Positions 1 to 64,000 of a DNA stretch of 64,000 bases are shown here, in pieces. The translations under genes and the position numbers were made by a program. Position 1 is the first letter of the stretch, and every line of letters starts with the position of its first letter. This DNA comes from an uncultured Bacteroidales bacterium (GTDB lineage Bacteria > Bacteroidota > Bacteroidia > Bacteroidales > Bacteroidaceae). The notes beneath the pieces are model-generated. The model was not told where the DNA came from, made no database searches, and worked only from the letters and a program-made list of their open reading frames with translations. The DNA is taken from NCBI GenBank assembly GCA_902779165.1, contig CACZAN010000011.1, positions 1-64,000 of the forward strand. The letters are read 5' to 3'.

Positions 1-42
1 GATTGCCACAATAATCAAAAGAACAAGAAACTTTTTTTTCAT
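1..42 (-). CDS. N-terminus of an exported protein (partial)
   Basis: Reading leftward from the ATG at 42-40, the window holds 14 codons, MKKKFLVLLIIVAI, before the edge. A run of lysines followed by an unbroken hydrophobic stretch is the start of a signal peptide or membrane anchor. It lies 52 bases downstream of the radical SAM gene on the same strand, so they may be co-transcribed. The mature protein lies outside the window and no function can be assigned. Confidence 0.6.
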   Translation of the reverse strand, partial: MKKKFLVLLIIVAI

Positions 43-94
43 AATGTCATGCATTTCGTATTTTCAGACTATAATCATATCAATAAATTCCGAT

Positions 95-982
95 TTATCT
101 GTCTATATTATTAACCTTAGCCGATTTCTTTACCTCTTCATGGTAGAAATAATTAACCACGATGGGCGGAGCATCGAAGGGGCGTTTAAAGCTGTCATCA
201 TCTCGGACATACGGAAGGCCAAGTCCTTCTGCGTATGCTTTCAGCTCCACATTCAGCTGCTCCCAGTAGTCTCTTTTGCCTTTTACATAGATTTCCTCAT
301 ACAACGGAGTGAGTTCAGGCTTCTTCTCCCGTATATACTCCATAATTATCGGCTTGAAAGTTCCACGCAGGTTCAGGTTCTCCAGCCAAATGAGGTTACA
401 CTGATCCTTGGCACGGTCGATGATGGCCTTCACGTCGGTAATGCCGGGAAAGATGGGCGATATGAAGCAGGTGGTTCTGATGCCGGCATCATGAAAGGCT
501 TTCATGGCGGCAAGCCGTCGCTCTATGCTCACGGCTTTATCCATGTCGTCCTTGAACGATTCGTCCAACGTGTTAACCGACCAACTCACTCGTGCACCAG
601 GGAATGTCTTGATGAGATCCAGGTCGCGTAGCACCAGGTCGCTCTTCGTGGCTATTGAGAGCTTGATTCCGCTGCCCTGAAGCTGTTCCAGCAAAGTCCT
701 GGTACGCCGAAATGTCTCCTCTTCGGGCAGATAGGGGTCGGTGACAGAACCGAAAAACAGCTCCTTTCCACGCAATTTTTCAGCATTCTTAATCTCTGGC
801 CATTGCTTGATGTCGAGAAACTCGCCCCACGGTTCGGTGTGGCCCGTAAAACGTTTCATGAATGACGCATAGCAGTACTTGCAAGCGTGTGTGCATCCCA
901 CGTAGGGATTAACGGAGTAGTCGCTGACGGGCAAGTTTGACTTGGTCAATACCGTCTTCACTTCTTTTGTATTGATAATCAT
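95..982 (-). CDS. SPL-family radical SAM protein
   Basis: A 295-residue protein with a radical SAM cluster motif CTHACKYC near the N-terminus (Cys30, Cys34, Cys37), the CX3CX2C spacing expected for a [4Fe-4S] cluster that binds S-adenosylmethionine. The NPYVGCTHACKYC start and the GSVTDPYLPEEE segment resemble the spore-photoproduct-lyase-like (SplB/Rv2578c) radical SAM group. That group is common in non-sporulating bacteria and mostly of unknown substrate, so DNA photoproduct repair should not be assumed. The ATG at 982-980 is the first in frame. The next upstream gene on the same strand ends about 140 bases away. Confidence 0.85.
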   Translation of the reverse strand: MIINTKEVKTVLTKSNLPVSDYSVNPYVGCTHACKYCYASFMKRFTGHTEPWGEFLDIKQWPEIKNAEKLRGKELFFGSVTDPYLPEEETFRRTRTLLEQLQGSGIKLSIATKSDLVLRDLDLIKTFPGARVSWSVNTLDESFKDDMDKAVSIERRLAAMKAFHDAGIRTTCFISPIFPGITDVKAIIDRAKDQCNLIWLENLNLRGTFKPIIMEYIREKKPELTPLYEEIYVKGKRDYWEQLNVELKAYAEGLGLPYVRDDDSFKRPFDAPPIVVNYFYHEEVKKSAKVNNIDR

Positions 983-1121
983 ATCTTTCGTTTCTATTTA
1001 TAATTTCAAATCCACTAAAAGTTGTCCTTCCCAGCTCCAATCTCAAAATGATATTTGGCACTGTGCCGCTTTTGAAACGTAGCGGAAAAAGAACTTTTGC
1101 AGGTTCACGGCTGTAGGAAAA

Positions 1122-1490
1122 TCAGTTCCTTATTGAATGGTCAGCAGGAACTTCAACATTGTTCCAGGCTTTCTTCTTTCTCTTGGATTTTGGTTCGGGA
1201 AGAACCTTGCATGTTTCCCTAACCAACCTTGAAAGATAGTCACGATTATCCACATCTGCAATGTAGAAATAGTCTTTTGCTCCATCATAGGGCGGACGAA
1301 ATTCTACTGTCCTAAGCAACGAGCGTACTTCATCAGTAGGTTTCAGATAGAACTTGTCTTCACATATTAGACCAAATATCTTTCCATTACAATAGATTCC
1401 ATAGTCGCCAAACATTTTCTTTGCGACTACTTCACCCGCTTCTGAGCATTGGTCAACAATATACTGTACGAAATCGATACTACTTGCCAT
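1122..1490 (-). CDS. TfoX N-terminal-domain protein
   Basis: A 122-residue protein. The segment VVAKKMFGDYGIYCNGKIFG followed by a DKFYLKP-type strand is typical of the TfoX/Sxy N-terminal domain, and the end (KSKRKKKAW) is basic. Proteobacterial TfoX is a competence regulator, but short stand-alone N-terminal-domain proteins in Bacteroidota have no established role. Only the domain is called here. A TACCTTTG -7 box lies just upstream on the same strand. No C-terminal TfoX domain is present. Confidence 0.85.
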   Translation of the reverse strand: MASSIDFVQYIVDQCSEAGEVVAKKMFGDYGIYCNGKIFGLICEDKFYLKPTDEVRSLLRTVEFRPPYDGAKDYFYIADVDNRDYLSRLVRETCKVLPEPKSKRKKKAWNNVEVPADHSIRN

Positions 1491-1513
1491 GTAACTTCCG
1501 ATTTATCTGGCTA

Positions 1514-1521
1514 CAAAGGTA
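1514..1521 (-). promoter_or_regulatory. -7 promoter box for the TfoX-like gene
   Basis: On the minus strand this reads TACCTTTG, a match to the Bacteroidota -7 consensus TAnnTTTG, 24 bases upstream of the ATG at 1490. No good -33 TTTG is seen at the usual 19-21 bp spacing. Confidence 0.5.
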
Positions 1522-1643
1522 CACAAAATCTATGAATCTCATTTTGAAGAGTATGTTAAACTACCTTTATATACCTTATTTCATCATCATTTTATTATGA
1601 TAACTCATCATATTGTGTCTTTTCGCATCAAAAGCTGTTACCG

Positions 1644-1651
1644 TACTTTTG
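1644..1651 (+). promoter_or_regulatory. -7 box directly before a gene remnant
   Basis: TACTTTTG matches TAnnTTTG and ends four bases before the ATG at 1656. Transcription would therefore start at or next to the start codon, giving a nearly leaderless message. No -33 element at proper spacing is visible. Confidence 0.4.
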
Positions 1652-1655
1652 CAGT

Positions 1656-1787
1656 ATGGAAACAGCTATTACTTTTTCTCTATCACTCCCCAAGTCATGG
1701 GCTGAGCTGACTTCAGCGCAGCAGATTTACGTCTATTTCCTCCTCTCGGAAGGTTATGACGCTGCTCCCTGTATCAGATTCATTTAA
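1656..1787 (+). pseudogene. 43-codon remnant of a small Bacteroidales protein
   Basis: The ORF starts META and contains LPKSWAELTSAQQIYVYFLL. From memory this resembles the N-terminus of uncharacterised Bacteroidales proteins that begin with an L-P-x-S-W-x-E-L-T motif and continue well beyond this length. Here the reading frame ends after CIRFI and the following bases show no obvious continuation, so it is read as a truncated gene start kept beside its promoter. It could also be a genuine 43-residue gene. No function is known. Confidence 0.4.
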
Positions 1788-1860
1788 TGTGTGTTTATAA
1801 AAAAACTCCACATATTGATAGGCTTGTGTCTTGAAAGCCAGAAAGCTTTTTACAACAAAT

Positions 1861-1886
1861 ATGGGAACCTCTTTCGAGATTCCCAT
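1861..1886 (-). terminator. hairpin terminator after tRNA-Glu
   Basis: Read on the minus strand, an 11-bp stem (ATGGGAATCTC against GAGGTTCCCAT, one G-U pair) encloses a GAAA tetraloop. It starts three bases beyond the 3' end of tRNA-Glu and is followed by ATTTGTTGT, a weak T-tract. Position and stem strength fit termination of the tRNA transcript. Confidence 0.6.
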
Positions 1887-1888
1887 TG

Positions 1889-1960
1889 TAGCGCCTACGG
1901 GAATCGAACCCGTGTTCCATGCGTGAGAGGCATGTGTCCTAGCCGCTAGACGAAAGCGCT
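1889..1960 (-). tRNA. tRNA-Glu (anticodon CTC)
   Basis: The minus strand folds as a complete tRNA. The acceptor arm starts AGCGCTT and pairs with the 3' end (one G-U pair). The anticodon stem CATGC/GCATG encloses loop CTCTCAC with anticodon CTC, and the T-arm contains GGTTCGATTCC. The discriminator base is A and no CCA is encoded. A tRNA-Ser gene lies 28 bases upstream on the same strand, so the two are probably one transcript. Confidence 0.93.
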
Positions 1961-1988
1961 TTTATGTAGTGAAGTAAAAAGTCTTTTG

Positions 1989-2075
1989 CGGAAGCTGGGG
2001 GATTCGAACCCCCGGTACGGTAACCCGTACGTCAGTTTAGCAAACTGGTGGTTTCAGCCACTCACCCAAACTTCC
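1989..2075 (-). tRNA. tRNA-Ser (anticodon GCT)
   Basis: The minus strand folds as a class II tRNA. The acceptor starts GGAAGTT and pairs with AGCTTCC at the 3' end. The anticodon loop is TTGCTAA with anticodon GCT, and a long variable arm (GTACGG/CCGTAC) precedes the T-arm GGGGGTTCGAATCCCCC. The discriminator base is G and no CCA is encoded. It is upstream of and probably co-transcribed with tRNA-Glu. Confidence 0.93.
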
Positions 2076-2196
2076 TAAGCTTCTTTTTGTGCAAAAATCT
2101 GTCATTTTTTGTGGCAGAAGAGGACTCTTCCTCTGTTTTGCGGTGCAAAGGTAGATGTTTTTTGCGAATTGTGCAAGAAATTTGGAAGAAAAAATA

Positions 2197-2204
2197 TATC
2201 TTTG
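2197..2204 (+). promoter_or_regulatory. -7 box for the glycan operon
   Basis: TATCTTTG matches TAnnTTTG, 19 bases before the ATG at 2224. It is the likely start point for transcription of the ketoisomerase, fusion enzyme and glycosyltransferases. A -33 box at standard spacing is not evident. Confidence 0.5.
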
Positions 2205-2223
2205 CACCAAAATCTGATGAAAA

Positions 2224-2649
2224 ATGGAAAAAAAAGGTGTTTTGCCACGTGGAGTGACGTGGATAGAGCTGCCAGAACGCAAGGATGTCCGAGGGAGCCT
2301 GACGTTCGGAGAGGGGGGTGCTGAGATCCCCTTTGAGGTGGCTCGCGTGTTTTGGATCACGGATGTTCCCGTCGGGCAGAAGCGTGGTGGTCATGCGCAT
2401 TGGACGTGTCACGAGGTGGTGTTCGCGGTGGCGGGCAGCGTTGAAATAGAGCTGAACGACGGTGAACGCAGCGTGGTGGTTCATCTGGACAGTCCCCAGC
2501 AGGGCATCACGATTCCCGCGGGAGTGTGGTGTGAACTGCGTTGCTTCGCTCCGGGCACGGTGTGCCTGGTGCTGGCGAGTGAGCGCTATAATGCGAAGGG
2601 GTATGTGCATGATGAAGAGCAATGGAGAGAAGAAAAATTGAAGCATTGA
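2224..2649 (+). CDS. FdtA/WxcM-like sugar 3,4-ketoisomerase
   Basis: A 141-residue single-domain cupin. The motif RGGHAHWTCHEVV (His57, His59) matches the paired-histidine active site of FdtA/QdtA-type dTDP-4-keto-6-deoxyglucose 3,4-ketoisomerases, and VFAVAGSVEIELNDG is the cupin strand that follows. These enzymes move the keto group from C4 to C3 of the nucleotide sugar so that a PLP aminotransferase can aminate C3. The next gene supplies exactly such an aminotransferase, which strengthens the call. Product stereochemistry (fucose-like or quinovose-like) cannot be read from sequence. The dTDP-glucose synthesis genes are not in the window. Confidence 0.82.
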   Translation: MEKKGVLPRGVTWIELPERKDVRGSLTFGEGGAEIPFEVARVFWITDVPVGQKRGGHAHWTCHEVVFAVAGSVEIELNDGERSVVVHLDSPQQGITIPAGVWCELRCFAPGTVCLVLASERYNAKGYVHDEEQWREEKLKH

Positions 2650-2685
2650 GATATTGAAAATTGCAATATTGAGATATTGAAAATT
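2648..2685 (+). repeat. 15-bp direct repeat, intergenic
   Basis: GAGATATTGAAAATT occurs at 2648-2662 and again at 2671-2685, starting on the stop codon of the ketoisomerase gene. It belongs to the A/T-rich spacer repeats seen between several genes in the window. Confidence 0.6.
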
Positions 2686-2714
2686 AGAAATTAAGAATTC
2701 ATATTTGGGAATTG

Positions 2715-4826
2715 ATGGAGATAAAACAATATACAGCGGTGCAGGCAGAGGAGTGGGACGCCTTTGTGCGTAGCTCGAAGAATGCGACGTTCCTCTTGGA
2801 GCGCAGCTTCATGGACTACCACTCAGACCGGTATTCAGACTGCTCGCTCATGATTTACGAAGACAACCAGCTGGTGGGGCTGTTCCCCGCGAACTGGGAG
2901 GAGGACCGGCGTACGGTCTGGTCGCACCAGGGACTGACCTACGGCGGCCTGTTGTTGTCGGAAGATGCCACCCAGGTGCAAGTGCTGCAGCTGATGCAGG
3001 CGGTGCTGTTCTGGTATATGGATTATCTGCAGGCGACGCATTTGGTGTATAAGACCATACCTTATATATATTATAGTTGTGCTGCGGAGGAGGATCTGTA
3101 TGCACTATTCCGTGCGGGAGCCAAGCTCAAGTCGCGCGGAGTGAGCAGTGCGGTGATGATGCAGAATCCGCTGAAGATGCGTAAGCTCAGACTGCGTGGT
3201 GCCAAAAAGGCCATTGACAATGGGTTGTACATCGACCGAATGTCTGATGAGGACTGGCCTACGCTGCGCAGGTACTGGGATATCCTGACCGAGGTGCTGG
3301 AGCGCCATCATGGGGTGGCTCCTGTGCATACGGTGGATGAGATGCAGTTGCTGATGTCGCGCTTTCCCCAACAGATCAAGCTGTTTCTTGTGAGGCAAGA
3401 GAAGGATGTAATGGCGGGCTGCGTGGTGTTCCTGACGAAATATGTGGCACATATTCAATATATTGCGGCCTCGGACGAAGGCAAGGAACTGGGCGCGCTG
3501 GATCTGCTGTTCCGCCACTTGATTAACGAGCGCTTCAAGCAGATGCGTTATGTGGATTTCGGTATCTCGACAGAGCGTGGAGGCATGTACCTGAACGAGG
3601 GCCTGATATTCCAGAAGGAAGGGTTCGGAGCGCGTTCGGTTTGTTACGACACGTATGAGCTGGTGATGGACCGCACCGTGGTAGAACAGATGGCCGAGCG
3701 ACATGAAGTGGAGCAGAAACCCGTGAAGTTTCTGGACCTGAAGCGGGTGACGGCGAGCTTTGAACCGCAGTTGTCTGACGAGGTGCTGCAGGTGGTTAGG
3801 AGCGGATGGTATCTTCAGGGAGAACGGGTGAAGGCCTTCGAGGAGCATTTCGCAGAGTATGTGGGGGCGCGGCATTGTGTGTTGTGCGGCAACGGATTGG
3901 AAGCTCTCACCCTGATGCTGCGCGCTTGTAAGCAGTTGAACCTGTGGGACGAACAGAGCGAGGTTATCGTCCCGGCGAACACGTTCATTGCCACCATTTT
4001 GGCCATCAAGGAGGCTGGGCTGACCCCTGTATTGGCAGAGGTCTCCATAGAGGATTATCTGCTGGATGCAGAACAGCTGGAGTCGCTGCGCACAGAGCGC
4101 ACAGTGGCGGTGATGCCCGTTCATTTGTATGGAAGGGTATGCAACATGAAGGCTATCACGGCCTTTGCGCAAGAACATCATCTGCTGGTATTGGAAGATG
4201 CTGCTCAGGCCCACGGCGCTATGTACGGCGACCAGAAGGCAGGTCATCTGGGCCACGCAGCTGGATTCAGCTTCTATCCTGGCAAGAACCTGGGAGCGCT
4301 GAGCGATGCAGGATGCGTGACCACTGACGACGACACGCTGGCAGAACTGGTTAGGAAGATGGCAAACTACGGTTCGGCAAAGAAATATGTGCACGAGGTG
4401 GCTGGGATGAACTCCCGCTCGGATGAGATACAGGCTGCTGTGCTCGATGTGAAGCTCCCTCGGCTTGATGCCGACAACGAGCGGCGGAGGTGGATAGCGC
4501 GGCGGTATCTGAAGGAAATAGACAACCCGCTGATACTGTTGCCGAGTATGCCGAAAGATGAGATGGAACATGTGTTCTATGTCTTCGCTGTGCGCTGCTG
4601 TTATCGCGACAAACTGCAGGAGTGGCTGCGGAATGAGGGGATAGAGACCATCGTGCATTATCCGATACCACCGCATCACCAGCACGCATTGAGTGAGCTG
4701 GCAGGACTGAAACTGCCCATCACGGAGCAGATACACAAAGAGGTGTTGAGTCTGCCCATATCGCCGCTGATGACCGAAGATGAGGTGGAGAGAGTGATCT
4801 GGAGCGTGAACCGGTTTAATGTGTAA
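2715..4826 (+). CDS. FemAB/GNAT acyltransferase fused to DegT/DnrJ sugar aminotransferase
   Basis: A 703-residue fusion. Residues 1 to about 325 are a FemAB/GNAT-like acyltransferase (DFGISTERGGMYLNEG near its end). Residues from about 337 on are a complete DegT/DnrJ/EryC1 PLP aminotransferase: SGWYLQG start, PANTF, ED(495)AAQAHG(H500), and SFYPGK with the Schiff-base lysine near K524. With the FdtA-like isomerase upstream, it probably aminates C3 of a dTDP-3-keto-6-deoxyhexose (FdtB role) and may acylate the new amine with its own N-terminal domain (FdtC role). That would give a 3-acylamino-3,6-dideoxy sugar. The ATG at 2715 was chosen over the TTG three bases earlier. The next gene starts three bases after the stop. 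Confidence 0.85.
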   Translation: MEIKQYTAVQAEEWDAFVRSSKNATFLLERSFMDYHSDRYSDCSLMIYEDNQLVGLFPANWEEDRRTVWSHQGLTYGGLLLSEDATQVQVLQLMQAVLFWYMDYLQATHLVYKTIPYIYYSCAAEEDLYALFRAGAKLKSRGVSSAVMMQNPLKMRKLRLRGAKKAIDNGLYIDRMSDEDWPTLRRYWDILTEVLERHHGVAPVHTVDEMQLLMSRFPQQIKLFLVRQEKDVMAGCVVFLTKYVAHIQYIAASDEGKELGALDLLFRHLINERFKQMRYVDFGISTERGGMYLNEGLIFQKEGFGARSVCYDTYELVMDRTVVEQMAERHEVEQKPVKFLDLKRVTASFEPQLSDEVLQVVRSGWYLQGERVKAFEEHFAEYVGARHCVLCGNGLEALTLMLRACKQLNLWDEQSEVIVPANTFIATILAIKEAGLTPVLAEVSIEDYLLDAEQLESLRTERTVAVMPVHLYGRVCNMKAITAFAQEHHLLVLEDAAQAHGAMYGDQKAGHLGHAAGFSFYPGKNLGALSDAGCVTTDDDTLAELVRKMANYGSAKKYVHEVAGMNSRSDEIQAAVLDVKLPRLDADNERRRWIARRYLKEIDNPLILLPSMPKDEMEHVFYVFAVRCCYRDKLQEWLRNEGIETIVHYPIPPHHQHALSELAGLKLPITEQIHKEVLSLPISPLMTEDEVERVIWSVNRFNV

Positions 4827-4829
4827 GGT

Positions 4830-5690
4830 GTGAAGATCATAGTCATCATATCCACGATTGATGAGGGACTTCGACGGGTGCCGCAGGTGATGCTACCCGA
4901 AGAAGAGGAGGTGAAGTATGTGGTGGTGTGGCAGAGGAGTTTAAAAGTCGAAATGTTGAAACATAGTGAGGAGGACGGGTTGAATTTTGAAACGTTGAAA
5001 GATTCTTTCGTAGCACAGAGGGGTGATGTGGTGGTGGAGACCATGGAGGGGAAGGGACTGTGCAGGAGCAGGAACCGTGGAATAGAGGTGGCTATGAGTC
5101 TGCTGTCAGATAGGTTGGAGGATGCGGTATTTGTGATAGCAGACGATGATGAGCGCCTGGAGCCCGGAGTGTTTCAGCAGTTGCGAAAGATTTATCAGGA
5201 CAACTCGAAGCTGGATGTGGCGCTATTGAGGGTGAGAACAGCAGAGGGGTGGCTGAAGAGGTATCCTGCTGTAAGGACAGATTTCCGGAAAAGGGAGCGC
5301 TGGTACTATCCGAGCTCTGTGGAGATGACGTTCCGCAGTCGGGTGGCAGTAATGGGGCTGCGATTCGACGAACGGTTCGGACTGGGATCCGAACGGTTGT
5401 GTGCCGGCGAGGAAGAGGTATTCCTGGGCGAGGCGGTGAAGAAAGGACTTAGGGTGCAGATGGTGCCGGAAGTGCTGGCTTCGACTTCAGCTCAGACCAC
5501 AGGACGAAGGGTGTTGGACGTGAAGGTGCTACGCTCGAAGGGCGCTGTGTATGGTGTTCAGCTGCCGCTGTGGAGGGCGCTGCTGAGGAGCCTGCGTGAA
5601 GCTGTGAGTCTGGCTGTGAGGAACAAGACGAACATGATGCCCATATTCAGAAATATCTGGTACGGAGTAAAATATATACGGTCTGTTTAA
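4830..5690 (+). CDS. glycosyltransferase, GT-A fold
   Basis: A 286-residue cytoplasmic protein starting at a GTG three bases after the previous stop, which indicates translational coupling. A metal/nucleotide-binding acidic motif, IADDDERLEPG (Asp105-Asp107), follows a CRSRNRG segment, as in GT2-like enzymes. A later FGLGSERLCAGEEEVFLGEA stretch resembles the acidic catalytic-base region. The N-terminus is short and atypical for GT2, with no clear signal or membrane segment. It probably adds a sugar to the glycan made by this locus. Donor and acceptor are unknown. Confidence 0.65.
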   Translation: MKIIVIISTIDEGLRRVPQVMLPEEEEVKYVVVWQRSLKVEMLKHSEEDGLNFETLKDSFVAQRGDVVVETMEGKGLCRSRNRGIEVAMSLLSDRLEDAVFVIADDDERLEPGVFQQLRKIYQDNSKLDVALLRVRTAEGWLKRYPAVRTDFRKRERWYYPSSVEMTFRSRVAVMGLRFDERFGLGSERLCAGEEEVFLGEAVKKGLRVQMVPEVLASTSAQTTGRRVLDVKVLRSKGAVYGVQLPLWRALLRSLREAVSLAVRNKTNMMPIFRNIWYGVKYIRSV

Positions 5691-5778
5691 GTGGTGATTT
5701 AATGGTTTTGGGAGTATAAGGTGTTTAAGAGTTTAAGGTGTTTAAGGAATTTAAGTGGTTTTAGAGGATAAATACTAT
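5691..5778. repeat. TTTAAG-rich spacer repeats
   Basis: The spacer repeats GTGTTTAAG and related TTTAAGG words. The same word family recurs in intergenic spacers near 21.4, 27.5, 42.2 and 43.9 kb, and a related C-rich form appears inside the GT4 gene. Confidence 0.5.
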
Positions 5779-6726
5779 ATGAAGGGATTGATTTCCATAG
5801 TTGTACCAGTTCGGAACCGGGCACATTGTGTGACTCGGACCTTGGATTCCGTTGTGGCCAGCACCTATAGGCCCATTGAGGTTATCGTTGTGGATAATGG
5901 ATCTACGGATGATAGTCTGAATGTTTGCAACCAATGGGCGGAACGGCAGGCAGGAGAGCATCTGAATGTAGTGGTGTTGCAGGAACTGAATTCTGGCGGT
6001 AATGCAGCCCGCAACCGTGGACTGGCGGAGGTACGTGGGGAATATGTGGCATTCTTCGACAGTGACGACCTTTTCAGCGGCGAGGCGTTGGAGGATATTG
6101 CGCAGGCGGTAGGGCAGGAGAAAGCAGATGTACTGTTTCTGCCTGTGGAGCAGGAAGTAGATGGTGTGGAGAGCGTGAGGGCTTATGAGAAGTCCACAGC
6201 TCCGAAAACGCAGATAATGAATGGAATGTGGTCCACGGCAAGCATGGTCTTCAGAACGCAATGGCTGCGCAATCTGGGTGGCTGGGACGAGCGGCTGAGT
6301 GTGTGGCAGGACTGGGAACTGGGGCTGCGGGTGCTGCTTCATCAACCGCGAGTAGTGTGGCTGACATCGCGCCCCTATCATCATATCGACGTCCATTCAG
6401 ACAGCGTCAGCGGCGTCAATTTCAGCGAGACGCTGGAGGGCACTTTGCAGACAATGAGGATTGCGGCAGAAGAAGTGAAGACGGCGGAATCGCTGACTCA
6501 GCGGGAGCGGGGACGATGTCTGCGAGCGCTGTATTTCAGGGCAAGAATCATGGAAGGACAGCTGCGGAAGGAGAAAAACAGCAAGGGTGCAGAGAAGTAC
6601 AGAATTCTGGCGAATGAGGTGATAGCTCATCCGCTGAAGCCTGTAGTGATCTGGGGACATTTGCTGAGTAGCTATACGGCCGCTGGAGGCAGAGGTGCCT
6701 GGCGGCTGGCCTTGAGGCTGTTGTAG
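5779..6726 (+). CDS. family 2 glycosyltransferase
   Basis: A 315-residue GT2 enzyme beginning MKGLISIVVPVRNRAHCV, the classic first strand of the GT-A fold. VVDNGSTDDS follows, then the DxD metal site FFDSDDLF (Asp94, Asp96) and a WQDWELGLR acceptor-side motif. The ATG at 5779 is preferred over a GTG at 5755 because it starts exactly at the conserved first strand. Its last 55 bases overlap the 3' end of the convergent GT4 gene. Transfer of one sugar in surface-glycan assembly is inferred; specificity is unknown. Confidence 0.88.
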   Translation: MKGLISIVVPVRNRAHCVTRTLDSVVASTYRPIEVIVVDNGSTDDSLNVCNQWAERQAGEHLNVVVLQELNSGGNAARNRGLAEVRGEYVAFFDSDDLFSGEALEDIAQAVGQEKADVLFLPVEQEVDGVESVRAYEKSTAPKTQIMNGMWSTASMVFRTQWLRNLGGWDERLSVWQDWELGLRVLLHQPRVVWLTSRPYHHIDVHSDSVSGVNFSETLEGTLQTMRIAAEEVKTAESLTQRERGRCLRALYFRARIMEGQLRKEKNSKGAEKYRILANEVIAHPLKPVVIWGHLLSSYTAAGGRGAWRLALRLL

Positions 6727-7862
6727 AAATCCAGATATTTTCGGGCCACAAGAATATGGTCGTGGTGGCGTCGGATATATTCGATGCTGTCGAGTTGCAG
6801 CTGGTGAATATCCTCTTTTCCAGAGAGGAGACGTTCGGTTATCTGGTCGTAAACGTCCTGCTCTGTGGGTTGGACGTTGATGATTGGGCGTAGCTCGTGT
6901 TCACCGAGGAGCTCGTAGTGCTCGGGTTCGCCTCCTCCCACGACGATGAGTCCTTTGGCCATAGCCAGAAGGGCATTCATAGCGGGGGTGTAGCTGTAGA
7001 GCTGGTCGAGGATGACATGGCTGGAGTTCATCATCTGCTGGTACTGGGCAAAAGGCACGTTCTCTGCAATTTGGATACAGACCCGTTCAGGCCCGAAATC
7101 GCGTTGCAGGCGGAGGAGGGCGGTGTGCATCAGGTCGGTGCCTTTGTAGGCAGATCGGGAACGCTGGATACCGAGGAAGAAATTGAGGGCGGAGGGTTGA
7201 GGGTTTAGGGTGGAGGACGTAGCGTTGAGTGTGTCTGCGGGAGTGATGGAGTTGCGGTTGATGGGGAAGGGGATGAAGCGGGTCTTGTCGGGGAAGAAGG
7301 GACGGTAGCACATCTCGTACTCATAGAGGCCGGTGGCGATGCCGTCGCAATCCTCAGCAATACGTCGGTTGAGGTCTCCCTTTGGGCCATGCAACCAGTC
7401 GCGGGTCATCTCGTCGGCAAAGGGATAATGGCGCAGCTCGCCGCCAAAGTTGAAGTCCGTATAGCGAAAGGTCTTACAGTCTGAACCCACCTTCACCCAA
7501 TAATAATCGATGCCGAAGGCTCCGAGAATCATGAGACCGTTGTGACGGCGAAGGTAGCGATAGAGTGGCCACAGGCGCTCGGCCTTGAGGTCTACGAAGA
7601 TGGGATTGATGATCTGCACGACATCATAGCCGCGGAGTTGCGGCCAGATGCGTGCAAGGTCAAAAAGGTAGCGGATGGAACCTGTTAGCCGCTGAACGCG
7701 GGAAGAACTGTCGAGACCGCGACGTCGTAAATCGATATCACGGGGATAGTTCTTCCAGCGGTCACCATCGGAGACCACAGTAACTTCATGTCCGAGGTCG
7801 CGCAGTCCTTCGGCAAGGGTCCAATGGACGTTGCTGTATTCTCCGATGAGCAGTATCTTCAT
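6672..7862 (-). CDS. GT4-like glycosyltransferase
   Basis: A 396-residue protein beginning MKILLIGEYSNVHWTLAEGL with LGHEVTVVSDG, the Rossmann start of GT-B enzymes. A GIQRSRSAYKGTDLMHTAL segment opens the second domain and a GGGEPEHYELLGE stretch sits near the usual nucleotide-sugar site. A linker around residues 218-232 (LNATSSTLNPQPSALN) is encoded by C-rich repeats like those in spacers elsewhere. It is the last gene of the leftward operon: its start overlaps the end of the secreted glycosidase gene by four bases, and its end overlaps the convergent GT2 gene. Confidence 0.82.
   Translation of the reverse strand: MKILLIGEYSNVHWTLAEGLRDLGHEVTVVSDGDRWKNYPRDIDLRRRGLDSSSRVQRLTGSIRYLFDLARIWPQLRGYDVVQIINPIFVDLKAERLWPLYRYLRRHNGLMILGAFGIDYYWVKVGSDCKTFRYTDFNFGGELRHYPFADEMTRDWLHGPKGDLNRRIAEDCDGIATGLYEYEMCYRPFFPDKTRFIPFPINRNSITPADTLNATSSTLNPQPSALNFFLGIQRSRSAYKGTDLMHTALLRLQRDFGPERVCIQIAENVPFAQYQQMMNSSHVILDQLYSYTPAMNALLAMAKGLIVVGGGEPEHYELLGEHELRPIINVQPTEQDVYDQITERLLSGKEDIHQLQLDSIEYIRRHHDHILVARKYLDFYNSLKASRQAPLPPAAV
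7190..7235 (-). repeat. in-frame spacer-type repeat inside the GT4 gene
   Basis: On the coding strand this holds ACCCTAAACCCTCAACCCT and neighbouring CCTCAA words. They are translated as an LN/SA-rich linker without breaking the frame. Near-identical words form non-coding spacers at 42.2 kb. Confidence 0.6.
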
Positions 7863-10800
7863 TTGATGTATATTTTCTTACCGTTGAGCAGATAGATACC
7901 CGGACGCAGAACGTTTCCAGAGGAAATGCGCCTGCCGGACAGGTCGAAGAGTCCTGTGGCCTCCTTCGTGGTCGGGAGGGATTCTACTACTACTCGTTCA
8001 GAAGGAATGGTGACCAGTGTGAGGGCGAAATGATCTGCACTCCACCATGCTGTAGCGCTGCACTTTGCATCGAGACTGATGGTGAGAGACTGGCCGCGAC
8101 GCACTTTGATGGAAGGAGTGGTGATGAGTTGCCAGCCGTTGGGATAGTCGGCGCCCGCAACAGATTCTGCTCCCTGACCCGTGAAGGATTGCTCTACGGA
8201 GGTGGAGGGGGTGGCAGCTGTCAGCGTCAGCGTTGCAGTGTTCTGCCCGCGCAGGAGGGCGCTGAAAGTGTAGGTGCCTTCGGGCAGTCCTTGAATAACC
8301 TGCTTCAGCGAGGAGTCGAAGGCTCCGTTCTTCCAGATATTCCAGTAGCTGTTGGAGGCCTGGCCATCGTAGGATTCTGCATCTGTCTTGTAATCCACAT
8401 TGGTCGTTGTCCAGCCGTAACTTGACTTGCGGTTGCAGTCCGGATTGACGATGAAGCGGCTGGCGTCGCGAGGTACATCGATAATCGCTGCTTCAGGATT
8501 CTCGGCCGGCAGCAGACCATAGATAGCAAGATCGTTTTCGGCACGTGCGATGTTTACATTAAAGTCTTTGACATTTCCGATACGGCGGAGCTGGAAGTTG
8601 TCGGCTCCTGCCCATCGGGCGGTCATCACTCCCAGATTCCTCACGCCCACGCGTAGCTTGCCATCGGTGACAACGATGGTATCTATAACGAGGCGGGGCA
8701 GGTCGCTGATGTCCGTTGAGGTGGAAATCAGTGGGTGGTCGGGATCATGGGATGCGTCTGTGGTAACGGGTGCGAAATACAGCTGCATAGAGGTCAGAGC
8801 ATAAAGCCCTACGGCTCCGTTGACGGTAGCCCCCACCACGTTATCTGCGGTATTGAAGACATTTGCCGAAAGCTGATAGACGCCGGACTCGAGTTCTGTC
8901 AGTTCCTGATAATAATCGAAATTGATGTTGGCGGCGGTGGCATCCCATACTTCGAAGTAGGTGTCGCCAGTTCCCTTGGTGAATCCGTTGGCAGCATCAC
9001 GGGAGCAGTTCCAGCCTTCTACTTCATTCTGAGTAGAAGTCTCAATGATCGGGTTGTCGAGGTAGGAAGCATCACCCGAACCGCTGCTGACGGTCTTGCC
9101 GGAGAGGGTGGTGACGGTAACGCGGAAGAGGTCGGTGTCCAAATCCATGCCTGTGGCATCAATGCCATCGATAATCTGCGTCGTATTATCGAAGAGTTGG
9201 CGTTCTTCGGACTGGGCAATGATCTCCCATGTGAGGTTCGGCAGCTGATGTTCCACGACAATACTCTGGGTCAGGTCGCCGTTGGGATTGGTGATGGTGA
9301 ACTTCAATGTTCCCTTGCTCTCGTTCTTCATCACCTTGAAACTCGGGGCTTTGGCAGAAGGCGTCCACCAGACCGGAGTCTTGGTGTACTTCGCATTGTA
9401 GGCGAAGGTGGACCGATGGTCGCGGTAAACCTGACCTGCAGGGGTGATGCCCTTGCTTGGGTTGGCGTCATAATAGAGGTAGCTGGTCCAGTAGTCGTAG
9501 GCGTAGATGGCATAGCGCTCTATCCAGTCGCATTCTTCCATGCGCTGCAGTAGCACCTGCAGGTACCTGCGATACTTCTCATTGCTGTCGAGGTGGTCGC
9601 CCCAGGAGGAGCCAACTTCCATTTCGGTGAGCCACACAGGACGTTTCGTGCTGTTCCAGATGGTCTTACATTGATCGACAAACCAGTTGGCGTAGGAGGT
9701 CTCGTCGCGACCGCTGATATTCCAGTAGGCATGGGTAATCACGAAGTCGCAGCGCGATTCGTTGTTGTTCTCATCCACGTACTTGCAGAAGTTCGACAAG
9801 TAGTTGAAGTCCGTTGGCTGGGGCGAACCGATACGTCCTCCTCCTGCTTGGAAGTCAGGAGACAGCTTGTAGGCAGACCATTCGTTGATGGTTCCGCCGC
9901 AGGAGCATTTGTCGCTTGTGTGCTGCTCGCTGTGCTCAGGCTCATTGAGCGACATGGAGGCTGTGGCCGTCTTGTAGTTTACGTCTGACGCCGAGGGCCA
10001 GTAGAGGTGCTGGCGACAGGGTACATATTCCATATCTGTTGTGGAAGTGTATCCTGCACTCCACGACCAGTACCATGATGCTCTGAGTTCTGATCCCTGG
10101 GTGGCACCGCCCGTATTTGCCCAGCCCTTCTTCGAGAGATACTGCCAGGGTTTCACATTAGCCGAGCTCACGCGCAAGGCCAGGGCTTCGGGTAGTGTTA
10201 CAGTGAGGTCTGAGTGGTCAGCAACATACACGCGGCTGTGCCCGGAACCTTTAGTGCCTGCGGCGAGGGTAACCATGTAACCTCGGTGGAGTGTGAAGGA
10301 TACCATTGTGTTGCTCAGATCCTTCAGGTCGCCATAGTTAGAGGCAGAGAGGTAGAACTCACCGATAATACTCTGACAACTCATGATATTCTTGGGCAGC
10401 GGGATAATGGCAGCACCATTCAGGAAGATGGCAATGCGGCAGTTGCTGTCCTTGGTTGCCTTGCGGCCGTTGATGGTGACGTATTTCAGATAGTTCGTGG
10501 CTGCAGATGGGGCGATGTTGTCGAGAATCAGCCACGTGGCTTCGCTGCCAAGGTTGATTCGCGAGGAGCCTTGAATGGGAGTCTCGTTCGCCGTAATGTG
10601 AATGTCCACGCTGTCAGAACGGTCGATGTTCAAGTCGCGTACAAGACAGTAGTCCACCTCATGAACTCCTTGAGCATTGGTGTATGTCTCTGAGACGTAG
10701 GCCGCACGTGCATCATTCCAACTGTTGCCAACAGCAGGAATGGCGGTGAACTGCGAGTGACTGCCTCGGGGTTTGTCGTAGAAGACGCTGACGTAGGTGG

Positions 10801-11215
10801 ATTTCTTATTGGCACCGTCTACGCCGAGATATTTACCGCTCTTGCGGTTCTTGAGGTATACGTAGGTACCTTCATCCACTGCCCAAAGGTATCGGTCCTC
10901 GGTGCTGCGCGCAGATTCGAAGACTACGCTGTAGCCGTTGGCAGAGCTGGCAGCGAGGTAGCGTCCGGAACTCTTTTGGCGTAGTAGGACAAAACCCTCG
11001 CGGCCGGAGTCTTCAGCGGTGAACATGTAGGACTGGTTGTCGGACTTTGTTCCGAAAGCCGAGATGGCAGGACCCGTAGATTCTTCATTATCACCCAGCA
11101 GTTTCTCATAAATATTCAGCCAGATGTAATAATCCTTACCCGACGTGAGCGTGGCGGCATTTGCGATAGTTGACACAATGGACAACAGGGTAGCAAGTAA
11201 AATAAACTTTTTCAT
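7859..11215 (-). CDS. secreted multidomain glycosyl hydrolase (Asl1/GH128-like catalytic core)
   Basis: About 1118 residues. The start MKKFILLATLLSIVSTIANA is a signal peptide, so the ATG at 11215 was chosen over a longer frame. Residues 25-150 look like a beta-trefoil (repeated SGRYLAA/SGKYLGV). Around 330-620 lies a TIM-barrel-like core with SLNEPEHSEQHTS (near 420), THAYWN and PVWLTEMEVG (near 530), as in Glyco_hydro_cc/Asl1-type enzymes. Ig-like and carbohydrate-binding-like modules follow. The end, FDLSGRRISS to GIYLLNGKKIYIK, is a Por-type tail. Its place between glycosyltransferase genes suggests it trims or recognises the glycan made here. Family assignment is tentative. Confidence 0.72.
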   Translation of the reverse strand: MKKFILLATLLSIVSTIANAATLTSGKDYYIWLNIYEKLLGDNEESTGPAISAFGTKSDNQSYMFTAEDSGREGFVLLRQKSSGRYLAASSANGYSVVFESARSTEDRYLWAVDEGTYVYLKNRKSGKYLGVDGANKKSTYVSVFYDKPRGSHSQFTAIPAVGNSWNDARAAYVSETYTNAQGVHEVDYCLVRDLNIDRSDSVDIHITANETPIQGSSRINLGSEATWLILDNIAPSAATNYLKYVTINGRKATKDSNCRIAIFLNGAAIIPLPKNIMSCQSIIGEFYLSASNYGDLKDLSNTMVSFTLHRGYMVTLAAGTKGSGHSRVYVADHSDLTVTLPEALALRVSSANVKPWQYLSKKGWANTGGATQGSELRASWYWSWSAGYTSTTDMEYVPCRQHLYWPSASDVNYKTATASMSLNEPEHSEQHTSDKCSCGGTINEWSAYKLSPDFQAGGGRIGSPQPTDFNYLSNFCKYVDENNNESRCDFVITHAYWNISGRDETSYANWFVDQCKTIWNSTKRPVWLTEMEVGSSWGDHLDSNEKYRRYLQVLLQRMEECDWIERYAIYAYDYWTSYLYYDANPSKGITPAGQVYRDHRSTFAYNAKYTKTPVWWTPSAKAPSFKVMKNESKGTLKFTITNPNGDLTQSIVVEHQLPNLTWEIIAQSEERQLFDNTTQIIDGIDATGMDLDTDLFRVTVTTLSGKTVSSGSGDASYLDNPIIETSTQNEVEGWNCSRDAANGFTKGTGDTYFEVWDATAANINFDYYQELTELESGVYQLSANVFNTADNVVGATVNGAVGLYALTSMQLYFAPVTTDASHDPDHPLISTSTDISDLPRLVIDTIVVTDGKLRVGVRNLGVMTARWAGADNFQLRRIGNVKDFNVNIARAENDLAIYGLLPAENPEAAIIDVPRDASRFIVNPDCNRKSSYGWTTTNVDYKTDAESYDGQASNSYWNIWKNGAFDSSLKQVIQGLPEGTYTFSALLRGQNTATLTLTAATPSTSVEQSFTGQGAESVAGADYPNGWQLITTPSIKVRRGQSLTISLDAKCSATAWWSADHFALTLVTIPSERVVVESLPTTKEATGLFDLSGRRISSGNVLRPGIYLLNGKKIYIK

Positions 11216-11223
11216 ATCGATTG

Positions 11224-12219
11224 TTAGTTTGGTGAGGCTTTTTTGAAGAAATGGTAGGTTCGCTGCTGGAGGTCGAAGAGACGTAGGCTGAGGAAAAGCC
11301 AGTAGCCAGGCTTCCAGCGGTATTTGCGAGATAGTTGCGATGGCCGGAACGTGTGGAGAATCGTTTCGAAGCGTTCGAGCAGCGAGGCTCTGTCCTCGGG
11401 GGATATCTCCTCTTGGTGGAGGAGATAGAGGCGGTAGCAGGCGATGAAGTTCATCCATCGAGCACCCTCTGCCCGCTTCAGTATCTCCTTCGGCAAGCTC
11501 TCGCCCTTCAGGGCAAACTTCAGGCTTAGCAGCGCCTCCATGAAATCGAAGCGGCGAAGATTGAAGCCGAGGGTCATAGAATCTGCGTGCTTCCTATAAT
11601 AATACACACCTGCGCACGCGCGTACCTCACGACTATGGAGATAATGGATGCGGCTGGTGTTGTCATCACTGTAGAGACGCGTGGCGGTATCAAAGGGGTA
11701 CTGCTGGTGGAAGGCGGTTCGGGTGACATAGAGTCCGTGGAGCTGCCACTTGTCGAGACACAGCTCAAAAGCTTTGCGCCCCGTCAGCGCCTCGCCCATT
11801 TCCAGCTGCACGGGCAGTCCATAGTCCTCCTCGCGGCCGTCCTCATAGTGCTGCATCAGATGAAACACGCAGCAGTCAGTCTTCGGATAAGTCGCAAAAA
11901 CATCGAGGGCACTCTGCAGGGCGTTGGGCGACAGCCAGTCATCCGCATCAACCATACACACGTAGGGTGACGTGGCCTCCTTCAGTGCCAGGTTACGGGC
12001 CACTGCCTGTCCGCTGTTCACCGGAGTCTGCAGCACCCGTATGCGTGAATCCATAACGGCGCGGTTGCGCAACAGTTCCAGCGTATCATCAGTTGAACAG
12101 TCGTTCACACAGAGTATTTCCACTTCCTGCAACGTTTGCTGACACAAGGAGTCGAGACAACGCGGGAGGGTCTGTTCGGCGTTGTACGCGGCAACGAGTA
12201 TGGACATCTGGGGCTTCAT
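11224..12219 (-). CDS. family 2 glycosyltransferase
   Basis: A 331-residue EpsJ-like GT2. It has MSILVAAYNAEQTLPRCLDSL, CVNDCSTDDT and the DxD site VDADDWLSP (Asp91-Asp94), with a long C-terminal helical part of the kind that contacts membrane lipid-linked acceptors. Its ATG overlaps the stop of the flippase gene by four bases (ATGA), and the next gene starts eight bases after its stop, so it is tightly embedded in the leftward operon. Sugar specificity is unknown. Confidence 0.9.
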   Translation of the reverse strand: MKPQMSILVAAYNAEQTLPRCLDSLCQQTLQEVEILCVNDCSTDDTLELLRNRAVMDSRIRVLQTPVNSGQAVARNLALKEATSPYVCMVDADDWLSPNALQSALDVFATYPKTDCCVFHLMQHYEDGREEDYGLPVQLEMGEALTGRKAFELCLDKWQLHGLYVTRTAFHQQYPFDTATRLYSDDNTSRIHYLHSREVRACAGVYYYRKHADSMTLGFNLRRFDFMEALLSLKFALKGESLPKEILKRAEGARWMNFIACYRLYLLHQEEISPEDRASLLERFETILHTFRPSQLSRKYRWKPGYWLFLSLRLFDLQQRTYHFFKKASPN

Positions 12220-13709
12220 AGGCGATGACGGATTTTATCAATGATGGTGGTCTCTGCAGCGAGGACGACATAGCTGCGTACCAGCGAGAGCACGAATAGT
12301 AGACCACCCATCAGCCAGCGCCAGACGGGTGGGGCATAGAGACAGACTACCAGTGTAAGTGCCAGCAAAATGGTCTGTTGGAGTGCAAGCAAAGTGGTTG
12401 AGGACGAAAGACGGAACCCGTAGTGGCGTCCGTAGCAGACTCCGATGAGCACGAGGTCGAAAAGTGCCGAGAGCGAAAGCCCTATACCAGCCCCCATGAG
12501 TCCCCAGACGAGGTAACATCCGAAGATGATGCCCAATGAAACGACGTCGTAGATGACTTCCATCAGCAGGAACAGCAGGGAGTCGCCGCAGGCAAGGGCA
12601 GTGTAGCCTATAGGGGTGGTTATGGCGCGAAGGAACATATAGAATGCCGCACAGACGGCCATAGAGACAGCCGGCAGGAAACTCTCGGTATAAAGAATTT
12701 GAACGATGAGCGGCATAGCGGTCATCATCGCTATCAGCAGTGGGGCTATCAGCAGCACACAGACGCGTATCTGCTGATTGATGACCAGGTTGCGCTGTTC
12801 CTTGTCGTGGTTAACACCCGAAAGGCGGGGGAAGAAGTCGGCCTCGAAAGCAGTGAAAACAATACCGGCGTAGGTCACCATCAGGTTGTAGGCTGCACGA
12901 TACTGACCTAAATCATCCATGGAACCGTAGTTTTTCAGCAGGGCGGGCAGTGCCATTGCCACTCCGGAACCAGCGATAGCAGCGAGGACGAACGGGATGC
13001 CGATGCGCACCATGCTCCACCCCTGACGCATGACCTCCATGGAGAAGGGCTTCACGCGGTAAGGGAAGAGGGGGAGGGTGAAGGCAAAATGAATGGCTGT
13101 AAGGGCTATTGTTGAGAGGTTCAGGGCAATAAGTATTCCGTTGAGGCCCAGACTCCAGAAGAAGGGCACGGTCAGACAGAGTGTACTCACGGCGCCCACC
13201 GCTGAAATCGTGGCTACGCGCCGCAGGCGCCGCAGCCCCTTCAGTATGGATATCTCGCCGCCGGTGATGCTCAGCGCAAAGACCATCGGCGCCAGGAGGG
13301 AGATTGTCCACCATGGCGCTTCATCCTTGTCGAAGAACCACATGCTGAGGAGGGGAGAGCCTATCACGCAGAGGAGTGCAGCAGCCACCGCTGTCCACAG
13401 GCACCATGTGCGGATCACCATGATGAATGGCGAGAGTTCGGTTTTATCAGTTTGGTGGCTGTTGCCGACCTTCTCTGACAGCTCTCTGACCGATGAGAAG
13501 GGGATGCCAAAGTTCGATGTGCTGTGTATGAAGTCGGCAATGCTCTGATAAATGGCAATAAGTGCAAAGCCGACCGGTCCAAGAAAGTGCGAAGCCAACT
13601 TGTTTCGCACAATACTCATCAGTATGGTCAGTCCCTGCACACCACCGAATACTCCGGTGTATTTCAACACGTGGTCTAAGGCGTTTTCTTGCTGTTTAGG
13701 TGCTTTCAT
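12216..13709 (-). CDS. Wzx/MOP-family polysaccharide flippase
   Basis: A 497-residue polytopic membrane protein with roughly twelve or more hydrophobic segments. It opens LKYTGVFGGVQGLTILMSIVRNKL followed by FLGPVGFALIAIYQS, characteristic of O-antigen/lipid-linked oligosaccharide translocases of the MOP superfamily. The ATG at 13709 is preferred to one 39 bases upstream because it is closer to the conserved start. A TATATTTG -7 box lies 36 bases upstream. It heads the leftward operon and would flip the lipid-linked glycan assembled by the neighbouring transferases. No Wzy polymerase is in the window. Confidence 0.87.
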   Translation of the reverse strand: MKAPKQQENALDHVLKYTGVFGGVQGLTILMSIVRNKLASHFLGPVGFALIAIYQSIADFIHSTSNFGIPFSSVRELSEKVGNSHQTDKTELSPFIMVIRTWCLWTAVAAALLCVIGSPLLSMWFFDKDEAPWWTISLLAPMVFALSITGGEISILKGLRRLRRVATISAVGAVSTLCLTVPFFWSLGLNGILIALNLSTIALTAIHFAFTLPLFPYRVKPFSMEVMRQGWSMVRIGIPFVLAAIAGSGVAMALPALLKNYGSMDDLGQYRAAYNLMVTYAGIVFTAFEADFFPRLSGVNHDKEQRNLVINQQIRVCVLLIAPLLIAMMTAMPLIVQILYTESFLPAVSMAVCAAFYMFLRAITTPIGYTALACGDSLLFLLMEVIYDVVSLGIIFGCYLVWGLMGAGIGLSLSALFDLVLIGVCYGRHYGFRLSSSTTLLALQQTILLALTLVVCLYAPPVWRWLMGGLLFVLSLVRSYVVLAAETTIIDKIRHRL

Positions 13710-13745
13710 GCCACTTTTTTTGGCAAATAGTGCAATTTTTGGGGG

Positions 13746-13753
13746 CAAATATA
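13746..13753 (-). promoter_or_regulatory. -7 box for the flippase operon
   Basis: On the minus strand TATATTTG matches TAnnTTTG, 36 bases upstream of the flippase ATG. It is divergent from the panB promoter 22 bases away. Confidence 0.5.
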
Positions 13754-13775
13754 GTGAAAGTAGCGGAGAAAAGTG

Positions 13776-13783
13776 TACTTTTG
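13776..13783 (+). promoter_or_regulatory. -7 box for panB
   Basis: TACTTTTG matches TAnnTTTG, 29 bases before the panB ATG. No standard -33 element is evident. Confidence 0.5.
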
Positions 13784-13812
13784 TGGCGAAATTTTAATAA
13801 AAACTTGTAAAA

Positions 13813-14634
13813 ATGGCTGGATACTTAGTAGACGATACGCGAAAAGTGACAACGCACCGTCTCTTTGAAATGAAACAGAGTGGCAAAAGAATCGCCATGC
13901 TCACTTCTTATGATTATACGATGGCCCGCATCGTTGATGGTGCCGGAGTGGATGTCATTCTTGTTGGTGACAGTGCCTCAAATACGATGGCAGGTAATGT
14001 GACCACACTACCCATCACGCTTGACCAGATGATATACCATGCACGAAGCGTGACACGTGCCGTGAATCGAGCACTTGTGGTCTGCGATATGCCGTTCGGT
14101 ACCTATCAGGTTGATCCGCAGGATGCAGTTCGCAACGCCATCCGCATCATGCAGGAAACGGGCTGTGATGCTTTGAAACTCGAAGGCGGAGTGGAAATCA
14201 TTCCCGCCATCAAGCTGATTCTCGATGCTGGTATTCCTGTTATGGGTCATCTGGGCCTTACTCCTCAAAGTATCAATAAGTTTGGAACCTATGCCGTGCG
14301 TGCCAAAGAACAGGAAGAGGCTGATAAGCTTCGTTCTGATGCCCAAGCTCTGTCTGAGATTGGCTGTTTCGCTCTTGTGCTTGAGAAGATTCCCGCGAAG
14401 CTGGCCCGTGAAGTGACAGAAAGCATTCCCATTCCTGTTATAGGAATTGGAGCCGGTGGTGCCACCGACGGTCAGGTGCTGGTGATTCATGATATGTTAG
14501 GTATGAACCAGGGCTTCTCGCCGAAATTCCTTCGCCGATATGCGAATCTCTTTGAGATTATGACCGATTCCATCGGACAATACGTTACCGATGTGAAGTC
14601 GGGTGATTTCCCCAACGAGAACGAACAGTATTAA
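13813..14634 (+). CDS. panB: 3-methyl-2-oxobutanoate hydroxymethyltransferase
   Basis: A 273-residue full-length PanB, the first enzyme of pantothenate synthesis, which transfers a hydroxymethyl group from 5,10-methylene-tetrahydrofolate to ketoisovalerate. The sequence shows the metal ligands in VGDSASN (Asp53), CDMPFG (Asp92) and LEGG (Glu124), HLGLTPQS, and the catalytic glutamate in LVLEKIP (Glu191). [18 protein letters not shown] closes the barrel. It is a cytoplasmic housekeeping gene. The following GH5 gene starts 12 bases after its stop, so the two may share a transcript though unrelated in function. Confidence 0.97.
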
Positions 14635-14646
14635 TCCTCCCTGTCG

Positions 14647-15933
14647 ATGAAATGGTTCCTTTTTGTCCTCTGGCTTTGGCCTCTGTTAGCCTTTGGTCAG
14701 CCGGGTTTTGTTGGCTGCTCCGGCGGTCAGTTGATGCTCGACGGAAAGCCCTACTACTACGTCGGCACGAATGCTTGGTATCTGCCGCAGTTAGCGAGCA
14801 AGGGAGAGGGGGGCGATTCTATTCGACTGGAGCGTGAACTAAACCAACTCAATAGTCTGGGAATAAAGAATATAAGAATACTCGTTGGGGCCGACGGACA
14901 TCTCACCCCACGTAAAGTGCGCCCGATTCTTCAACCTAGTCCCGGAGAGTACAACGACACCTTGTTGCAAGCCCTCGACCGCCTGCTGGTTGAGCTCGAC
15001 AGACGCCAGATGAAGGCTGTACTCTACCTGAATAATTCGTGGTCGTGGAGTGGGGGATATGCATCGTATCTTTGTTGGGCAGACGGTGATGCAGCAGAGC
15101 AGGTTGATTCGATGGAATGGGGCGCTTGGTGCCGTCATGCTTCTCATTTCGCCCAAAATGCGAAGGCTCAGGAACTTTTCTTCAACCATGTCCGCAAGAT
15201 CGTCGGCCGCACCAATTCCATTACCGGACGTCGTTATTCGGAGGAATCGTCCATTATGAGTTGGCAGATTGGTAATGAACCGCGTGCCTTCTCTCAGGAG
15301 TCAAAGGAGCTCTTTGCCCGATGGATTGGTCAGACAGCAGCCCTTATCAAACAAATAGACCCCAACCACCTTGTGAGTGTTGGCAGCGAGGGAAAGATGG
15401 GCTGCGAGTTGGATATCGAATTATACACGCGCCTGCACTCAGATAAAAATATCGATTATCTGACCATCCATATCTGGCCTCAGAACTGGGGTTGGGTGAA
15501 TCGTGGTGAGGTTGCGGCGACTAAACAAAAAGAGCTGATGCGTCGCCAGCTCGACCGTGTCTACCGTGAGACAGAGAATTATATTCGTCTTCATGAGGCC
15601 TTGGCGCGCGATCTCCACAAGCCGTTGGTCATTGAGGAATTCGGTTATCCTCGCGATGGTGGACAGTTCCTTCCTGGCACCAGCACTGTTGCCAAGGATG
15701 CCTACTACCGTTTTGTCCTCGACCATGTGCTCAGCAGCCATAAGTGCGGTGACGTCCTCTGCGGCATCAACTTCTGGGGATGGAACGGCAGTGCGCGCCC
15801 ACTCCACACTTGGTGGCAGCCCGGCGATCCCTATATGGCCGACCCCGCGCAGGAAGAGCAGGGACTCTATGGTGTTTATGACAACGACAAGACCGTCCGT
15901 GTCCTTCGCCGTGCAGCCCGTGTCCTGCGATAA
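14647..15933 (+). CDS. GH5 family mannanase-like glycoside hydrolase
   Basis: A 428-residue secreted enzyme with a short signal peptide ending LLAFGQ. The (beta/alpha)8 barrel shows YVGTNAWYLP near the start, the acid/base glutamate in QIGNEPRAF (Glu211) and the nucleophile in VIEEFGYPRDG (Glu331). DYLTIHIWPQNWGW and GINFWGWNG fit GH5_7-type endo-mannanases. Length matches a single catalytic domain without binding module. Cleavage of beta-mannan in the periplasm or at the surface is inferred; other GH5 specificities remain possible. Confidence 0.85.
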   Translation: MKWFLFVLWLWPLLAFGQPGFVGCSGGQLMLDGKPYYYVGTNAWYLPQLASKGEGGDSIRLERELNQLNSLGIKNIRILVGADGHLTPRKVRPILQPSPGEYNDTLLQALDRLLVELDRRQMKAVLYLNNSWSWSGGYASYLCWADGDAAEQVDSMEWGAWCRHASHFAQNAKAQELFFNHVRKIVGRTNSITGRRYSEESSIMSWQIGNEPRAFSQESKELFARWIGQTAALIKQIDPNHLVSVGSEGKMGCELDIELYTRLHSDKNIDYLTIHIWPQNWGWVNRGEVAATKQKELMRRQLDRVYRETENYIRLHEALARDLHKPLVIEEFGYPRDGGQFLPGTSTVAKDAYYRFVLDHVLSSHKCGDVLCGINFWGWNGSARPLHTWWQPGDPYMADPAQEEQGLYGVYDNDKTVRVLRRAARVLR

Positions 15934-15971
15934 AGGCAATATATTCACAGAACAAACAACGCTTAAACTAT

Positions 15972-18179
15972 ATGAATATCAACTTTCTAAATCATCAGAT
16001 TAAAAAGTATTGCAAGGGCCTCCATTTCGTGAGCTCCCTTCTTTTGGCTGGAGTCTTCCTGTTCGTTGCCTGCACAGAAAATATTGACACCAGCAACCGC
16101 TACACGTTCATCGATGAAACCGTACTCAGTTACATCGAGAAGCAACCAGAACTCAGTGAGTACGTTCGTCTTCTGGATGAGGTTTCTGTCAGCGATCTCT
16201 CGAGTTCCACTGTGAAGCAGCTGCTCTCTGCCCGCGGTCACTACACCTGTTTTGCACCTACGAACGCTGCCATCCAGCATTACCTCGACACGCTACAGCT
16301 CAACGGACTGGTCACCTCAGCCTCCTGGGAGGGCTTCAAGAGTGCTGAAGCCCGTGACTCCATCAAGCGTGTCATTGTCTTCAACAGTATCATCGACGGC
16401 GGTAACACCACCAGCTATTCTACTGCCAACTTCCCCACCGAAGACCGGGGTGAGTTTGTGCTTGCGAACATGAATGACCGCAAGCTCTACGTCACCCGTT
16501 CCAAGGTTAACCCCGACAGTATCTTCATCAACGGCGTTTCGCCCGTGGACCTGAAGAAGCGCGATATCGAGGCCATCAATGGTTATGTCCACGAGGTAAA
16601 TACCGTTATCGCGCCGTCCAACAACACTCTTTTTGATGTGCTTGTGGACTTCGACAAGGAAGGCAAGACTCAGTTCTCGGTGATGTCTCGTCTGATACTT
16701 GTCTGCGGTCTGGGCGACACGTTGAGTAAGACCCGCGATGAATATTGGGAGACGCTTTACCTGACCAATCAGATCGAGGCTCCTCAGCAACCTCGTGAGA
16801 GCCGTTTGCCTGAGCACCGTAAGTACGGTTTTACGATTTTCGCAGAACCCGACCGCCTGTGGGAACAGTGGATTGGCAAACCAGAAGATGCGATTACTGC
16901 ATCTGACGTTCAGGATTACCTTCAGGGACTGGGAATCTATCCCGGAGCGACTGTTGACGAGAACTACAAGGATGAGAACAACCTTCTTAACCTTTTTGTC
17001 ACGTACCATGTGTTGCCCTTCAAGATGAGTCACGAGCGCCTGGTGGTCCATTGGAATGAGCTGGGCTACAATAAGAACGCTCGCAATCAGACCTTGACGA
17101 TTCCCGTTTATGAGTACTATACGTGCATGGGTCGCCGTCGTTTGCTGAAGACTTTCGAGAGTGCCGAGTCCCACGGCATCTTCCTCAACCGCTTCCCGAT
17201 CCTGCGTAATGGTCGTGGTGAATATGCCCCCGAGCATAAGAATGTCAACGACAACCACGAGAGCGGTCAGTTCCGTCCCCTCTTCGGAATGGCGCTCACT
17301 CCGAACGAGAACGAAGGCATCATGGTGCCGAATATCAGCGAGGGTGACGAGGCTACTGTCAGCTGTGTCAACGGCTACATTCACAGCATACCTCAGCTCC
17401 TCGTGTGCACCGATAATATATGTACTCAGCTTCAGCGCGAGCGTCTGCGCTTTGATTTTGTGGCTATGTATCCGGAGTTCACCAACAACGACCAGCGCGA
17501 CCTTCGCGACTATGTAGAGCAGTTCTACTGGGGTTATCCCAACAACTACTCCTATTTCAATGACATTGAGATTAAGGACGGTTGCCGTTTCTATTTTCTG
17601 ACAGGCTATAACTACGCGTGGCGCAACTATCAGGGTACAGAGCTGAATATTACCGGTCGCTATGACTTCACGATGAAGCTGCCTCCGGTTCCGAAAGCCG
17701 GTCATTATGAATTGCGCTTTGCGGTCCAGGTGGTGTCGAACCGTGGTATGTGTCAGATCTACTTTGGTGATGATCCCTACAACCTTCCGGCCGCTGGTAT
17801 TCCTCTGGATATGCGTATGGCTGGCAAGAACCTTTATCTTAAAAGCGGTACCCTGAACGGCGCTTCTACTGTAGGCTGGGAGGAAGACACGGAGGACCCC
17901 TACTACAACGATCAGATTGACAAGCAGATGCGCTCGAACGGTTTCATGAAGGCTCCGAACTGCTTCACTCAGAGCTACGGCAGCAGCACGTCGTGCCGCT
18001 CTGATGAACAGGTTCTTCGTCGTATCGTTGTGAGCGAGTATCTCTATCCCGAGAAGACGTACTACCTGCGCTTCAAGAACGTGCTGGATGCTGAATATGC
18101 AGAGTGCTTCATGGACTACATTGAATACTGTGCTAAGGAAGTGTACGACAATCCAGAGGAGAGTGAGGATATCTGGTAA
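15972..18179 (+). CDS. fasciclin-domain lipoprotein
   Basis: A 735-residue protein with an N-terminal lipoprotein signal ending LFVAC (Cys34), so it is probably anchored in the outer membrane. Residues from about 55 contain a fasciclin repeat (LLSARGHYTCFAPTNAAIQHYL, then INGYVHEVNTVIAPSN), and a second FAS1-like unit follows around 250-470. The C-terminal third (KLPPVPKAGHYELRFAVQV) looks like a beta-sandwich binding domain. Such lipoproteins often accompany SusC/SusD systems, but none is adjacent here. The role may be glycan or surface binding; this is inference. Confidence 0.8.
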   Translation: MNINFLNHQIKKYCKGLHFVSSLLLAGVFLFVACTENIDTSNRYTFIDETVLSYIEKQPELSEYVRLLDEVSVSDLSSSTVKQLLSARGHYTCFAPTNAAIQHYLDTLQLNGLVTSASWEGFKSAEARDSIKRVIVFNSIIDGGNTTSYSTANFPTEDRGEFVLANMNDRKLYVTRSKVNPDSIFINGVSPVDLKKRDIEAINGYVHEVNTVIAPSNNTLFDVLVDFDKEGKTQFSVMSRLILVCGLGDTLSKTRDEYWETLYLTNQIEAPQQPRESRLPEHRKYGFTIFAEPDRLWEQWIGKPEDAITASDVQDYLQGLGIYPGATVDENYKDENNLLNLFVTYHVLPFKMSHERLVVHWNELGYNKNARNQTLTIPVYEYYTCMGRRRLLKTFESAESHGIFLNRFPILRNGRGEYAPEHKNVNDNHESGQFRPLFGMALTPNENEGIMVPNISEGDEATVSCVNGYIHSIPQLLVCTDNICTQLQRERLRFDFVAMYPEFTNNDQRDLRDYVEQFYWGYPNNYSYFNDIEIKDGCRFYFLTGYNYAWRNYQGTELNITGRYDFTMKLPPVPKAGHYELRFAVQVVSNRGMCQIYFGDDPYNLPAAGIPLDMRMAGKNLYLKSGTLNGASTVGWEEDTEDPYYNDQIDKQMRSNGFMKAPNCFTQSYGSSTSCRSDEQVLRRIVVSEYLYPEKTYYLRFKNVLDAEYAECFMDYIEYCAKEVYDNPEESEDIW

Positions 18180-18394
18180 TTCTCTCAAGCCTACCGCGCC
18201 AGTGCTATTGTGGGAGAAGGTCAACGTCCTTTCGAAATGTCAGTGACAAATATATGTAGAAGTCAAGATCTGCAAACCTGTTGTCCAGGACGAACCTATG
18301 TGTAGGCCACGACAGATATACGTTGTGAGCTTCCTGTGCGTCGTCAAAGCTGCAGTGATAGGCATAAGGATATAATTGAGATATGATAGTAAAT

Positions 18395-20629
18395 ATGAAA
18401 CGTCTGCTCTTGTTTTCACTGGCGCTATGTGTATGTATGTGCACAATGTCTCAGCGGCACCAGCTCTTTGACAGTGATTGGTATTTCACGCGCAACGGAA
18501 AGACCGTTATCGTGAACCTGCCTCACGACTGGGATATCTACGAGGGTCCCGATCCTGCGACGGGTGCTACGAAAGAAGGTGGCGGTTGGTTTCCAGGTGG
18601 CAGGGGAGCGTATCGCAAAACGTTCAAGACTCCCAAAGCGGATGTCGTGAAGCTGCACTTCGAGGGCGTTTATCAGAAGGCAGTTGTTTTTGTGAATGGT
18701 CATGAGGCGGGACGTCACTCCTACGGTTATACGCATTTCACGGTTGATGTGACCCCCTATTTATATCATGACGGTCGTGATAACGAGGTTGTTGTTGATG
18801 TGAACAATAGCGATCAGCCCAATTGTCGCTGGTACTCTGGTTCGGGTATCTACCGGCACGTATGGGTCGTGACGATGAATAAGAGGTATATTGATGAATG
18901 GAGCCTGAGGGTAACGACGCCAGACATCCATACAGTGAACATCAAGGCCGAAGTGGTTATGGAAGACGGCGCGCGTAAGCCAATAGAGAAGACTGTGCAT
19001 GTGGACAATCCACATCTGTGGTCTCCCGAAGACCCCTATCTATATAAGACGACCATTGAGGCAGAGGGTGATGTATTGCCTGTCACTTATGGGATCCGCA
19101 CTATCGACTTTTCCGCTGAGAGGGGTTTTGTGCTTAACGGCAAGCCATTGCTGATTAATGGAGCCTGCCTGCATCATGATGACGGTGTGCTGGGTGCCAT
19201 GGCTTTTGATGCGGCAGAGATCCGTAAGGTGCGGCAGATGAAGGACGCGGGCTTCAATCTTGTTCGTACGGCTCATAATCCTCCGAGTCGTGCTTTCCTT
19301 GATGCCTGTGACTCGCTGGGTATGCTGGTTATCGATGAGGCTTTTGACGGCTGGCGTACGGCGAAAAACCCTTACGACTATTCCACTCTCATCGACTCTT
19401 GCTACAAGGAGGATATTCAGGCGATGGTGCAGCGCGACCGCAACCACCCCAGCATCATCTGCTGGAGCATAGGCAATGAGGTTATTGAGCGCAAGGACAT
19501 CCGGGTCATTACTACGGCGCGGCAACTGAAGGCGGCCATCATGGAGTTGGATGACACTCGTCCTGTGACAGAGGCTCTGTGCTCCTGGGACAGCGACTGG
19601 GAAATCTACGATCCTCATGCAGAAGTTTTAGGAGTAGTGGGATACAACTACATGATTCACAAGCATGAAAGTGATCACGTGCGCGCCCCCCAACGAGTGA
19701 TGTGGCAGACGGAGAGCTTTCCGCGTGATGCCTACAAGAACTGGTCGCTAGTGAAGGATTATCCCTACATTGTCGGTGACATCGTATGGACGGGACTCGA
19801 CTATCTGGGTGAGTCTGGAATCGGTCGTTATTATTATGAAGGGGAGCGTCCTGGTGAGCACTATGTCAGTGGCGGTCAGCCAGACTGGCATGGTGCGTTC
19901 TGCGGCGATGTGGATATCACGGGCTGCCGGAAGCCGATCAGTCGTTATCGCGAAATGCTGTGGAAAGAAGCATACGATGGAGGATGTCCTGCGGCGGTGA
20001 TCCTTGCTGTGAAAGAGCCGGACGGGTATCATGGAAAAATTCACGAAACGGCTTGGAGTGTATGGCCCACTTGGTATTCGTGGAACTGGCCCGGGTGGGA
20101 AGGTAAACCCATCGATGTGGAGGTCTACACGAAAGCCAGTGAGGTGAAGCTTTATCTGAATAACAAACTCATAGGCTCCAAAGCTGTAGGTCCCGAAACG
20201 GAATACAAGGCGGTTTTCTCTGTTCCCTACGAAGTGGGCACCCTTTGTGCTGAAGCTGGCGGCCAGCGTGCGACGCTCGTTACCGCCGGTGAGCCTGCCC
20301 ACCTTCGTCTGACAGCCGACCGGCGTGTCATCGCTGCTGATGGACAAGATCTTGCCTTCATCACCGTTGAGGTGACTGACCGTGAAGGTCGCTTCTGTCC
20401 TGATGCGGCCATTTCCTGCGAAGCCATCGTTAAAGGTCAGGCGAGTCTTATGTCTTTTGCCTCTGCCGACCTGAAAGACCGGGAGCCATACACTTCTGCT
20501 CGCGTGACCACCTGGAAAGGGCGCGCACTGCTTGTTGTTCGCAGCAATAACAAGGAGGGCAGTGTTAAGGTTAGTATCAAAAGTAAACTTCCTACCTCTT
20601 CTATCTCTTTAAAAACTCTCGCTCCGTAG
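18395..20629 (+). CDS. GH2 beta-galactosidase-like enzyme
   Basis: A 744-residue secreted GH2 enzyme. The start at 18395 gives a signal peptide MKRLLLFSLALCVCMCTMSQ; an ATG 12 bases earlier adds only MIVN. A jelly-roll sugar-binding domain (GGRGAYRKTF, VNGHEAGRHSYGYTHF) is followed by an Ig-like domain. The TIM barrel carries the acid/base in CWSIGNEV (Glu362) and the nucleophile in WQTESFP (Glu440). C-terminal Ig-like domains (GQDLAFITVEVTDREG) complete the usual layout. Substrate may be a beta-galactoside or related glycoside; subfamily cannot be fixed by eye. Confidence 0.87.
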   Translation: MKRLLLFSLALCVCMCTMSQRHQLFDSDWYFTRNGKTVIVNLPHDWDIYEGPDPATGATKEGGGWFPGGRGAYRKTFKTPKADVVKLHFEGVYQKAVVFVNGHEAGRHSYGYTHFTVDVTPYLYHDGRDNEVVVDVNNSDQPNCRWYSGSGIYRHVWVVTMNKRYIDEWSLRVTTPDIHTVNIKAEVVMEDGARKPIEKTVHVDNPHLWSPEDPYLYKTTIEAEGDVLPVTYGIRTIDFSAERGFVLNGKPLLINGACLHHDDGVLGAMAFDAAEIRKVRQMKDAGFNLVRTAHNPPSRAFLDACDSLGMLVIDEAFDGWRTAKNPYDYSTLIDSCYKEDIQAMVQRDRNHPSIICWSIGNEVIERKDIRVITTARQLKAAIMELDDTRPVTEALCSWDSDWEIYDPHAEVLGVVGYNYMIHKHESDHVRAPQRVMWQTESFPRDAYKNWSLVKDYPYIVGDIVWTGLDYLGESGIGRYYYEGERPGEHYVSGGQPDWHGAFCGDVDITGCRKPISRYREMLWKEAYDGGCPAAVILAVKEPDGYHGKIHETAWSVWPTWYSWNWPGWEGKPIDVEVYTKASEVKLYLNNKLIGSKAVGPETEYKAVFSVPYEVGTLCAEAGGQRATLVTAGEPAHLRLTADRRVIAADGQDLAFITVEVTDREGRFCPDAAISCEAIVKGQASLMSFASADLKDREPYTSARVTTWKGRALLVVRSNNKEGSVKVSIKSKLPTSSISLKTLAP

Positions 20630-20661
20630 ATAAGAGTAGCTCCTTTGCAGGGGAAGGGGAA

Positions 20662-20680
20662 ACGGCGGACGAACCGCCGT
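20662..20680. repeat. intergenic palindrome, GC-rich family A
   Basis: Arms ACGGCGG and CCGCCGT enclose loop ACGAA. The same core in the other orientation occurs at 43960 and 48102, with similar flanks (a GCTCC..TTTGC..GGGG context). Inserts of this family inside genes are listed separately. Confidence 0.65.
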
Positions 20681-20775
20681 CCACAGGGCCAGACAGCTCT
20701 ATAGTATGGTTTCTGAACAGATAAATATCGTGCACGACGTAATGTTAAACTAACTTAAAGTTTCAGATAAATCGC

Positions 20776-20805
20776 TTGCGATATAAATTGTTCTTCTTAC
20801 CTTTG
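20776..20805 (+). promoter_or_regulatory. promoter of the peroxidase gene
   Basis: TTG at 20776-20778 and TACCTTTG at 20798-20805 are separated by 19 bp, a good match to the Bacteroidota TTTG-N19-21-TAnnTTTG promoter. It lies about 50 bases before the ATG of the glutathione peroxidase gene. Confidence 0.65.
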
Positions 20806-20855
20806 CCGCCGAAAACAAGAAGATGATAATTTTTTAACTAATAATAAAATAAGGT

Positions 20856-21404
20856 ATGTCAAAGATTTATGATTTCAAGGCTCTGACGAGCAAAGGCAAG
20901 GAACTGGATTTCGCTCAGTTCGAAGGTAAGGTGCTGCTGATAGTGAACACGGCGAGCAAATGTGGATTCACGCCTCAGTTCGCAGGCTTGGAGACGATGA
21001 ACCAGAAGTATAAGGACAAGGGACTTGTCATCATCGGTTTTCCTTGCAATCAGTTCAAGGAGCAGGATCCTGGTACCGACGGACAGATTGAAGAGTTCTG
21101 CCAGTTGAACTACGGCGTTACGTTTCAGATTATGAAGAAGACGGACGTGAATGGTGCTTGTGCAGAACCGCTCTTCGAGTACCTGAAGACACAGGCTCCT
21201 ACGGAGGAGTATAAGGGCCTGAAGGCCAAAGCTACTCATGCGCTGCTGAAGACTCTGAGCAAGAGTGTGGAGAAGGAGAGTGACATCTTGTGGAACTTCA
21301 CGAAGTTCCTGATTTCGAAGGACGGCGGTACCATCAAGCGCTATGCTCCCACGACAGAGCCGAAGGATTTTGAGAAAGACGTGGAGGCTATGTTAGGATT
21401 TTAA
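20856..21404 (+). CDS. glutathione peroxidase family protein (cytoplasmic)
   Basis: A 182-residue thiol peroxidase with the family signature NTASKCGFTPQ (peroxidatic Cys36), GFPCNQF and WNFTKFLIS. There is no signal peptide, so it acts in the cytoplasm, reducing hydroperoxides. The bacterial cysteine enzymes usually draw electrons from thioredoxin rather than glutathione. It has a recognisable promoter of its own and is followed 47 bases later by an OhrR-type regulator, consistent with peroxide-responsive control. A second, exported homologue fused to a nitroreductase lies at 29.4 kb. Confidence 0.93.
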   Translation: MSKIYDFKALTSKGKELDFAQFEGKVLLIVNTASKCGFTPQFAGLETMNQKYKDKGLVIIGFPCNQFKEQDPGTDGQIEEFCQLNYGVTFQIMKKTDVNGACAEPLFEYLKTQAPTEEYKGLKAKATHALLKTLSKSVEKESDILWNFTKFLISKDGGTIKRYAPTTEPKDFEKDVEAMLGF

Positions 21405-21451
21405 TTCTTAAAGTTTAAGGTTTAAGGGCTCAAGGGTTTAAGGTTGAGGGT

Positions 21452-21892
21452 ATGCACGCAGAGTTACAACTTGACAATCAGATTTGCTTCCGCCTGTACA
21501 CGGCAGCAAGGCTGATTACGCAGGCCTACACGCCGATTTTGACGTCGTTGGGTATTACTTATCCTCAGTATTTGGTGCTGTTAGTGTTGTGGGAGAAGGA
21601 CAATCAGCCTGTGAATGAGATTGCTCATCGGTTGCTGTTGGAGACAAACACGGTCACTCCTCTGCTTCAGCGAATGGAGAAACAGGGTATTGTCAGCCGC
21701 AAAAAAGGTGAGTCGGATAAGCGCCAGCAGATTGTCAGTCTGACTCAGAAAGGGAGGGAACTGGAAGACGAAGCCTATGCTCATGTCCCTACGGGCATGG
21801 GCGAACAACTGTCGGTCTGTCCGCTGAAGCTGGAAGACTATCATCGTCTGGCCCATGAACTGGACTGTATTATAAATGCATTAAAGAAATAA
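21452..21892 (+). CDS. OhrR-type MarR family regulator
   Basis: A 146-residue winged-helix repressor. The N-terminus LDNQICFRLYTAARLI places a cysteine at residue 12, matching the peroxide-sensing cysteine of OhrR. ITYPQYLVLLVLWE, RLLLETNTVTPLLQRMEKQG and RKKGESDKRQQIVSLT are the recognition helix and wing. OhrR proteins leave DNA when this cysteine is oxidised by organic hydroperoxides. Targets here are probably the adjacent peroxidase and following genes, although the classic partner Ohr is absent from the window. Confidence 0.9.
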   Translation: MHAELQLDNQICFRLYTAARLITQAYTPILTSLGITYPQYLVLLVLWEKDNQPVNEIAHRLLLETNTVTPLLQRMEKQGIVSRKKGESDKRQQIVSLTQKGRELEDEAYAHVPTGMGEQLSVCPLKLEDYHRLAHELDCIINALKK

Positions 21893-21899
21893 TGAAGGT

Positions 21900-22085
21900 A
21901 TGGCACATCAATGTGAACATTGCAAACTGCGCGCTAATTACGATAAGAAACCAAACTCGCTGATGGGTCGTTTTTGGCGTTGGCATATTAATTTCTGTCC
22001 TGGCTGGAAAGCTTATTTCACTTCTCTTCCTGCTGATGAGCAACAGGCACTGCGCGAGAAGTATCAATTCACTAAATATCAATAA
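21900..22085 (+). CDS. small conserved-looking Cys/His protein
   Basis: A 61-residue protein, MAHQCEHCKLRANYDKK then WRWHINFCPGWKAYF, starting seven bases after the regulator stop. Cys5 and Cys8 with Cys33 and nearby histidines (3, 7, 29) could bind a metal, but no named family is recognised. Its position between a peroxide regulator and a ferritin-like protein suggests a redox or metal role. Codon use and spacing support it as a real gene. Function unknown. Confidence 0.7.
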   Translation: MAHQCEHCKLRANYDKKPNSLMGRFWRWHINFCPGWKAYFTSLPADEQQALREKYQFTKYQ

Positions 22086-22106
22086 CCTTTTAAAAACATA
22101 ACTATT

Positions 22107-22568
22107 ATGACTAAAGAAGAAGCTTTGAAACAGTTTGCACAGCTGGGTGCTGTGTGGTTTGGCAACAGTAAGCAACATTTTGCATTCTCGGCATATTGCC
22201 GTTTGCAGGGCTGGAACAAGTTGGCGGACAAGTGGAAAGAAGAAGCCGAAGAGGAGTGGGACGAGGCCGAAGAGGTGTTGAACCGCTTGGTAGAACTGGG
22301 CTGCAAGCCTGCTGATCTGCAGGAGGCTATGAAGACGATAGAGTTCCCCTTCTACGACGATCCGAAGCAGCAGATAGAGTCGGACTTTCAGCCTGATGCG
22401 ATAAAGGTGCTGAGTGAGTTGGCCGATGCCTTCAAAGATGACTATCCCACGCAGAAGTTGATTCAGAAATGGATTGACGGCGAGAAGGACCACATGGCTT
22501 GGGAAGCTCAGTACCTGAACTACATCAATAAGTTAGGCTATGAGAATTTCCTCACTGCGATGATGTAG
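22107..22568 (+). CDS. ferritin-like domain protein
   Basis: A 153-residue all-helical protein. The pairs E50-WD-E53 in the second helix and EKDH (Glu126, His129) in the fourth resemble the ExxH iron ligands of bacterioferritin/ferritin-like four-helix bundles, although the first ExxH histidine is replaced by glutamate. QHFAFSAYCRLQGWNKLADKW fits the first two helices. It probably stores or oxidises iron, or otherwise protects against peroxide chemistry, in line with its neighbours. A heme-binding bacterioferritin is not proven. Confidence 0.75.
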   Translation: MTKEEALKQFAQLGAVWFGNSKQHFAFSAYCRLQGWNKLADKWKEEAEEEWDEAEEVLNRLVELGCKPADLQEAMKTIEFPFYDDPKQQIESDFQPDAIKVLSELADAFKDDYPTQKLIQKWIDGEKDHMAWEAQYLNYINKLGYENFLTAMM

Positions 22569-22592
22569 AGATAACAAAAAACTTAAGAGGAT

Positions 22593-22766
22593 ATGAAAGA
22601 AAAGGTATTACAGGTTATGCGCGAAGCTGGCAAGCCGGTTTCTGCCGGCGACGTGACTAAGGCGCTGGGTGCGGACAGGAAGGATGTGGATAGGGCTTTT
22701 GCGGAATTGAAGAAAGAGGGTGCCATCGTATCTCCTGTCCGTTGCAAGTGGTCACCCGCTGAATAA
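22593..22766 (+). CDS. 57-residue winged-helix-like protein
   Basis: A short gene, MKEKVLQVMREAGKPVSAGDVTKAL then DVDRAFAELKKEGAIVSPV. The pattern helix, turn, helix, then a KKEGAIVSPVRCKW wing is that of a minimal winged-helix DNA-binding domain. AAGAGGAT just before the ATG is one of the better ribosome binding sites in the window. It sits four bases before the ZIP transporter gene, so the two are coupled, and it may regulate this cluster. There is no dimerisation or sensing domain beyond the core. Confidence 0.75.
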   Translation: MKEKVLQVMREAGKPVSAGDVTKALGADRKDVDRAFAELKKEGAIVSPVRCKWSPAE

Positions 22767-22769
22767 CGT

Positions 22770-23546
22770 ATGACTTTAATCATCGGCTTATTAATCCCCT
22801 TATTGGGAACGATGCTTGGAGCGGCGTTCGTCTTTCTGATGAAGGACGAAATGCCGCTTCGTCTTCAAAAGACCTTACTCGGATTCGCCTCTGGTGTTAT
22901 GGTGGCTGCTTCAGTATGGTCGTTGCTGATTCCGTCGATGGACATGGAAATGTCGAAGGGATCCATGTCTGTTGTGCCAGCCGCTATAGGCTTCCTGCTG
23001 GGAGTATTTTTCCTGCTGATGATTGACGAACTGACTCCTCACCTTCATCTGGGTGCAGACAAACCTGAGGGTCCTCGATCCCGTCTCTCTCGGACAGCGA
23101 TGCTTGCGATGGCTGTCACCATCCACAATCTGCCTGAAGGGATGGCAGTAGGTGTGGTTTTTGCAGGAGCAGAAGATGGTCTCTCAAACATCACTTTAGC
23201 AAGTGCCGTTGCGGTGGCATTAGGTATTGGCATACAGAATGTGCCTGAAGGTGCTATCATCTCTATGCCGATGCGAGCTGCAGGTAACTCGAAGTGGAAA
23301 TCTTTCCTCATCGGCTCTCTGAGCGGTGTCGTAGAACCTCTGGGTGCGATTGGCGTCCTGCTACTGGCTTGGCTGTTGATGCCAGTTCTGCCTTATATGT
23401 TGGCTTTTGCGGCAGGAGCCATGTTTTATGTGGTTGTTGAGGAACTAATTCCTGAAGCCTCTAATGGAGAGCATTCAAACCTCAGCACTATTGGTTTTGC
23501 GCTGGGATTTGTGTTGATGATGGTCTTGGATGTGGTGATGGGTTAG
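22770..23546 (+). CDS. ZIP family divalent metal transporter
   Basis: A 258-residue polytopic membrane protein with about eight hydrophobic segments. TM4 carries TIHNLPEGMAVG (His119, Asn120, Glu123) and TM5 carries IGIQNVPEGAIIS, the paired N-x-P-E-G metal-path motifs of the ZupT/GufA group. A histidine-poor loop between TM3 and TM4 contains PHLHLGADKPEG. It should import zinc, iron or manganese. It is the last gene of the redox/metal cluster. A 22-bp tandem array begins five bases after its stop. Confidence 0.93.
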   Translation: MTLIIGLLIPLLGTMLGAAFVFLMKDEMPLRLQKTLLGFASGVMVAASVWSLLIPSMDMEMSKGSMSVVPAAIGFLLGVFFLLMIDELTPHLHLGADKPEGPRSRLSRTAMLAMAVTIHNLPEGMAVGVVFAGAEDGLSNITLASAVAVALGIGIQNVPEGAIISMPMRAAGNSKWKSFLIGSLSGVVEPLGAIGVLLLAWLLMPVLPYMLAFAAGAMFYVVVEELIPEASNGEHSNLSTIGFALGFVLMMVLDVVMG

Positions 23547-23550
23547 TGGA

Positions 23551-23748
23551 CGTCACGTTCTACAGAATAAGATGTCACTTCTTAAAGAATAAGACGTCAC
23601 GTCCTACAGAATAAGGCGTCACGTCCTACAGAATAAGGCGTCACGTCCTACAGAATAAGGCGTCACGTCCTACAGAATAAGGCGTCACGTCCTACAGAAT
23701 AAGACGTCACGTCCTACAGAATAAGACGTCACATCTTCCTGAGAAAAG
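23551..23748. repeat. 22-bp tandem array 1 (nine units)
   Basis: Nine units of exactly 22 bp. Units 3-8 are nearly identical, starting CGTCACGTCCTACAG and ending AATAAGG or AATAAGA. Units 1, 2 and 9 are diverged but keep length and phase. The array starts five bases after the ZIP stop codon and lies before the GH43 promoter. No reading frame is kept because 22 is not a multiple of three. It shares a consensus with the array at 46.5 kb. It is not CRISPR-like: there are no unique spacers and no cas genes. Confidence 0.9.
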
Positions 23749-23920
23749 CACTTGAAAGATCGACAATAGATTAATCACATTTTCAAAGAACTTTTTGGTG
23801 GCTAGGCTTACGCGTTAGTCCTTATCTTGTTTTTTTAACGAACTATTGCTTCATCCCCCCAATCATTTACCGGCCATTTTCATTCTAATGGCAGTATTTT
23901 ATAGTTTTTAACTGCAAAAA
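23749..23920. other. non-coding stretch after array 1
   Basis: About 170 A/T-rich bases with no supported gene, RNA or clear hairpin terminator. The GH43 promoter begins at its right edge. Confidence 0.5.
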
Positions 23921-23952
23921 TTTGGAAGCGAAGTCTCTGACGCGTAACTTTG
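23921..23952 (+). promoter_or_regulatory. promoter of the first GH43 gene
   Basis: TTTG at 23921-23924 and TAACTTTG at 23945-23952 are separated by 20 bp, a full consensus Bacteroidota promoter. A TTG that could open a longer frame lies inside the -33 box, which shows that the real start codon must be downstream (23967 or 23976). Confidence 0.7.
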
Positions 23953-23975
23953 CAGCCAAAATATGCATGTTGAAG

Positions 23976-25787
23976 ATGAAAACTATTTCTTTTTTTAGAG
24001 CAAGCAGGCCCCTCCTCGCCGTGATGCTCGCATTTTTGATGATGCCGTCGAGTGCTCAGAACATTACAAAGGCCTTCAAGGACGCCGGCAGCGGGAATCC
24101 TATCAGTCCCAGTGTCTTCTGTGCCGACCCGACGGCTATAGACTACGAAGGAAGGCTCTACGTCTATGGTACCAATGACCATCAGCAGTATATCTTTAAC
24201 AGGAAGACAGGCAGCAACGGTTACGGCAACATCAAGTCGTTGGTGGTCTTCTCAACGGATGATATGGTGAATTGGACGTTCCACGGAACGATTGATGTGG
24301 GTAAGGTGTGCGGCTCTTGGTGCGGCCAGTCGTGGGCCCCTTCGGCAGTGTGGCGCACCACGAACCGAGGTATTGAAGAGTTCTATGTGTACTTTGCCAA
24401 CGGCGGTGGCAGTGTCGGAGTCATCAAAGGAAAATCGCCTTTGGGTCCGTTCTCTTCGCCGCTGAGCCAGGCGCTGATCCGTCACGGAATGCCTGGTGTG
24501 GATCCCTGCAACTGGCTCTTTGACCCGGGCGTGGTCATCGATGCGGACGGCACTGGCTGGATAGCCTTCGGCGGCGGCGACCCTCAGTCTTATGGCTCGA
24601 AGCTGATGCCCGGCAATTCGCGTATTGCCAAGCTGAAATCATCGATGCTTGCACTTGATGGCGCTGCTGTAAACCTCCCTGCTCCTTACCTCTTTGAGGC
24701 GAGTGAGCTGAATATCATGAACGGACGCTTTGTCTACACCTACAACACCTCGTGGAGCGACCGCAACGATTGGAGCAGCTATGCTGGCCGCAACGGGCAG
24801 TCGGCCCCCTCGTCCTGCAGTATGTGTTATATGGTTACTGATACGCCCCTGGACCCTGATTCGTGGGAGTATCGCGGCGAATATGTGCCGAACGAGGGCA
24901 GCTTCAGCGCTTTAGGAGCCGACTGGGGCAATAACCACACGCATCTACATAAGTTCCAGGGCGAATACTATCTCTTCTATCACGGCAATGTTCTGGAGAA
25001 GTCGATGAAGGGTGGGGGTGCCATGGACAGCGAGGCTTCTGGCTACCGATCTCTCTGCGTGAACAAGCTCACTGTCGATGAGAGCAGACAGAAGCTGAGC
25101 AAGGTCACGATGAATAAGACAGGTGTCAGCGCCATCCGAAACCTTGATCCCTATATCTTGCAGCAGGCAGAGACGATGTCCACCTGTGGCGGTGTCAGTT
25201 ACGAAGACTTCACCAATATCATTAAGCCCACCAGCATCAGCACCTTGGGAAACGATGCATCGCGGAACCTGCAGGTGAAGATGGGCGCCGGATCATGGAT
25301 TCTCCTGCGCAAGGTTGATTTCGGCGATGGAGCCACCTCTTTCTCGTTCCGCGCCAAGGGCACCGGTACCATTGAGTTGCGTCTGGGAACCACGACCGCT
25401 AAGGCTGCTGCCTCGATGGACTTCTCCTCCTCAGCCTTCACGGACCACACAATAGAGGTCAACCCCGAGACGTTCAGGGGTGTGAAAAACCTTTGTATCG
25501 TGTTCACCGCATCTGATGGAGTGCAGTTTGATACCTGGCAGTTCTCCAATGTCCCCACCTCCATCTCCAGCCTCCGTCCCGACGCGCCCTTCGGCAGCCC
25601 CTTAAATGGTGAAATGGTGAAATGGTCAGATGGAGAAATGGTGAAATCGTCAGATGGCGGAATCGTTAAATATTTTGATCTCTCCGGGCGCCTTCTCTCC
25701 AATCCCCACCAAAAAGGACGCATCATCATCGAACAATACACCGACGAGCAAGGTCGGGTCCGCACTCGCAAGAAGATCCTTAAGTAA
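23976..25787 (+). CDS. secreted GH43-family enzyme with CBM6-like domain
   Basis: About 603 residues. The start at 23976 gives signal peptide MKTISFFRASRPLLAVMLAF ending SSAQ; an ATG nine bases earlier is possible. The five-bladed propeller shows FCADPTAIDYEGRLYVYGTNDH (base Asp), WLFDPGVVIDADGTGW and FEASELNIMNGRFVY (acid Glu). From about residue 415 a CBM6-like sandwich follows (ILQQAETMSTCGGV, ILLRKVDFGDGATSF). The end has a 24-bp in-frame repeat (GEMVKWSD, GEMVKSSD, GGIVKYFD) leading into a Por-like tail DLSGRLLS. It is an arabinofuranosidase or xylosidase type enzyme; substrate is unproven. Confidence 0.87.
   Translation: MKTISFFRASRPLLAVMLAFLMMPSSAQNITKAFKDAGSGNPISPSVFCADPTAIDYEGRLYVYGTNDHQQYIFNRKTGSNGYGNIKSLVVFSTDDMVNWTFHGTIDVGKVCGSWCGQSWAPSAVWRTTNRGIEEFYVYFANGGGSVGVIKGKSPLGPFSSPLSQALIRHGMPGVDPCNWLFDPGVVIDADGTGWIAFGGGDPQSYGSKLMPGNSRIAKLKSSMLALDGAAVNLPAPYLFEASELNIMNGRFVYTYNTSWSDRNDWSSYAGRNGQSAPSSCSMCYMVTDTPLDPDSWEYRGEYVPNEGSFSALGADWGNNHTHLHKFQGEYYLFYHGNVLEKSMKGGGAMDSEASGYRSLCVNKLTVDESRQKLSKVTMNKTGVSAIRNLDPYILQQAETMSTCGGVSYEDFTNIIKPTSISTLGNDASRNLQVKMGAGSWILLRKVDFGDGATSFSFRAKGTGTIELRLGTTTAKAAASMDFSSSAFTDHTIEVNPETFRGVKNLCIVFTASDGVQFDTWQFSNVPTSISSLRPDAPFGSPLNGEMVKWSDGEMVKSSDGGIVKYFDLSGRLLSNPHQKGRIIIEQYTDEQGRVRTRKKILK
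25607..25678 (+). repeat. 24-bp in-frame tandem repeat in the GH43 tail
   Basis: GAAATGGTGAAATGG-type units repeat with 24-bp period, encoding two extra eight-residue copies (GEMVKWSD, GEMVKSSD) before the native GGIVKYFD that opens the C-terminal tail. Confidence 0.7.
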
Positions 25788-25807
25788 ATCAGTTAATTCG
25801 ATAAATA

Positions 25808-27490
25808 ATGAAGAATTTTCAGTTTTCAATTCTCAATTTTCAATTCTCCTTTTTCCTCCTCGCAGCTGTCCTTGCAATCTCTTGCGGAACAGCCCCGGAG
25901 CTGAGCAGTTCTATGCTCGCCACTCCCGGCAATCCTTTCCTCCCGCTTTGGGAACATATTCCCGACGGTGAGCCCTATGTATTCGAAGACCCCGACCAGC
26001 CTGGCAAGTACCGTGTCTATCTCTATGGTTCTCACGACAACCTCGTGACAGAATACTGTGGTCGCGATCAGGTAGTGTGGTCAGCGCCCGTCGAAGACCT
26101 CACACAATGGCGTTACGACGGGGTCATCTTCAGCGTCAGCAACGATGCACAAGGCCGCCCCCTTTCTCCCGATGGTATTGCGGATGTGCTCTACGCACCT
26201 GATGTAGCCGTGAGCGTCGCTCCCGACGGCACCAAGACTTATTACCTCTACCCAAACAACCAGAGCGCAGGTCGCAATGGTATGGTCTGTAAGAGTTCCA
26301 GACCCGACGGCCCCTTTGAAGTCTGCAATTGGAACCAGGATAATGCGACTGTCACCGATGGGCCACTCGCCTTCGATCCTGCAGTTTTTGTTGATGACGA
26401 CGGAAGGGTCTATGGATACTGGGGATTCCAGCGATCCTTCGCAGCAGAGCTCGATCCAGCCACGATGGCTACTGTCAAGCCTGGAACCGAAATTATCGAG
26501 GATATGATTTCCGGCCGCGACCAAGAAGGGATCTTCAGTTTCTTTGAAGCTTCCAGTATTAGAAAGATCAAGGATAAATATGTGTTCATCTACAGTCGCT
26601 TCACTCGCGACGGAGAGTTTGGGCTCCCCATCTCCAACTATACTCTTGCCTACGCCTACAGCGACAACCCTCTGGGTCCTTGGACCTATGGCGGCACGAT
26701 AATTGATGGTCGCGCCCGCGAGATCAACGAGCAGGGCGACACCATCGCCTCTGCGACCCCCGACGGAAACACCCACGGATCCATCTGCGAGATTAACGGG
26801 CAGTGGTATGTATTTTATCATCGTCAGACCGGCACTGATGAATATGCCCGCCAGGCGATGGTGGCTCCTGTTACCGTGGAGGTGGAGGAGGGGGCCGGAG
26901 GCAAGGTCATCATCTCCGAAGGGGAATACAACTCCTGCGGATTCGCTCTAAACGGGCTTGATCCCTTTGAGCCTCATTCCGCCGGTATCGCTTGCTGGTA
27001 CACAGGTCCGCGCGTCGCTGAACACCACTGGCCCAACAACACTTTCTACGGTTCATACGTGGCCTCGGCCTATGGCACTGACGACAAATTCCAGATGCCC
27101 TACGACCTCCGCAACAATACGAACCCCGTGGTCAATAATACCGACGGATCCATTGTAGGATACAAATATTTCCAGTTCGATGCCCTGCGCTTGGCAGAAA
27201 TAAAGGATCTCATGCTCGTCCTAACCCTGGAGCCCCAGGGCATAGATGGAACCATCGAAGTCATGATGGATCGGCCTTGGACTTCGCAGGGAGGTAAGAA
27301 GATTGGAGAGTTACAGCTGACGGCAGACATGGAACGGAAGAACTGGGACATTGCCATCGGCATCTCACAACAAGCGAAGGAGAGTACCCTCCAGGGACGT
27401 CACGCCATCTTCCTCAAATTCCACTCCGACGTCAAGGACGCCTCCCTCTGCACTCTCCACACCCTGCAGTTCCAGGACGCCCACCCTTAA
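25808..27490 (+). CDS. GH43-family lipoprotein glycosidase
   Basis: A 560-residue protein. A lipoprotein signal ends LAAVLAISC, so it is membrane anchored. Blades show EPYVFEDPDQPGKYRVYLYGSHD, LAFDPAVFVDDDGRVYGYWG and FFEASSIRKIKDKYVFIYS, matching the Asp/Asp/Glu catalytic set of GH43, and DGNTHGSICEINGQWYVFYHR carries the conserved histidine. A C-terminal domain of about 180 residues follows. The signal peptide (MKNFQFSILNFQFSFF) is itself encoded by a TTTTCAATTCTCAA-type repeat seen as spacer in many Bacteroidales. It is 20 bases downstream of the other GH43, so one operon is likely. Confidence 0.87.
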   Translation: MKNFQFSILNFQFSFFLLAAVLAISCGTAPELSSSMLATPGNPFLPLWEHIPDGEPYVFEDPDQPGKYRVYLYGSHDNLVTEYCGRDQVVWSAPVEDLTQWRYDGVIFSVSNDAQGRPLSPDGIADVLYAPDVAVSVAPDGTKTYYLYPNNQSAGRNGMVCKSSRPDGPFEVCNWNQDNATVTDGPLAFDPAVFVDDDGRVYGYWGFQRSFAAELDPATMATVKPGTEIIEDMISGRDQEGIFSFFEASSIRKIKDKYVFIYSRFTRDGEFGLPISNYTLAYAYSDNPLGPWTYGGTIIDGRAREINEQGDTIASATPDGNTHGSICEINGQWYVFYHRQTGTDEYARQAMVAPVTVEVEEGAGGKVIISEGEYNSCGFALNGLDPFEPHSAGIACWYTGPRVAEHHWPNNTFYGSYVASAYGTDDKFQMPYDLRNNTNPVVNNTDGSIVGYKYFQFDALRLAEIKDLMLVLTLEPQGIDGTIEVMMDRPWTSQGGKKIGELQLTADMERKNWDIAIGISQQAKESTLQGRHAIFLKFHSDVKDASLCTLHTLQFQDAHP

Positions 27491-27612
27491 CCCCTTAAAC
27501 TTTAAACTTTATCTCCTTACCCCGTATCTTCGTCCAATGCGCCGCAATTCATTGCCGCTCCTCCCATCCTAAACTCCCTTTTCCCTTTTCAATATTTTAA
27601 TTTTCACACCCT

Positions 27613-27864
27613 ATGCACCAGATTGAATACACCACCGAGGGCACCTGCTCAAAACATATATCCGTCACCATCGACGACAACGATACCATTCAGCATGTCA
27701 CCTTCATTGGAGGCTGCAATGGCAATCTGCAGGGCATCTGCAGACTCGTCACAGGACAGAAAGTGCAGGATATCATCCGTAAGCTCGAAGGCATCCGCTG
27801 TGGTGCCAAGCCGACATCCTGTCCCGACCAACTATGCCAGGCTTTGAAATCCAGACAACAATAA
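27613..27864 (+). CDS. TSCPD-domain protein (TIGR03905 type)
   Basis: An 83-residue protein. It has IEYTTEGTCSKHISVTID, VTFIGGCNGNLQGICRLVTGQ and CGAKPTSCPDQLCQAL; the last holds the TSCPD motif that names the domain. Such small proteins resemble the C-terminal domain of vitamin B12-dependent ribonucleotide reductases and may bind a metal through the conserved cysteines. Stand-alone function is unknown. It starts 122 bases after the GH43 stop, following C-rich spacer repeats, and precedes the dehydrogenase gene by 10 bases. Confidence 0.88.
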   Translation: MHQIEYTTEGTCSKHISVTIDDNDTIQHVTFIGGCNGNLQGICRLVTGQKVQDIIRKLEGIRCGAKPTSCPDQLCQALKSRQQ

Positions 27865-27874
27865 ACTTACCACT

Positions 27875-29383
27875 ATGATGAATATCCAGGAAGAGGCCCG
27901 CCGATGCCTCCTATGTGCCGACGCCCCGTGCAGCAAGCAATGTAAGAACGGGGACCCCGCCCGCTCAATCCGAGCCATGCGGTTCGACAATTCCCAGTTA
28001 GCATACCAATGGGTCCAGGAGTGCACTCCCGATGAACTGCAGTCAGCGGAGCAAGCCTGCATTCACTATGACCGCCCCATTCGTATAGCCGAACTCCTTC
28101 GTGCCGTTTGCCCCGGTTCACCCTCTCCCCTTCGTGCCGTTGGTAGCGATTCATCCCAACAATCGTCTTCTCCGTCCCTCGCTATCGACTTCTGCGGCCT
28201 GCATTGCGAGAATCCCTTCTTTCTCGCTTCTTCCGCCGTTTGCACCAACTACGAGATGGTAGCTCGTGCCTTTGACATGGGTTGGGCTGGCGTCTTCTAT
28301 AAGACCATTTGCATGCAGGACATCAGGGAGGTATCGCCTCGTTTCGATGCCCTTCACGAGTCGGGCACAGGTGATTTCTATGCCTTCCGCAATATGGAAC
28401 AGCTCAGCGAGAATCCGCACGAAGTAGATTTCGATATTCTTCGTCGGCTAAAGCAGGACTATCCCAGCAAGATCGTGATTGCCAGCATCATGGGACAGTT
28501 CGAGGAAGAGTGGATAGAACTTGCCAAGCTGGCAGAGGGGGCAGGCTGCGATGCTGTGGAGCTGAACTTCTCCTGTCCTCAGATGCGTTTAACGGGGATG
28601 GGCAGCGACGTAGGTCAGAACTCCGAGTTGGTGCTCTTTTACACCGCCTTCGTCAAGCGCAACGTCAGCATTCCTGTCATCCCGAAGATGACCCCCAACA
28701 TCACCCAGATCAACCAGCCTGCATTGGCCGCCTACTTCGCGAGCGCCGATGCCATTTCCGCCATCAACACCATCAAGAGTGTGACTATGCCCTCCCGAGT
28801 AGAAGTATCGGGAAGGAAGGCTATCTCGGGACTCTCGGGACGCGCCGTGAAGCCGATAGCCCTCCGGCACATTCTCGAAATGGCAAAGAACACACTTCTC
28901 ATGGGTGCTCACGGAAAGCCGGTCGAGCTCAGCGGCATTGGTGGTATCGAGACTTGGCGCGATGCTCTTGAGTTCCTGCAGCTTGGATGTCGTAATGTTC
29001 AGGTATGCACCTCCGTCATGCAGTATGGCTATCGCATCATCGACGATCTCATACTCGGCCTGCAGCACTACCTTTCGGAACGAGGCTTATCCTCGCTCGA
29101 TGCCGTCATCGGCGAAGAACTCCCTAATTTCGTTATGCCCTCTGAATTAGACAGGGACACCATTGTTTATCCCAAGATCGACCGCCAGCGGTGCATAGGA
29201 TGCGGCCGGTGCTACACCTCCTGTTCCGATGGAGGCCACCAGGCTATCGCCTTCGACCCCACCACCAGGCGTCCACGGATCATCGGAACCAAATGCGTAG
29301 GCTGCCACCTCTGCCGCCTCATCTGTCCCACAGGAGCCATCAGCGCCGCCAAGCGCATTCCGAAAAGATCTACCCCCATCTGA
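27875..29383 (+). CDS. dihydropyrimidine-dehydrogenase-like (PreA-type) iron-sulfur enzyme
   Basis: A 502-residue cytoplasmic protein. The N-terminus has a cysteine cluster (CLLCADAPCSKQCKNGDPARSIR) as in the helical Fe-S domain of dihydropyrimidine dehydrogenase. From about 110 to 410 is a dihydroorotate-dehydrogenase-like FMN barrel (DFCGLHCENPFFLASS, VELNFSCPQ, IPKMTPN, GIGGIETW). The C-terminus has two ferredoxin motifs (CIGCGRCYTSC, CVGCHLCRLICP). It probably reduces or oxidises a pyrimidine base with a partner flavin subunit not found here. Residues 80-100 (GSPSPLRAVGSDSSQQSS) form an extra linker, where CCTTCGTGCCGTT occurs twice 33 bp apart. Confidence 0.87.
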   Translation: MMNIQEEARRCLLCADAPCSKQCKNGDPARSIRAMRFDNSQLAYQWVQECTPDELQSAEQACIHYDRPIRIAELLRAVCPGSPSPLRAVGSDSSQQSSSPSLAIDFCGLHCENPFFLASSAVCTNYEMVARAFDMGWAGVFYKTICMQDIREVSPRFDALHESGTGDFYAFRNMEQLSENPHEVDFDILRRLKQDYPSKIVIASIMGQFEEEWIELAKLAEGAGCDAVELNFSCPQMRLTGMGSDVGQNSELVLFYTAFVKRNVSIPVIPKMTPNITQINQPALAAYFASADAISAINTIKSVTMPSRVEVSGRKAISGLSGRAVKPIALRHILEMAKNTLLMGAHGKPVELSGIGGIETWRDALEFLQLGCRNVQVCTSVMQYGYRIIDDLILGLQHYLSERGLSSLDAVIGEELPNFVMPSELDRDTIVYPKIDRQRCIGCGRCYTSCSDGGHQAIAFDPTTRRPRIIGTKCVGCHLCRLICPTGAISAAKRIPKRSTPI

Positions 29384-29420
29384 TTCACAACAGAACCCAT
29401 TTAAACCCGACAAAACAAGT

Positions 29421-30422
29421 ATGAAAAGAATGCTTTTCTGCCTCATGGCCACCATGAGCCTGCTGACACTTTCAGCCCAAAGTATTTATGATCTCAATGT
29501 CAAGGACGCATCAGGGCAGGACGTATCCCTCGCCGACTACAAGGGCAAGGTCCTTCTTATTGTCAACACCGCCACTCGCTGCGGCTTCACGCCTCAGTAC
29601 CATGACCTGGAGGCCCTGTACCAGAAATATCATGGACAGGGATTCGAGATTTTGGACTTCCCCTGCAACCAGTTCGGGCAGCAGGCTCCAGGTACCATTC
29701 AGGAGATTCACGAGTTCTGCACAGCCAACTTCGATATTCATTTCCCGCAGTTCGACAAGATCGACGTCAACGGGCCGAACGCCCACCCGCTCTACCGTTG
29801 GCTCAAGGAGCAGGGTGGAGGTGGTGACATCAAATGGAATTTCACGAAATTCCTGATTAGCTCTGACGGGCGGGTCATCGGGCGCTACGAGCCGCGGGAT
29901 GAAGTAGGGACTATTGATTCCAACATGCAGATGTACATGAACCCTGTGCTTTCCACCATCATGGCGCGCCGATCCGTTCGCCGGTATCTCGACACCCCCG
30001 TTGCCCACCAGCTCCTCGAGACCGTGGCTCTGGCAGGCATCAATGCCCCCAGTGCTATGAACCTCCAGAATTGGGCTGTACGTATCATCGAAGACCCAAG
30101 CATTATTGCTACAGTAAAGGATCTGTGTCGCAACGCTCCCAACCTGATTTGTGTCTGTGCCCCTGAAACCGGACGTTTCGACCTCGATGCGGGCCTACTG
30201 GGCCAGAACATGATGCTCGCAGCTCAGGCACTCGGTCTCGGCACCTGCATCCAGACAGGCCCGATACGCGCCCTCACCACCGACCCCAAAGCCCAGGCAT
30301 TCCGCGACAGCCTGGACATTCCCGCTGATTACAAGCTCCTTTATGTTATCGCTATTGGATATCCCGACGAGCAGCCCGCTGCCAAACCCCGCGATGACTC
30401 CAAAGTAAAGTACATCCGTTAA
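29421..30422 (+). CDS. exported glutathione-peroxidase / nitroreductase fusion
   Basis: A 333-residue two-domain protein. A signal peptide (MKRMLFCLMATMSLLTLSAQ) is followed by a full glutathione peroxidase fold: NTATRCGFTP with Cys54, DFPCNQFGQQAPG, WNFTKFLIS. From about residue 174 a compact FMN nitroreductase domain follows (STIMARRSVRRYLDTPV, NAPSAMNLQNWAVRII, GLGTCIQTGPIRAL, IAIGYPDEQP). Both domains lie after one signal peptide, so both would act in the periplasm, perhaps with a flavin feeding electrons to the peroxidase. The frame continues open for 48 codons directly after the stop (next entry). Confidence 0.87.
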   Translation: MKRMLFCLMATMSLLTLSAQSIYDLNVKDASGQDVSLADYKGKVLLIVNTATRCGFTPQYHDLEALYQKYHGQGFEILDFPCNQFGQQAPGTIQEIHEFCTANFDIHFPQFDKIDVNGPNAHPLYRWLKEQGGGGDIKWNFTKFLISSDGRVIGRYEPRDEVGTIDSNMQMYMNPVLSTIMARRSVRRYLDTPVAHQLLETVALAGINAPSAMNLQNWAVRIIEDPSIIATVKDLCRNAPNLICVCAPETGRFDLDAGLLGQNMMLAAQALGLGTCIQTGPIRALTTDPKAQAFRDSLDIPADYKLLYVIAIGYPDEQPAAKPRDDSKVKYIR

Positions 30423-30569
30423 CCCAACGACGTACTCCGCCGTCGTCCCGAACTGCCCGCCGTCTACCGACACGTTGATGCTGCCCTCTTCGGCGGCGAC
30501 CTCGCACACGTCGTCGTCATGGAGCACTTCACCGAGGAGGCCATAGATGCCTTCGTTGCAGAACTATAA
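30423..30569 (+). pseudogene. coding-like tail after the fusion's stop codon
   Basis: Immediately after the TAA at 30420-30422 and in the same frame, 48 codons remain open to a TAA at 30567. They read PNDVLRRRPELPAVYRHVDA then LAHVVVMEHFTEEAIDAFVA. Codon use is strongly coding-like, with mostly C-ending codons as in the upstream gene. Either a nonsense mutation cut a longer protein, the stop is read through, or this is the remnant of a separate gene. An internal ATG (MEHFTEEAI) is too late to make a useful product. The family is not recognised. Confidence 0.5.
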
Positions 30570-30638
30570 AGAAAGGACAATGTATTTCCCTTCATTTTTA
30601 ATTAAATGTGGAGTCTCCCTCCTATAAAAATTACAATT

Positions 30639-32801
30639 ATGTTAAGGTATGGTTTTTACGATATTACAACAATAAGTGTTGTTATAGCCGCCATGTTCAT
30701 TGGCAGCACCCTTCATGCGCAGACAAACGACCTGTATGACCGTGCTCTGTGGTGCAGCATTAATGGTGCGAAAGACGCTTCGCTGGGCGACTACCAGCAA
30801 CATACAGGCAAGGTTCTTGTCTCATGGCGAATGTTACCAGGCGATGATGCTACTACGGGCTTCGATCTCTATCGCAAAATTGGTACTGGCTCGGAGAGAA
30901 AGATTGCATCGAATATTAAGAATCGCACGTGTTATCAGGATGCCACGGCCAGTAAGACTGCAGATAATCATTATCGCCTGACCTATGCGGGCAGCACAGA
31001 GACGCTGTCAAGCTTCACGCTGATGAAGGCGCAAGTCTCAGGCGGACTGCCCTACATCAGCATCCCACTGGCCGACACGAAGGATGTGTATGAGGACACC
31101 TCGAAAATTGTATATACGGCGAACGACGTGAGCGTGGGCGACCTGGATGGCGATGGCCAGTTTGAAATTGTGGTGAAGCGTCTGCAGAGCGTGAAGGATG
31201 AGCATGGGAACATCATTAGCGATGGATCGGGCGCCAGCTACTCGCAGCAGGATTGTCTTTGGGCCGTTATTTGGGATGCCTATGAGCTCGATGGCACGCT
31301 GATGTGGCGTGTGAAGGGCGGTCCTGGCATCATCCTCGGCAATTCGTCAGCCTTCGCCATTGCTGATTTCGATGGCGACGGCTGTGCTGAGATGGCCATC
31401 CGGACCTGTGAGGGAACTGTTTTCGGTGATGGAACGGAAATCCCCGACACTAACGGTGACGGCAAGATAGACTATCGCACGTGGGGTAACCTGTATTCAA
31501 GCAGTCCCGGATGGGTGGACCATTATAACTCCGCGGGACCGGAGTTCATCAGCATCATCGATGGCAAGACGGGTCGCGAACTGGCGCGCGATAACTTCAT
31601 CAACCGCGAGACCTCGCAGTCGTGGGGCGATGACTACTGGAAGCGAGCCTGCTCGTTCCGAGTAGGTGTAGGCTGTTTTGATGAAACAGGTCTGCCGTCG
31701 GTCGTTCTTGGGCGTGGAGTCTATGGGCACTCGGTCATCGAGGTATGGGACTATCGGGTTCAGGACGGAGCACCCGCCCTGACCAAACGTTGGCGCTTCG
31801 ATACGAACGACAAGGGAACAGGCAAGGACGGCAAGAAACATAGTACCTATGCCTCACAGGGCAACCACTCGCTGAACGTGGCCGACCTCGATGGCGACGG
31901 GCTGGACGAGGTGATGTACGGTTCGATGGCGGTGGATCACGATGGCCTCGGACTCTGGAACACGGGCTTAGGTCACGGCGATGCCAACCATGTGGGAAAG
32001 TTTCTGCCGGAGCGCGAGGGACTGCAGATGTTCCATTGCCTGGAGACGGGGAAGACCATGGTGGCGCTGCACGACGCCCGCAATGGCTCGGTCATCTGGA
32101 AGAAAGATGCGGCCACCGACAACGACATGGGTCGCTGTCTCGTGGGCGACTTCTTCCCCGAATATCCGGGCTGCGAGTTCTTCTACTATCAGGGTAACTA
32201 CATCAAGCAGGATGGCACCGAGACGACCATTAACACCAAGGGGCAGAAGGGTGGCTGTGGCATGGCTGTGTGGTTCGACGGCAACCTCTCTCGCCAACTC
32301 ATTGAAGACAACATCATACAGAGTCCAAAGTATGGCCGCACGTTCACGATGTACCGTTACTCCGAGACTTTCGTCAACGGTACTAAGTCGAATCCATCGT
32401 GGTACGGAGACCTCGTGGGCGACTGGCGCGAGGAGATTATACTGCCGGACAACACCCGCTTGAAGGACATTAAGATTTTCTCCACATGGTATCCAACAAC
32501 GCACAAATTCCCGTGGTTGATGACGGACCACTGCTACTGGATGTCGGCTCTCAATGAGAACATTGGGTACAACCAGCCCACCCATACGGGTTACTACCTC
32601 GGTAGCGATCTGAAGAGCGATGCGGAGGCGTGGTCGGAGGCCGCGAAGGTGCAGAACAAAGACTTTCCGACTTCTGTCAACTCCATTGCTACACATGTGG
32701 AATCCCATGACAGCGGCATTTATAATCTGTCAGGACAGCGCGTGAATGCATCATACAAGGGAATCATCATTAAGGAGGGGAAAACATTCTATAATAGGTA
32801 G
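30639..32801 (+). CDS. PL11 rhamnogalacturonan lyase
   Basis: About 720 residues, secreted (signal ending STLHAQ; the ATG at 30639 is preferred to one 33 bases upstream). Strong PL11 features run throughout: WRMLPGDDATTGFDLYR, DVSVGDLDGDGQFEIVVK, IADFDGDGCAEMAIRTCEG, GNHSLNVADLDGDGLDEVMYG and GDLVGDWREEIILP. These are calcium-binding blades of the eight-bladed propeller that cleaves the rhamnogalacturonan-I backbone by beta-elimination. A degenerate Por-like tail (IYNLSGQRVNASYKGIIIKEG) ends the protein. The GH2 gene follows three bases after its stop, so the pair is one operon for pectin breakdown. Confidence 0.93.
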   Translation: MLRYGFYDITTISVVIAAMFIGSTLHAQTNDLYDRALWCSINGAKDASLGDYQQHTGKVLVSWRMLPGDDATTGFDLYRKIGTGSERKIASNIKNRTCYQDATASKTADNHYRLTYAGSTETLSSFTLMKAQVSGGLPYISIPLADTKDVYEDTSKIVYTANDVSVGDLDGDGQFEIVVKRLQSVKDEHGNIISDGSGASYSQQDCLWAVIWDAYELDGTLMWRVKGGPGIILGNSSAFAIADFDGDGCAEMAIRTCEGTVFGDGTEIPDTNGDGKIDYRTWGNLYSSSPGWVDHYNSAGPEFISIIDGKTGRELARDNFINRETSQSWGDDYWKRACSFRVGVGCFDETGLPSVVLGRGVYGHSVIEVWDYRVQDGAPALTKRWRFDTNDKGTGKDGKKHSTYASQGNHSLNVADLDGDGLDEVMYGSMAVDHDGLGLWNTGLGHGDANHVGKFLPEREGLQMFHCLETGKTMVALHDARNGSVIWKKDAATDNDMGRCLVGDFFPEYPGCEFFYYQGNYIKQDGTETTINTKGQKGGCGMAVWFDGNLSRQLIEDNIIQSPKYGRTFTMYRYSETFVNGTKSNPSWYGDLVGDWREEIILPDNTRLKDIKIFSTWYPTTHKFPWLMTDHCYWMSALNENIGYNQPTHTGYYLGSDLKSDAEAWSEAAKVQNKDFPTSVNSIATHVESHDSGIYNLSGQRVNASYKGIIIKEGKTFYNR

Positions 32802-32804
32802 GCT

Positions 32805-35800
32805 ATGAGAAAATATCTTCTAATGCTGATGATGATTGCCGCAGGCGTGCAGGCCACAGAGCGGCAGAAATTGAATTTCAACGCCGACTGGCTAATGGCT
32901 GTAGGCGATTATGCGGAAGCGTCGAAACCGGATTATGATGATTCCGCGTGGCAGCGCGTCACGTTGCCTTATGCCTTCAACGGTGAAGAGGCGTTCAGAA
33001 AAGACATTGTGGACTTGACAGACACAGTCTGCTGGTATCGAAAAGCGTTTATGTTGGAGAAGTCAGGTCTAAGTGACAGGAAATTCTTCATAGAGTTTGA
33101 GGGTGCCCGTCAAGGTGCCGACGTGTGGTTGAATGGCGAGAAAGTGGGCTTCAATGACAACGGCGTAATGGCTTTCGGCTTCGATGTGACTCCCAACATC
33201 AAGGTGGGGCGTAACGTACTGGCAGTGCGTTGCGACAACAGCTGGACGTACCGCGACCGCACGCTCAACAGCCGCTACCAGTGGAATGACCGTAACTTCA
33301 ATGCCAACTATGGTGGACTGCCCAAAAACGTGTGGCTCCACATTACCGGCAAGCTTTACCAGACCCTTCCCCTTTACTCGAACTTAGGAACGACGGGGAC
33401 GTATGTCTATGCCACAGACATCGATGTGGCCGCACGCAAGGCAATGATTCATGTGGAAAGTGAGGTGAGGAACGAAGACTCTCACGAAAGGACGTTTTTC
33501 CTAACAGTCGTGCTCAAAGACAAAGATGGCAACAAGGTGTTAGGCTTCAACGGCAACGAACGCTTCACCTTACTCCCAGGGGAGACCGTCATTGCCAAGG
33601 CTGAAAAAGAGGTGCAGGGCTTGCACTTCTGGTCTTGGGGGTATGGGTATCTCTACACGGTGGAGACGTATCTGTGCGATAACCTCGAAACTGCTACCGC
33701 TGAGAATGATCGGGTCATCACCCGGACCGGTTTCCGCAAGACACGCTTTGGCGAGGGCAAGATATGGCTGAATGACCGCGTGATGATGGTGCATGGCTAT
33801 GCCCAGCGGACCTCCAATGAGTGGCCGGGTGTTGGCATCAGCGTGCCTGCCTGGCTGAGCGACTATAGCAATGGCTTGATGGTGGAAAGCGGCGGCAATA
33901 TGGTACGCTGGATGCACGTGACTCCATGGAAACAGGACATCGAAAGTTGTGACCGCGTTGGACTGCCACAAGCCATGCCCGCCGGTGATTCCGAGAAGGA
34001 TGTGGAGGGTGCCCGCTGGCAGCAGCGCACGGCCCTGATGCGCGATGCCATCATCTACAACCGCAACAATCCGTCTATTCTCTTCTATGAGAGCGGCAAC
34101 GAGAGCATAAGCCGCGAGCACATGCTGGAGATGAAAGCCATTCGCGACCAGTACGACCCTCATGGCGGACGCGCCATCGGTAGTCGCGAGATGCTTGACA
34201 TCGATGAAGCAGAATACGGTGGTGAAATGCTTTACATCAACAAGTCGAAGAAGCACCCCATGTGGGCTATGGAATATTGTCGCGATGAGGGGCTGAGGAA
34301 ATATTGGGATGCGTGGAGCTACCCCTATCACAAGGAGGGCGATGGCCCCCTCTATCGCGGTAAGCCCGCCCTGGAGTACAACCACAACATGGACCAGTTC
34401 GCTGTCGAAATGGTGCGTCGCTGGTACGACTACTGGCGTGAGCGTCCTGGCACGGGCACCCGTGTTTCCAGCGGCGGCGTGAAGATTGTTTTTTCTGACA
34501 CCAACACCCACCATCGTGGTGAGTCGAACTATCGCACGAGCGGCGTCACAGACGCTATGCGCATCCCCAAGGATGCCTTTTTCGCTCATCAGGTGATGTG
34601 GAACGGATGGGTGGATCCAGAGGCGGCGATGACGTATATTGTGGGGCATTGGAACTATTCTTCCGGCACAATGAAACCTGTCTATGTGGTTTCTACAGCC
34701 GATTCCGTGGAACTATTCCTCAACGGTCGCTCGTTGGGGTGTGGTAGGCAGGAGTACCGCTATCTCTTTACTTTCGACAGTGTGGTTTTCGAACCAGGCT
34801 TACTTGAAGCGGTAGGTTCCGACGGCAGCCGCTACAAATTGCAAACAACCGGAGAACCTTATCAGCTGAAGCTCACCGCCATCACGAATCCCGAAGGAAC
34901 CAAAGCCGATGGGGCTGACATGGTGCTCTTCCAAGTGGAAGTTGTCGATGTTCAGGGTCGCCGCTGCCCCCTTGCCGATCAAATGATTCACTTCGAATTG
35001 CAAGGCGAAGCCACATGGATTGGCGGCATTGCTACCCGCAACAATCAGGCGATGCAGCGACCCGATGACTCCAACCGCGATGGGCTCCTCGATGCAGCCG
35101 CCACCAAGAATATCTCCGACAACTATGTCGGCGCGACGTCGCTGCCTGTGGAATGTGGTGTGAACCGTGTCCTTGTCCGCACCACGACTCAGGCTGGCGC
35201 TATCCGCCTTACGGCCTCTTCCACTGGTGTACAACCGGCCACGATCGAGGTCAATAGTTCTCTCCCTCCCCATGGGGAAGTTGGGGTCAGATGCTACTTC
35301 ACTCGTGGAGAGACGCCCCTTTCAAGTTCCTATAAGGAACAAGCGCGCGGCATAGCCATCGTCTCTTCAAAGGCTGGTTACGACAGTGAGCACGCCTCCC
35401 TCAGTTTCGACGACAACGAGCTCTCTGAATGGAAAAACGACGGACGCCTCTCTACCGCTTGGATTACCTACGAACTGGCAGAAAAGACCGTCGTAGATGA
35501 TATCTGCCTCAAACTCACTGGCTGGCGGCTTCGGAGCTATCCCCTCAACATCTATGCTGGCGACGAACTCATCTGGAGCGGCGAGACAAGCCGCAGTCTC
35601 GGATATGTGCACATCATCCCCGCCAAGCGCGTGGAAACCGACGAGATTACCATTCGTCTTCGTGGTGCCGGTAAGGACGAAGATGCTTTCGGAGGTATCG
35701 TTGAAGTGGCGGAACCCGCAGCTGGCGAACTGGACCTCTTCAAGGCTGAAGGCGGTGCGGACACCAACAATGAACTCCGCATCGTGGAAATCGAATTCCT

Positions 35801-35816
35801 AAAGAATGTCAATTAA
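32805..35816 (+). CDS. large GH2 glycosidase (pectin side-chain type)
   Basis: A 1003-residue secreted GH2 enzyme (signal MRKYLLMLMMIAAGVQA). Sugar-binding domain CWYRKAF, WLNGEKVGFNDNGVMAFGFDV; TIM barrel with acid/base in YESGNESIS (Glu433) and nucleophile in WAMEYCRDEG (Glu490). The long C-terminus holds Ig-like domains and a discoidin-like module near the end (WRLRSYPLNIYAGDELIW). Three bases separate it from the PL11 gene, so it probably removes beta-linked sugars, perhaps galactose or a uronate, from rhamnogalacturonan fragments. The exact bond is not determinable by eye. Confidence 0.87.
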   Translation: MRKYLLMLMMIAAGVQATERQKLNFNADWLMAVGDYAEASKPDYDDSAWQRVTLPYAFNGEEAFRKDIVDLTDTVCWYRKAFMLEKSGLSDRKFFIEFEGARQGADVWLNGEKVGFNDNGVMAFGFDVTPNIKVGRNVLAVRCDNSWTYRDRTLNSRYQWNDRNFNANYGGLPKNVWLHITGKLYQTLPLYSNLGTTGTYVYATDIDVAARKAMIHVESEVRNEDSHERTFFLTVVLKDKDGNKVLGFNGNERFTLLPGETVIAKAEKEVQGLHFWSWGYGYLYTVETYLCDNLETATAENDRVITRTGFRKTRFGEGKIWLNDRVMMVHGYAQRTSNEWPGVGISVPAWLSDYSNGLMVESGGNMVRWMHVTPWKQDIESCDRVGLPQAMPAGDSEKDVEGARWQQRTALMRDAIIYNRNNPSILFYESGNESISREHMLEMKAIRDQYDPHGGRAIGSREMLDIDEAEYGGEMLYINKSKKHPMWAMEYCRDEGLRKYWDAWSYPYHKEGDGPLYRGKPALEYNHNMDQFAVEMVRRWYDYWRERPGTGTRVSSGGVKIVFSDTNTHHRGESNYRTSGVTDAMRIPKDAFFAHQVMWNGWVDPEAAMTYIVGHWNYSSGTMKPVYVVSTADSVELFLNGRSLGCGRQEYRYLFTFDSVVFEPGLLEAVGSDGSRYKLQTTGEPYQLKLTAITNPEGTKADGADMVLFQVEVVDVQGRRCPLADQMIHFELQGEATWIGGIATRNNQAMQRPDDSNRDGLLDAAATKNISDNYVGATSLPVECGVNRVLVRTTTQAGAIRLTASSTGVQPATIEVNSSLPPHGEVGVRCYFTRGETPLSSSYKEQARGIAIVSSKAGYDSEHASLSFDDNELSEWKNDGRLSTAWITYELAEKTVVDDICLKLTGWRLRSYPLNIYAGDELIWSGETSRSLGYVHIIPAKRVETDEITIRLRGAGKDEDAFGGIVEVAEPAAGELDLFKAEGGADTNNELRIVEIEFLKNVN

Positions 35817-35971
35817 AATAGACCAACACGAGAAGCTATAGACCAAACGGCTTCTTACCCTTGAATAACGTTGGTTAAAACAATGTTTTAAAATGGAGAA
35901 AAGAGAAGATTAAGATATTTTGGCGTTGCATGAATTTGCACTGAAATACAAAAGTTACTAGGGTCACCAAT

Positions 35972-35979
35972 TAAGTTTG
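35972..35979 (+). promoter_or_regulatory. possible -7 box for the flavoprotein gene
   Basis: TAAGTTTG matches TAnnTTTG but lies 120 bases before the ATG at 36099, with no -33 match. The surrounding spacer 35817-36098 shows no gene or RNA. Confidence 0.3.
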
Positions 35980-36098
35980 ATGAGTAAATAATATCCGTAC
36001 AAAGTCTACGTTCTTAGGAGAAGAGTCAATTAACAATTATTAATAAATGACGAGGTATAAAGTGTGGAACTGATATAAATGAATTAAGGACATTAATA

Positions 36099-36842
36099 AT
36101 GAAGAGAATGAAGAGAAGAGATTTTATCAAGAAAGCGGCTGTGGCAGCAGCGGGAGCGGCTGTGGCATCGCCAGTTTCGGCTGTGTTGAACAGGGGTGAG
36201 GAGTTGGCTGAAAGGAAGTGCAGGGTTCTGTTGGTGAACGGTAGTCCTCGTGCAGACGGCAATACGTTTTGCTGTCTGGAGGAGATTGCATCGACATTGC
36301 AAAAACATGGTATAGATACGGAAATTGTTCAGATAGGTAGGCAGCCTGTTCGGATGTGTATTCACTGTGGCGGATGCCACAGTAACGGTGGCGGTGGGTG
36401 CGTTTTCGAGGATGATATGTGCAGTGTGATTACGGAAAAGATGGCGAGTGCTGATGGGCTGATCGTAGGCACGCCGGTGTACTACGGACAGCCTAACGGG
36501 GGGATTCTGGCTCTGATGCAGCGCCTGTTTTACTCGGCAGGTCATTTGGTGCAGAATAAGCCAGCTGCGGCTTTGGCAGTGTGTCGGCGTGGGGGAGCCA
36601 CGGCTACGCTGCAGACGATGAATATGATGTTCGAGATGATGAACATGCCGATCGTCACCTCGCAATACTGGAATATTGCTTACGGAGGAGGTAAGGGGGA
36701 GGTGAAACGTGACAGCGAAGGTATGCAGACTATGCGGACGCTGGGGAACAACATGGCTTTCCTACTGGAGAAGATTCATGCGGACGGAAATACTGCTCCG
36801 GAGCGTGAGGAACGTCCACAGTTCATGAACTTTATCCGGTAG
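36099..36842 (+). CDS. Tat-exported FMN/iron-sulfur flavoprotein reductase
   Basis: A 247-residue protein with a twin-arginine start (MKRMKRRDFIKKAAVAAAG), then a flavodoxin-like NADPH:FMN reductase fold: VLLVNGSPRADGNTF, CIHCGGCHSNGGGGCVFEDDM and GTPVYYGQPNG. The cysteines (CxxCxxC then C) resemble the cluster site of iron-sulfur flavoproteins. Folding with cofactor before Tat export fits. The electron acceptor is unknown. It appears monocistronic, with 280 bases upstream and A/T-rich repeats downstream. Confidence 0.87.
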   Translation: MKRMKRRDFIKKAAVAAAGAAVASPVSAVLNRGEELAERKCRVLLVNGSPRADGNTFCCLEEIASTLQKHGIDTEIVQIGRQPVRMCIHCGGCHSNGGGGCVFEDDMCSVITEKMASADGLIVGTPVYYGQPNGGILALMQRLFYSAGHLVQNKPAAALAVCRRGGATATLQTMNMMFEMMNMPIVTSQYWNIAYGGGKGEVKRDSEGMQTMRTLGNNMAFLLEKIHADGNTAPEREERPQFMNFIR

Positions 36843-36913
36843 TGAGGCGAGGGGGGAGCTGACATCGCACTAAAGTGCAATGAACGGGACGAAGAGGGAT
36901 GAGGGGTGAGAGT

Positions 36914-36976
36914 AATTAACAATTAACGATTGACAATTAACAATTAACAATTGATAAATAAAAGTTGACAAATAAA
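36914..36976. repeat. AATTAAC spacer repeats
   Basis: The words AATTAAC and ATTGACAATT recur several times, then GACAAATAAAAG-type words. This is a non-coding spacer of the kind common between Bacteroidales genes. Confidence 0.6.
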
Positions 36977-36988
36977 AGAGATAGTGAT

Positions 36989-37579
36989 ATGATGAATCGG
37001 GTTGTGAGATCGGCAAGGTCGTCGGATATGGCTGATATTATGCTGGTAGTGGATGCTGGACGGCGTATTATGCGCGGTACGGGTAACGTGCATCAGTGGG
37101 TAGATGGTTACCCTTCGGAGTCTGTGGTCCTGCGGGATATTGAAAGGGATGTTGGTTTCGTTGTAGAGGAGGATGGGTGCATTGTGGGTTACTTTGCGTT
37201 GTTGCCTTCTCCGGAGCCCACGTATGGTAGGATCTATGGTGGTCGATGGTTGGATGATGATGGGGGTTATCATGTTGTCCATCGTATTTCGAGTTATGCT
37301 GATGTGCATGGTATCTTCGGTGAGATTATGGATTTCTGTTTCGGTCGCGATTCCAATATCCGGATAGATACTCATAGGGATAACTTGATCATGCGTCATC
37401 TGTTGGAGAAATATGGTTTCGCGTATTGCGGCGTTATTTACCTCGCGAATGGTGACGAGCGGCTTGCGTATCAGAAGGTTGTTCGGGAGGGGGCGGCAGA
37501 GGAGGGCGGCCAGCAGGAGGAGGGACCCGACGGTAACCCGTCGGGCACGGTGGCCGGGGGGGGTGGAAAGGGGATGTAG
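36989..37579 (+). CDS. GNAT acetyltransferase with palindrome-encoded tail
   Basis: About 196 residues. The GNAT fold is seen in VVRSARSSDMADIMLVVDAGRR, GFVVEEDGCIVGYFALLP and IRIDTHRDNLIMRHLLEKYGFAYCGVIYL (acetyl-CoA region and last strands). The ATG at 36989 is chosen over a TTG at 36965. The catalytic domain ends near residue 170; the remaining tail (EEGGQQEEGPDGNPSGTVAGG) is Gly/Glu-rich and its middle is encoded by a 20-bp palindrome at 37525. Substrate is unknown. The CotH gene starts 41 bases downstream. Confidence 0.85.
   Translation: MMNRVVRSARSSDMADIMLVVDAGRRIMRGTGNVHQWVDGYPSESVVLRDIERDVGFVVEEDGCIVGYFALLPSPEPTYGRIYGGRWLDDDGGYHVVHRISSYADVHGIFGEIMDFCFGRDSNIRIDTHRDNLIMRHLLEKYGFAYCGVIYLANGDERLAYQKVVREGAAEEGGQQEEGPDGNPSGTVAGGGGKGM
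37525..37544. repeat. palindrome family C inside the GNAT gene
   Basis: Arms CCCGACGG and CCGTCGGG enclose TAAC. It lies in frame, encoding PDGNPSG, in the non-conserved C-terminal tail. Confidence 0.7.
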
Positions 37580-37620
37580 TATTGTGAGCGGGGTGCTTCA
37601 TGCTTAAGTGTTTTTTTATT

Positions 37621-39201
37621 ATGAATAAGATGTTTTATAGGTTTTTGTTTCTGGTGGTGGTGATGGTGGCGGTGTGTGCTCATGGTCAGAATGGCTTGGT
37701 GATGATCAGCATCGAGACTTCCGGGGCGCTGAGTGCTGAGAAGAAGGTGGCGGGTCGCATGAGGATGGATGGTTACGACGGTGGGATTGGCATCAAGTTG
37801 AGGGGCAACAGTTCGCTGGGCTTCGCTCAGAAGAAATACACGATTGAGCTGCGTTCGGATGATGGTGGGAAGTTGGCTGCGGGTCTGCTGGGAATGCCAG
37901 CCCATAGCGATTGGGTGTTGCTGGCTCCGTATAACGATGTGTCGGCGGTGCGTGATGCTCTGGCTTTTCAGTTATGGCGCGATATGGGTCACTGGGCTCC
38001 GCACACGCGGCTGGTGGAGTTGATGTTGGACGGGGAGTACCGAGGTATCTATATTCTCTCGGAAGCCATCAAGCGGGGCAGGGATCGGGTGGATATTGCG
38101 AAGATGGGAGAGGGTGACAGGAGTGGCCGTGAGGTGACTGGCGGTTACTTGCTGCGGATAGATACGTTTAACGATGATGATGCCACGTTCACCTCCAAGG
38201 TGCCGGGCATTGGTGAGGGGTGCTTGTCGAGTGAGGTAGTCTGGTCGTGTATCTATCCTAAGAAAAAGGATCTGCAGCCGGAACAGTTTGCTTATATCCA
38301 GAGTTATGTGGATACTGTGGAGCTGGTGGTTCAGTCGGATTATTTTGCGGATGCGGATCGGGGTTATGCTCGGTATATTGATGTGGGTTCGTTCGTGGAT
38401 TACTTTATTCATACGGAATTGAGTCTAAATGCTGATGGTTATAGGCGCAGTGCGTACTTCTATAAGGATCGGCAGGATGCAGATGGGAGGGGTGGCAAGT
38501 TGGTGGCGGGTCCTGTGTGGGATTATAACCTGGCCTACGGCAATGCGAACTTCGCACATGCGGACGATATTGAGGCTTGGTGTTTCGAGGGTGCGAGCAA
38601 TAGCCCGACTCCGGCGCTATGGCAGCGGCTGCTGCAGGATCGCGCTTTCCGGAGGGCAGTCAAGATCCGGTATGCAGCGTTGCGCGGAAATGTATTGAGC
38701 AATGAGCGGATATTTTCGTACATTGATCGTCATGCAGCGGTCTTGAAGCCCTGCATCGGCCGGCATTTTGAAAGGTACCCGGAACTGTTGGTGAGGGAAG
38801 GAGAAAAGCGGGAACGGGCGAAGGTTCGACCTTTCGGCGGTTTCCCGCCGATGGGATGGTTCCCGATGACGGGTGACTCTATTCCGCATTTCCCTGACGG
38901 TTTTCCGATGATGGGCGGCTTTCCGATGACGGGTGACTCTATTCCACATTTCCCTGGTGGTTTTCCGATGATGGGCGGTTTTCCGATGATGGGGGGCTTT
39001 GGAGGCGTTGGAGATATGGTCGGTATGTTTGCGGCGTATCGTGTCAGTTCCTACGATGAGGAGATCAGCATTCTGAAGCAATGGCTTGCAGATCGTCTGA
39101 GCTTCCTGGATCGCACTATCGAGCGTTTTGACAAAGACTGGGAGCCGCGTGTGCAGCCTCTTGTGGAAAAGAAAATGCAGTTCCCTTTTTGGCGGGAATA
39201 A
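37621..39201 (+). CDS. CotH kinase-domain secreted protein
   Basis: About 526 residues with a signal peptide ending VCAHGQ (start at 37621; an ATG 21 bases upstream is possible). The CotH protein-kinase-like fold is visible in IGIKLRGNSSLGFAQKKYTIEL, WVLLAPYNDVSAVRDALAF, GIYILSEAIKRGRDRVDI and GPVWDYNLAYGNA (metal-binding Asp). A Met/Pro/Gly/Phe-rich insert from about residue 410 carries two exact 20-residue copies of FPMTGDSIPHFP..GFPMMGG. CotH proteins phosphorylate spore-coat or surface proteins in other bacteria; in Bacteroidota the substrate is unknown. Confidence 0.87.
   Translation: MNKMFYRFLFLVVVMVAVCAHGQNGLVMISIETSGALSAEKKVAGRMRMDGYDGGIGIKLRGNSSLGFAQKKYTIELRSDDGGKLAAGLLGMPAHSDWVLLAPYNDVSAVRDALAFQLWRDMGHWAPHTRLVELMLDGEYRGIYILSEAIKRGRDRVDIAKMGEGDRSGREVTGGYLLRIDTFNDDDATFTSKVPGIGEGCLSSEVVWSCIYPKKKDLQPEQFAYIQSYVDTVELVVQSDYFADADRGYARYIDVGSFVDYFIHTELSLNADGYRRSAYFYKDRQDADGRGGKLVAGPVWDYNLAYGNANFAHADDIEAWCFEGASNSPTPALWQRLLQDRAFRRAVKIRYAALRGNVLSNERIFSYIDRHAAVLKPCIGRHFERYPELLVREGEKRERAKVRPFGGFPPMGWFPMTGDSIPHFPDGFPMMGGFPMTGDSIPHFPGGFPMMGGFPMMGGFGGVGDMVGMFAAYRVSSYDEEISILKQWLADRLSFLDRTIERFDKDWEPRVQPLVEKKMQFPFWRE
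38860..38979 (+). repeat. 60-bp in-frame tandem repeat in the CotH gene
   Basis: Two 60-bp units (38860-38919 and 38920-38979) plus a partial third encode FPMTGDSIPHFP followed by DGFPMMGG or GGFPMMGG. The near-identity of the DNA points to recent duplication. Confidence 0.85.
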
Positions 39202-42156
<2,955 letters not shown>

Positions 42157-42226
42157 ACTTTAAACCCTTAAACATTAAACTTTAAACCCTTAACCATAAA
42201 CCCTCAACCCTCACCCCATAAAGAGT
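42157..42226. repeat. CTTAAAC/ACCCT spacer repeats
   Basis: AAACTTTAAACCCTTAAAC and ACCCTCAACCCTCACCCC words fill the spacer between the beta-galactosidase and the lipoprotein gene. The same words are coding in the GT4 gene. Confidence 0.65.
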
Positions 42227-42601
42227 ATGAAAAAGACTATTATTACAGCACTTTTAATCAGTATCCATCTTGCCATGCCAGCACTTTTAAGCTCAAGTTG
42301 CACCAATGCCTCAAAGAGCGAAATAACGGCCGAGATGGCATACCAAGGAGTCAGCAACTACTGTCATAGTACGTACGACTGGAGCATAGCTGAAGACAAC
42401 CCGTCTGTCATGTCCATAGAGATGGGCGAAGAGACCGATTCCGCCTATCTGGTGGTATTCCGCAGTTATACTGGCGCTTTCGTCAATTTCTATGTCAACA
42501 AGACCAGTGGCACCACAAGAGTAGAAGAATATGTTCCTGTTCTCGATATCAAAAGCGAAAGCGGGACGATTGACCTCTTCGATTACTTAGAGCAAGAATA
42601 A
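42227..42601 (+). CDS. small uncharacterised lipoprotein
   Basis: A 124-residue protein with a lipoprotein signal (LAMPALLSSSC) and a short mature domain of about 100 residues (EMAYQGVSNYCHSTYDWSIA, SAYLVVFRSYTGAFVNFYVN). No named family is recognised. It is 18 bases upstream of the DUF6055-like gene on the same strand, so they may work together on the cell surface. Function unknown. Confidence 0.75.
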   Translation: MKKTIITALLISIHLAMPALLSSSCTNASKSEITAEMAYQGVSNYCHSTYDWSIAEDNPSVMSIEMGEETDSAYLVVFRSYTGAFVNFYVNKTSGTTRVEEYVPVLDIKSESGTIDLFDYLEQE

Positions 42602-42619
42602 TGAAATAACATTTCCCTC

Positions 42620-43903
42620 GTGATGAAAAAAATACTCCTCTCCATAATCCTTCTTTTGGCAGTTTCTGTATCTGCACAAACCCAATCCCAGCTCACCGGC
42701 AAGCAGATATATATCCCTAAAGACCTTCAGGACAATGACTTCAACAATCCCGACGCTCGATGGTGCTATGCCCACAGCCGACTGACAGAGAACTTCGTCA
42801 TCTTCTGGGAGAAAGGCTTTGGCGACGACCTCTCTTCACCACCCGACCTCGAGGGGCACAAGATGTCCGTTGACCTCGAAAACCTCTGCCAACGGCTCGA
42901 GGCTTTCTACCGCTATTATTACGATACACTCCGATTCGCCCGCAAAGGCTCCCTCTGCGATAAGTACCGCATGATGGTCATGCTCAACTACAGCCTCGAA
43001 GGCACCGCCTATGGAGGCGACTACGACGGAGTCATCGGAGCCCTCTGGCTGGCGCCCAACCGCATTCAGGACACCGCGCTCAACTGCATCGCCCATGAAC
43101 TCGGACATTGTTTCCAGAGCCAAATCATGTGCGACGGCGAGGGCGAGGCGTGGGGAGGATGTGGCTTCTTCGAGATGACCAGCCAATGGATGCTCTGGCA
43201 GGTGAACCCCGATTGGATAGCATCCGAAACCTACCACTGGGATGCCTTCTGCAAGAATACCCATAAGGCCTTCCTCAGCATCGAAAACATCTATCGTTCT
43301 CCCTATATTATCGAATATTGGGCAATGAAACGGGGACTCACAGCCATCGCAGACCTCTACCGTGCCGGCAAACGAGGCGAGGATCCTGTCATCACCTACA
43401 AACGACTTTACAACCTTTCGCAGGAAGCCTTTGCCGACGAGATGTATGATGCTGCCTGCCACATCGTCAACCTCGACTATCCCCGCTGCTGGGAACTGAC
43501 CAGACCCTTCGCCTGTCAGATGACTACAGAACTGGAGGCACTGGGCGATGGATGGTATGCTCCACGCCAAACCAACATCCCCGAGGACTTTGGCTTCAAT
43601 GTCATTCCGCTCACGTTGCCGACAAAAAACAAGAAACTCTCAGCCACTCTCTCCACCGACGTCCCTGAACGACAGGGCAGCTTCCGCTGCGGATTCATTG
43701 TCGTCGATAAAAGCGGGCGCTCCACCTACAGCCCCATGAAGACCCTCACCTCCAAAACCAAAGCACTCAAGCTCTCCTTCAAACTCCCCTCCGATGCCGC
43801 AAAGGCATTCCTCCTCGTTATGGCAGCACCCGCAGAGTATCCTGCTCAGCAACCACTAAAGCCCTATCACTACAAATTCAAGTCCACCCACCTCACCCCT
43901 TAA
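42620..43903 (+). CDS. secreted DUF6055-like protein with HELGH zinc motif
   Basis: A 427-residue protein with a signal peptide ending SVSAQ. The core contains NCIAHELGHCFQSQ, whose HExxH (His159, Glu160, His163) is the zinc-peptidase signature. The segment WCYAHSRLTENFVIFWEKGFG fits the DUF6055 family of secreted Bacteroidota proteins. A C-terminal Ig-like domain (GFIVVDKSGRSTYSP) is present. Peptidase activity is suggested but unproven, and the third zinc ligand is not evident. The ATG at 42620 is followed by another ATG; either may start translation. Confidence 0.75.
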   Translation: MMKKILLSIILLLAVSVSAQTQSQLTGKQIYIPKDLQDNDFNNPDARWCYAHSRLTENFVIFWEKGFGDDLSSPPDLEGHKMSVDLENLCQRLEAFYRYYYDTLRFARKGSLCDKYRMMVMLNYSLEGTAYGGDYDGVIGALWLAPNRIQDTALNCIAHELGHCFQSQIMCDGEGEAWGGCGFFEMTSQWMLWQVNPDWIASETYHWDAFCKNTHKAFLSIENIYRSPYIIEYWAMKRGLTAIADLYRAGKRGEDPVITYKRLYNLSQEAFADEMYDAACHIVNLDYPRCWELTRPFACQMTTELEALGDGWYAPRQTNIPEDFGFNVIPLTLPTKNKKLSATLSTDVPERQGSFRCGFIVVDKSGRSTYSPMKTLTSKTKALKLSFKLPSDAAKAFLLVMAAPAEYPAQQPLKPYHYKFKSTHLTP

Positions 43904-43999
43904 CCCCTTAAACTTTAACCCCTTAAACTTTAAACCCCTCACCCCCTCGCCTCCCCGTTTCCGGCGGTTCGTCCGCCGGAGCAAAGCCTCCCCCTCAAT
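43904..43999. repeat. CTTAAAC spacer repeats with palindrome family A
   Basis: The spacer starts with CCTTAAACTTTAACCCC words and contains at 43960-43980 a perfect 21-bp palindrome (arms TCCGGCGG and CCGCCGGA, loop TTCGT), followed by GCAAAGCC. It is the clean copy of the family. Confidence 0.75.
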
Positions 44000-44785
44000 A
44001 TGAAAAGCCTATCCACCATTCTTAAGCCCCTCATCCCCATACTTGCGGCAGCCTATGGACTCATGCTCATCTATCTGACCGCCCTCCCCCTCGCAGACCC
44101 GAACCCCAGCCTGCGCGCCGAAGCCTTAACCTGGCTCCTCACCGCCATCGCCATCGCCATCACATACCTCCTCATCCAGCGCATCCAACCGAAACTCTTT
44201 CCCGAGGCAAAACAGTTCTCGATGAAATGGCCCGCCTTCTCCATCGTCGCTGGACTCATACTCATAGCACCACTATGGAATCTCATCGAGGCCTATACCG
44301 TCTATGGACTCACATCCCTCATAACAACAGTACACACCGAGCCCATATCCTCCACACCCGACGAACTGCGCGAAGACCTCATTGCCGGCGTCCATGCCGT
44401 GCTCCTCGCGCCACTGCTCGAAGAATTCTGCTTCCGTCAGCTCGCCATCTCACCATTCCGACGGCGGCGGAATCAGATCATCGTCTGTATCCTCATGGCA
44501 CTATTGTTCGGCATACTCCATGTACGTAATTTCCCCGGAGCCTTCCTCAGTGCTATTCTCTATGGATTCCTCTTTATCTATACACGCAACATCTGGTATC
44601 CCGTCATCCTCCACGCTGGCCACAATCTCGCCGCCACACTCCTCGCACTTTATTGCTTCTTTGACATGGGTCATATACAGATGTCCAAGTCACCCGTAAT
44701 CATCCTTCCCGACACCATCGTCACCATCGCATCCCTCACCTTAGCCCTCATCGCGCTCGTAATACTCAAAAGAAAACAATCATAA
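44000..44785 (+). CDS. CPBP-family intramembrane metalloprotease
   Basis: A 261-residue polytopic membrane protein. The CPBP (Abi/CAAX-like) motifs are clear: APLLEEFCFRQL (Glu141-Glu142 and Arg), FGILHVRNFPGAFLSAILYGF and PVILHAGHNLAATLL with the conserved His and Asn. Such proteins are glutamate-histidine intramembrane proteases, in some bacteria linked to bacteriocin immunity or prenyl-protein processing. The substrate here is unknown. The following GH5 gene starts 24 bases later but is functionally unrelated. Confidence 0.9.
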   Translation: MKSLSTILKPLIPILAAAYGLMLIYLTALPLADPNPSLRAEALTWLLTAIAIAITYLLIQRIQPKLFPEAKQFSMKWPAFSIVAGLILIAPLWNLIEAYTVYGLTSLITTVHTEPISSTPDELREDLIAGVHAVLLAPLLEEFCFRQLAISPFRRRRNQIIVCILMALLFGILHVRNFPGAFLSAILYGFLFIYTRNIWYPVILHAGHNLAATLLALYCFFDMGHIQMSKSPVIILPDTIVTIASLTLALIALVILKRKQS

Positions 44786-44809
44786 CCAAACTTTAACACC
44801 ATACTAACG

Positions 44810-46165
44810 ATGAACACAAAAGCCATCCTGACAATACTGCTGCTCACCCCCGTCCTCACCACTTCCGCAACAGATTTCGAGACCGCCACATCAGCCGTCG
44901 CCAATATGCGAGTAGGGTGGAACCTCGGCAACACACTCGACAGCAACTCCGGCGACATCAACAACATGTGGATCGAGAAATGGACCAGTCGCAGACCCTC
45001 TGACTACGAAACAGCATGGGGGCAGCCCATCACCAAACCACAACTCTTTCAGATGTTCAAGCAGGCTGGATTCAACGCCATACGTGTTCCCGTCACATGG
45101 TATCCACACATGCAGGCACACTTCACCCTGAATGGCACCGCATGGGACCCCGCAAACGATGACATCGGCACAAAAATACAAACCCAATGGATAACACGAG
45201 TGCATCAGATCGTCGACTACGTCATCAACCAGGGAATGTACTGCATCCTCAACATACATCACGACACCGGAGCCGCCAATACAGCATGGCTCGTGGCAAG
45301 CGAAGACCACTATGCACAGCAGAAAGAGCGTTTCGAGGAAGTGTGGCGACAGATTGCCGAGGAATTCAAGGACTACGACCAACACCTCATCTTCGAAGCA
45401 TACAACGAGATGCTCGACCCATACCATTCCTGGTGCTTCGCATCCTTTGCCACACCATCAAACTACGATGCCGACGTTGCCAATTCTGCCTACAACGCCA
45501 TCAACAGCTATGCCCAGAGCTTTGTCGATGTCGTGCGTTCCAACGGAGGCAACAATGCACAGCGAAACCTCATTGTCAGCACCTATGGAGCATGTTGCGG
45601 CAGCGGCACATGGAACACACACCTCCAAGACCCACTCAAGAACATGCAGCTTCCTGCCGATATCGTCAGCGACCACCTCATCTTCGAAGTACACTCCTAT
45701 CCCGACATCAAGGACCTCAACACCGCCAAGAGCGAGGTCAGGCAAACCATCAGCGCACTCAAGAAACACCTCGTTTCCAAGGGAGCACCCGTCATCTTCG
45801 GAGAATGGGGCACCAGCACCGATGCTGCCTACGACAATTATCGCGACAACATGCTTGCCTTCGCCCGCTATTTCGTACAGCAGGCCAAGGCCAGCAACAT
45901 CGCAACATTTTATTGGATGGGACTTTCAGACGGAGCACACCGCAGCGTCCCTGAATTCAACCAAACCGACCTAAAGGACGCCATCATCAAAGGCTATTAC
46001 GGAGACGAAGGATACACCCACATCACCACACAGTCAACCTCCAATGCCCCCGAAATATCATCCTGTTATAACCTCCAAGGTGGTCGTATTTCTTTCCCGC
46101 AACAAGGGATAAACATCATCAGAATGACCGATGGAACAAGCAGAAAAATAAGCAGACATCAGTAA
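44810..46165 (+). CDS. GH5 endoglucanase-like enzyme (GH5_4/GH5_2 type)
   Basis: A 451-residue secreted enzyme (signal ending TTSA). MRVGWNLGNTLDS, FNAIRVPVTWYPHM, LNIHHDTGA, acid/base in FEAYNEMLDP (Glu200), HSYPDIKDL and nucleophile in VIFGEWGTS (Glu332) form a canonical GH5 barrel, closest in style to the GH5_4 cellulases/xyloglucanases. The end (YNLQGGRISFPQQGINIIRM) is a degenerate Por-type tail. It probably cleaves beta-1,4-glucan chains. It is the last rightward gene before the repeat-rich convergent spacer. Confidence 0.9.
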   Translation: MNTKAILTILLLTPVLTTSATDFETATSAVANMRVGWNLGNTLDSNSGDINNMWIEKWTSRRPSDYETAWGQPITKPQLFQMFKQAGFNAIRVPVTWYPHMQAHFTLNGTAWDPANDDIGTKIQTQWITRVHQIVDYVINQGMYCILNIHHDTGAANTAWLVASEDHYAQQKERFEEVWRQIAEEFKDYDQHLIFEAYNEMLDPYHSWCFASFATPSNYDADVANSAYNAINSYAQSFVDVVRSNGGNNAQRNLIVSTYGACCGSGTWNTHLQDPLKNMQLPADIVSDHLIFEVHSYPDIKDLNTAKSEVRQTISALKKHLVSKGAPVIFGEWGTSTDAAYDNYRDNMLAFARYFVQQAKASNIATFYWMGLSDGAHRSVPEFNQTDLKDAIIKGYYGDEGYTHITTQSTSNAPEISSCYNLQGGRISFPQQGINIIRMTDGTSRKISRHQ

Positions 46166-46198
46166 GCCCCCTACCAACTACCTCTGCTTTTTAATCCA

Positions 46199-46264
46199 AA
46201 CTATAGTCTCTGCGGCGAGGAACTATAGTTTGTGCGGCGAGGAACTATAGTTTGTTTGATTGAT
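46199..46264. repeat. 22-bp tandem array 2a (three units)
   Basis: Three units of exactly 22 bp starting AACTATAGT; the first two end GCGGCGAGG and the third is diverged. Unit length is the same as in the arrays at 23.55 and 46.5 kb though the sequence differs. Confidence 0.8.
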
Positions 46265-46312
46265 GGGGCCGATGGCAATTTGGATCGAAGACCTTGGGCA
46301 TGGATGACATTC

Positions 46313-46456
46313 TGCAAAAAGTTGACGCAAAAACACTCCGAACACTCCGAAACACTCCGAATGGAAACTGCTGAATGTTATCTTCAGATGGCAAAACGAC
46401 CATAAGAATCGGAGTGTTTCGGAGTGTTCGGAGTGTTTTTGCGTCAACTTTTTGCA
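46313..46456. repeat. perfect 48-bp inverted repeat with 48-base loop
   Basis: Left arm 46313-46360 (starts TGCAAAAAGTTGACGC) and right arm 46409-46456 are exact reverse complements over 48 bp. The inner part of each arm holds three copies of ACACTCCGA. The loop, 46361-46408, is also 48 bases. It lies between convergent genes (GH5 and GH88). It could act as a strong bidirectional terminator, a MITE-like mobile element, or an RNA with a very long hairpin. No target-site duplication was recognised. Confidence 0.93.
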
Positions 46457-46483
46457 ATGATAAACGGAATTGTTTTTGAAAGG

Positions 46484-46790
46484 ATGAAGGGTATTGGCGG
46501 TAACATGCAAGGGTTTCGGTGCGAAGTCGTAGGGGTGACCGCCGGAAGACGTAGGGTGACCGCCGGAAGACGTAAGGACTTTCGCTGGAAGACGTGACGT
46601 CTTCCGCGATAAGTCGTATGGTCCTCCGCGATAAGACGTGACGTCTTCCATAAAAGGACGTAACGGTTTATACGAAAGGACGTGAGGAACAGGACATATA
46701 TACGTAAAGGCGGAGATGTATATACGTAAAGGCGGAGATGTATATACGTAAAGACAGGGATGTATATACGTAAAGGCGGTGATGTCGTAA
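46484..46790. repeat. 22-bp diverged tandem array 2b (about fourteen units)
   Basis: Units in phase from 46484: twelve clear ones start CGTA or CGTG at 46528, 46550, 46571, 46593, 46615, 46637, 46659, 46681, 46703, 46725, 46747 and 46769. All are 22 bp except one of 21. Boundaries (AAGA/AGGA/TATA then CGTR) are more conserved than the 14-base cores, which drift gradually along the array. Units at 46593-46636 match array 1 (CGTGACGTCTTCC and ATAAG). This is the rest of a 696-base convergent spacer with no supported gene. Confidence 0.85.
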
Positions 46791-46861
46791 TGTCTAAACC
46801 TCTCGCTACCTTTCACGGAAGATGTAGCGTTTATCGCGGAGGTCGCTGTTGCAGGTCGGCA

Positions 46862-48178
46862 TTATTTCAATCTCAGCAGGGCTTCGATGTAATAGTAGTC
46901 TGCATAGACGATGCTGGCATCGATTTCGGAGCCGGCGGGGTGGTGGCCTGTGGAGTGTAGGAGGAATGCCACGTTGTTGTTTCGGCTCTGGTAGCGCTCG
47001 GTGCTGAGGTCGCTGATCATGGAGATGGCCGCCTGATAGTATTTGCTGTTTACGGATTTCTTCATGACCGAACCGTCACTTTGTGCAGAGCTGCACTCTA
47101 TCTCTTCCCGTTCTCCGCAGACTTCGTATTGACAGAGCTCGAGCATGGCGCTGGCGACGATGGCGGCTGCCGATGCGTCTTTGGGTGCTGGGGCGGGTGC
47201 GTCCATATCCCATAGTGGCACGTGGTCATCGGATGTTTCTTCCAGGCGTTTCAGATAGATGTCGGCTACTTTTTGTGCATGGTTGAGGAAGCGTATGTCG
47301 CGGGTGTAGCGATAGGCCATGGTGTAGCCGTAGATGGCCCATGCTTGGCCTCGGCTCCACATGGACTGGTCGCTGTAGCCCTGATGGGTGACGCCCTTGA
47401 TGAACTCGCCTGTCAGGGTGTCATAGACGGCGACGTGGTAGGAGGATCCGTCTGGACGGAAATGGTGGTTCATGGTGGTCTCGGCGTGCCGGATGGCTAT
47501 CTCCTTCAGACGGGCCGCGCCCCCGTTGTCGGCAGCCCAAAAGAGTAGTTCGAGGTTCATGATGTTGTCCATGATGGTGTTGTGTCCGCCATAGTCTTTC
47601 ACATGTCGGGGCCAGCTGAGGATGGTGCCGACGGTGGGGTTGAAGAGTGTGGCGAGGGAGTCGGCAGCGCGCAGGGCCTGGGTGCGGTAGTGTTCATCCC
47701 GGGTTATCTCATAGCCTTTGAGGAGGGCATTGATGGTGATGAATCCGAGGTCGTGGTCATAGACGGGTTGGCTGATGATGGGGATTATGGCTTCGGTGTA
47801 TGCGATAGCTGCCTCCTTCACGGCGTCGCTCTTATTGTAGGCGTAGTCCATCCACAGGATTCCGGGCCAGAAACCGGAGCACCACTCTTCGGGCTTGGCC
47901 TTGCGCAGGTTCCAGGTCTGCTGGCCATTCAGGATGTTTCGAGGCATCATTGTGAAATCGTAGGGCTGCAGGGCTTCCAGTGCTCTGTTGACTTGGGCGG
48001 AGCAGTAGGATAGCTGCTGGTTGACGTCGATGGGGGAGAGGGAGGAGGGGTTGCCATAAAATGGCAACATACTGGACGAGGGGGAGTGGGGGGAGCTTTG
48101 CTCCGGCGGACGAACCGCCGGAAACAGGGAGGGGGTGAGGAGTAGTAGGGTGATAGATAATAATAAACGGGTGTGCAT
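46862..48178 (-). CDS. GH88 unsaturated glucuronyl/galacturonyl hydrolase
   Basis: A 438-residue enzyme with a signal peptide (MHTRLLLSITLLLLTPSLF). The (alpha/alpha)6 barrel shows WCSGFWPGILWMDYAY, MDNIMNLELLFWAA (catalytic Asp region), THQGYSDQSMWSRGQAWAIYGYTMAYRYT and DASAAAIVASAMLEL. GH88 enzymes remove the unsaturated uronate left by polysaccharide lyases, which fits the lyase genes upstream. Residues about 20-52 (PAVRPPEQSSPHSPSSSMLP) are an abnormal linker encoded by two palindromes. It is the last gene of the leftward operon, 30 bases after GH43. Confidence 0.93.
   Translation of the reverse strand: MHTRLLLSITLLLLTPSLFPAVRPPEQSSPHSPSSSMLPFYGNPSSLSPIDVNQQLSYCSAQVNRALEALQPYDFTMMPRNILNGQQTWNLRKAKPEEWCSGFWPGILWMDYAYNKSDAVKEAAIAYTEAIIPIISQPVYDHDLGFITINALLKGYEITRDEHYRTQALRAADSLATLFNPTVGTILSWPRHVKDYGGHNTIMDNIMNLELLFWAADNGGAARLKEIAIRHAETTMNHHFRPDGSSYHVAVYDTLTGEFIKGVTHQGYSDQSMWSRGQAWAIYGYTMAYRYTRDIRFLNHAQKVADIYLKRLEETSDDHVPLWDMDAPAPAPKDASAAAIVASAMLELCQYEVCGEREEIECSSAQSDGSVMKKSVNSKYYQAAISMISDLSTERYQSRNNNVAFLLHSTGHHPAGSEIDASIVYADYYYIEALLRLK
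48050..48068. repeat. palindrome family D inside GH88
   Basis: Arms GTTGCCAT and ATGGCAAC enclose AAA. It lies in frame (LPFYGN on the minus strand) in the linker between signal peptide and barrel. Confidence 0.65.
48102..48122. repeat. palindrome family A inside GH88
   Basis: Arms TCCGGCGG and CCGCCGGA with loop ACGAA, the reverse orientation of the copy at 43960. Flanks also match (GAGCTTTGC and AAACAGGGAGG). It is translated as part of FPAVRPPEQSS just after the signal peptide. Confidence 0.75.
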
Positions 48179-48208
48179 AGTGCTGGGGGGGTTAGGTGTG
48201 TTCTGTTT

Positions 48209-49840
48209 TTAGTTTGTTGGTGTGATTCTGATCCAGTCGATGTCTAACCATCCACGACGGTCCTTGCGGTTGCGACATTCGGCGACGAAGCCGAATTTGG
48301 CTCCAATCCATTTGCCCTGCCGCATGGTGAATGGATCGCCTGCAGGCTTGAAATGCTTGCCGTCGAGGCTGTAGCTAAAGGTGCAGATGCCGTCGTTTAT
48401 GTCTGCGCGCAGATAGAGGTCGAGGTAGATTGCGGGTGCGTAGGGTATGGTGTCTCGGTCTGTGGGGTGGAGTGTAGCGATGGTTAATTGCGATTCCGAT
48501 TTCCCTTGGTCTGCGTCCTGACAGTTGTGACGCTGCAGAAGGAAATCGTTGCCCTGGCGCAGCACGACGATTACGGAGTAGTCTCGTCCCATCATTACGA
48601 GTCCTGCATACTGCTGGTCTTCCTTGGCGGCAAAGCGGAGCTTGGCGGTGGCGGTGAAGCGGGGAGCAGATGGTTTCTGCAAGAGCAGGTTGGGAACGTC
48701 CCAGAGGCTGCGGAAGTCCTCTGGCAGATCCATGGTGAAGAGTCTAAAGGTGCCATTTGCAGTGGGCTGTCCGAAGAACTGTTGGTAGTTAGCATGCCAC
48801 TGCCACTGCAATCCTAATCCCTCTGTGAACTCATCGCTCTCCTGTGGGTTTTGAATAACGGAGCTGGCGGATTTTGGCTTTCGGTATGTGGTCACGGGTT
48901 CGCCCTTCCTGCCCATAATGGGCCAACCGCTTTGCCAGTCCACAGGCTGCAGATAGACCACTCGCCCGTAGGCTCCTTTGTCGTTGAAGTGGAGAAACCA
49001 GTCCTCGCCGAATGCAGTATGCACCCATCCACCTTGGTGGGGCCCATTGATGGAGGTGTTGCCTTGCCACATCACCCGTTTCCATTCATAAGGCCCGTAG
49101 GGCGATTTTGCGCGCATGGCCAGCTGCCATCCTTTTTCCACGCCTCCTGCGGGACACATGATCCAGTACCAGTCGTTGCGCTTATAGAACTTTGGTCCTT
49201 CGGCAGTGTGGTTGTCCTGTCCTCCGTCGAAGACGATACGCGGAAGACCTATGGCTCGGGTGCCGTCGGCAGACAATTCCCGAACGCTCAGCACGGAGTT
49301 AAAGCCTGCGCGCGAATTGGCCCAGGCGTTGACCAGATAGCATCGTCCGTCGTCGTCCCACAGGGGGCAAGGGTCAATCATACCGCGACCTTCAATGACG
49401 CAGACGGGTTCGCACCAGTTGAGCATAGCGGGTTGAGGGGTTAGAGGGGCTTTGACCATGAAAATGCCCTGATCGGGATCGCCCCAATAAATATATAAGG
49501 TGTCGTTGTGTTGTCGTATAGAGGGTGCCCATACTCCCTTTCCGTGGGCGGGATTGTCGAAGACTTGCCTGGGTGTCAGTTCCTGCAGGGCATGGCCGAT
49601 CAGCGTCCAGTTCACGAGATCCTTGGAATGCAGAATCGGTAGCCCGGGTACGCAGTTGAATGAGCTGGCGGTCAGATAATAGTCTTCGCCTACGGCACAA
49701 ACATCGGGGTCGCTGTAGTCGGCATAGAGCACGGGATTGGTGTAGCTGCCGTCGCCATTGTCGGGCGACCATACTGCTCGTGGTTGTGCCCAGCAGGATA
49801 AAGGCAGAGCCGTGAAGATGATATGAAGGATTTTTTTCAT
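48209..49840 (-). CDS. secreted GH43 enzyme (GH43_12-like)
   Basis: A 543-residue enzyme. Start at 49840 gives signal peptide MKKILHIIFTALPLSCWAQ; a longer frame would overlap the GH97 gene. NPVLYADYSDPDVCAVGEDYYLTASSF, MIDPCPLWDDDGRCYLVNAW and HTAEGPKFYKRNDWYW give the Asp/Asp/Glu set of GH43. From about residue 320 a C-terminal beta-sandwich (GLQWQWHANYQQ, YAGLVMMGRDYSVIVVL) is the DUF1349-like domain common in this subgroup. Arabinose- or galactose-releasing activity on pectin side chains is inferred. Confidence 0.9.
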   Translation of the reverse strand: MKKILHIIFTALPLSCWAQPRAVWSPDNGDGSYTNPVLYADYSDPDVCAVGEDYYLTASSFNCVPGLPILHSKDLVNWTLIGHALQELTPRQVFDNPAHGKGVWAPSIRQHNDTLYIYWGDPDQGIFMVKAPLTPQPAMLNWCEPVCVIEGRGMIDPCPLWDDDGRCYLVNAWANSRAGFNSVLSVRELSADGTRAIGLPRIVFDGGQDNHTAEGPKFYKRNDWYWIMCPAGGVEKGWQLAMRAKSPYGPYEWKRVMWQGNTSINGPHQGGWVHTAFGEDWFLHFNDKGAYGRVVYLQPVDWQSGWPIMGRKGEPVTTYRKPKSASSVIQNPQESDEFTEGLGLQWQWHANYQQFFGQPTANGTFRLFTMDLPEDFRSLWDVPNLLLQKPSAPRFTATAKLRFAAKEDQQYAGLVMMGRDYSVIVVLRQGNDFLLQRHNCQDADQGKSESQLTIATLHPTDRDTIPYAPAIYLDLYLRADINDGICTFSYSLDGKHFKPAGDPFTMRQGKWIGAKFGFVAECRNRKDRRGWLDIDWIRITPTN

Positions 49841-49895
49841 AAGCAAGGTCTTTTGTTGGATTTCTTTGGTCATCGGTATGCATGAAACATGATAG

Positions 49896-51881
49896 TCAGT
49901 CAATATCCTGCGAATCCGCCTTAAAATACAAGGCTGCTCCGCCGGAGGGCTGCAGTTGTAATGTGATAGTCTTATCGTCGTCCTGTGTCGAATTTACATC
50001 GATGGTCAGTCTGCGAACAGCCACTTTTGCAGGAGAATCGGTTGTCAAGTCATCGTGGTAGATTTCGACAGCGTATTTCCCTTTCGGCAGGAAGTCCGTC
50101 GGCACTTGTACGGTGCGTGCCTCGTTGTTGTTCAAGGCGCCAACATACCAGTCGTTGCCCCTGCGGCGTGCTTGAATGATAAACTCTCCGGGGCGGCCGT
50201 CGAGTGCAATGCTTTCATCGAAGACCGTGGGGCAATTCCGCCAGAAATCAAGTTCCTCGCTGTCCCATCCATCGGTGAAGGGCTGGTCGTACCAGAAGAG
50301 AAATTGCAACGGCGAATAATAGACGGCAGCCATCGCCAGCTGGTGGGCGCGTGTTGTCTTCAGTCGCCGGTCGAAATAACAGAGCGTATAGTCCCCGGGA
50401 CCACAAAGGAATCGGGTGAAGGGCAGCAGGGTGTTGTGTGTGGCATCGGGCATCTCCTCGTTACCTCGGATACCTTCCTGAGTGAGCAGATTTGGTAAAG
50501 AACGCGAGAGACCTGTGGGGCGGTATTCGTCGTGGATGTCCACCATTAGTTCATATTCAGCGCACTTGGCCACCGCCTGATGCAACCACGCAGTCCAATG
50601 CTGGCTGCCCACCTGCACAAAGCCGAACTTAATACCCTTGACGCCCCATTGGTGGTAGAGCGGTAGCAGTTCGTCGATTTGTCGGGCGAGAGCACGTTGG
50701 TTGACGTAGAGCCATACCCCGACGCCTTTACTCTGAGCGTATGCACACACCTCCTGCATCGTGAAATCCCGTTCTGGACTCACTCGGCGGGCATCGCTCT
50801 CCATCTTGCCTTCTGGTCCATACCACCCAGCATCCAGCTCCACATATTCAATACCGAATTGGGCACAGAAGTCGATACTGCGGAAAATGGAAGCCTTGTC
50901 CAATCGTGTGCTTCGGAAAGCACGTCCGGGACGCACCCACTTCCATTCCTCTTTTTCGGCATCGTGCTGATCTAAGGTGTCGAGTGAGAAATCGGGCTGT
51001 GGGCTGAGATTCAGCACCAGTTCCTTGTTGTTGATGAGGTCTACGGCTCGCTTTCCGGCCATCACCACACGCCATGGTGTCTCGTAAGGCGTGATGATGT
51101 CCACGTTGCCATAAAGCTTCACTTGGAGTTCATTCTCTTGCTTCAGTACGAATTTCCCGCGAGCATAGTCCTTGAGTGCAGCTTCCAACAGAGCAACGTA
51201 CAGTCCTTTCCCTTCTTCTGCATCGGGGGCGGGAAGATACAGAAGCAGTGGGCGCTCGGCCTCCAGCCACTCACCCTTCAGCGGTCGTCGGTCATAAGGT
51301 CCCTGCGCCCACTCCTCATACCATGCCGCCGCACCTTCGGGGAACCGGAACGAAGTCCTTTCGCCAATGAGGTGCAGGAAAAGGTTGTTGCGAGTCTCGG
51401 GCAGATGGTAGCGGAAGGCAATGCCTTCATCGTATGCGCGGACGATGATATCCATTGCATAGTACTTGCGTTTGTCATAAGCCGCGTCAGCTGTTTCACC
51501 CGCACTCTCAGCGTGCTCGGCAACGCCTTTCTCATAGTGCAACGTAAGCTGGTTGTAATGATCCCTGATGCTGGCGTTTTCCCCGTAGTAGGGAACCCAA
51601 GTGGTATCCATGCTACAGCGCTCTTCCCCGGTCAGTTGAAGGTCGAGCGACCAGTCGTCATTCTCCCCTCGTGGCACAGCAAGGGCAGACTCATTCAGCC
51701 TATTGTCGATGCAAATGCCCAAGCTGCCTTCGACCATTATCTGGCCTTCGAACGTGATTGTGTAGGTCAACCCGTCTGCGACGAAAGTATAACGCCCGTC
51801 AGGTGAACTGAGGCGGTGCTGTGCGAACAGAGGGATAAAAGTGAATAGCCAGAGGGCTCCTATTGACAAAAACTTTTTCAT
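49896..51881 (-). CDS. GH97 family glycosidase
   Basis: About 661 residues, secreted (MKKFLSIGALWLFTFIPLFAQ). GH97 features: SPDGRYTFVADGLTYTITFEGQ, YDEGIAFRYHLP, FPEGAAAWYEEWAQGPYD, and the barrel with EYVELDAGWYGPEGK, VDIHDEYRPTGLSRSLPNLLTQEGIRGNEE and PFTRFLCGPGDYT. At the place where retaining GH97 galactosidases carry the nucleophile Asp, this protein reads GIKFGFVQVG, so that Asp is missing. The mechanism may be inverting or subgroup-specific. It is in the leftward operon, with 14 bases between it and the fusion gene. Confidence 0.88.
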   Translation of the reverse strand: MKKFLSIGALWLFTFIPLFAQHRLSSPDGRYTFVADGLTYTITFEGQIMVEGSLGICIDNRLNESALAVPRGENDDWSLDLQLTGEERCSMDTTWVPYYGENASIRDHYNQLTLHYEKGVAEHAESAGETADAAYDKRKYYAMDIIVRAYDEGIAFRYHLPETRNNLFLHLIGERTSFRFPEGAAAWYEEWAQGPYDRRPLKGEWLEAERPLLLYLPAPDAEEGKGLYVALLEAALKDYARGKFVLKQENELQVKLYGNVDIITPYETPWRVVMAGKRAVDLINNKELVLNLSPQPDFSLDTLDQHDAEKEEWKWVRPGRAFRSTRLDKASIFRSIDFCAQFGIEYVELDAGWYGPEGKMESDARRVSPERDFTMQEVCAYAQSKGVGVWLYVNQRALARQIDELLPLYHQWGVKGIKFGFVQVGSQHWTAWLHQAVAKCAEYELMVDIHDEYRPTGLSRSLPNLLTQEGIRGNEEMPDATHNTLLPFTRFLCGPGDYTLCYFDRRLKTTRAHQLAMAAVYYSPLQFLFWYDQPFTDGWDSEELDFWRNCPTVFDESIALDGRPGEFIIQARRRGNDWYVGALNNNEARTVQVPTDFLPKGKYAVEIYHDDLTTDSPAKVAVRRLTIDVNSTQDDDKTITLQLQPSGGAALYFKADSQDID

Positions 51882-51905
51882 GAGGCACAAGACAGAGGTA
51901 TTTCA

Positions 51906-54749
51906 TTATTTCGAGGAACCATGAATGATGTCGCGATGGGGATCGAAGCGGCGGCCGCCGATGCGGATGTCGTCAATCTGGTAGCGATGAACGCGATGGC
52001 GGTCATCGTAGTCGTCCACACGGGATGGCATGAGGTGACTGTCAGGCGTGTCTTCGTCGACATAGATGTGGTTGAAATGGATATCGTCGATGCTGTCACC
52101 GGGGGCACGGTTGTATTTCTCGCTGAAGAGAACCCGTAGGTCGAAGATGCGACCACGCTGGATGCCTTCGATACGGATGCTGTCAAAACGCACATCGCGG
52201 ATTACGTTCTGGTCCCCGCAATTGATGGCAAGGAGGCCTTGTTCACGACCATAGAGGATGTCGCAGTCGTGGATGCGTACGCCTTGAAGCACTTCTCCTT
52301 CAGGGGCACGGTCGTCGCCATGACTGCCGATGTTCACGGGATGTGCGACGTCGGGCCAGAAGACGCAATGCGAGATGTCGAAGTCCTCAGAGCCACCCCA
52401 GTACCACCATCGATGGTTGTAGAGTGCTATGCAGTCGTCGCTGGTTCTGAGGAAGCAGTTTTCCACGCGCACGTGGCGGCAACACATCAAGTCGATGCCA
52501 TCGCTCCAGGAACGGGCAGAGAAGGATTTGATGTTGCGAATGGTGATGTTCTCGCTTTGGCCGCCAAAGACCGTGTAGTGTGCGGGGTTCAGAACGGTAA
52601 TGCCATCTACGAGTACATTCCTGGAATAGGTGATTTCTATGCCGCGCAATGGATGATCGAGGATTCCACGCCCCACGATACGGACGTTCTCGGCGCGATC
52701 CACAATAAGACGGGCTTTCACCACGGCTCCAGGGGCGAGGTACACAGTGCAGTTGGAAGGAATCTTGATCTCTTCGCTCGGCAGATCCTTGGGCTTATGC
52801 ACGCCGGGGCCGAAATAAATGAGGCGCGCTCCCTCAACGAAAACATCCTGCGAGTTGGGCGCCACCCAGTCAATGGACTTGGGCTCTGAGGGAGTATGGT
52901 GTTCGGTGAGCGGCGCGTTGACGAGGAGGTGGAGGTTGTGAAGACGGTCACCTCCAAACTCGAGGCTGAGGTATTCCGGACGGTCGAGGCGAAGGAGTAC
53001 AATACTGTCGTTCTGCCGATCTACACTGAGGCCTCGGGAATGGGGGCGCACATCGACATCGGAAGCCTGCTCGGGGCGGTGATTGGTGATGCGGACTACG
53101 ACGGGCTCAGACATGTCGAACTCGGCAAAGGCTGCCTGTTGCGGGCGGCGCGTATCCACATGGCATCGCAACACGGGAACAGGCGTCCACACGTCATCAC
53201 TTGACTCGGCACGACGGATCTCGACATCGTAGTCTGCTGACAGGACAGGCCCGTCTTTCTCCGGCAAAGGGCTGATGCTGAAAGGGGGTGGGGCAGCTGT
53301 CGAGGCACCACCGTCCACAAAGGGCGGCAGACCTGACGTCTCGCGCACTAAGAACGTAGTGGGCACCTCGCCCTCGGCAAAAACATAACCATTTCGTGAC
53401 AGTGCTCCACGGGGCTCGTATTCATACATATTCTCCTTCTGCCTGACGGGTAGCAGATCCCAGTATTCAGGCCAGCAATCCACTGTTCTGACGAGGCTCA
53501 GCCGGGGGGCATCAGCAATTCGGACAACGGGTTCGGCGAGGACATCGTAGGAGCGGCGGCTGTTCATCTTGTAGGTGAGGGGAGGGGGCACTGCCGTGAA
53601 GGCATCCACCTCCGTGCCCTGGTAGAAGAGCAACGAGCCGAAGCCGGGATTGTCGCAGGTGAAGCCTGCTCCCTCGGGGCGAACGTAATGTCCCAGGACA
53701 AGGCTGGTCGCAGGCATAGGAAGATGACGCCGACCTACATAGTGGTTGTAAGGGAGTTCAAAGACTGAACGCCACTGCCCCATGGCACCTTCTGCCAACA
53801 CCTGCCAGTTGCAATACTTACCGGTCTTGTCGGTCCACTTCTCAAAAGGAACCTCCATCCCAAGGTTGGCGCGGGAGGTGTATTCATAGGCCGTAAGCAG
53901 ACGATTGTCCAGCTCTCCATAGAGATCGTCGCCTTGGTTCCAGGCCACCTCACATATCTCTGCTAACTGTCCGAGGCCCAGCATAACATGTGCCTGGTCG
54001 CGGCCCGACTCCTGGCATTGCCCTGTAGCTGAAATATAGTTGGCCAGCGAGCCGTTGTCGTTGCCGTAGCGATAGTAGTCGAGAGCACGTGAATACTGTT
54101 TCGCATCGTTGGTGTAAACGGCCAAAGCTATACGCATCTTATTCACGGCTGCACCCCAGTTGCCGTTGGCATAAGGCGAACGACGGTCGAAATCATCAAG
54201 CACGGGCAGGAAGGCGCGGCGGAACATGGCTTCTGTCGACTTGCTGTCTCCAGCACTCCAGCCGGAATAGCAGTAGCGCAGTAACTCACAAGCATTTACG
54301 AGGATGAAACCCTGAAGTCCGGCACACAGGGGGGCATCGTGCCCATCAATGTGTTGCAGTGTCCTTGCGTAAGAACGGATGATATTGAGGGACGTCTCGG
54401 CGTGTTGAACGTCGCCTGTAATCACGAACAGGAGGGCATTGTAGTATGCTGCCAGGAAGTCGTTCTCGCTGGCAGACTTGGTGCGACGGTGTTCGCCGTC
54501 GCGAGCAATGACCTCAAAAGGTCCCGCCATGCGGTAGGACGACTGTGCCTTAGCATCACGCAGGAGCTTCTCGTAGCTCCCCATCGCCACCTCATTCCGG
54601 TGTTGCACCCAGCCTCGCGTTCTTTCTATGGCCTCTCGGCTGTGGAGCAGACCCGGGTGCACGAAATTCTTCCCCGTAGCACCGAGGGAGCAGAATGTGG
54701 AGAGTATACAAAGGATGATGAGGGCCGTGATGTTTCTGTTGTGTATCAT
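51906..54749 (-). CDS. alginate-lyase-like / GH28-like fusion
   Basis: A 947-residue secreted protein. Residues about 25-390 form an alginate-lyase superfamily (alpha/alpha) domain related to its downstream neighbour (NFVHPGLLHSREAIERTR, GQCQESGRDQAHVMLGLGQLAEICEVAWNQGDDLY). From about 600 a right-handed beta-helix follows with GH28-type motifs: WSDGIDLMCC (Asp near 747), TSDDCIALY (near 771) and NIGSHGDD. Lyase and polygalacturonase-like domains in one chain suggest attack on uronate-rich polymer from two sides. A Pro/Ala-rich linker lies between. Active-site identity is not complete for either domain. Confidence 0.82.
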   Translation of the reverse strand: MIHNRNITALIILCILSTFCSLGATGKNFVHPGLLHSREAIERTRGWVQHRNEVAMGSYEKLLRDAKAQSSYRMAGPFEVIARDGEHRRTKSASENDFLAAYYNALLFVITGDVQHAETSLNIIRSYARTLQHIDGHDAPLCAGLQGFILVNACELLRYCYSGWSAGDSKSTEAMFRRAFLPVLDDFDRRSPYANGNWGAAVNKMRIALAVYTNDAKQYSRALDYYRYGNDNGSLANYISATGQCQESGRDQAHVMLGLGQLAEICEVAWNQGDDLYGELDNRLLTAYEYTSRANLGMEVPFEKWTDKTGKYCNWQVLAEGAMGQWRSVFELPYNHYVGRRHLPMPATSLVLGHYVRPEGAGFTCDNPGFGSLLFYQGTEVDAFTAVPPPLTYKMNSRRSYDVLAEPVVRIADAPRLSLVRTVDCWPEYWDLLPVRQKENMYEYEPRGALSRNGYVFAEGEVPTTFLVRETSGLPPFVDGGASTAAPPPFSISPLPEKDGPVLSADYDVEIRRAESSDDVWTPVPVLRCHVDTRRPQQAAFAEFDMSEPVVVRITNHRPEQASDVDVRPHSRGLSVDRQNDSIVLLRLDRPEYLSLEFGGDRLHNLHLLVNAPLTEHHTPSEPKSIDWVAPNSQDVFVEGARLIYFGPGVHKPKDLPSEEIKIPSNCTVYLAPGAVVKARLIVDRAENVRIVGRGILDHPLRGIEITYSRNVLVDGITVLNPAHYTVFGGQSENITIRNIKSFSARSWSDGIDLMCCRHVRVENCFLRTSDDCIALYNHRWWYWGGSEDFDISHCVFWPDVAHPVNIGSHGDDRAPEGEVLQGVRIHDCDILYGREQGLLAINCGDQNVIRDVRFDSIRIEGIQRGRIFDLRVLFSEKYNRAPGDSIDDIHFNHIYVDEDTPDSHLMPSRVDDYDDRHRVHRYQIDDIRIGGRRFDPHRDIIHGSSK

Positions 54750-54761
54750 GTCCTGTGAAGA

Positions 54762-57620
54762 TTATTTTACGATGATTTTCTTTCCATTAACCACATAGAT
54801 TCCCTTTTGGAGGTGAAGACCATGCGGGATTGCACGATGCTTAATGCCCGCAATTTCACGTCCGCCGAGGTCATACATCACTCCAACTGCACCCTGCTGC
54901 TTGCATTCGCTCTCCAGTTGGCTTACTCCGTCTTCGTCGTCGACGGCTATCAGCTCGAAGGGGTAGTGCACGATGCTCTTGTCTGTCGTCACTCCTAAGA
55001 ATCCGTCGCTGACATCCAGGTACTTCGGGGCGGTGGAGGACGTCGAGGTGTGAATGGCCAAACGGGTGGTACCAACGGCTTGGTCTATATAAAAGGGGAA
55101 GTAGGCCGAGGCGACCATCTTGCCCTGAGCACTAAGCTGAAGGCTGTCGCTGGCAGCCAGGCTCGTGAGGGCATATCGGGGTGTGGTGCTGCGCTCCAAC
55201 AGCCACTGTTGTGCAGCATCATCGTCGCGCAGGGCTTCGAAAGTGGCGGGCTGGTTCTTCGCCTGTGCCGTCAGATAGGTGTTGGTGCCTACATGGCGAA
55301 GAAGATATTTGCCCGATTCGATCATCGTGGCTCCATCGGGCTTCACGAAGACGTTGAATCGCATACAGACCTCTTCGCCTGCCAGCGTGAATGTAGCTTC
55401 ATACGTGTGGCTTTCCTGAATGGCTGGCACAATGAGTGTGCTCCCTGTCGTGCCGTCGTCCCAACTGACATGAGCGGCGCCTACAGACGAGGGTAGTGTG
55501 AGGCCTAATTTCACTTCATCGCTCGCGCCCACGCTCACTGCACTGGTCAAGGCTAAGAACTTGTCGCCAACCATCGTTGCCTCTTCCTCAACCAGTGGCA
55601 GGGTCTTGTCGCCTACCATCGCATAAGGCAGGGCCGCAACGACGTCGAGGTGGAAGGTGAGCGAAGTGACGGCGCCGCCTTGGTTCGTGTAGTCGAGGTC
55701 GTAGTCTGTGGAGGTGCGCAGTGCCGATGTCGTTATCGTCTGCGTCGTCTTGTTGCCCGTCCATTTCCAGGTGCCGTAGCCTGCAACCGACATGGCACCT
55801 AACGTCGCCGTCTTGCCATAAAGCACACGGGCTGTCGTGCCCTGTGTCACATCATTACCTACGCTGATGGTGGGCGTGAGCTCATCGGGACGGCAGTCGC
55901 CGGCAACTGCGATGGCGAAAGCGAGATGGCTCTCCACACCGCGGCTGTTGGTGTAGGTAACCCGGTAGATATAGCTACTGTCGGTCGTGACGGTGATGTC
56001 GCGCATCCTCTCGCCCGTGTTCCAGAGCCAGATGCCTGTGTCCTCCTCCCCTTCGGGCAGTTGTGGAACCAGCCGCAACGTCTCTCCCGCAGGCAGGCAG
56101 GTGCGATTATTCACCTTATAGCTGTTCACCAAACCTCCCAACTCGTTGTGGTAGATAGTCTTGCCACTGACCAAACCGCGCGCCTTCTCATTGGTGAGGC
56201 TGGGTATAAGGTTCGTGTTCAGCGTGCCGCTGTATTCCATGAGAGGCATCAGCTCCGTGGGCACTTGCTCGGCAGGGCAGAGCTGCGGCTCGCGGGTGTT
56301 CATGAGCACAGAGAACCCCATGTGGTCATATCCTCCACTCGTACTCCCCTGAGCTCCCTCATCGATGCCCATTGCGCCGTAGGCCGCCTCTGAAAATGGC
56401 ATATTCACACCCTTCACACCCTCATAGATACCAATAACCGTACCCCAGTAAGGGCGCATCTGTGCGGGCAGCGCGGGCGACGTCAGCAACTGCGAGCGAC
56501 CGTCTGTGTAGGCGAAGCCGTTCGTGTAGTACAGGTAGTTCACCCACGGCAGACCCTCCACACCCTGCGTCTGCGCTGCCACATATTCGACACCTGCCGC
56601 CAAACGATGATCCATGTATGCAAACAGGTCATCGCCCTGATTCCAACCCACCTTTGCCACGTCTAACGCTAAACCCAACGCCAGGGCACAGTGACCACCG
56701 TCGCGGCCGCTCTCATTCATCTGACCCAGACACCCGTAAGCGCCGCTCTCCAATTCGCTCTCCACACACGTGACCACGCAGTTCCCTAAGAAATCCGTCA
56801 GACCGTCGTTCCAAATGGCCAACTCGCCGTTGTGACCATCATGGCCTGTCACCTCATGCAACGTGGGAGGATCTGCGTAAGTGCCTACCTGGTCATACTT
56901 GAAGAACGAAGCACCCTGATTATAAATGAACACATCATCACACAGAACACCTATAGACATTACCGTGAGCACATTCGCCAGACTCCAGTTCGACCAGTAG
57001 TGACCCGGAGCCTGCCACCACTTCCCGGAATTCTCCCACGAACCATTGCGACGACGGAGGAATTCAATACTCTTCGGGTACCACACATTCAACATCCATC
57101 GCTTAAACTCTTCCTGATCATCACCACTCCAGCCATCATAGTCGCGCATCAACTCCGCGGCCTGGGCAAAGGCATAGCCGTAGATGCCAGATGCCAGATA
57201 CTGGTTCGAATCACCGCTAATAGCCTTCGTCGTGCGGGCCCAAGACATAAGAATACGTACCGCAGCGTCTGCGTTGCCCTTCTTTCCCTCGATCTTCCAT
57301 CGGAGTGCATTCTGATAAGCCATAGCTGCTCCACGAGCCGCATTCATATAGTTCTCGCCGCTGCCCCCGCGAACGATCGTCTCTGTCGGACTCGTCTGAA
57401 CATTAGACTGAGCATAAGCCGCACTCGTCAGTTTCGCGAAGGCCTGTTTTACCTTGCTGTTACCGGCCGCCAGCTGAGCCTTCACACGGGCGAAATCTGC
57501 TTCAGTGTGCAGCCCGCCAGGGTGGACAAAACCACGCTCCTGGGCCATTAACTCTGAACCCTGAACCATAAACATTTCCAGCCCAAATACAATCGATAAG
57601 GTGAGAAATCTTCTTTTCAT
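54762..57620 (-). CDS. multidomain alginate-lyase-superfamily protein (PL38-like)
   Basis: A 952-residue secreted protein (signal ending SELMAQ). Residues 25-400 are an (alpha/alpha) lyase-like domain: RGFVHPGGLHTEADFARVKAQL, WENSGKWWQAPGHYWSNWSLANVL, CLGQMNESGRDGGHCALALGLALDVAKVGWNQGDDLF. This resembles PL38/alginate_lyase proteins. Ig-like domains follow, then a ricin-like trefoil (GKYLLRHVGTNTYLTAQAKN) and a Por-type tail (YDLGGREI, GIYVVNGKKIIVK). It is first in the leftward operon, 12 bases before the fusion gene and divergent from the regulator. Substrate is uronate polymer by inference. Confidence 0.82.
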   Translation of the reverse strand: MKRRFLTLSIVFGLEMFMVQGSELMAQERGFVHPGGLHTEADFARVKAQLAAGNSKVKQAFAKLTSAAYAQSNVQTSPTETIVRGGSGENYMNAARGAAMAYQNALRWKIEGKKGNADAAVRILMSWARTTKAISGDSNQYLASGIYGYAFAQAAELMRDYDGWSGDDQEEFKRWMLNVWYPKSIEFLRRRNGSWENSGKWWQAPGHYWSNWSLANVLTVMSIGVLCDDVFIYNQGASFFKYDQVGTYADPPTLHEVTGHDGHNGELAIWNDGLTDFLGNCVVTCVESELESGAYGCLGQMNESGRDGGHCALALGLALDVAKVGWNQGDDLFAYMDHRLAAGVEYVAAQTQGVEGLPWVNYLYYTNGFAYTDGRSQLLTSPALPAQMRPYWGTVIGIYEGVKGVNMPFSEAAYGAMGIDEGAQGSTSGGYDHMGFSVLMNTREPQLCPAEQVPTELMPLMEYSGTLNTNLIPSLTNEKARGLVSGKTIYHNELGGLVNSYKVNNRTCLPAGETLRLVPQLPEGEEDTGIWLWNTGERMRDITVTTDSSYIYRVTYTNSRGVESHLAFAIAVAGDCRPDELTPTISVGNDVTQGTTARVLYGKTATLGAMSVAGYGTWKWTGNKTTQTITTSALRTSTDYDLDYTNQGGAVTSLTFHLDVVAALPYAMVGDKTLPLVEEEATMVGDKFLALTSAVSVGASDEVKLGLTLPSSVGAAHVSWDDGTTGSTLIVPAIQESHTYEATFTLAGEEVCMRFNVFVKPDGATMIESGKYLLRHVGTNTYLTAQAKNQPATFEALRDDDAAQQWLLERSTTPRYALTSLAASDSLQLSAQGKMVASAYFPFYIDQAVGTTRLAIHTSTSSTAPKYLDVSDGFLGVTTDKSIVHYPFELIAVDDEDGVSQLESECKQQGAVGVMYDLGGREIAGIKHRAIPHGLHLQKGIYVVNGKKIIVK

Positions 57621-57646
57621 ACATTATAATTTTTTGAATCGCGGTG

Positions 57647-57654
57647 CAAAGTTA
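57647..57654 (-). promoter_or_regulatory. -7 box for the leftward pectin operon
   Basis: On the minus strand TAACTTTG matches TAnnTTTG, 26 bases upstream of the ATG at 57620. A -33-like TTG is present but only 16 bp away. Confidence 0.45.
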
Positions 57655-57781
57655 TTATAAACTTTCAGAACAATACGTATTCATCCATCTAATTCTACAC
57701 GTCCCTCCCGTATATCGGCCAATTTAGACACTTGAGACATCTTTTTTAGACAAAACAAGCGCATCATTCAATGAAAATACC

Positions 57782-57789
57782 TATCTTTG
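57782..57789 (+). promoter_or_regulatory. -7 box for the sensor-regulator gene
   Basis: TATCTTTG matches TAnnTTTG. An ATG at 57771 lies upstream of it, so that start cannot be used from this promoter, supporting the ATG at 57810. Confidence 0.5.
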
Positions 57790-57809
57790 CACACGAAAAC
57801 AATGAAAAA

Positions 57810-60056
57810 ATGAACAGAAAACACTTTTATAACCTCTTTTGCCTCTGCATCATTTCTACTGCTTACGCACTCCCACAACGCCACTGGACCGTCGCCGACG
57901 GACTTCCAACAGGAGAAGTGCAGCAGATTGTGCAACTGCCAAACGGACAAATGCTCATAAACTGCGAGGGAGTATTCTGCCTATCCAACGGACACGACTT
58001 CGACCCACTGCCTTGCGACTACCGACTCGCTTTCAACCTCCCTCATTACACCAATCGATATGGCCAATTTTGGGAGGCAGACTCCATCCTCTGGCTCAGA
58101 GACTTCTATCGCATATATCGATTCGATGCCAGAACCTACACATTCGCCAAAGCCGATGAAAACAACCTCAAAGGAGCACTCCTACAAAGCATCCTTGACA
58201 ACAAAGCCGACACACCAACACCAAACACAGCGGGTCGCGATTCCGTCGCGACCATCATCCCAACCACAGCGGGTCGCGATTCCGTCGCGACCATCATCGA
58301 CTCACTCCACATCCACAACACCACCACAGCTACTACAGACCGACAGGGAGGACTCTGGATTGGAACACGCTACAACGGCATCATCTATCTACCGCCATTT
58401 AGAATCAAACCCATCATACATACAAAAAACGACACCATCATAACCGCAGCACGCAACGCATCACTCCGCTCCGGCAACACCACCTTCATCATACAACTCC
58501 CAGACAACAGAAAACTCCACTGCCAGCAACTCTGTCATCTCAGCTACATCCTCCCCGGACAACACGCCCCCATAGCACTCAACGACAAAATTCCCGCATT
58601 AAAAAAATACCGGTTCATGGTCGGAGCCCTTAACCTCCAGCACCAATGGGTCGCCATCTACACACAGAACGGAGCATTCCTCCTCAACACCAAGGCCGAC
58701 ACCCTCGCACCCTTCCCACACGCCACACACATAGAACGCTACAGCACCAAGTACAACTGCATCTTAACAGACACCAGCGGCAACCTCTGGGTCGGCACAC
58801 AGAACGGACTCTTCTTCATGCAGAGCGGGTCGCGATTTCGTCGCGACCAACAACCCACCCACATCAGCCAAACATACCAGCCACCCACAAGAATACAAGG
58901 ACTCGCCAACAACTGCATCCGAAGCCTCGTACTCGATCACCGCCACCACCTCTGGGCCGGCACATCCTCCGGCATAGCACGCATCACACCATCCCTCATC
59001 AACCTCACCACCGACGACGGCATACCCACCACCACAATGATGGACCGAGCAGCAATCCTACTCCACGACCATCGACTCGTCTTCGCCTACCACCCCGCAG
59101 CAGCCATATCCTTCCATCCCGACCAACTAATCCAAGAAAATCCACCACTACCCGTCGTCATCACCAAAACACAAGCACCACCCCCAACCACAGCGGGTCG
59201 CGATTCCGTCGCGACCACCACCCCTCGACTCTCCACCCTCGACACTCACCCCTTACCCCACAATCAGAACAACATCACCTTCTACTTTTCCACACTCAAC
59301 TACGCCACACCATCACACGACACCTACCGCTACCGACTACGACCAATCGAAACCCAGTGGAACCTCTCCGCAGATCGCAGCGGACAAGCACAGGCCACCT
59401 ACAAGGCACTCCCACCAGGAGAATACACCTTCGAAGTACAGGCCGCAAACACCTCCCGACTATGGGGACCAATCACCACACAAACCTTCATCATCACACC
59501 GCCCTGGTGGCAAACAACCTGCGCAAAGACAATATACCTCCTCAGCATCCTCACCGCACTCATCGCAGCCACCAACATCTATCTGAAGAAGAACCGCCAA
59601 CGACTCATCGACGAGATCGACCAGCGCGTAAACCGACTCTTCGAACTCCGACAACAGGCAAGACACCACTTCGCAGCATCCGCAAACATCGATCCCGACA
59701 AAATCACCGTCAATGCAGACGAGGAAAAACTCGTCACCATCATGCTCAAAGCCATCCAGCTCCATATCAATGATGAGCAGTACAATGCCGAACTCCTCGC
59801 ACGAGATCTGGCCATCAGTCGAGCATCACTCTATAAGAAAATGCAAAACATACTCGGCATCACACCCACAGACTTCATACGCAACGTACGATTGAAGCAA
59901 GCAGCACAGATGCTGGCAGAATCACAGCTCTCCATTACCGAAATTGCCGACAGCGTCGGATTCGCCACTCCCCGAAACTTCTCTGCATCATTCAAGAAGA
60001 TGTTCGGAGTCCTACCATCAGAGTATCGAACCGGCAAGAGCTCATCCAAAGAATAA
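57810..60056 (+). CDS. kinase-less membrane sensor with AraC output (HTCS-like)
   Basis: A 748-residue protein. Signal peptide (MNRKHFYNLFCLCIISTAYA), a periplasmic sensor of about 550 residues with propeller-like repeats (GGLWIGTRYNGI, GNLWVGTQNGLF, HHLWAGTSSGIA) and a Y_Y_Y domain (YRYRLRPIETQWNLS), one TM near 570-590, then a C-terminal AraC helix-turn-helix (LARDLAISRASLYKKMQNIL to FATPRNFSASFKKMFGV). The histidine kinase and receiver domains of hybrid two-component systems are absent. Divergent from the leftward pectin operon, it probably regulates it. Four palindromes are inserted in frame. Coding strand is unusually G-poor and C/A-rich. Confidence 0.9.
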   Translation: MNRKHFYNLFCLCIISTAYALPQRHWTVADGLPTGEVQQIVQLPNGQMLINCEGVFCLSNGHDFDPLPCDYRLAFNLPHYTNRYGQFWEADSILWLRDFYRIYRFDARTYTFAKADENNLKGALLQSILDNKADTPTPNTAGRDSVATIIPTTAGRDSVATIIDSLHIHNTTTATTDRQGGLWIGTRYNGIIYLPPFRIKPIIHTKNDTIITAARNASLRSGNTTFIIQLPDNRKLHCQQLCHLSYILPGQHAPIALNDKIPALKKYRFMVGALNLQHQWVAIYTQNGAFLLNTKADTLAPFPHATHIERYSTKYNCILTDTSGNLWVGTQNGLFFMQSGSRFRRDQQPTHISQTYQPPTRIQGLANNCIRSLVLDHRHHLWAGTSSGIARITPSLINLTTDDGIPTTTMMDRAAILLHDHRLVFAYHPAAAISFHPDQLIQENPPLPVVITKTQAPPPTTAGRDSVATTTPRLSTLDTHPLPHNQNNITFYFSTLNYATPSHDTYRYRLRPIETQWNLSADRSGQAQATYKALPPGEYTFEVQAANTSRLWGPITTQTFIITPPWWQTTCAKTIYLLSILTALIAATNIYLKKNRQRLIDEIDQRVNRLFELRQQARHHFAASANIDPDKITVNADEEKLVTIMLKAIQLHINDEQYNAELLARDLAISRASLYKKMQNILGITPTDFIRNVRLKQAAQMLAESQLSITEIADSVGFATPRNFSASFKKMFGVLPSEYRTGKSSSKE
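58233..58253. repeat. palindrome family B, copy 1 (regulator gene)
   Basis: Arms GGTCGCGA and TCGCGACC with loop TTCCG, preceded by ACAGC. Translated AGRDSVAT. Confidence 0.85.
58272..58292. repeat. palindrome family B, copy 2 (regulator gene)
   Basis: Same 21 bp as copy 1, 39 bp downstream, same frame (AGRDSVAT). Together they make a short tandem: NTAGRDSVATI then TTAGRDSVATI. Confidence 0.85.
58828..58848. repeat. palindrome family B, copy 3, different frame
   Basis: Arms GGTCGCGA and TCGCGACC with loop TTTCG. Here it is read in another frame, giving SGSRFRRDQ instead of AGRDSVAT, still without a stop. Confidence 0.85.
59196..59216. repeat. palindrome family B, copy 4 (regulator gene)
   Basis: Identical 21 bp to copies 1 and 2, read AGRDSVAT, in a Pro/Thr-rich linker just before the Y_Y_Y domain. 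Confidence 0.85.
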
Positions 60057-60078
60057 ATACCAGATTGCTAATCACACC

Positions 60079-61143
60079 ATGAAAGTTATTATAGCCATAG
60101 ATTCATTCAAAGGGTGCCTCACATCAAAGCAGGCAAACGAGGCAGCGGCACAGGCACTCACCAGCGCCGCCCCCAATGCAGAAGTTGTCACCCTACCCGT
60201 CAGCGATGGCGGAGAGGGATTTCTTCAGGCATTCCATGATGCCGTTGGAGGTGTGCTCATGGAAGTGACCGTTGACGACCCCATGAGGCGACCCATCAAG
60301 GCAAAATACCTGTTGAAAGGGCAGCGAGCCGTCATAGAAATTGCACAGGCCTCTGGTCTTAACCTCCTCAAACCCGAAGAACGAAATCCGATGATCGCTT
60401 CCAGTTATGGTTCCGGACAGTTGGTCGCCGATGCTATCCGCAATGGCGCCAAAGACATCATAGTGGGACTCGGAGGAAGTGCCACGAGTGATGCCGGGCA
60501 GGGAATGCTGGAAGCTTTAATCGATGCTTTCAGCAATAACGGTCAATGGAGTGGTATAAAGTTGCTTAATAACGTTCAATTCACCATCGCTTCGGATGTG
60601 AGAAATCCATTGTGCGGACCTGATGGGGCAGCACATGTTTTCGCACCTCAAAAAGGCGCTACCCACTCTCAGGTGCTTGCTTTGGAGGAACGTGCTGCGG
60701 CTTTTGCCGAGCGTTCAGCGCGCTATTTCGGTTATGATCGTTCTGCGATGCCGGGTGCCGGGGCGGCGGGTGGTCTGGGTTATGCCTTCCTGCAATACCT
60801 GAATGCAGAGTGCCGTTCTGGTATCGGGCTGCTATTGGAGATGTTCCACTTCAAGAACAAGATACAAGATGCTGATATTATCATCACTGGCGAAGGTGCT
60901 GCCGACCGCCAGACGCTGATGGGTAAATTGCCGATGGGAATTCTCGAGCAGTCGGGTGGGGTACCGGTATGGTTGATTGCTGGCAACATCAGCGATCGTG
61001 AAGCGCTGTTGAAAGCCGGTTTTGCGCGTGTGGAATGTATCAACGCGCCCGGAACACCCCTTGAAGAAGCCATGCTGCAAGAGGTCGCGATGGAGGGTAT
61101 CAGATGCACCGTTCTTGAATTATTAAGGGGAGAAAGTGTTTAA
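60079..61143 (+). CDS. glycerate 2-kinase (GlxK/GarK family)
   Basis: A 354-residue cytoplasmic kinase: MKVIIAIDSFKGCLTSKQANEA, PVSDGGEGFLQAF, GLGGSATSDAGQGMLEAL, MPGAGAAGGLGYAFL and DIIITGEGAADRQTLMGKLP are all signatures of the GlxK/GarK family, which phosphorylates glycerate at C2. The ATG at 60079 starts the conserved N-terminus; a longer frame running back into the regulator gene is not used. Glycerate kinases can serve uronate and aldarate breakdown, consistent with the pectin operon nearby. Strand composition changes markedly within the gene near 60530. Confidence 0.93.
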   Translation: MKVIIAIDSFKGCLTSKQANEAAAQALTSAAPNAEVVTLPVSDGGEGFLQAFHDAVGGVLMEVTVDDPMRRPIKAKYLLKGQRAVIEIAQASGLNLLKPEERNPMIASSYGSGQLVADAIRNGAKDIIVGLGGSATSDAGQGMLEALIDAFSNNGQWSGIKLLNNVQFTIASDVRNPLCGPDGAAHVFAPQKGATHSQVLALEERAAAFAERSARYFGYDRSAMPGAGAAGGLGYAFLQYLNAECRSGIGLLLEMFHFKNKIQDADIIITGEGAADRQTLMGKLPMGILEQSGGVPVWLIAGNISDREALLKAGFARVECINAPGTPLEEAMLQEVAMEGIRCTVLELLRGESV

Positions 61144-61155
61144 TTTGTGCGAATT

Positions 61156-61205
61156 TAAACACCTATTTCCCGATTTTTAAACACCATTATCAGAAATTAA
61201 ACACC
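61156..61205. promoter_or_regulatory. three TAAACACC copies upstream of the FN3 protein
   Basis: TAAACACC occurs at 61156, 61178 and 61198 (spacings 22 and 20 bp), and an inverted GTGTTTAA overlaps the upstream stop codon. The third copy sits at the -33 position relative to the -7 box. Helical-phased copies suggest an activator or repressor operator; this is inference. Confidence 0.5.
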
Positions 61206-61224
61206 TTAGAAGGGGATATTGCTG

Positions 61225-61232
61225 TACTTTTG
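61225..61232 (+). promoter_or_regulatory. -7 box for the large FN3 protein
   Basis: TACTTTTG matches TAnnTTTG, 47 bases before the ATG at 61280. Confidence 0.5.
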
Positions 61233-61279
61233 CGGCCGAAAATGAATTGGTGAATTCAATTTTAATAATAAATAAAGAT

Positions 61280-64000
61280 ATGCAAGAAGTTGTGAAAAAG
61301 ATGAAGGGAAGTGGTTTCCTTCTTTTGGGTTTTACACTGATTCTGACGTTTTGCTCAGTCAGTGTTCATGCAGACGACAACCGTCCGAGAATTATCCTGC
61401 CAACGGTGGATATCGATGATGGTACGATTGGCGGTAGCTCTTGTATCACGGAGAAACATCCCTACTTTACGGTTTATGTGTGGTGCCGGAACTGTGACCA
61501 CGACGACTCGTACTGGGAGTCGGCACCTACGCTGAGTGTCGACGGCCGTAAGGTGACGTTGAGCTTCATGTCTGGTAATCATGGCTGGAAGGATGCGAAG
61601 GACGTTTATCAGTATACGTGCTGGGACGGCGACAAGGTTTACTACACGGTAAGAACCCGCCCTGGCTTCGAGGTGAACAGCCTGTTCTTGGAGAAGTTCC
61701 CGAAGCTGAAGAATTACAGCAACACGGATCAGGACGGTTATGTGCCCGTGGATATTTACATGCACGAGAATCATCCGGGCGATGTGCATACCGTGTCAGT
61801 GCGCGGTAAAGCTCATTTGGATAAAGTCACCGATTATTATGATGCTTGGGACCTAGACAACAACACGTCAGTTTCTACGTTGGGTACGATATGCCCCACG
61901 ACGTTGATTGCGGCCGACACGCAATTGAAGTGGACGAGTCCGGGCTATCTGACGTTCACTTCGGCTAAGCTGAAGGAAGTGGAAGGCGGTTGGGGAGGCT
62001 ACCGCGTGGGACTGGATGATGTGTTGAGCGAACGTGTGGCGAGCGGCACGACGAGTGTGACGAAATCGTACTCGAATCCGAACTACAAGGAGGATGGCAG
62101 TTACACGGTGACCTACCGGTATGAGGGTGTTTATGACCCGTCGAATCCTCAGAAGCAGTATAATGATAACGGTCAGGCAGAATATTATTTTGTTCAGGGT
62201 TCTTACTATTCGGCTAATACAATTTATAACTGGGGCTCTCCGGAGAACTGCTATATGACTTTCAGTAGGGCAATAGACTCCAGATATATAATGTACTTTG
62301 ATAATAGTCCGATGACGATTAAGCTGCATGCCGGCGACAAGCGTTTCTGCAAGGTCGAGGTTATAGGTTCTCGTGTGGTGTGTTTGTGGGAGGACTGGAA
62401 GAATCCTCAGGAGACGGTGACTTTGACGACTCCGGGCGTGGGTGATTATATCTCTTTGATCCGCGTGACTTTCGACCGCAGTTTGTCGGGCTACTCGCTG
62501 GAGTTTGCGTCCAGTGCTACGAAGGGTGCTACGAGTCTGCCTTATCCCTCGAACTTGAGTACATCGGGTAATGTATGGAACAAGAATATCCGATTGACCT
62601 GGACGGCAAGCAATGCGAATGCAACGAACCGTAAGGGTACGTGGGACGTGTACCGCGACAACCAGCTTCTGAAGCAGATAGAAGGTGACATATCCAGTAC
62701 GAACTTTAGCTATGACGACAACGCAGTGGAGTACGACAAGACGTACACGTACCGTGTGTGTTTCCGTCCGGACGGGTGGACAGATGACGTCTCGGAGCTG
62801 AGTGCTCAGACGAGTACTTCGCTTCAGCGCTCGATAACGCTTTCCGCATTGTCGGCTCATGCTGTGGGTACGGGTTATAAGCTGGACTGGTCGATAGGCC
62901 CGGAGTTGGACCGTTCGGGATATGTCTTCGATGTTTATCGCAAAGTCGTGACGGCGGATGCTCCAAATATTTCTGCCTCGGACTATACAGCGAATGACAA
63001 GATTGCGAGTGTGAAAGTGGATAACGCGAAGACGCTGTCGTACACTTACACTGATGAGGACATTTCCACGACATCGACCTATGCCTACATGGTTCGAATC
63101 GATAATATTCAGGAATGCTCGTTCCACACAGACCCGACGGTTCCAAGCGGTCGCCCGAACGCTTCGCAAATTGTGTCGCTGAAGGCTTCGCACGGCACGT
63201 TTACAGACCACATCCATCTGGAATGGTCACAGCAGATTGTGGGCGACGATAACCTCGTCTATGACATCTATCGTCATCAGATTGGCGAAGGAGAGAACAG
63301 TTCCATTTCTGCGGCAGAAGCCCAGTCGCTGCAATGGATGAAGGTGGCCACGAAGACGAGCACGAAAACGTCTCCTGTCACCTCGTACGACGACTACAAC
63401 GCTACGGCAGGCTACTATTATGTCTACGCTGTAGTGGCGCGGACGAATGGTTCTAACAATGAGTTCACGCGTCAGTTGGCGGATGCCTTCGAGCGCAGCA
63501 CTGGTACCGTCTATGGCTCCATCACCTACCAGAACGGTGACTACGCCGTAGAGGGGGTGAAGGTCACGCTGCAATCGGATGCCACGACCTCACAGGTGTT
63601 CAATTCGCTGCAGGTCAACGGCGGCAAGAGTGGTGTGCTGTGGACGGTTCCTGCCGACCGCAAGAGTTACTTCAAGGGCAAGTTCAGCGTTCAGATGTAT
63701 GTGCAGCCGGAATCCGAACTTGCAGCAGGCACATGTCTTCTGGATATGGGCGGCAAGCTGGGTCTGGCGCTGGGTGACTACGATGATGCCAATGGCTACA
63801 CGCTCACCGTCAGCAACGGCTCTGCGAGCCAGACCTCGACGCATAGGATCCAGGTAGGTCAGTACACCCACCTGACACTGACTTACGACAACAACGGCAC
63901 CGCGACATTGTATCAGATTGCCAACGACTCGCTGGTGACCGATGTCTTCCAGCTGTCTCTCGACATGAGCCAGATGGGGGACCTCGTGAGCGTGGCCACG
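61280..64000 (+). CDS. large secreted FN3/LamG-like protein (3' end missing)
   Basis: The frame from the ATG at 61280 stays open for 907 codons to the window edge. A signal peptide (LLLGFTLILTFCSVSVHA) is followed by a region with paired cysteines (WCRNCDHDDSYWES). Several fibronectin type III-like units follow (NIRLTWTASNANATNRKGTW, YKLDWSIGPELDRSG, HIHLEWSQQIVGDDNL), then a LamG-like segment near the end (LGLALGDYDDANGYTLTV, GQYTHLTLTYDNN). It resembles giant surface or adhesin-like proteins of Prevotella. Ligand unknown. It has its own promoter and a possible phased operator. Confidence 0.82.
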   Translation, partial: MQEVVKKMKGSGFLLLGFTLILTFCSVSVHADDNRPRIILPTVDIDDGTIGGSSCITEKHPYFTVYVWCRNCDHDDSYWESAPTLSVDGRKVTLSFMSGNHGWKDAKDVYQYTCWDGDKVYYTVRTRPGFEVNSLFLEKFPKLKNYSNTDQDGYVPVDIYMHENHPGDVHTVSVRGKAHLDKVTDYYDAWDLDNNTSVSTLGTICPTTLIAADTQLKWTSPGYLTFTSAKLKEVEGGWGGYRVGLDDVLSERVASGTTSVTKSYSNPNYKEDGSYTVTYRYEGVYDPSNPQKQYNDNGQAEYYFVQGSYYSANTIYNWGSPENCYMTFSRAIDSRYIMYFDNSPMTIKLHAGDKRFCKVEVIGSRVVCLWEDWKNPQETVTLTTPGVGDYISLIRVTFDRSLSGYSLEFASSATKGATSLPYPSNLSTSGNVWNKNIRLTWTASNANATNRKGTWDVYRDNQLLKQIEGDISSTNFSYDDNAVEYDKTYTYRVCFRPDGWTDDVSELSAQTSTSLQRSITLSALSAHAVGTGYKLDWSIGPELDRSGYVFDVYRKVVTADAPNISASDYTANDKIASVKVDNAKTLSYTYTDEDISTTSTYAYMVRIDNIQECSFHTDPTVPSGRPNASQIVSLKASHGTFTDHIHLEWSQQIVGDDNLVYDIYRHQIGEGENSSISAAEAQSLQWMKVATKTSTKTSPVTSYDDYNATAGYYYVYAVVARTNGSNNEFTRQLADAFERSTGTVYGSITYQNGDYAVEGVKVTLQSDATTSQVFNSLQVNGGKSGVLWTVPADRKSYFKGKFSVQMYVQPESELAAGTCLLDMGGKLGLALGDYDDANGYTLTVSNGSASQTSTHRIQVGQYTHLTLTYDNNGTATLYQIANDSLVTDVFQLSLDMSQMGDLVSVAT

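Follow-up and report, generated by a model that had tools for sequence, protein, structure and literature searches.

A palindromic DNA unit found four times, in two reading frames, within a single Bacteroidales regulator gene

The stretch of DNA analyzed here (the window, 64,000 nucleotides from an uncultured Bacteroidales bacterium) carries a regulator gene of 761 aa whose product, according to the open reading frame list and Pfam, contains Reg_prop, Y_Y_Y, and AraC-type HTH domains and resembles solved sensor domains in sequence (Table 1). Its neighbors encode GH88, GH43, GH97, alginate lyase, and GH28 domains. The gene hosts all four copies of a short palindrome; despite these copies, the frame runs without an internal stop and the C-terminal HTH is complete. 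The coding strand has a strong A+C bias, with third positions at A.30, C.51, G.10, and T.09.

It had been claimed from the sequence alone that a 21-bp palindrome stands four times in this gene. Indeed, we find it at all four positions, as exact matches of GGTCGCGA-N5-TCGCGACC (GGTCGCGATTYCGTCGCGACC) that make near-identical 21-bp hairpins. With up to three mismatches allowed, the window holds five matches; shuffled sequences contain 0.28 on average and none of 100 shuffles reaches five. Translation of the frame also agrees with the original prediction, giving AGRDSVAT three times and SGSRFRRDQ once, with no stop. We folded three of the four copies as RNA; these form a stem of 9 bp, closed by a U-G pair, around a loop of 3 nt (-15.4 kcal/mol), with z values from -3.4 to -4.0.

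Table 1. Positions of the features discussed. Coordinates without a locus prefix are those of the window.
Feature	Position	Strand	Remarks
Regulator gene	57771..60056	+	ORF with Pfam domains; sequence kinship to 4a2l and 3v9f
Palindrome copy 1	58233..58253	+	loop TTCCG; reads AGRDSVAT
Palindrome copy 2	58272..58292	+	loop TTCCG; reads AGRDSVAT; 39 bp after copy 1
Palindrome copy 3	58828..58848	+	loop TTTCG (one base different); other frame, reads SGSRFRRDQ
Palindrome copy 4	59196..59216	+	loop TTCCG; reads AGRDSVAT
Extended unit, copy 1	58226..58259	+	7 nt upstream, palindrome, 6 nt downstream; shared flank columns
Extended unit, copy 2	58265..58298	+	shared flank columns
Extended unit, copy 3	58821..58854	+	shared flank columns
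Extended unit, copy 4	59189..59222	+	shared flank columns
Copy-3 loop (residues 346-376)	58806..58898	+	other repeats in 9 of 36 homologues (words picked after inspection)
Copy-4 loop (residues 462-502)	59154..59276	+	other repeats in 3 of 37 homologues (words picked after inspection)
Altronate dehydratase gene	L088:5299-6897, contig C2	-	three in-frame CCCTCC..GGAGGG; peptide ACQIHSAPSRKGRAGGES occurs twice
TruA gene	L098:19147-19980, contig C13		one CCCTCC..GGAGGG palindrome inside, one near C-terminus
Y1 transposase gene, 152 aa	L064:4980-5650, contig C5		between CCAGCC..GGCTGG (GTAG foot) and AAGCCCC..GGGGCTT hairpins

The repeated unit is larger than the palindrome: it spans ~34 nt and is asymmetrical, consisting of CASAGCG, the palindrome, and ANCANC. 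The flanks of copies 2, 3, and 4 are identical in 6 of 7 columns upstream and 4 of 7 downstream; among random position triples in the gene, such identity has a chance of 5e-5 and 0.0025, respectively. Copies 1 and 2 have 34 nt in common at their spacing of 39 bp. Because two reading frames are used and the flanks are shared between copies, the unit must have been copied at the DNA level and tolerated in frame. It is the DNA palindrome that was copied and not the peptide, as had been argued from the two frames and as the shared flanks support. A peptide repeat selected for protein function could explain why RD..[IV]AT is read from three of the four copies, and from 12 of 14 sites in the genus where a related hairpin falls in a long open frame (see below). 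We find this scarcely credible, and rejected a peptide-level repeat because copy 3 has almost identical DNA but is translated in another frame; moreover, the stems pair perfectly, for which a peptide repeat would have no use.

We aligned the regulator with 37 homologues from 35 genomes of the genus (L037, L038, and L039 were left out); two genomes, G139 and G493, contribute two rows each, so some of the rows are paralogues. The palindrome occurs in none of the 37. In the loop that holds copies 1 and 2, the nine nearest homologues (L011-L014 and L065-L069) are 17 residues shorter than the window protein. In the copy-3 loop, eight of these nine are 7-13 residues shorter, and the ninth, L065, has the same length with a repeat of its own there; in the copy-4 loop, seven are 12-14 residues shorter, and L067 and L068 are three shorter. 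Relative to its homologues, then, the window protein has extra residues at three loops and the palindrome lies in frame in them. The alignment with relatives that the original prediction had called for thus came out in its favor, with both the palindrome and its residues missing from the 37 homologues. On the homologue tree the regulator gene sits on a long branch (0.53), and its A+C bias (57771-60056) exceeds that of the nine nearest homologues. Just outside one homologue (L014:1343-1436), a 39-nt sequence that contains a CCCCTTCC..GGAAGGGG hairpin is present twice in identical form.

We then asked where else the word occurs. The genome of the window is a draft of 3.59 Mb in 75 contigs, 86% complete with 14% missing; other species are represented by one genome each. 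The exact word has four places in this 86%-complete assembly, all in the regulator gene, and none in 100 other genomes of the genus. A 19-mer search that allowed two mismatches in the 14 arm bases shows no excess in the assembly (15 places compared to 17 for a reversed control). In a 464-kb sample of the genome, made up of the window and 20 further stretches, GGTCGCGA is the sole word with a local cluster and without a copy elsewhere. On these counts (four places in one gene; 15 against 17) we rejected a genome-wide family of the word, and the idea that it had spread through the genome is not borne out: in the available, 86%-complete assembly, the palindrome is private to one gene. The original prediction had itself named such an absence from the rest of the genome as a result that would speak against it. 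We also rejected a viral source, as the 21-mer has no match in viral_contigs. The same 21-mer has five exact loci in genome_contigs, including two Prevotellaceae records (L008, L009); the other three (L005-L007, from Proteobacteria, Halobellus, and Burkholderiales) look like chance matches. A looser pattern, GTCGCG-N3-14-CGCGAC, was dropped, since it was not above control in many of 61 genomes (7 compared to 6 in the window's own).

A related hairpin does occur in the genus. The 19-mer GTCGCGA-N5-TCGCGAC occurs in 13 of the 138 other genomes of the genus, at 18 places in all, compared to one for the reversed control, and in a family-wide draw it was found in 10 of 398 other genomes. At each of the 18 places in the genus, the first loop base pairs with the fifth (T-A or C-G); therefore, this hairpin has a 3-nt loop and can be written GTCGCGAY-NNN-RTCGCGAC, with one to three places per genome. 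Fourteen of the 18 lie in open frames of at least 290 codons (unproven as genes); RD..[IV]AT is read from 12 of them, as it is from three of the four copies in the window. The core of the window unit differs from GTCGCGATTCCATCGCGAC by a single base, with T.G where the genus hairpin has T-A or C-G. On this sequence likeness, the window unit probably descends from the sparse genus hairpin; the kinship is unproven because a CCGT-type stretch that precedes many genus hairpins is absent upstream of the window unit. In three species (L076, L081, L082), the genus hairpin stands at apparently the same place of one gene, followed by the peptide NIAVNSTASLD. One genome, RUG003 (G102; L045, L047), has TGTCGCGAT-NNN-ATCGCGACC hairpins at 15 places with up to two mismatches, compared to one for the control; some are paired, 74-78 bp apart.

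Could the unit be a mobile element of the REP or RPE type that an HuH (Y1/RAYT) transposase, acting in trans, inserted several times into the regulator gene? The genome does have one strong Y1_Tnp gene (L064) along with two weaker Y1 matches (L041, L042), and the related hairpin is scattered in the genus and repeated in RUG003. The strong Y1 gene lies amid hairpins in a RAYT-like arrangement (Table 1), so the search for a RAYT gene elsewhere in the genome, which had been suggested, succeeded in part: a gene of this kind is present, but the REPs on its flanks are of a different type and nothing connects it with the palindrome. The window palindrome was not found beside it, and we rejected a link between the two. 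Like the window unit, the CCAGCC..GGCTGG REPs that flank this gene are short hairpins in the same genome. They differ in sequence, have a GTAG foot that the window flanks lack, and occur at 20 places in the 464-kb sample with none in open frames of at least 250 aa (on either strand; some of these frames are not genes). With no other copy of the palindrome in its own genome, we consider transposition in trans doubtful.

The loops that hold copies 3 and 4 contain other repeats in other species. In-frame repeat words are present in 9 of the 36 homologues that cover the copy-3 loop: CCCCTC..GAGGGG hairpins in L018, L065, and L072, AGTGAAAAGTGAAAA in L016, L034, and L066, AATTCATAATTC in L024 and L070, and CATTCGTCATTC in L025. 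The copy-4 loop has them in 3 of 37 (L024, L025, L034). Both counts are biased, as the words were picked after the loops had been inspected. The CCCCTC hairpin is translated in one frame in L018 and in another in L065, and in other species AT-rich or simple repeats, not hairpins alone, occupy the same loop. Repeat words also lie outside both loops, near residue 405 in L022, near residue 230 in L025, and at the C-terminal end of L026.

We counted genome dispersal for CCCCTC, AGTGAAAA, and AATTCAT (G018), leaving out CATTCGTC (L025), CTCAACTC (L034), and the copy-4 hairpins of L024 and L025. CCCCTC-N4-14-GAGGGG occurs at 167 places in the genome of L018, at 261 in that of L065, and at 150 in that of L072, compared to 5, 6, and 3 for the control, and at 68 compared to 0 in the window's own genome. 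AGTGAAAAGTGAAAA has 74 places (L066, G459), 7 (L034, G055), and 4 (L016, G094), compared to 30, 4, and 2 for its reversed control, which is frequent because AGTGAAAAGTGAAAA is a simple repeat. A check with words derived from the genomes themselves (12-mers seen at least five times in a 263-400 kb sample of each gene's own genome) concerned 5 of 38 whole genes (WIN, L065, L066, L024, L072). At this threshold, words fall only at residues 349-358 in L065, L066, and L024, and WIN and L072 have none; at a threshold of three, L072 has words only at residue 357, and L065 and WIN have scattered words as well. A search for any hairpin of at least 8 bp in the 37 homologues gave seven matches; the two that fall in these loops are no significant excess.

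On a tree built without the loop columns (and without L026), the ten labeled rows require 10 label changes, compared to a mean of 9.8 after shuffling; labels were strict, in that L067, L068, L069, and L075, with partial or near matches by eye, counted as none. Close relatives therefore hold different repeats or none. As so many labels occur once, the number of changes could hardly fall much lower, so the tree speaks for a lack of inheritance among the sampled rows and not for a rate. The two loops look like sites that accept stray repeats, which then become part of the protein. A broader reading, which we offer tentatively and think possible, is that variable loops of this sensor family have been refitted repeatedly, species by species, with the short repeat that happens to be active in each genome, in frame and using more than one frame. 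Non-coding repeats would then be a continuing source of loop sequence, and the window would capture the emergence of an element that is private to one gene and copies itself nowhere else.

We considered two further explanations. The hairpins might be kept because they affect pausing or stability of the mRNA or help to regulate the gene, given that all three folded copies form stable hairpins and the coding strand is strongly A+C rich. The palindrome is missing from all 37 homologues, however, and in other species the same loop is occupied not only by hairpins but also by AT-rich or simple repeats; we regard such a role as improbable. An artefact of assembly or binning is suggested by the state of the genome, a draft in 75 contigs that is 86% complete and was examined as assembled sequence. 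We think this highly improbable, since the copies have four different flanks, the frame is kept at every site, the C-terminal HTH is complete, and homologues from independent genomes carry similar inserts.

Our preferred reading, to which we assign a probability of roughly 55%, is that a ~34-nt hairpin-forming unit, probably descended from the genus hairpin, entered the regulator gene and was then copied locally, at the DNA level, into two further tolerant loops and once close by, head to tail. The unit would persist because the loops tolerate a few extra in-frame residues and the word has no stop codon in the frames used; we infer that the inserts are almost neutral in their effect on the protein and that copying proceeded by hairpin-provoked template switching or a similar local repair, not by a transposase. 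Several observations argue for local copying: the word is private to the gene and absent from the 37 homologues, the copies share flanks, one orientation, and a short range, the same loops hold other repeats, and a genus hairpin lies one base away. Others count against it: three independent sites would have one orientation by chance in 1/4 of cases, 14% of the genome is missing, each species is represented by one genome, and the CCGT-type stretch of the genus hairpin is not shared.

Palindromic DNA inserted in frame in protein genes is described in PMC10969869 and PMC6649704 for the Rickettsia palindromic elements (RPEs), which are ~150 bp long and scattered in many genes (PMC10969869). Like them, the window unit is a palindrome inserted in frame in a protein gene; in contrast, it measures ~34 nt and is found in one gene, not in many unrelated ones. 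The likeness to RPEs that had been proposed therefore stands as a fair analogy, with other in-frame palindromes in enzyme genes of the same genome, and fails for genome-wide spread. GTAG/CGTC REPs are short hairpins, with 8-9 bp stems in the CGTC families, that sometimes lie inside ORFs, at times twice in one ORF, and different REPs occupy about the same recB site in two Xanthomonas species (PMC3733652). These recB and intra-ORF cases give precedents for intragenic REPs and for a shared site. The stem and short loop of the window unit fit the 8-9 bp stem of such REPs; its copies, however, lack the GTAG/CGTC tag (their flanks are CASAGCG and ANCANC), and REPs are many, dispersed, and mostly intergenic, whereas the window unit has no copies elsewhere in the genome. 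The unit is best read as a coding palindrome that works like Rickettsia RPEs or intragenic REPs; we file it as neither because it has no REP tags and no genome-wide copies.

Rickettsia and some REP-rich bacteria are the main sources of known coding palindromes, and literature searches that did not extend to supplements found no paper on them in Prevotella or Bacteroidales. Here they lie in sensor and enzyme genes of a genus with 139 species compared, so that with many relatives it becomes testable whether such inserts feed protein evolution. A single loop with several kinds of repeat across species also helps to tell a site that tolerates inserts from one that a particular element prefers.

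The in-frame palindromes in enzyme genes are of the CCCTCC/CCCCTC type. CCCTCC..GGAGGG has 22 places in the 464-kb sample, of which 11 lie in open frames of at least 250 aa; random places fall in such frames in 314 of 400 cases, so the palindrome is somewhat rarer there than expected by chance. The genes that carry palindromes of this type have clear domains. The palindromes are internal in those for altronate dehydratase (three), an epimerase (two), TruA (one), an MFS transporter, and AroE; in a gene of the mannitol dehydrogenase family and in those for DNA polymerase III delta' and MTHFR, they lie close to the N-terminus. The second one in TruA is near the C-terminus (Table 1). An alignment of AroE with PDB sequences shows no net extra residues at the palindrome, which counts against the simplest insert picture. 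The corresponding alignment of TruA has ~13 extra residues at its inner palindrome, and altronate dehydratase has extra residues too.
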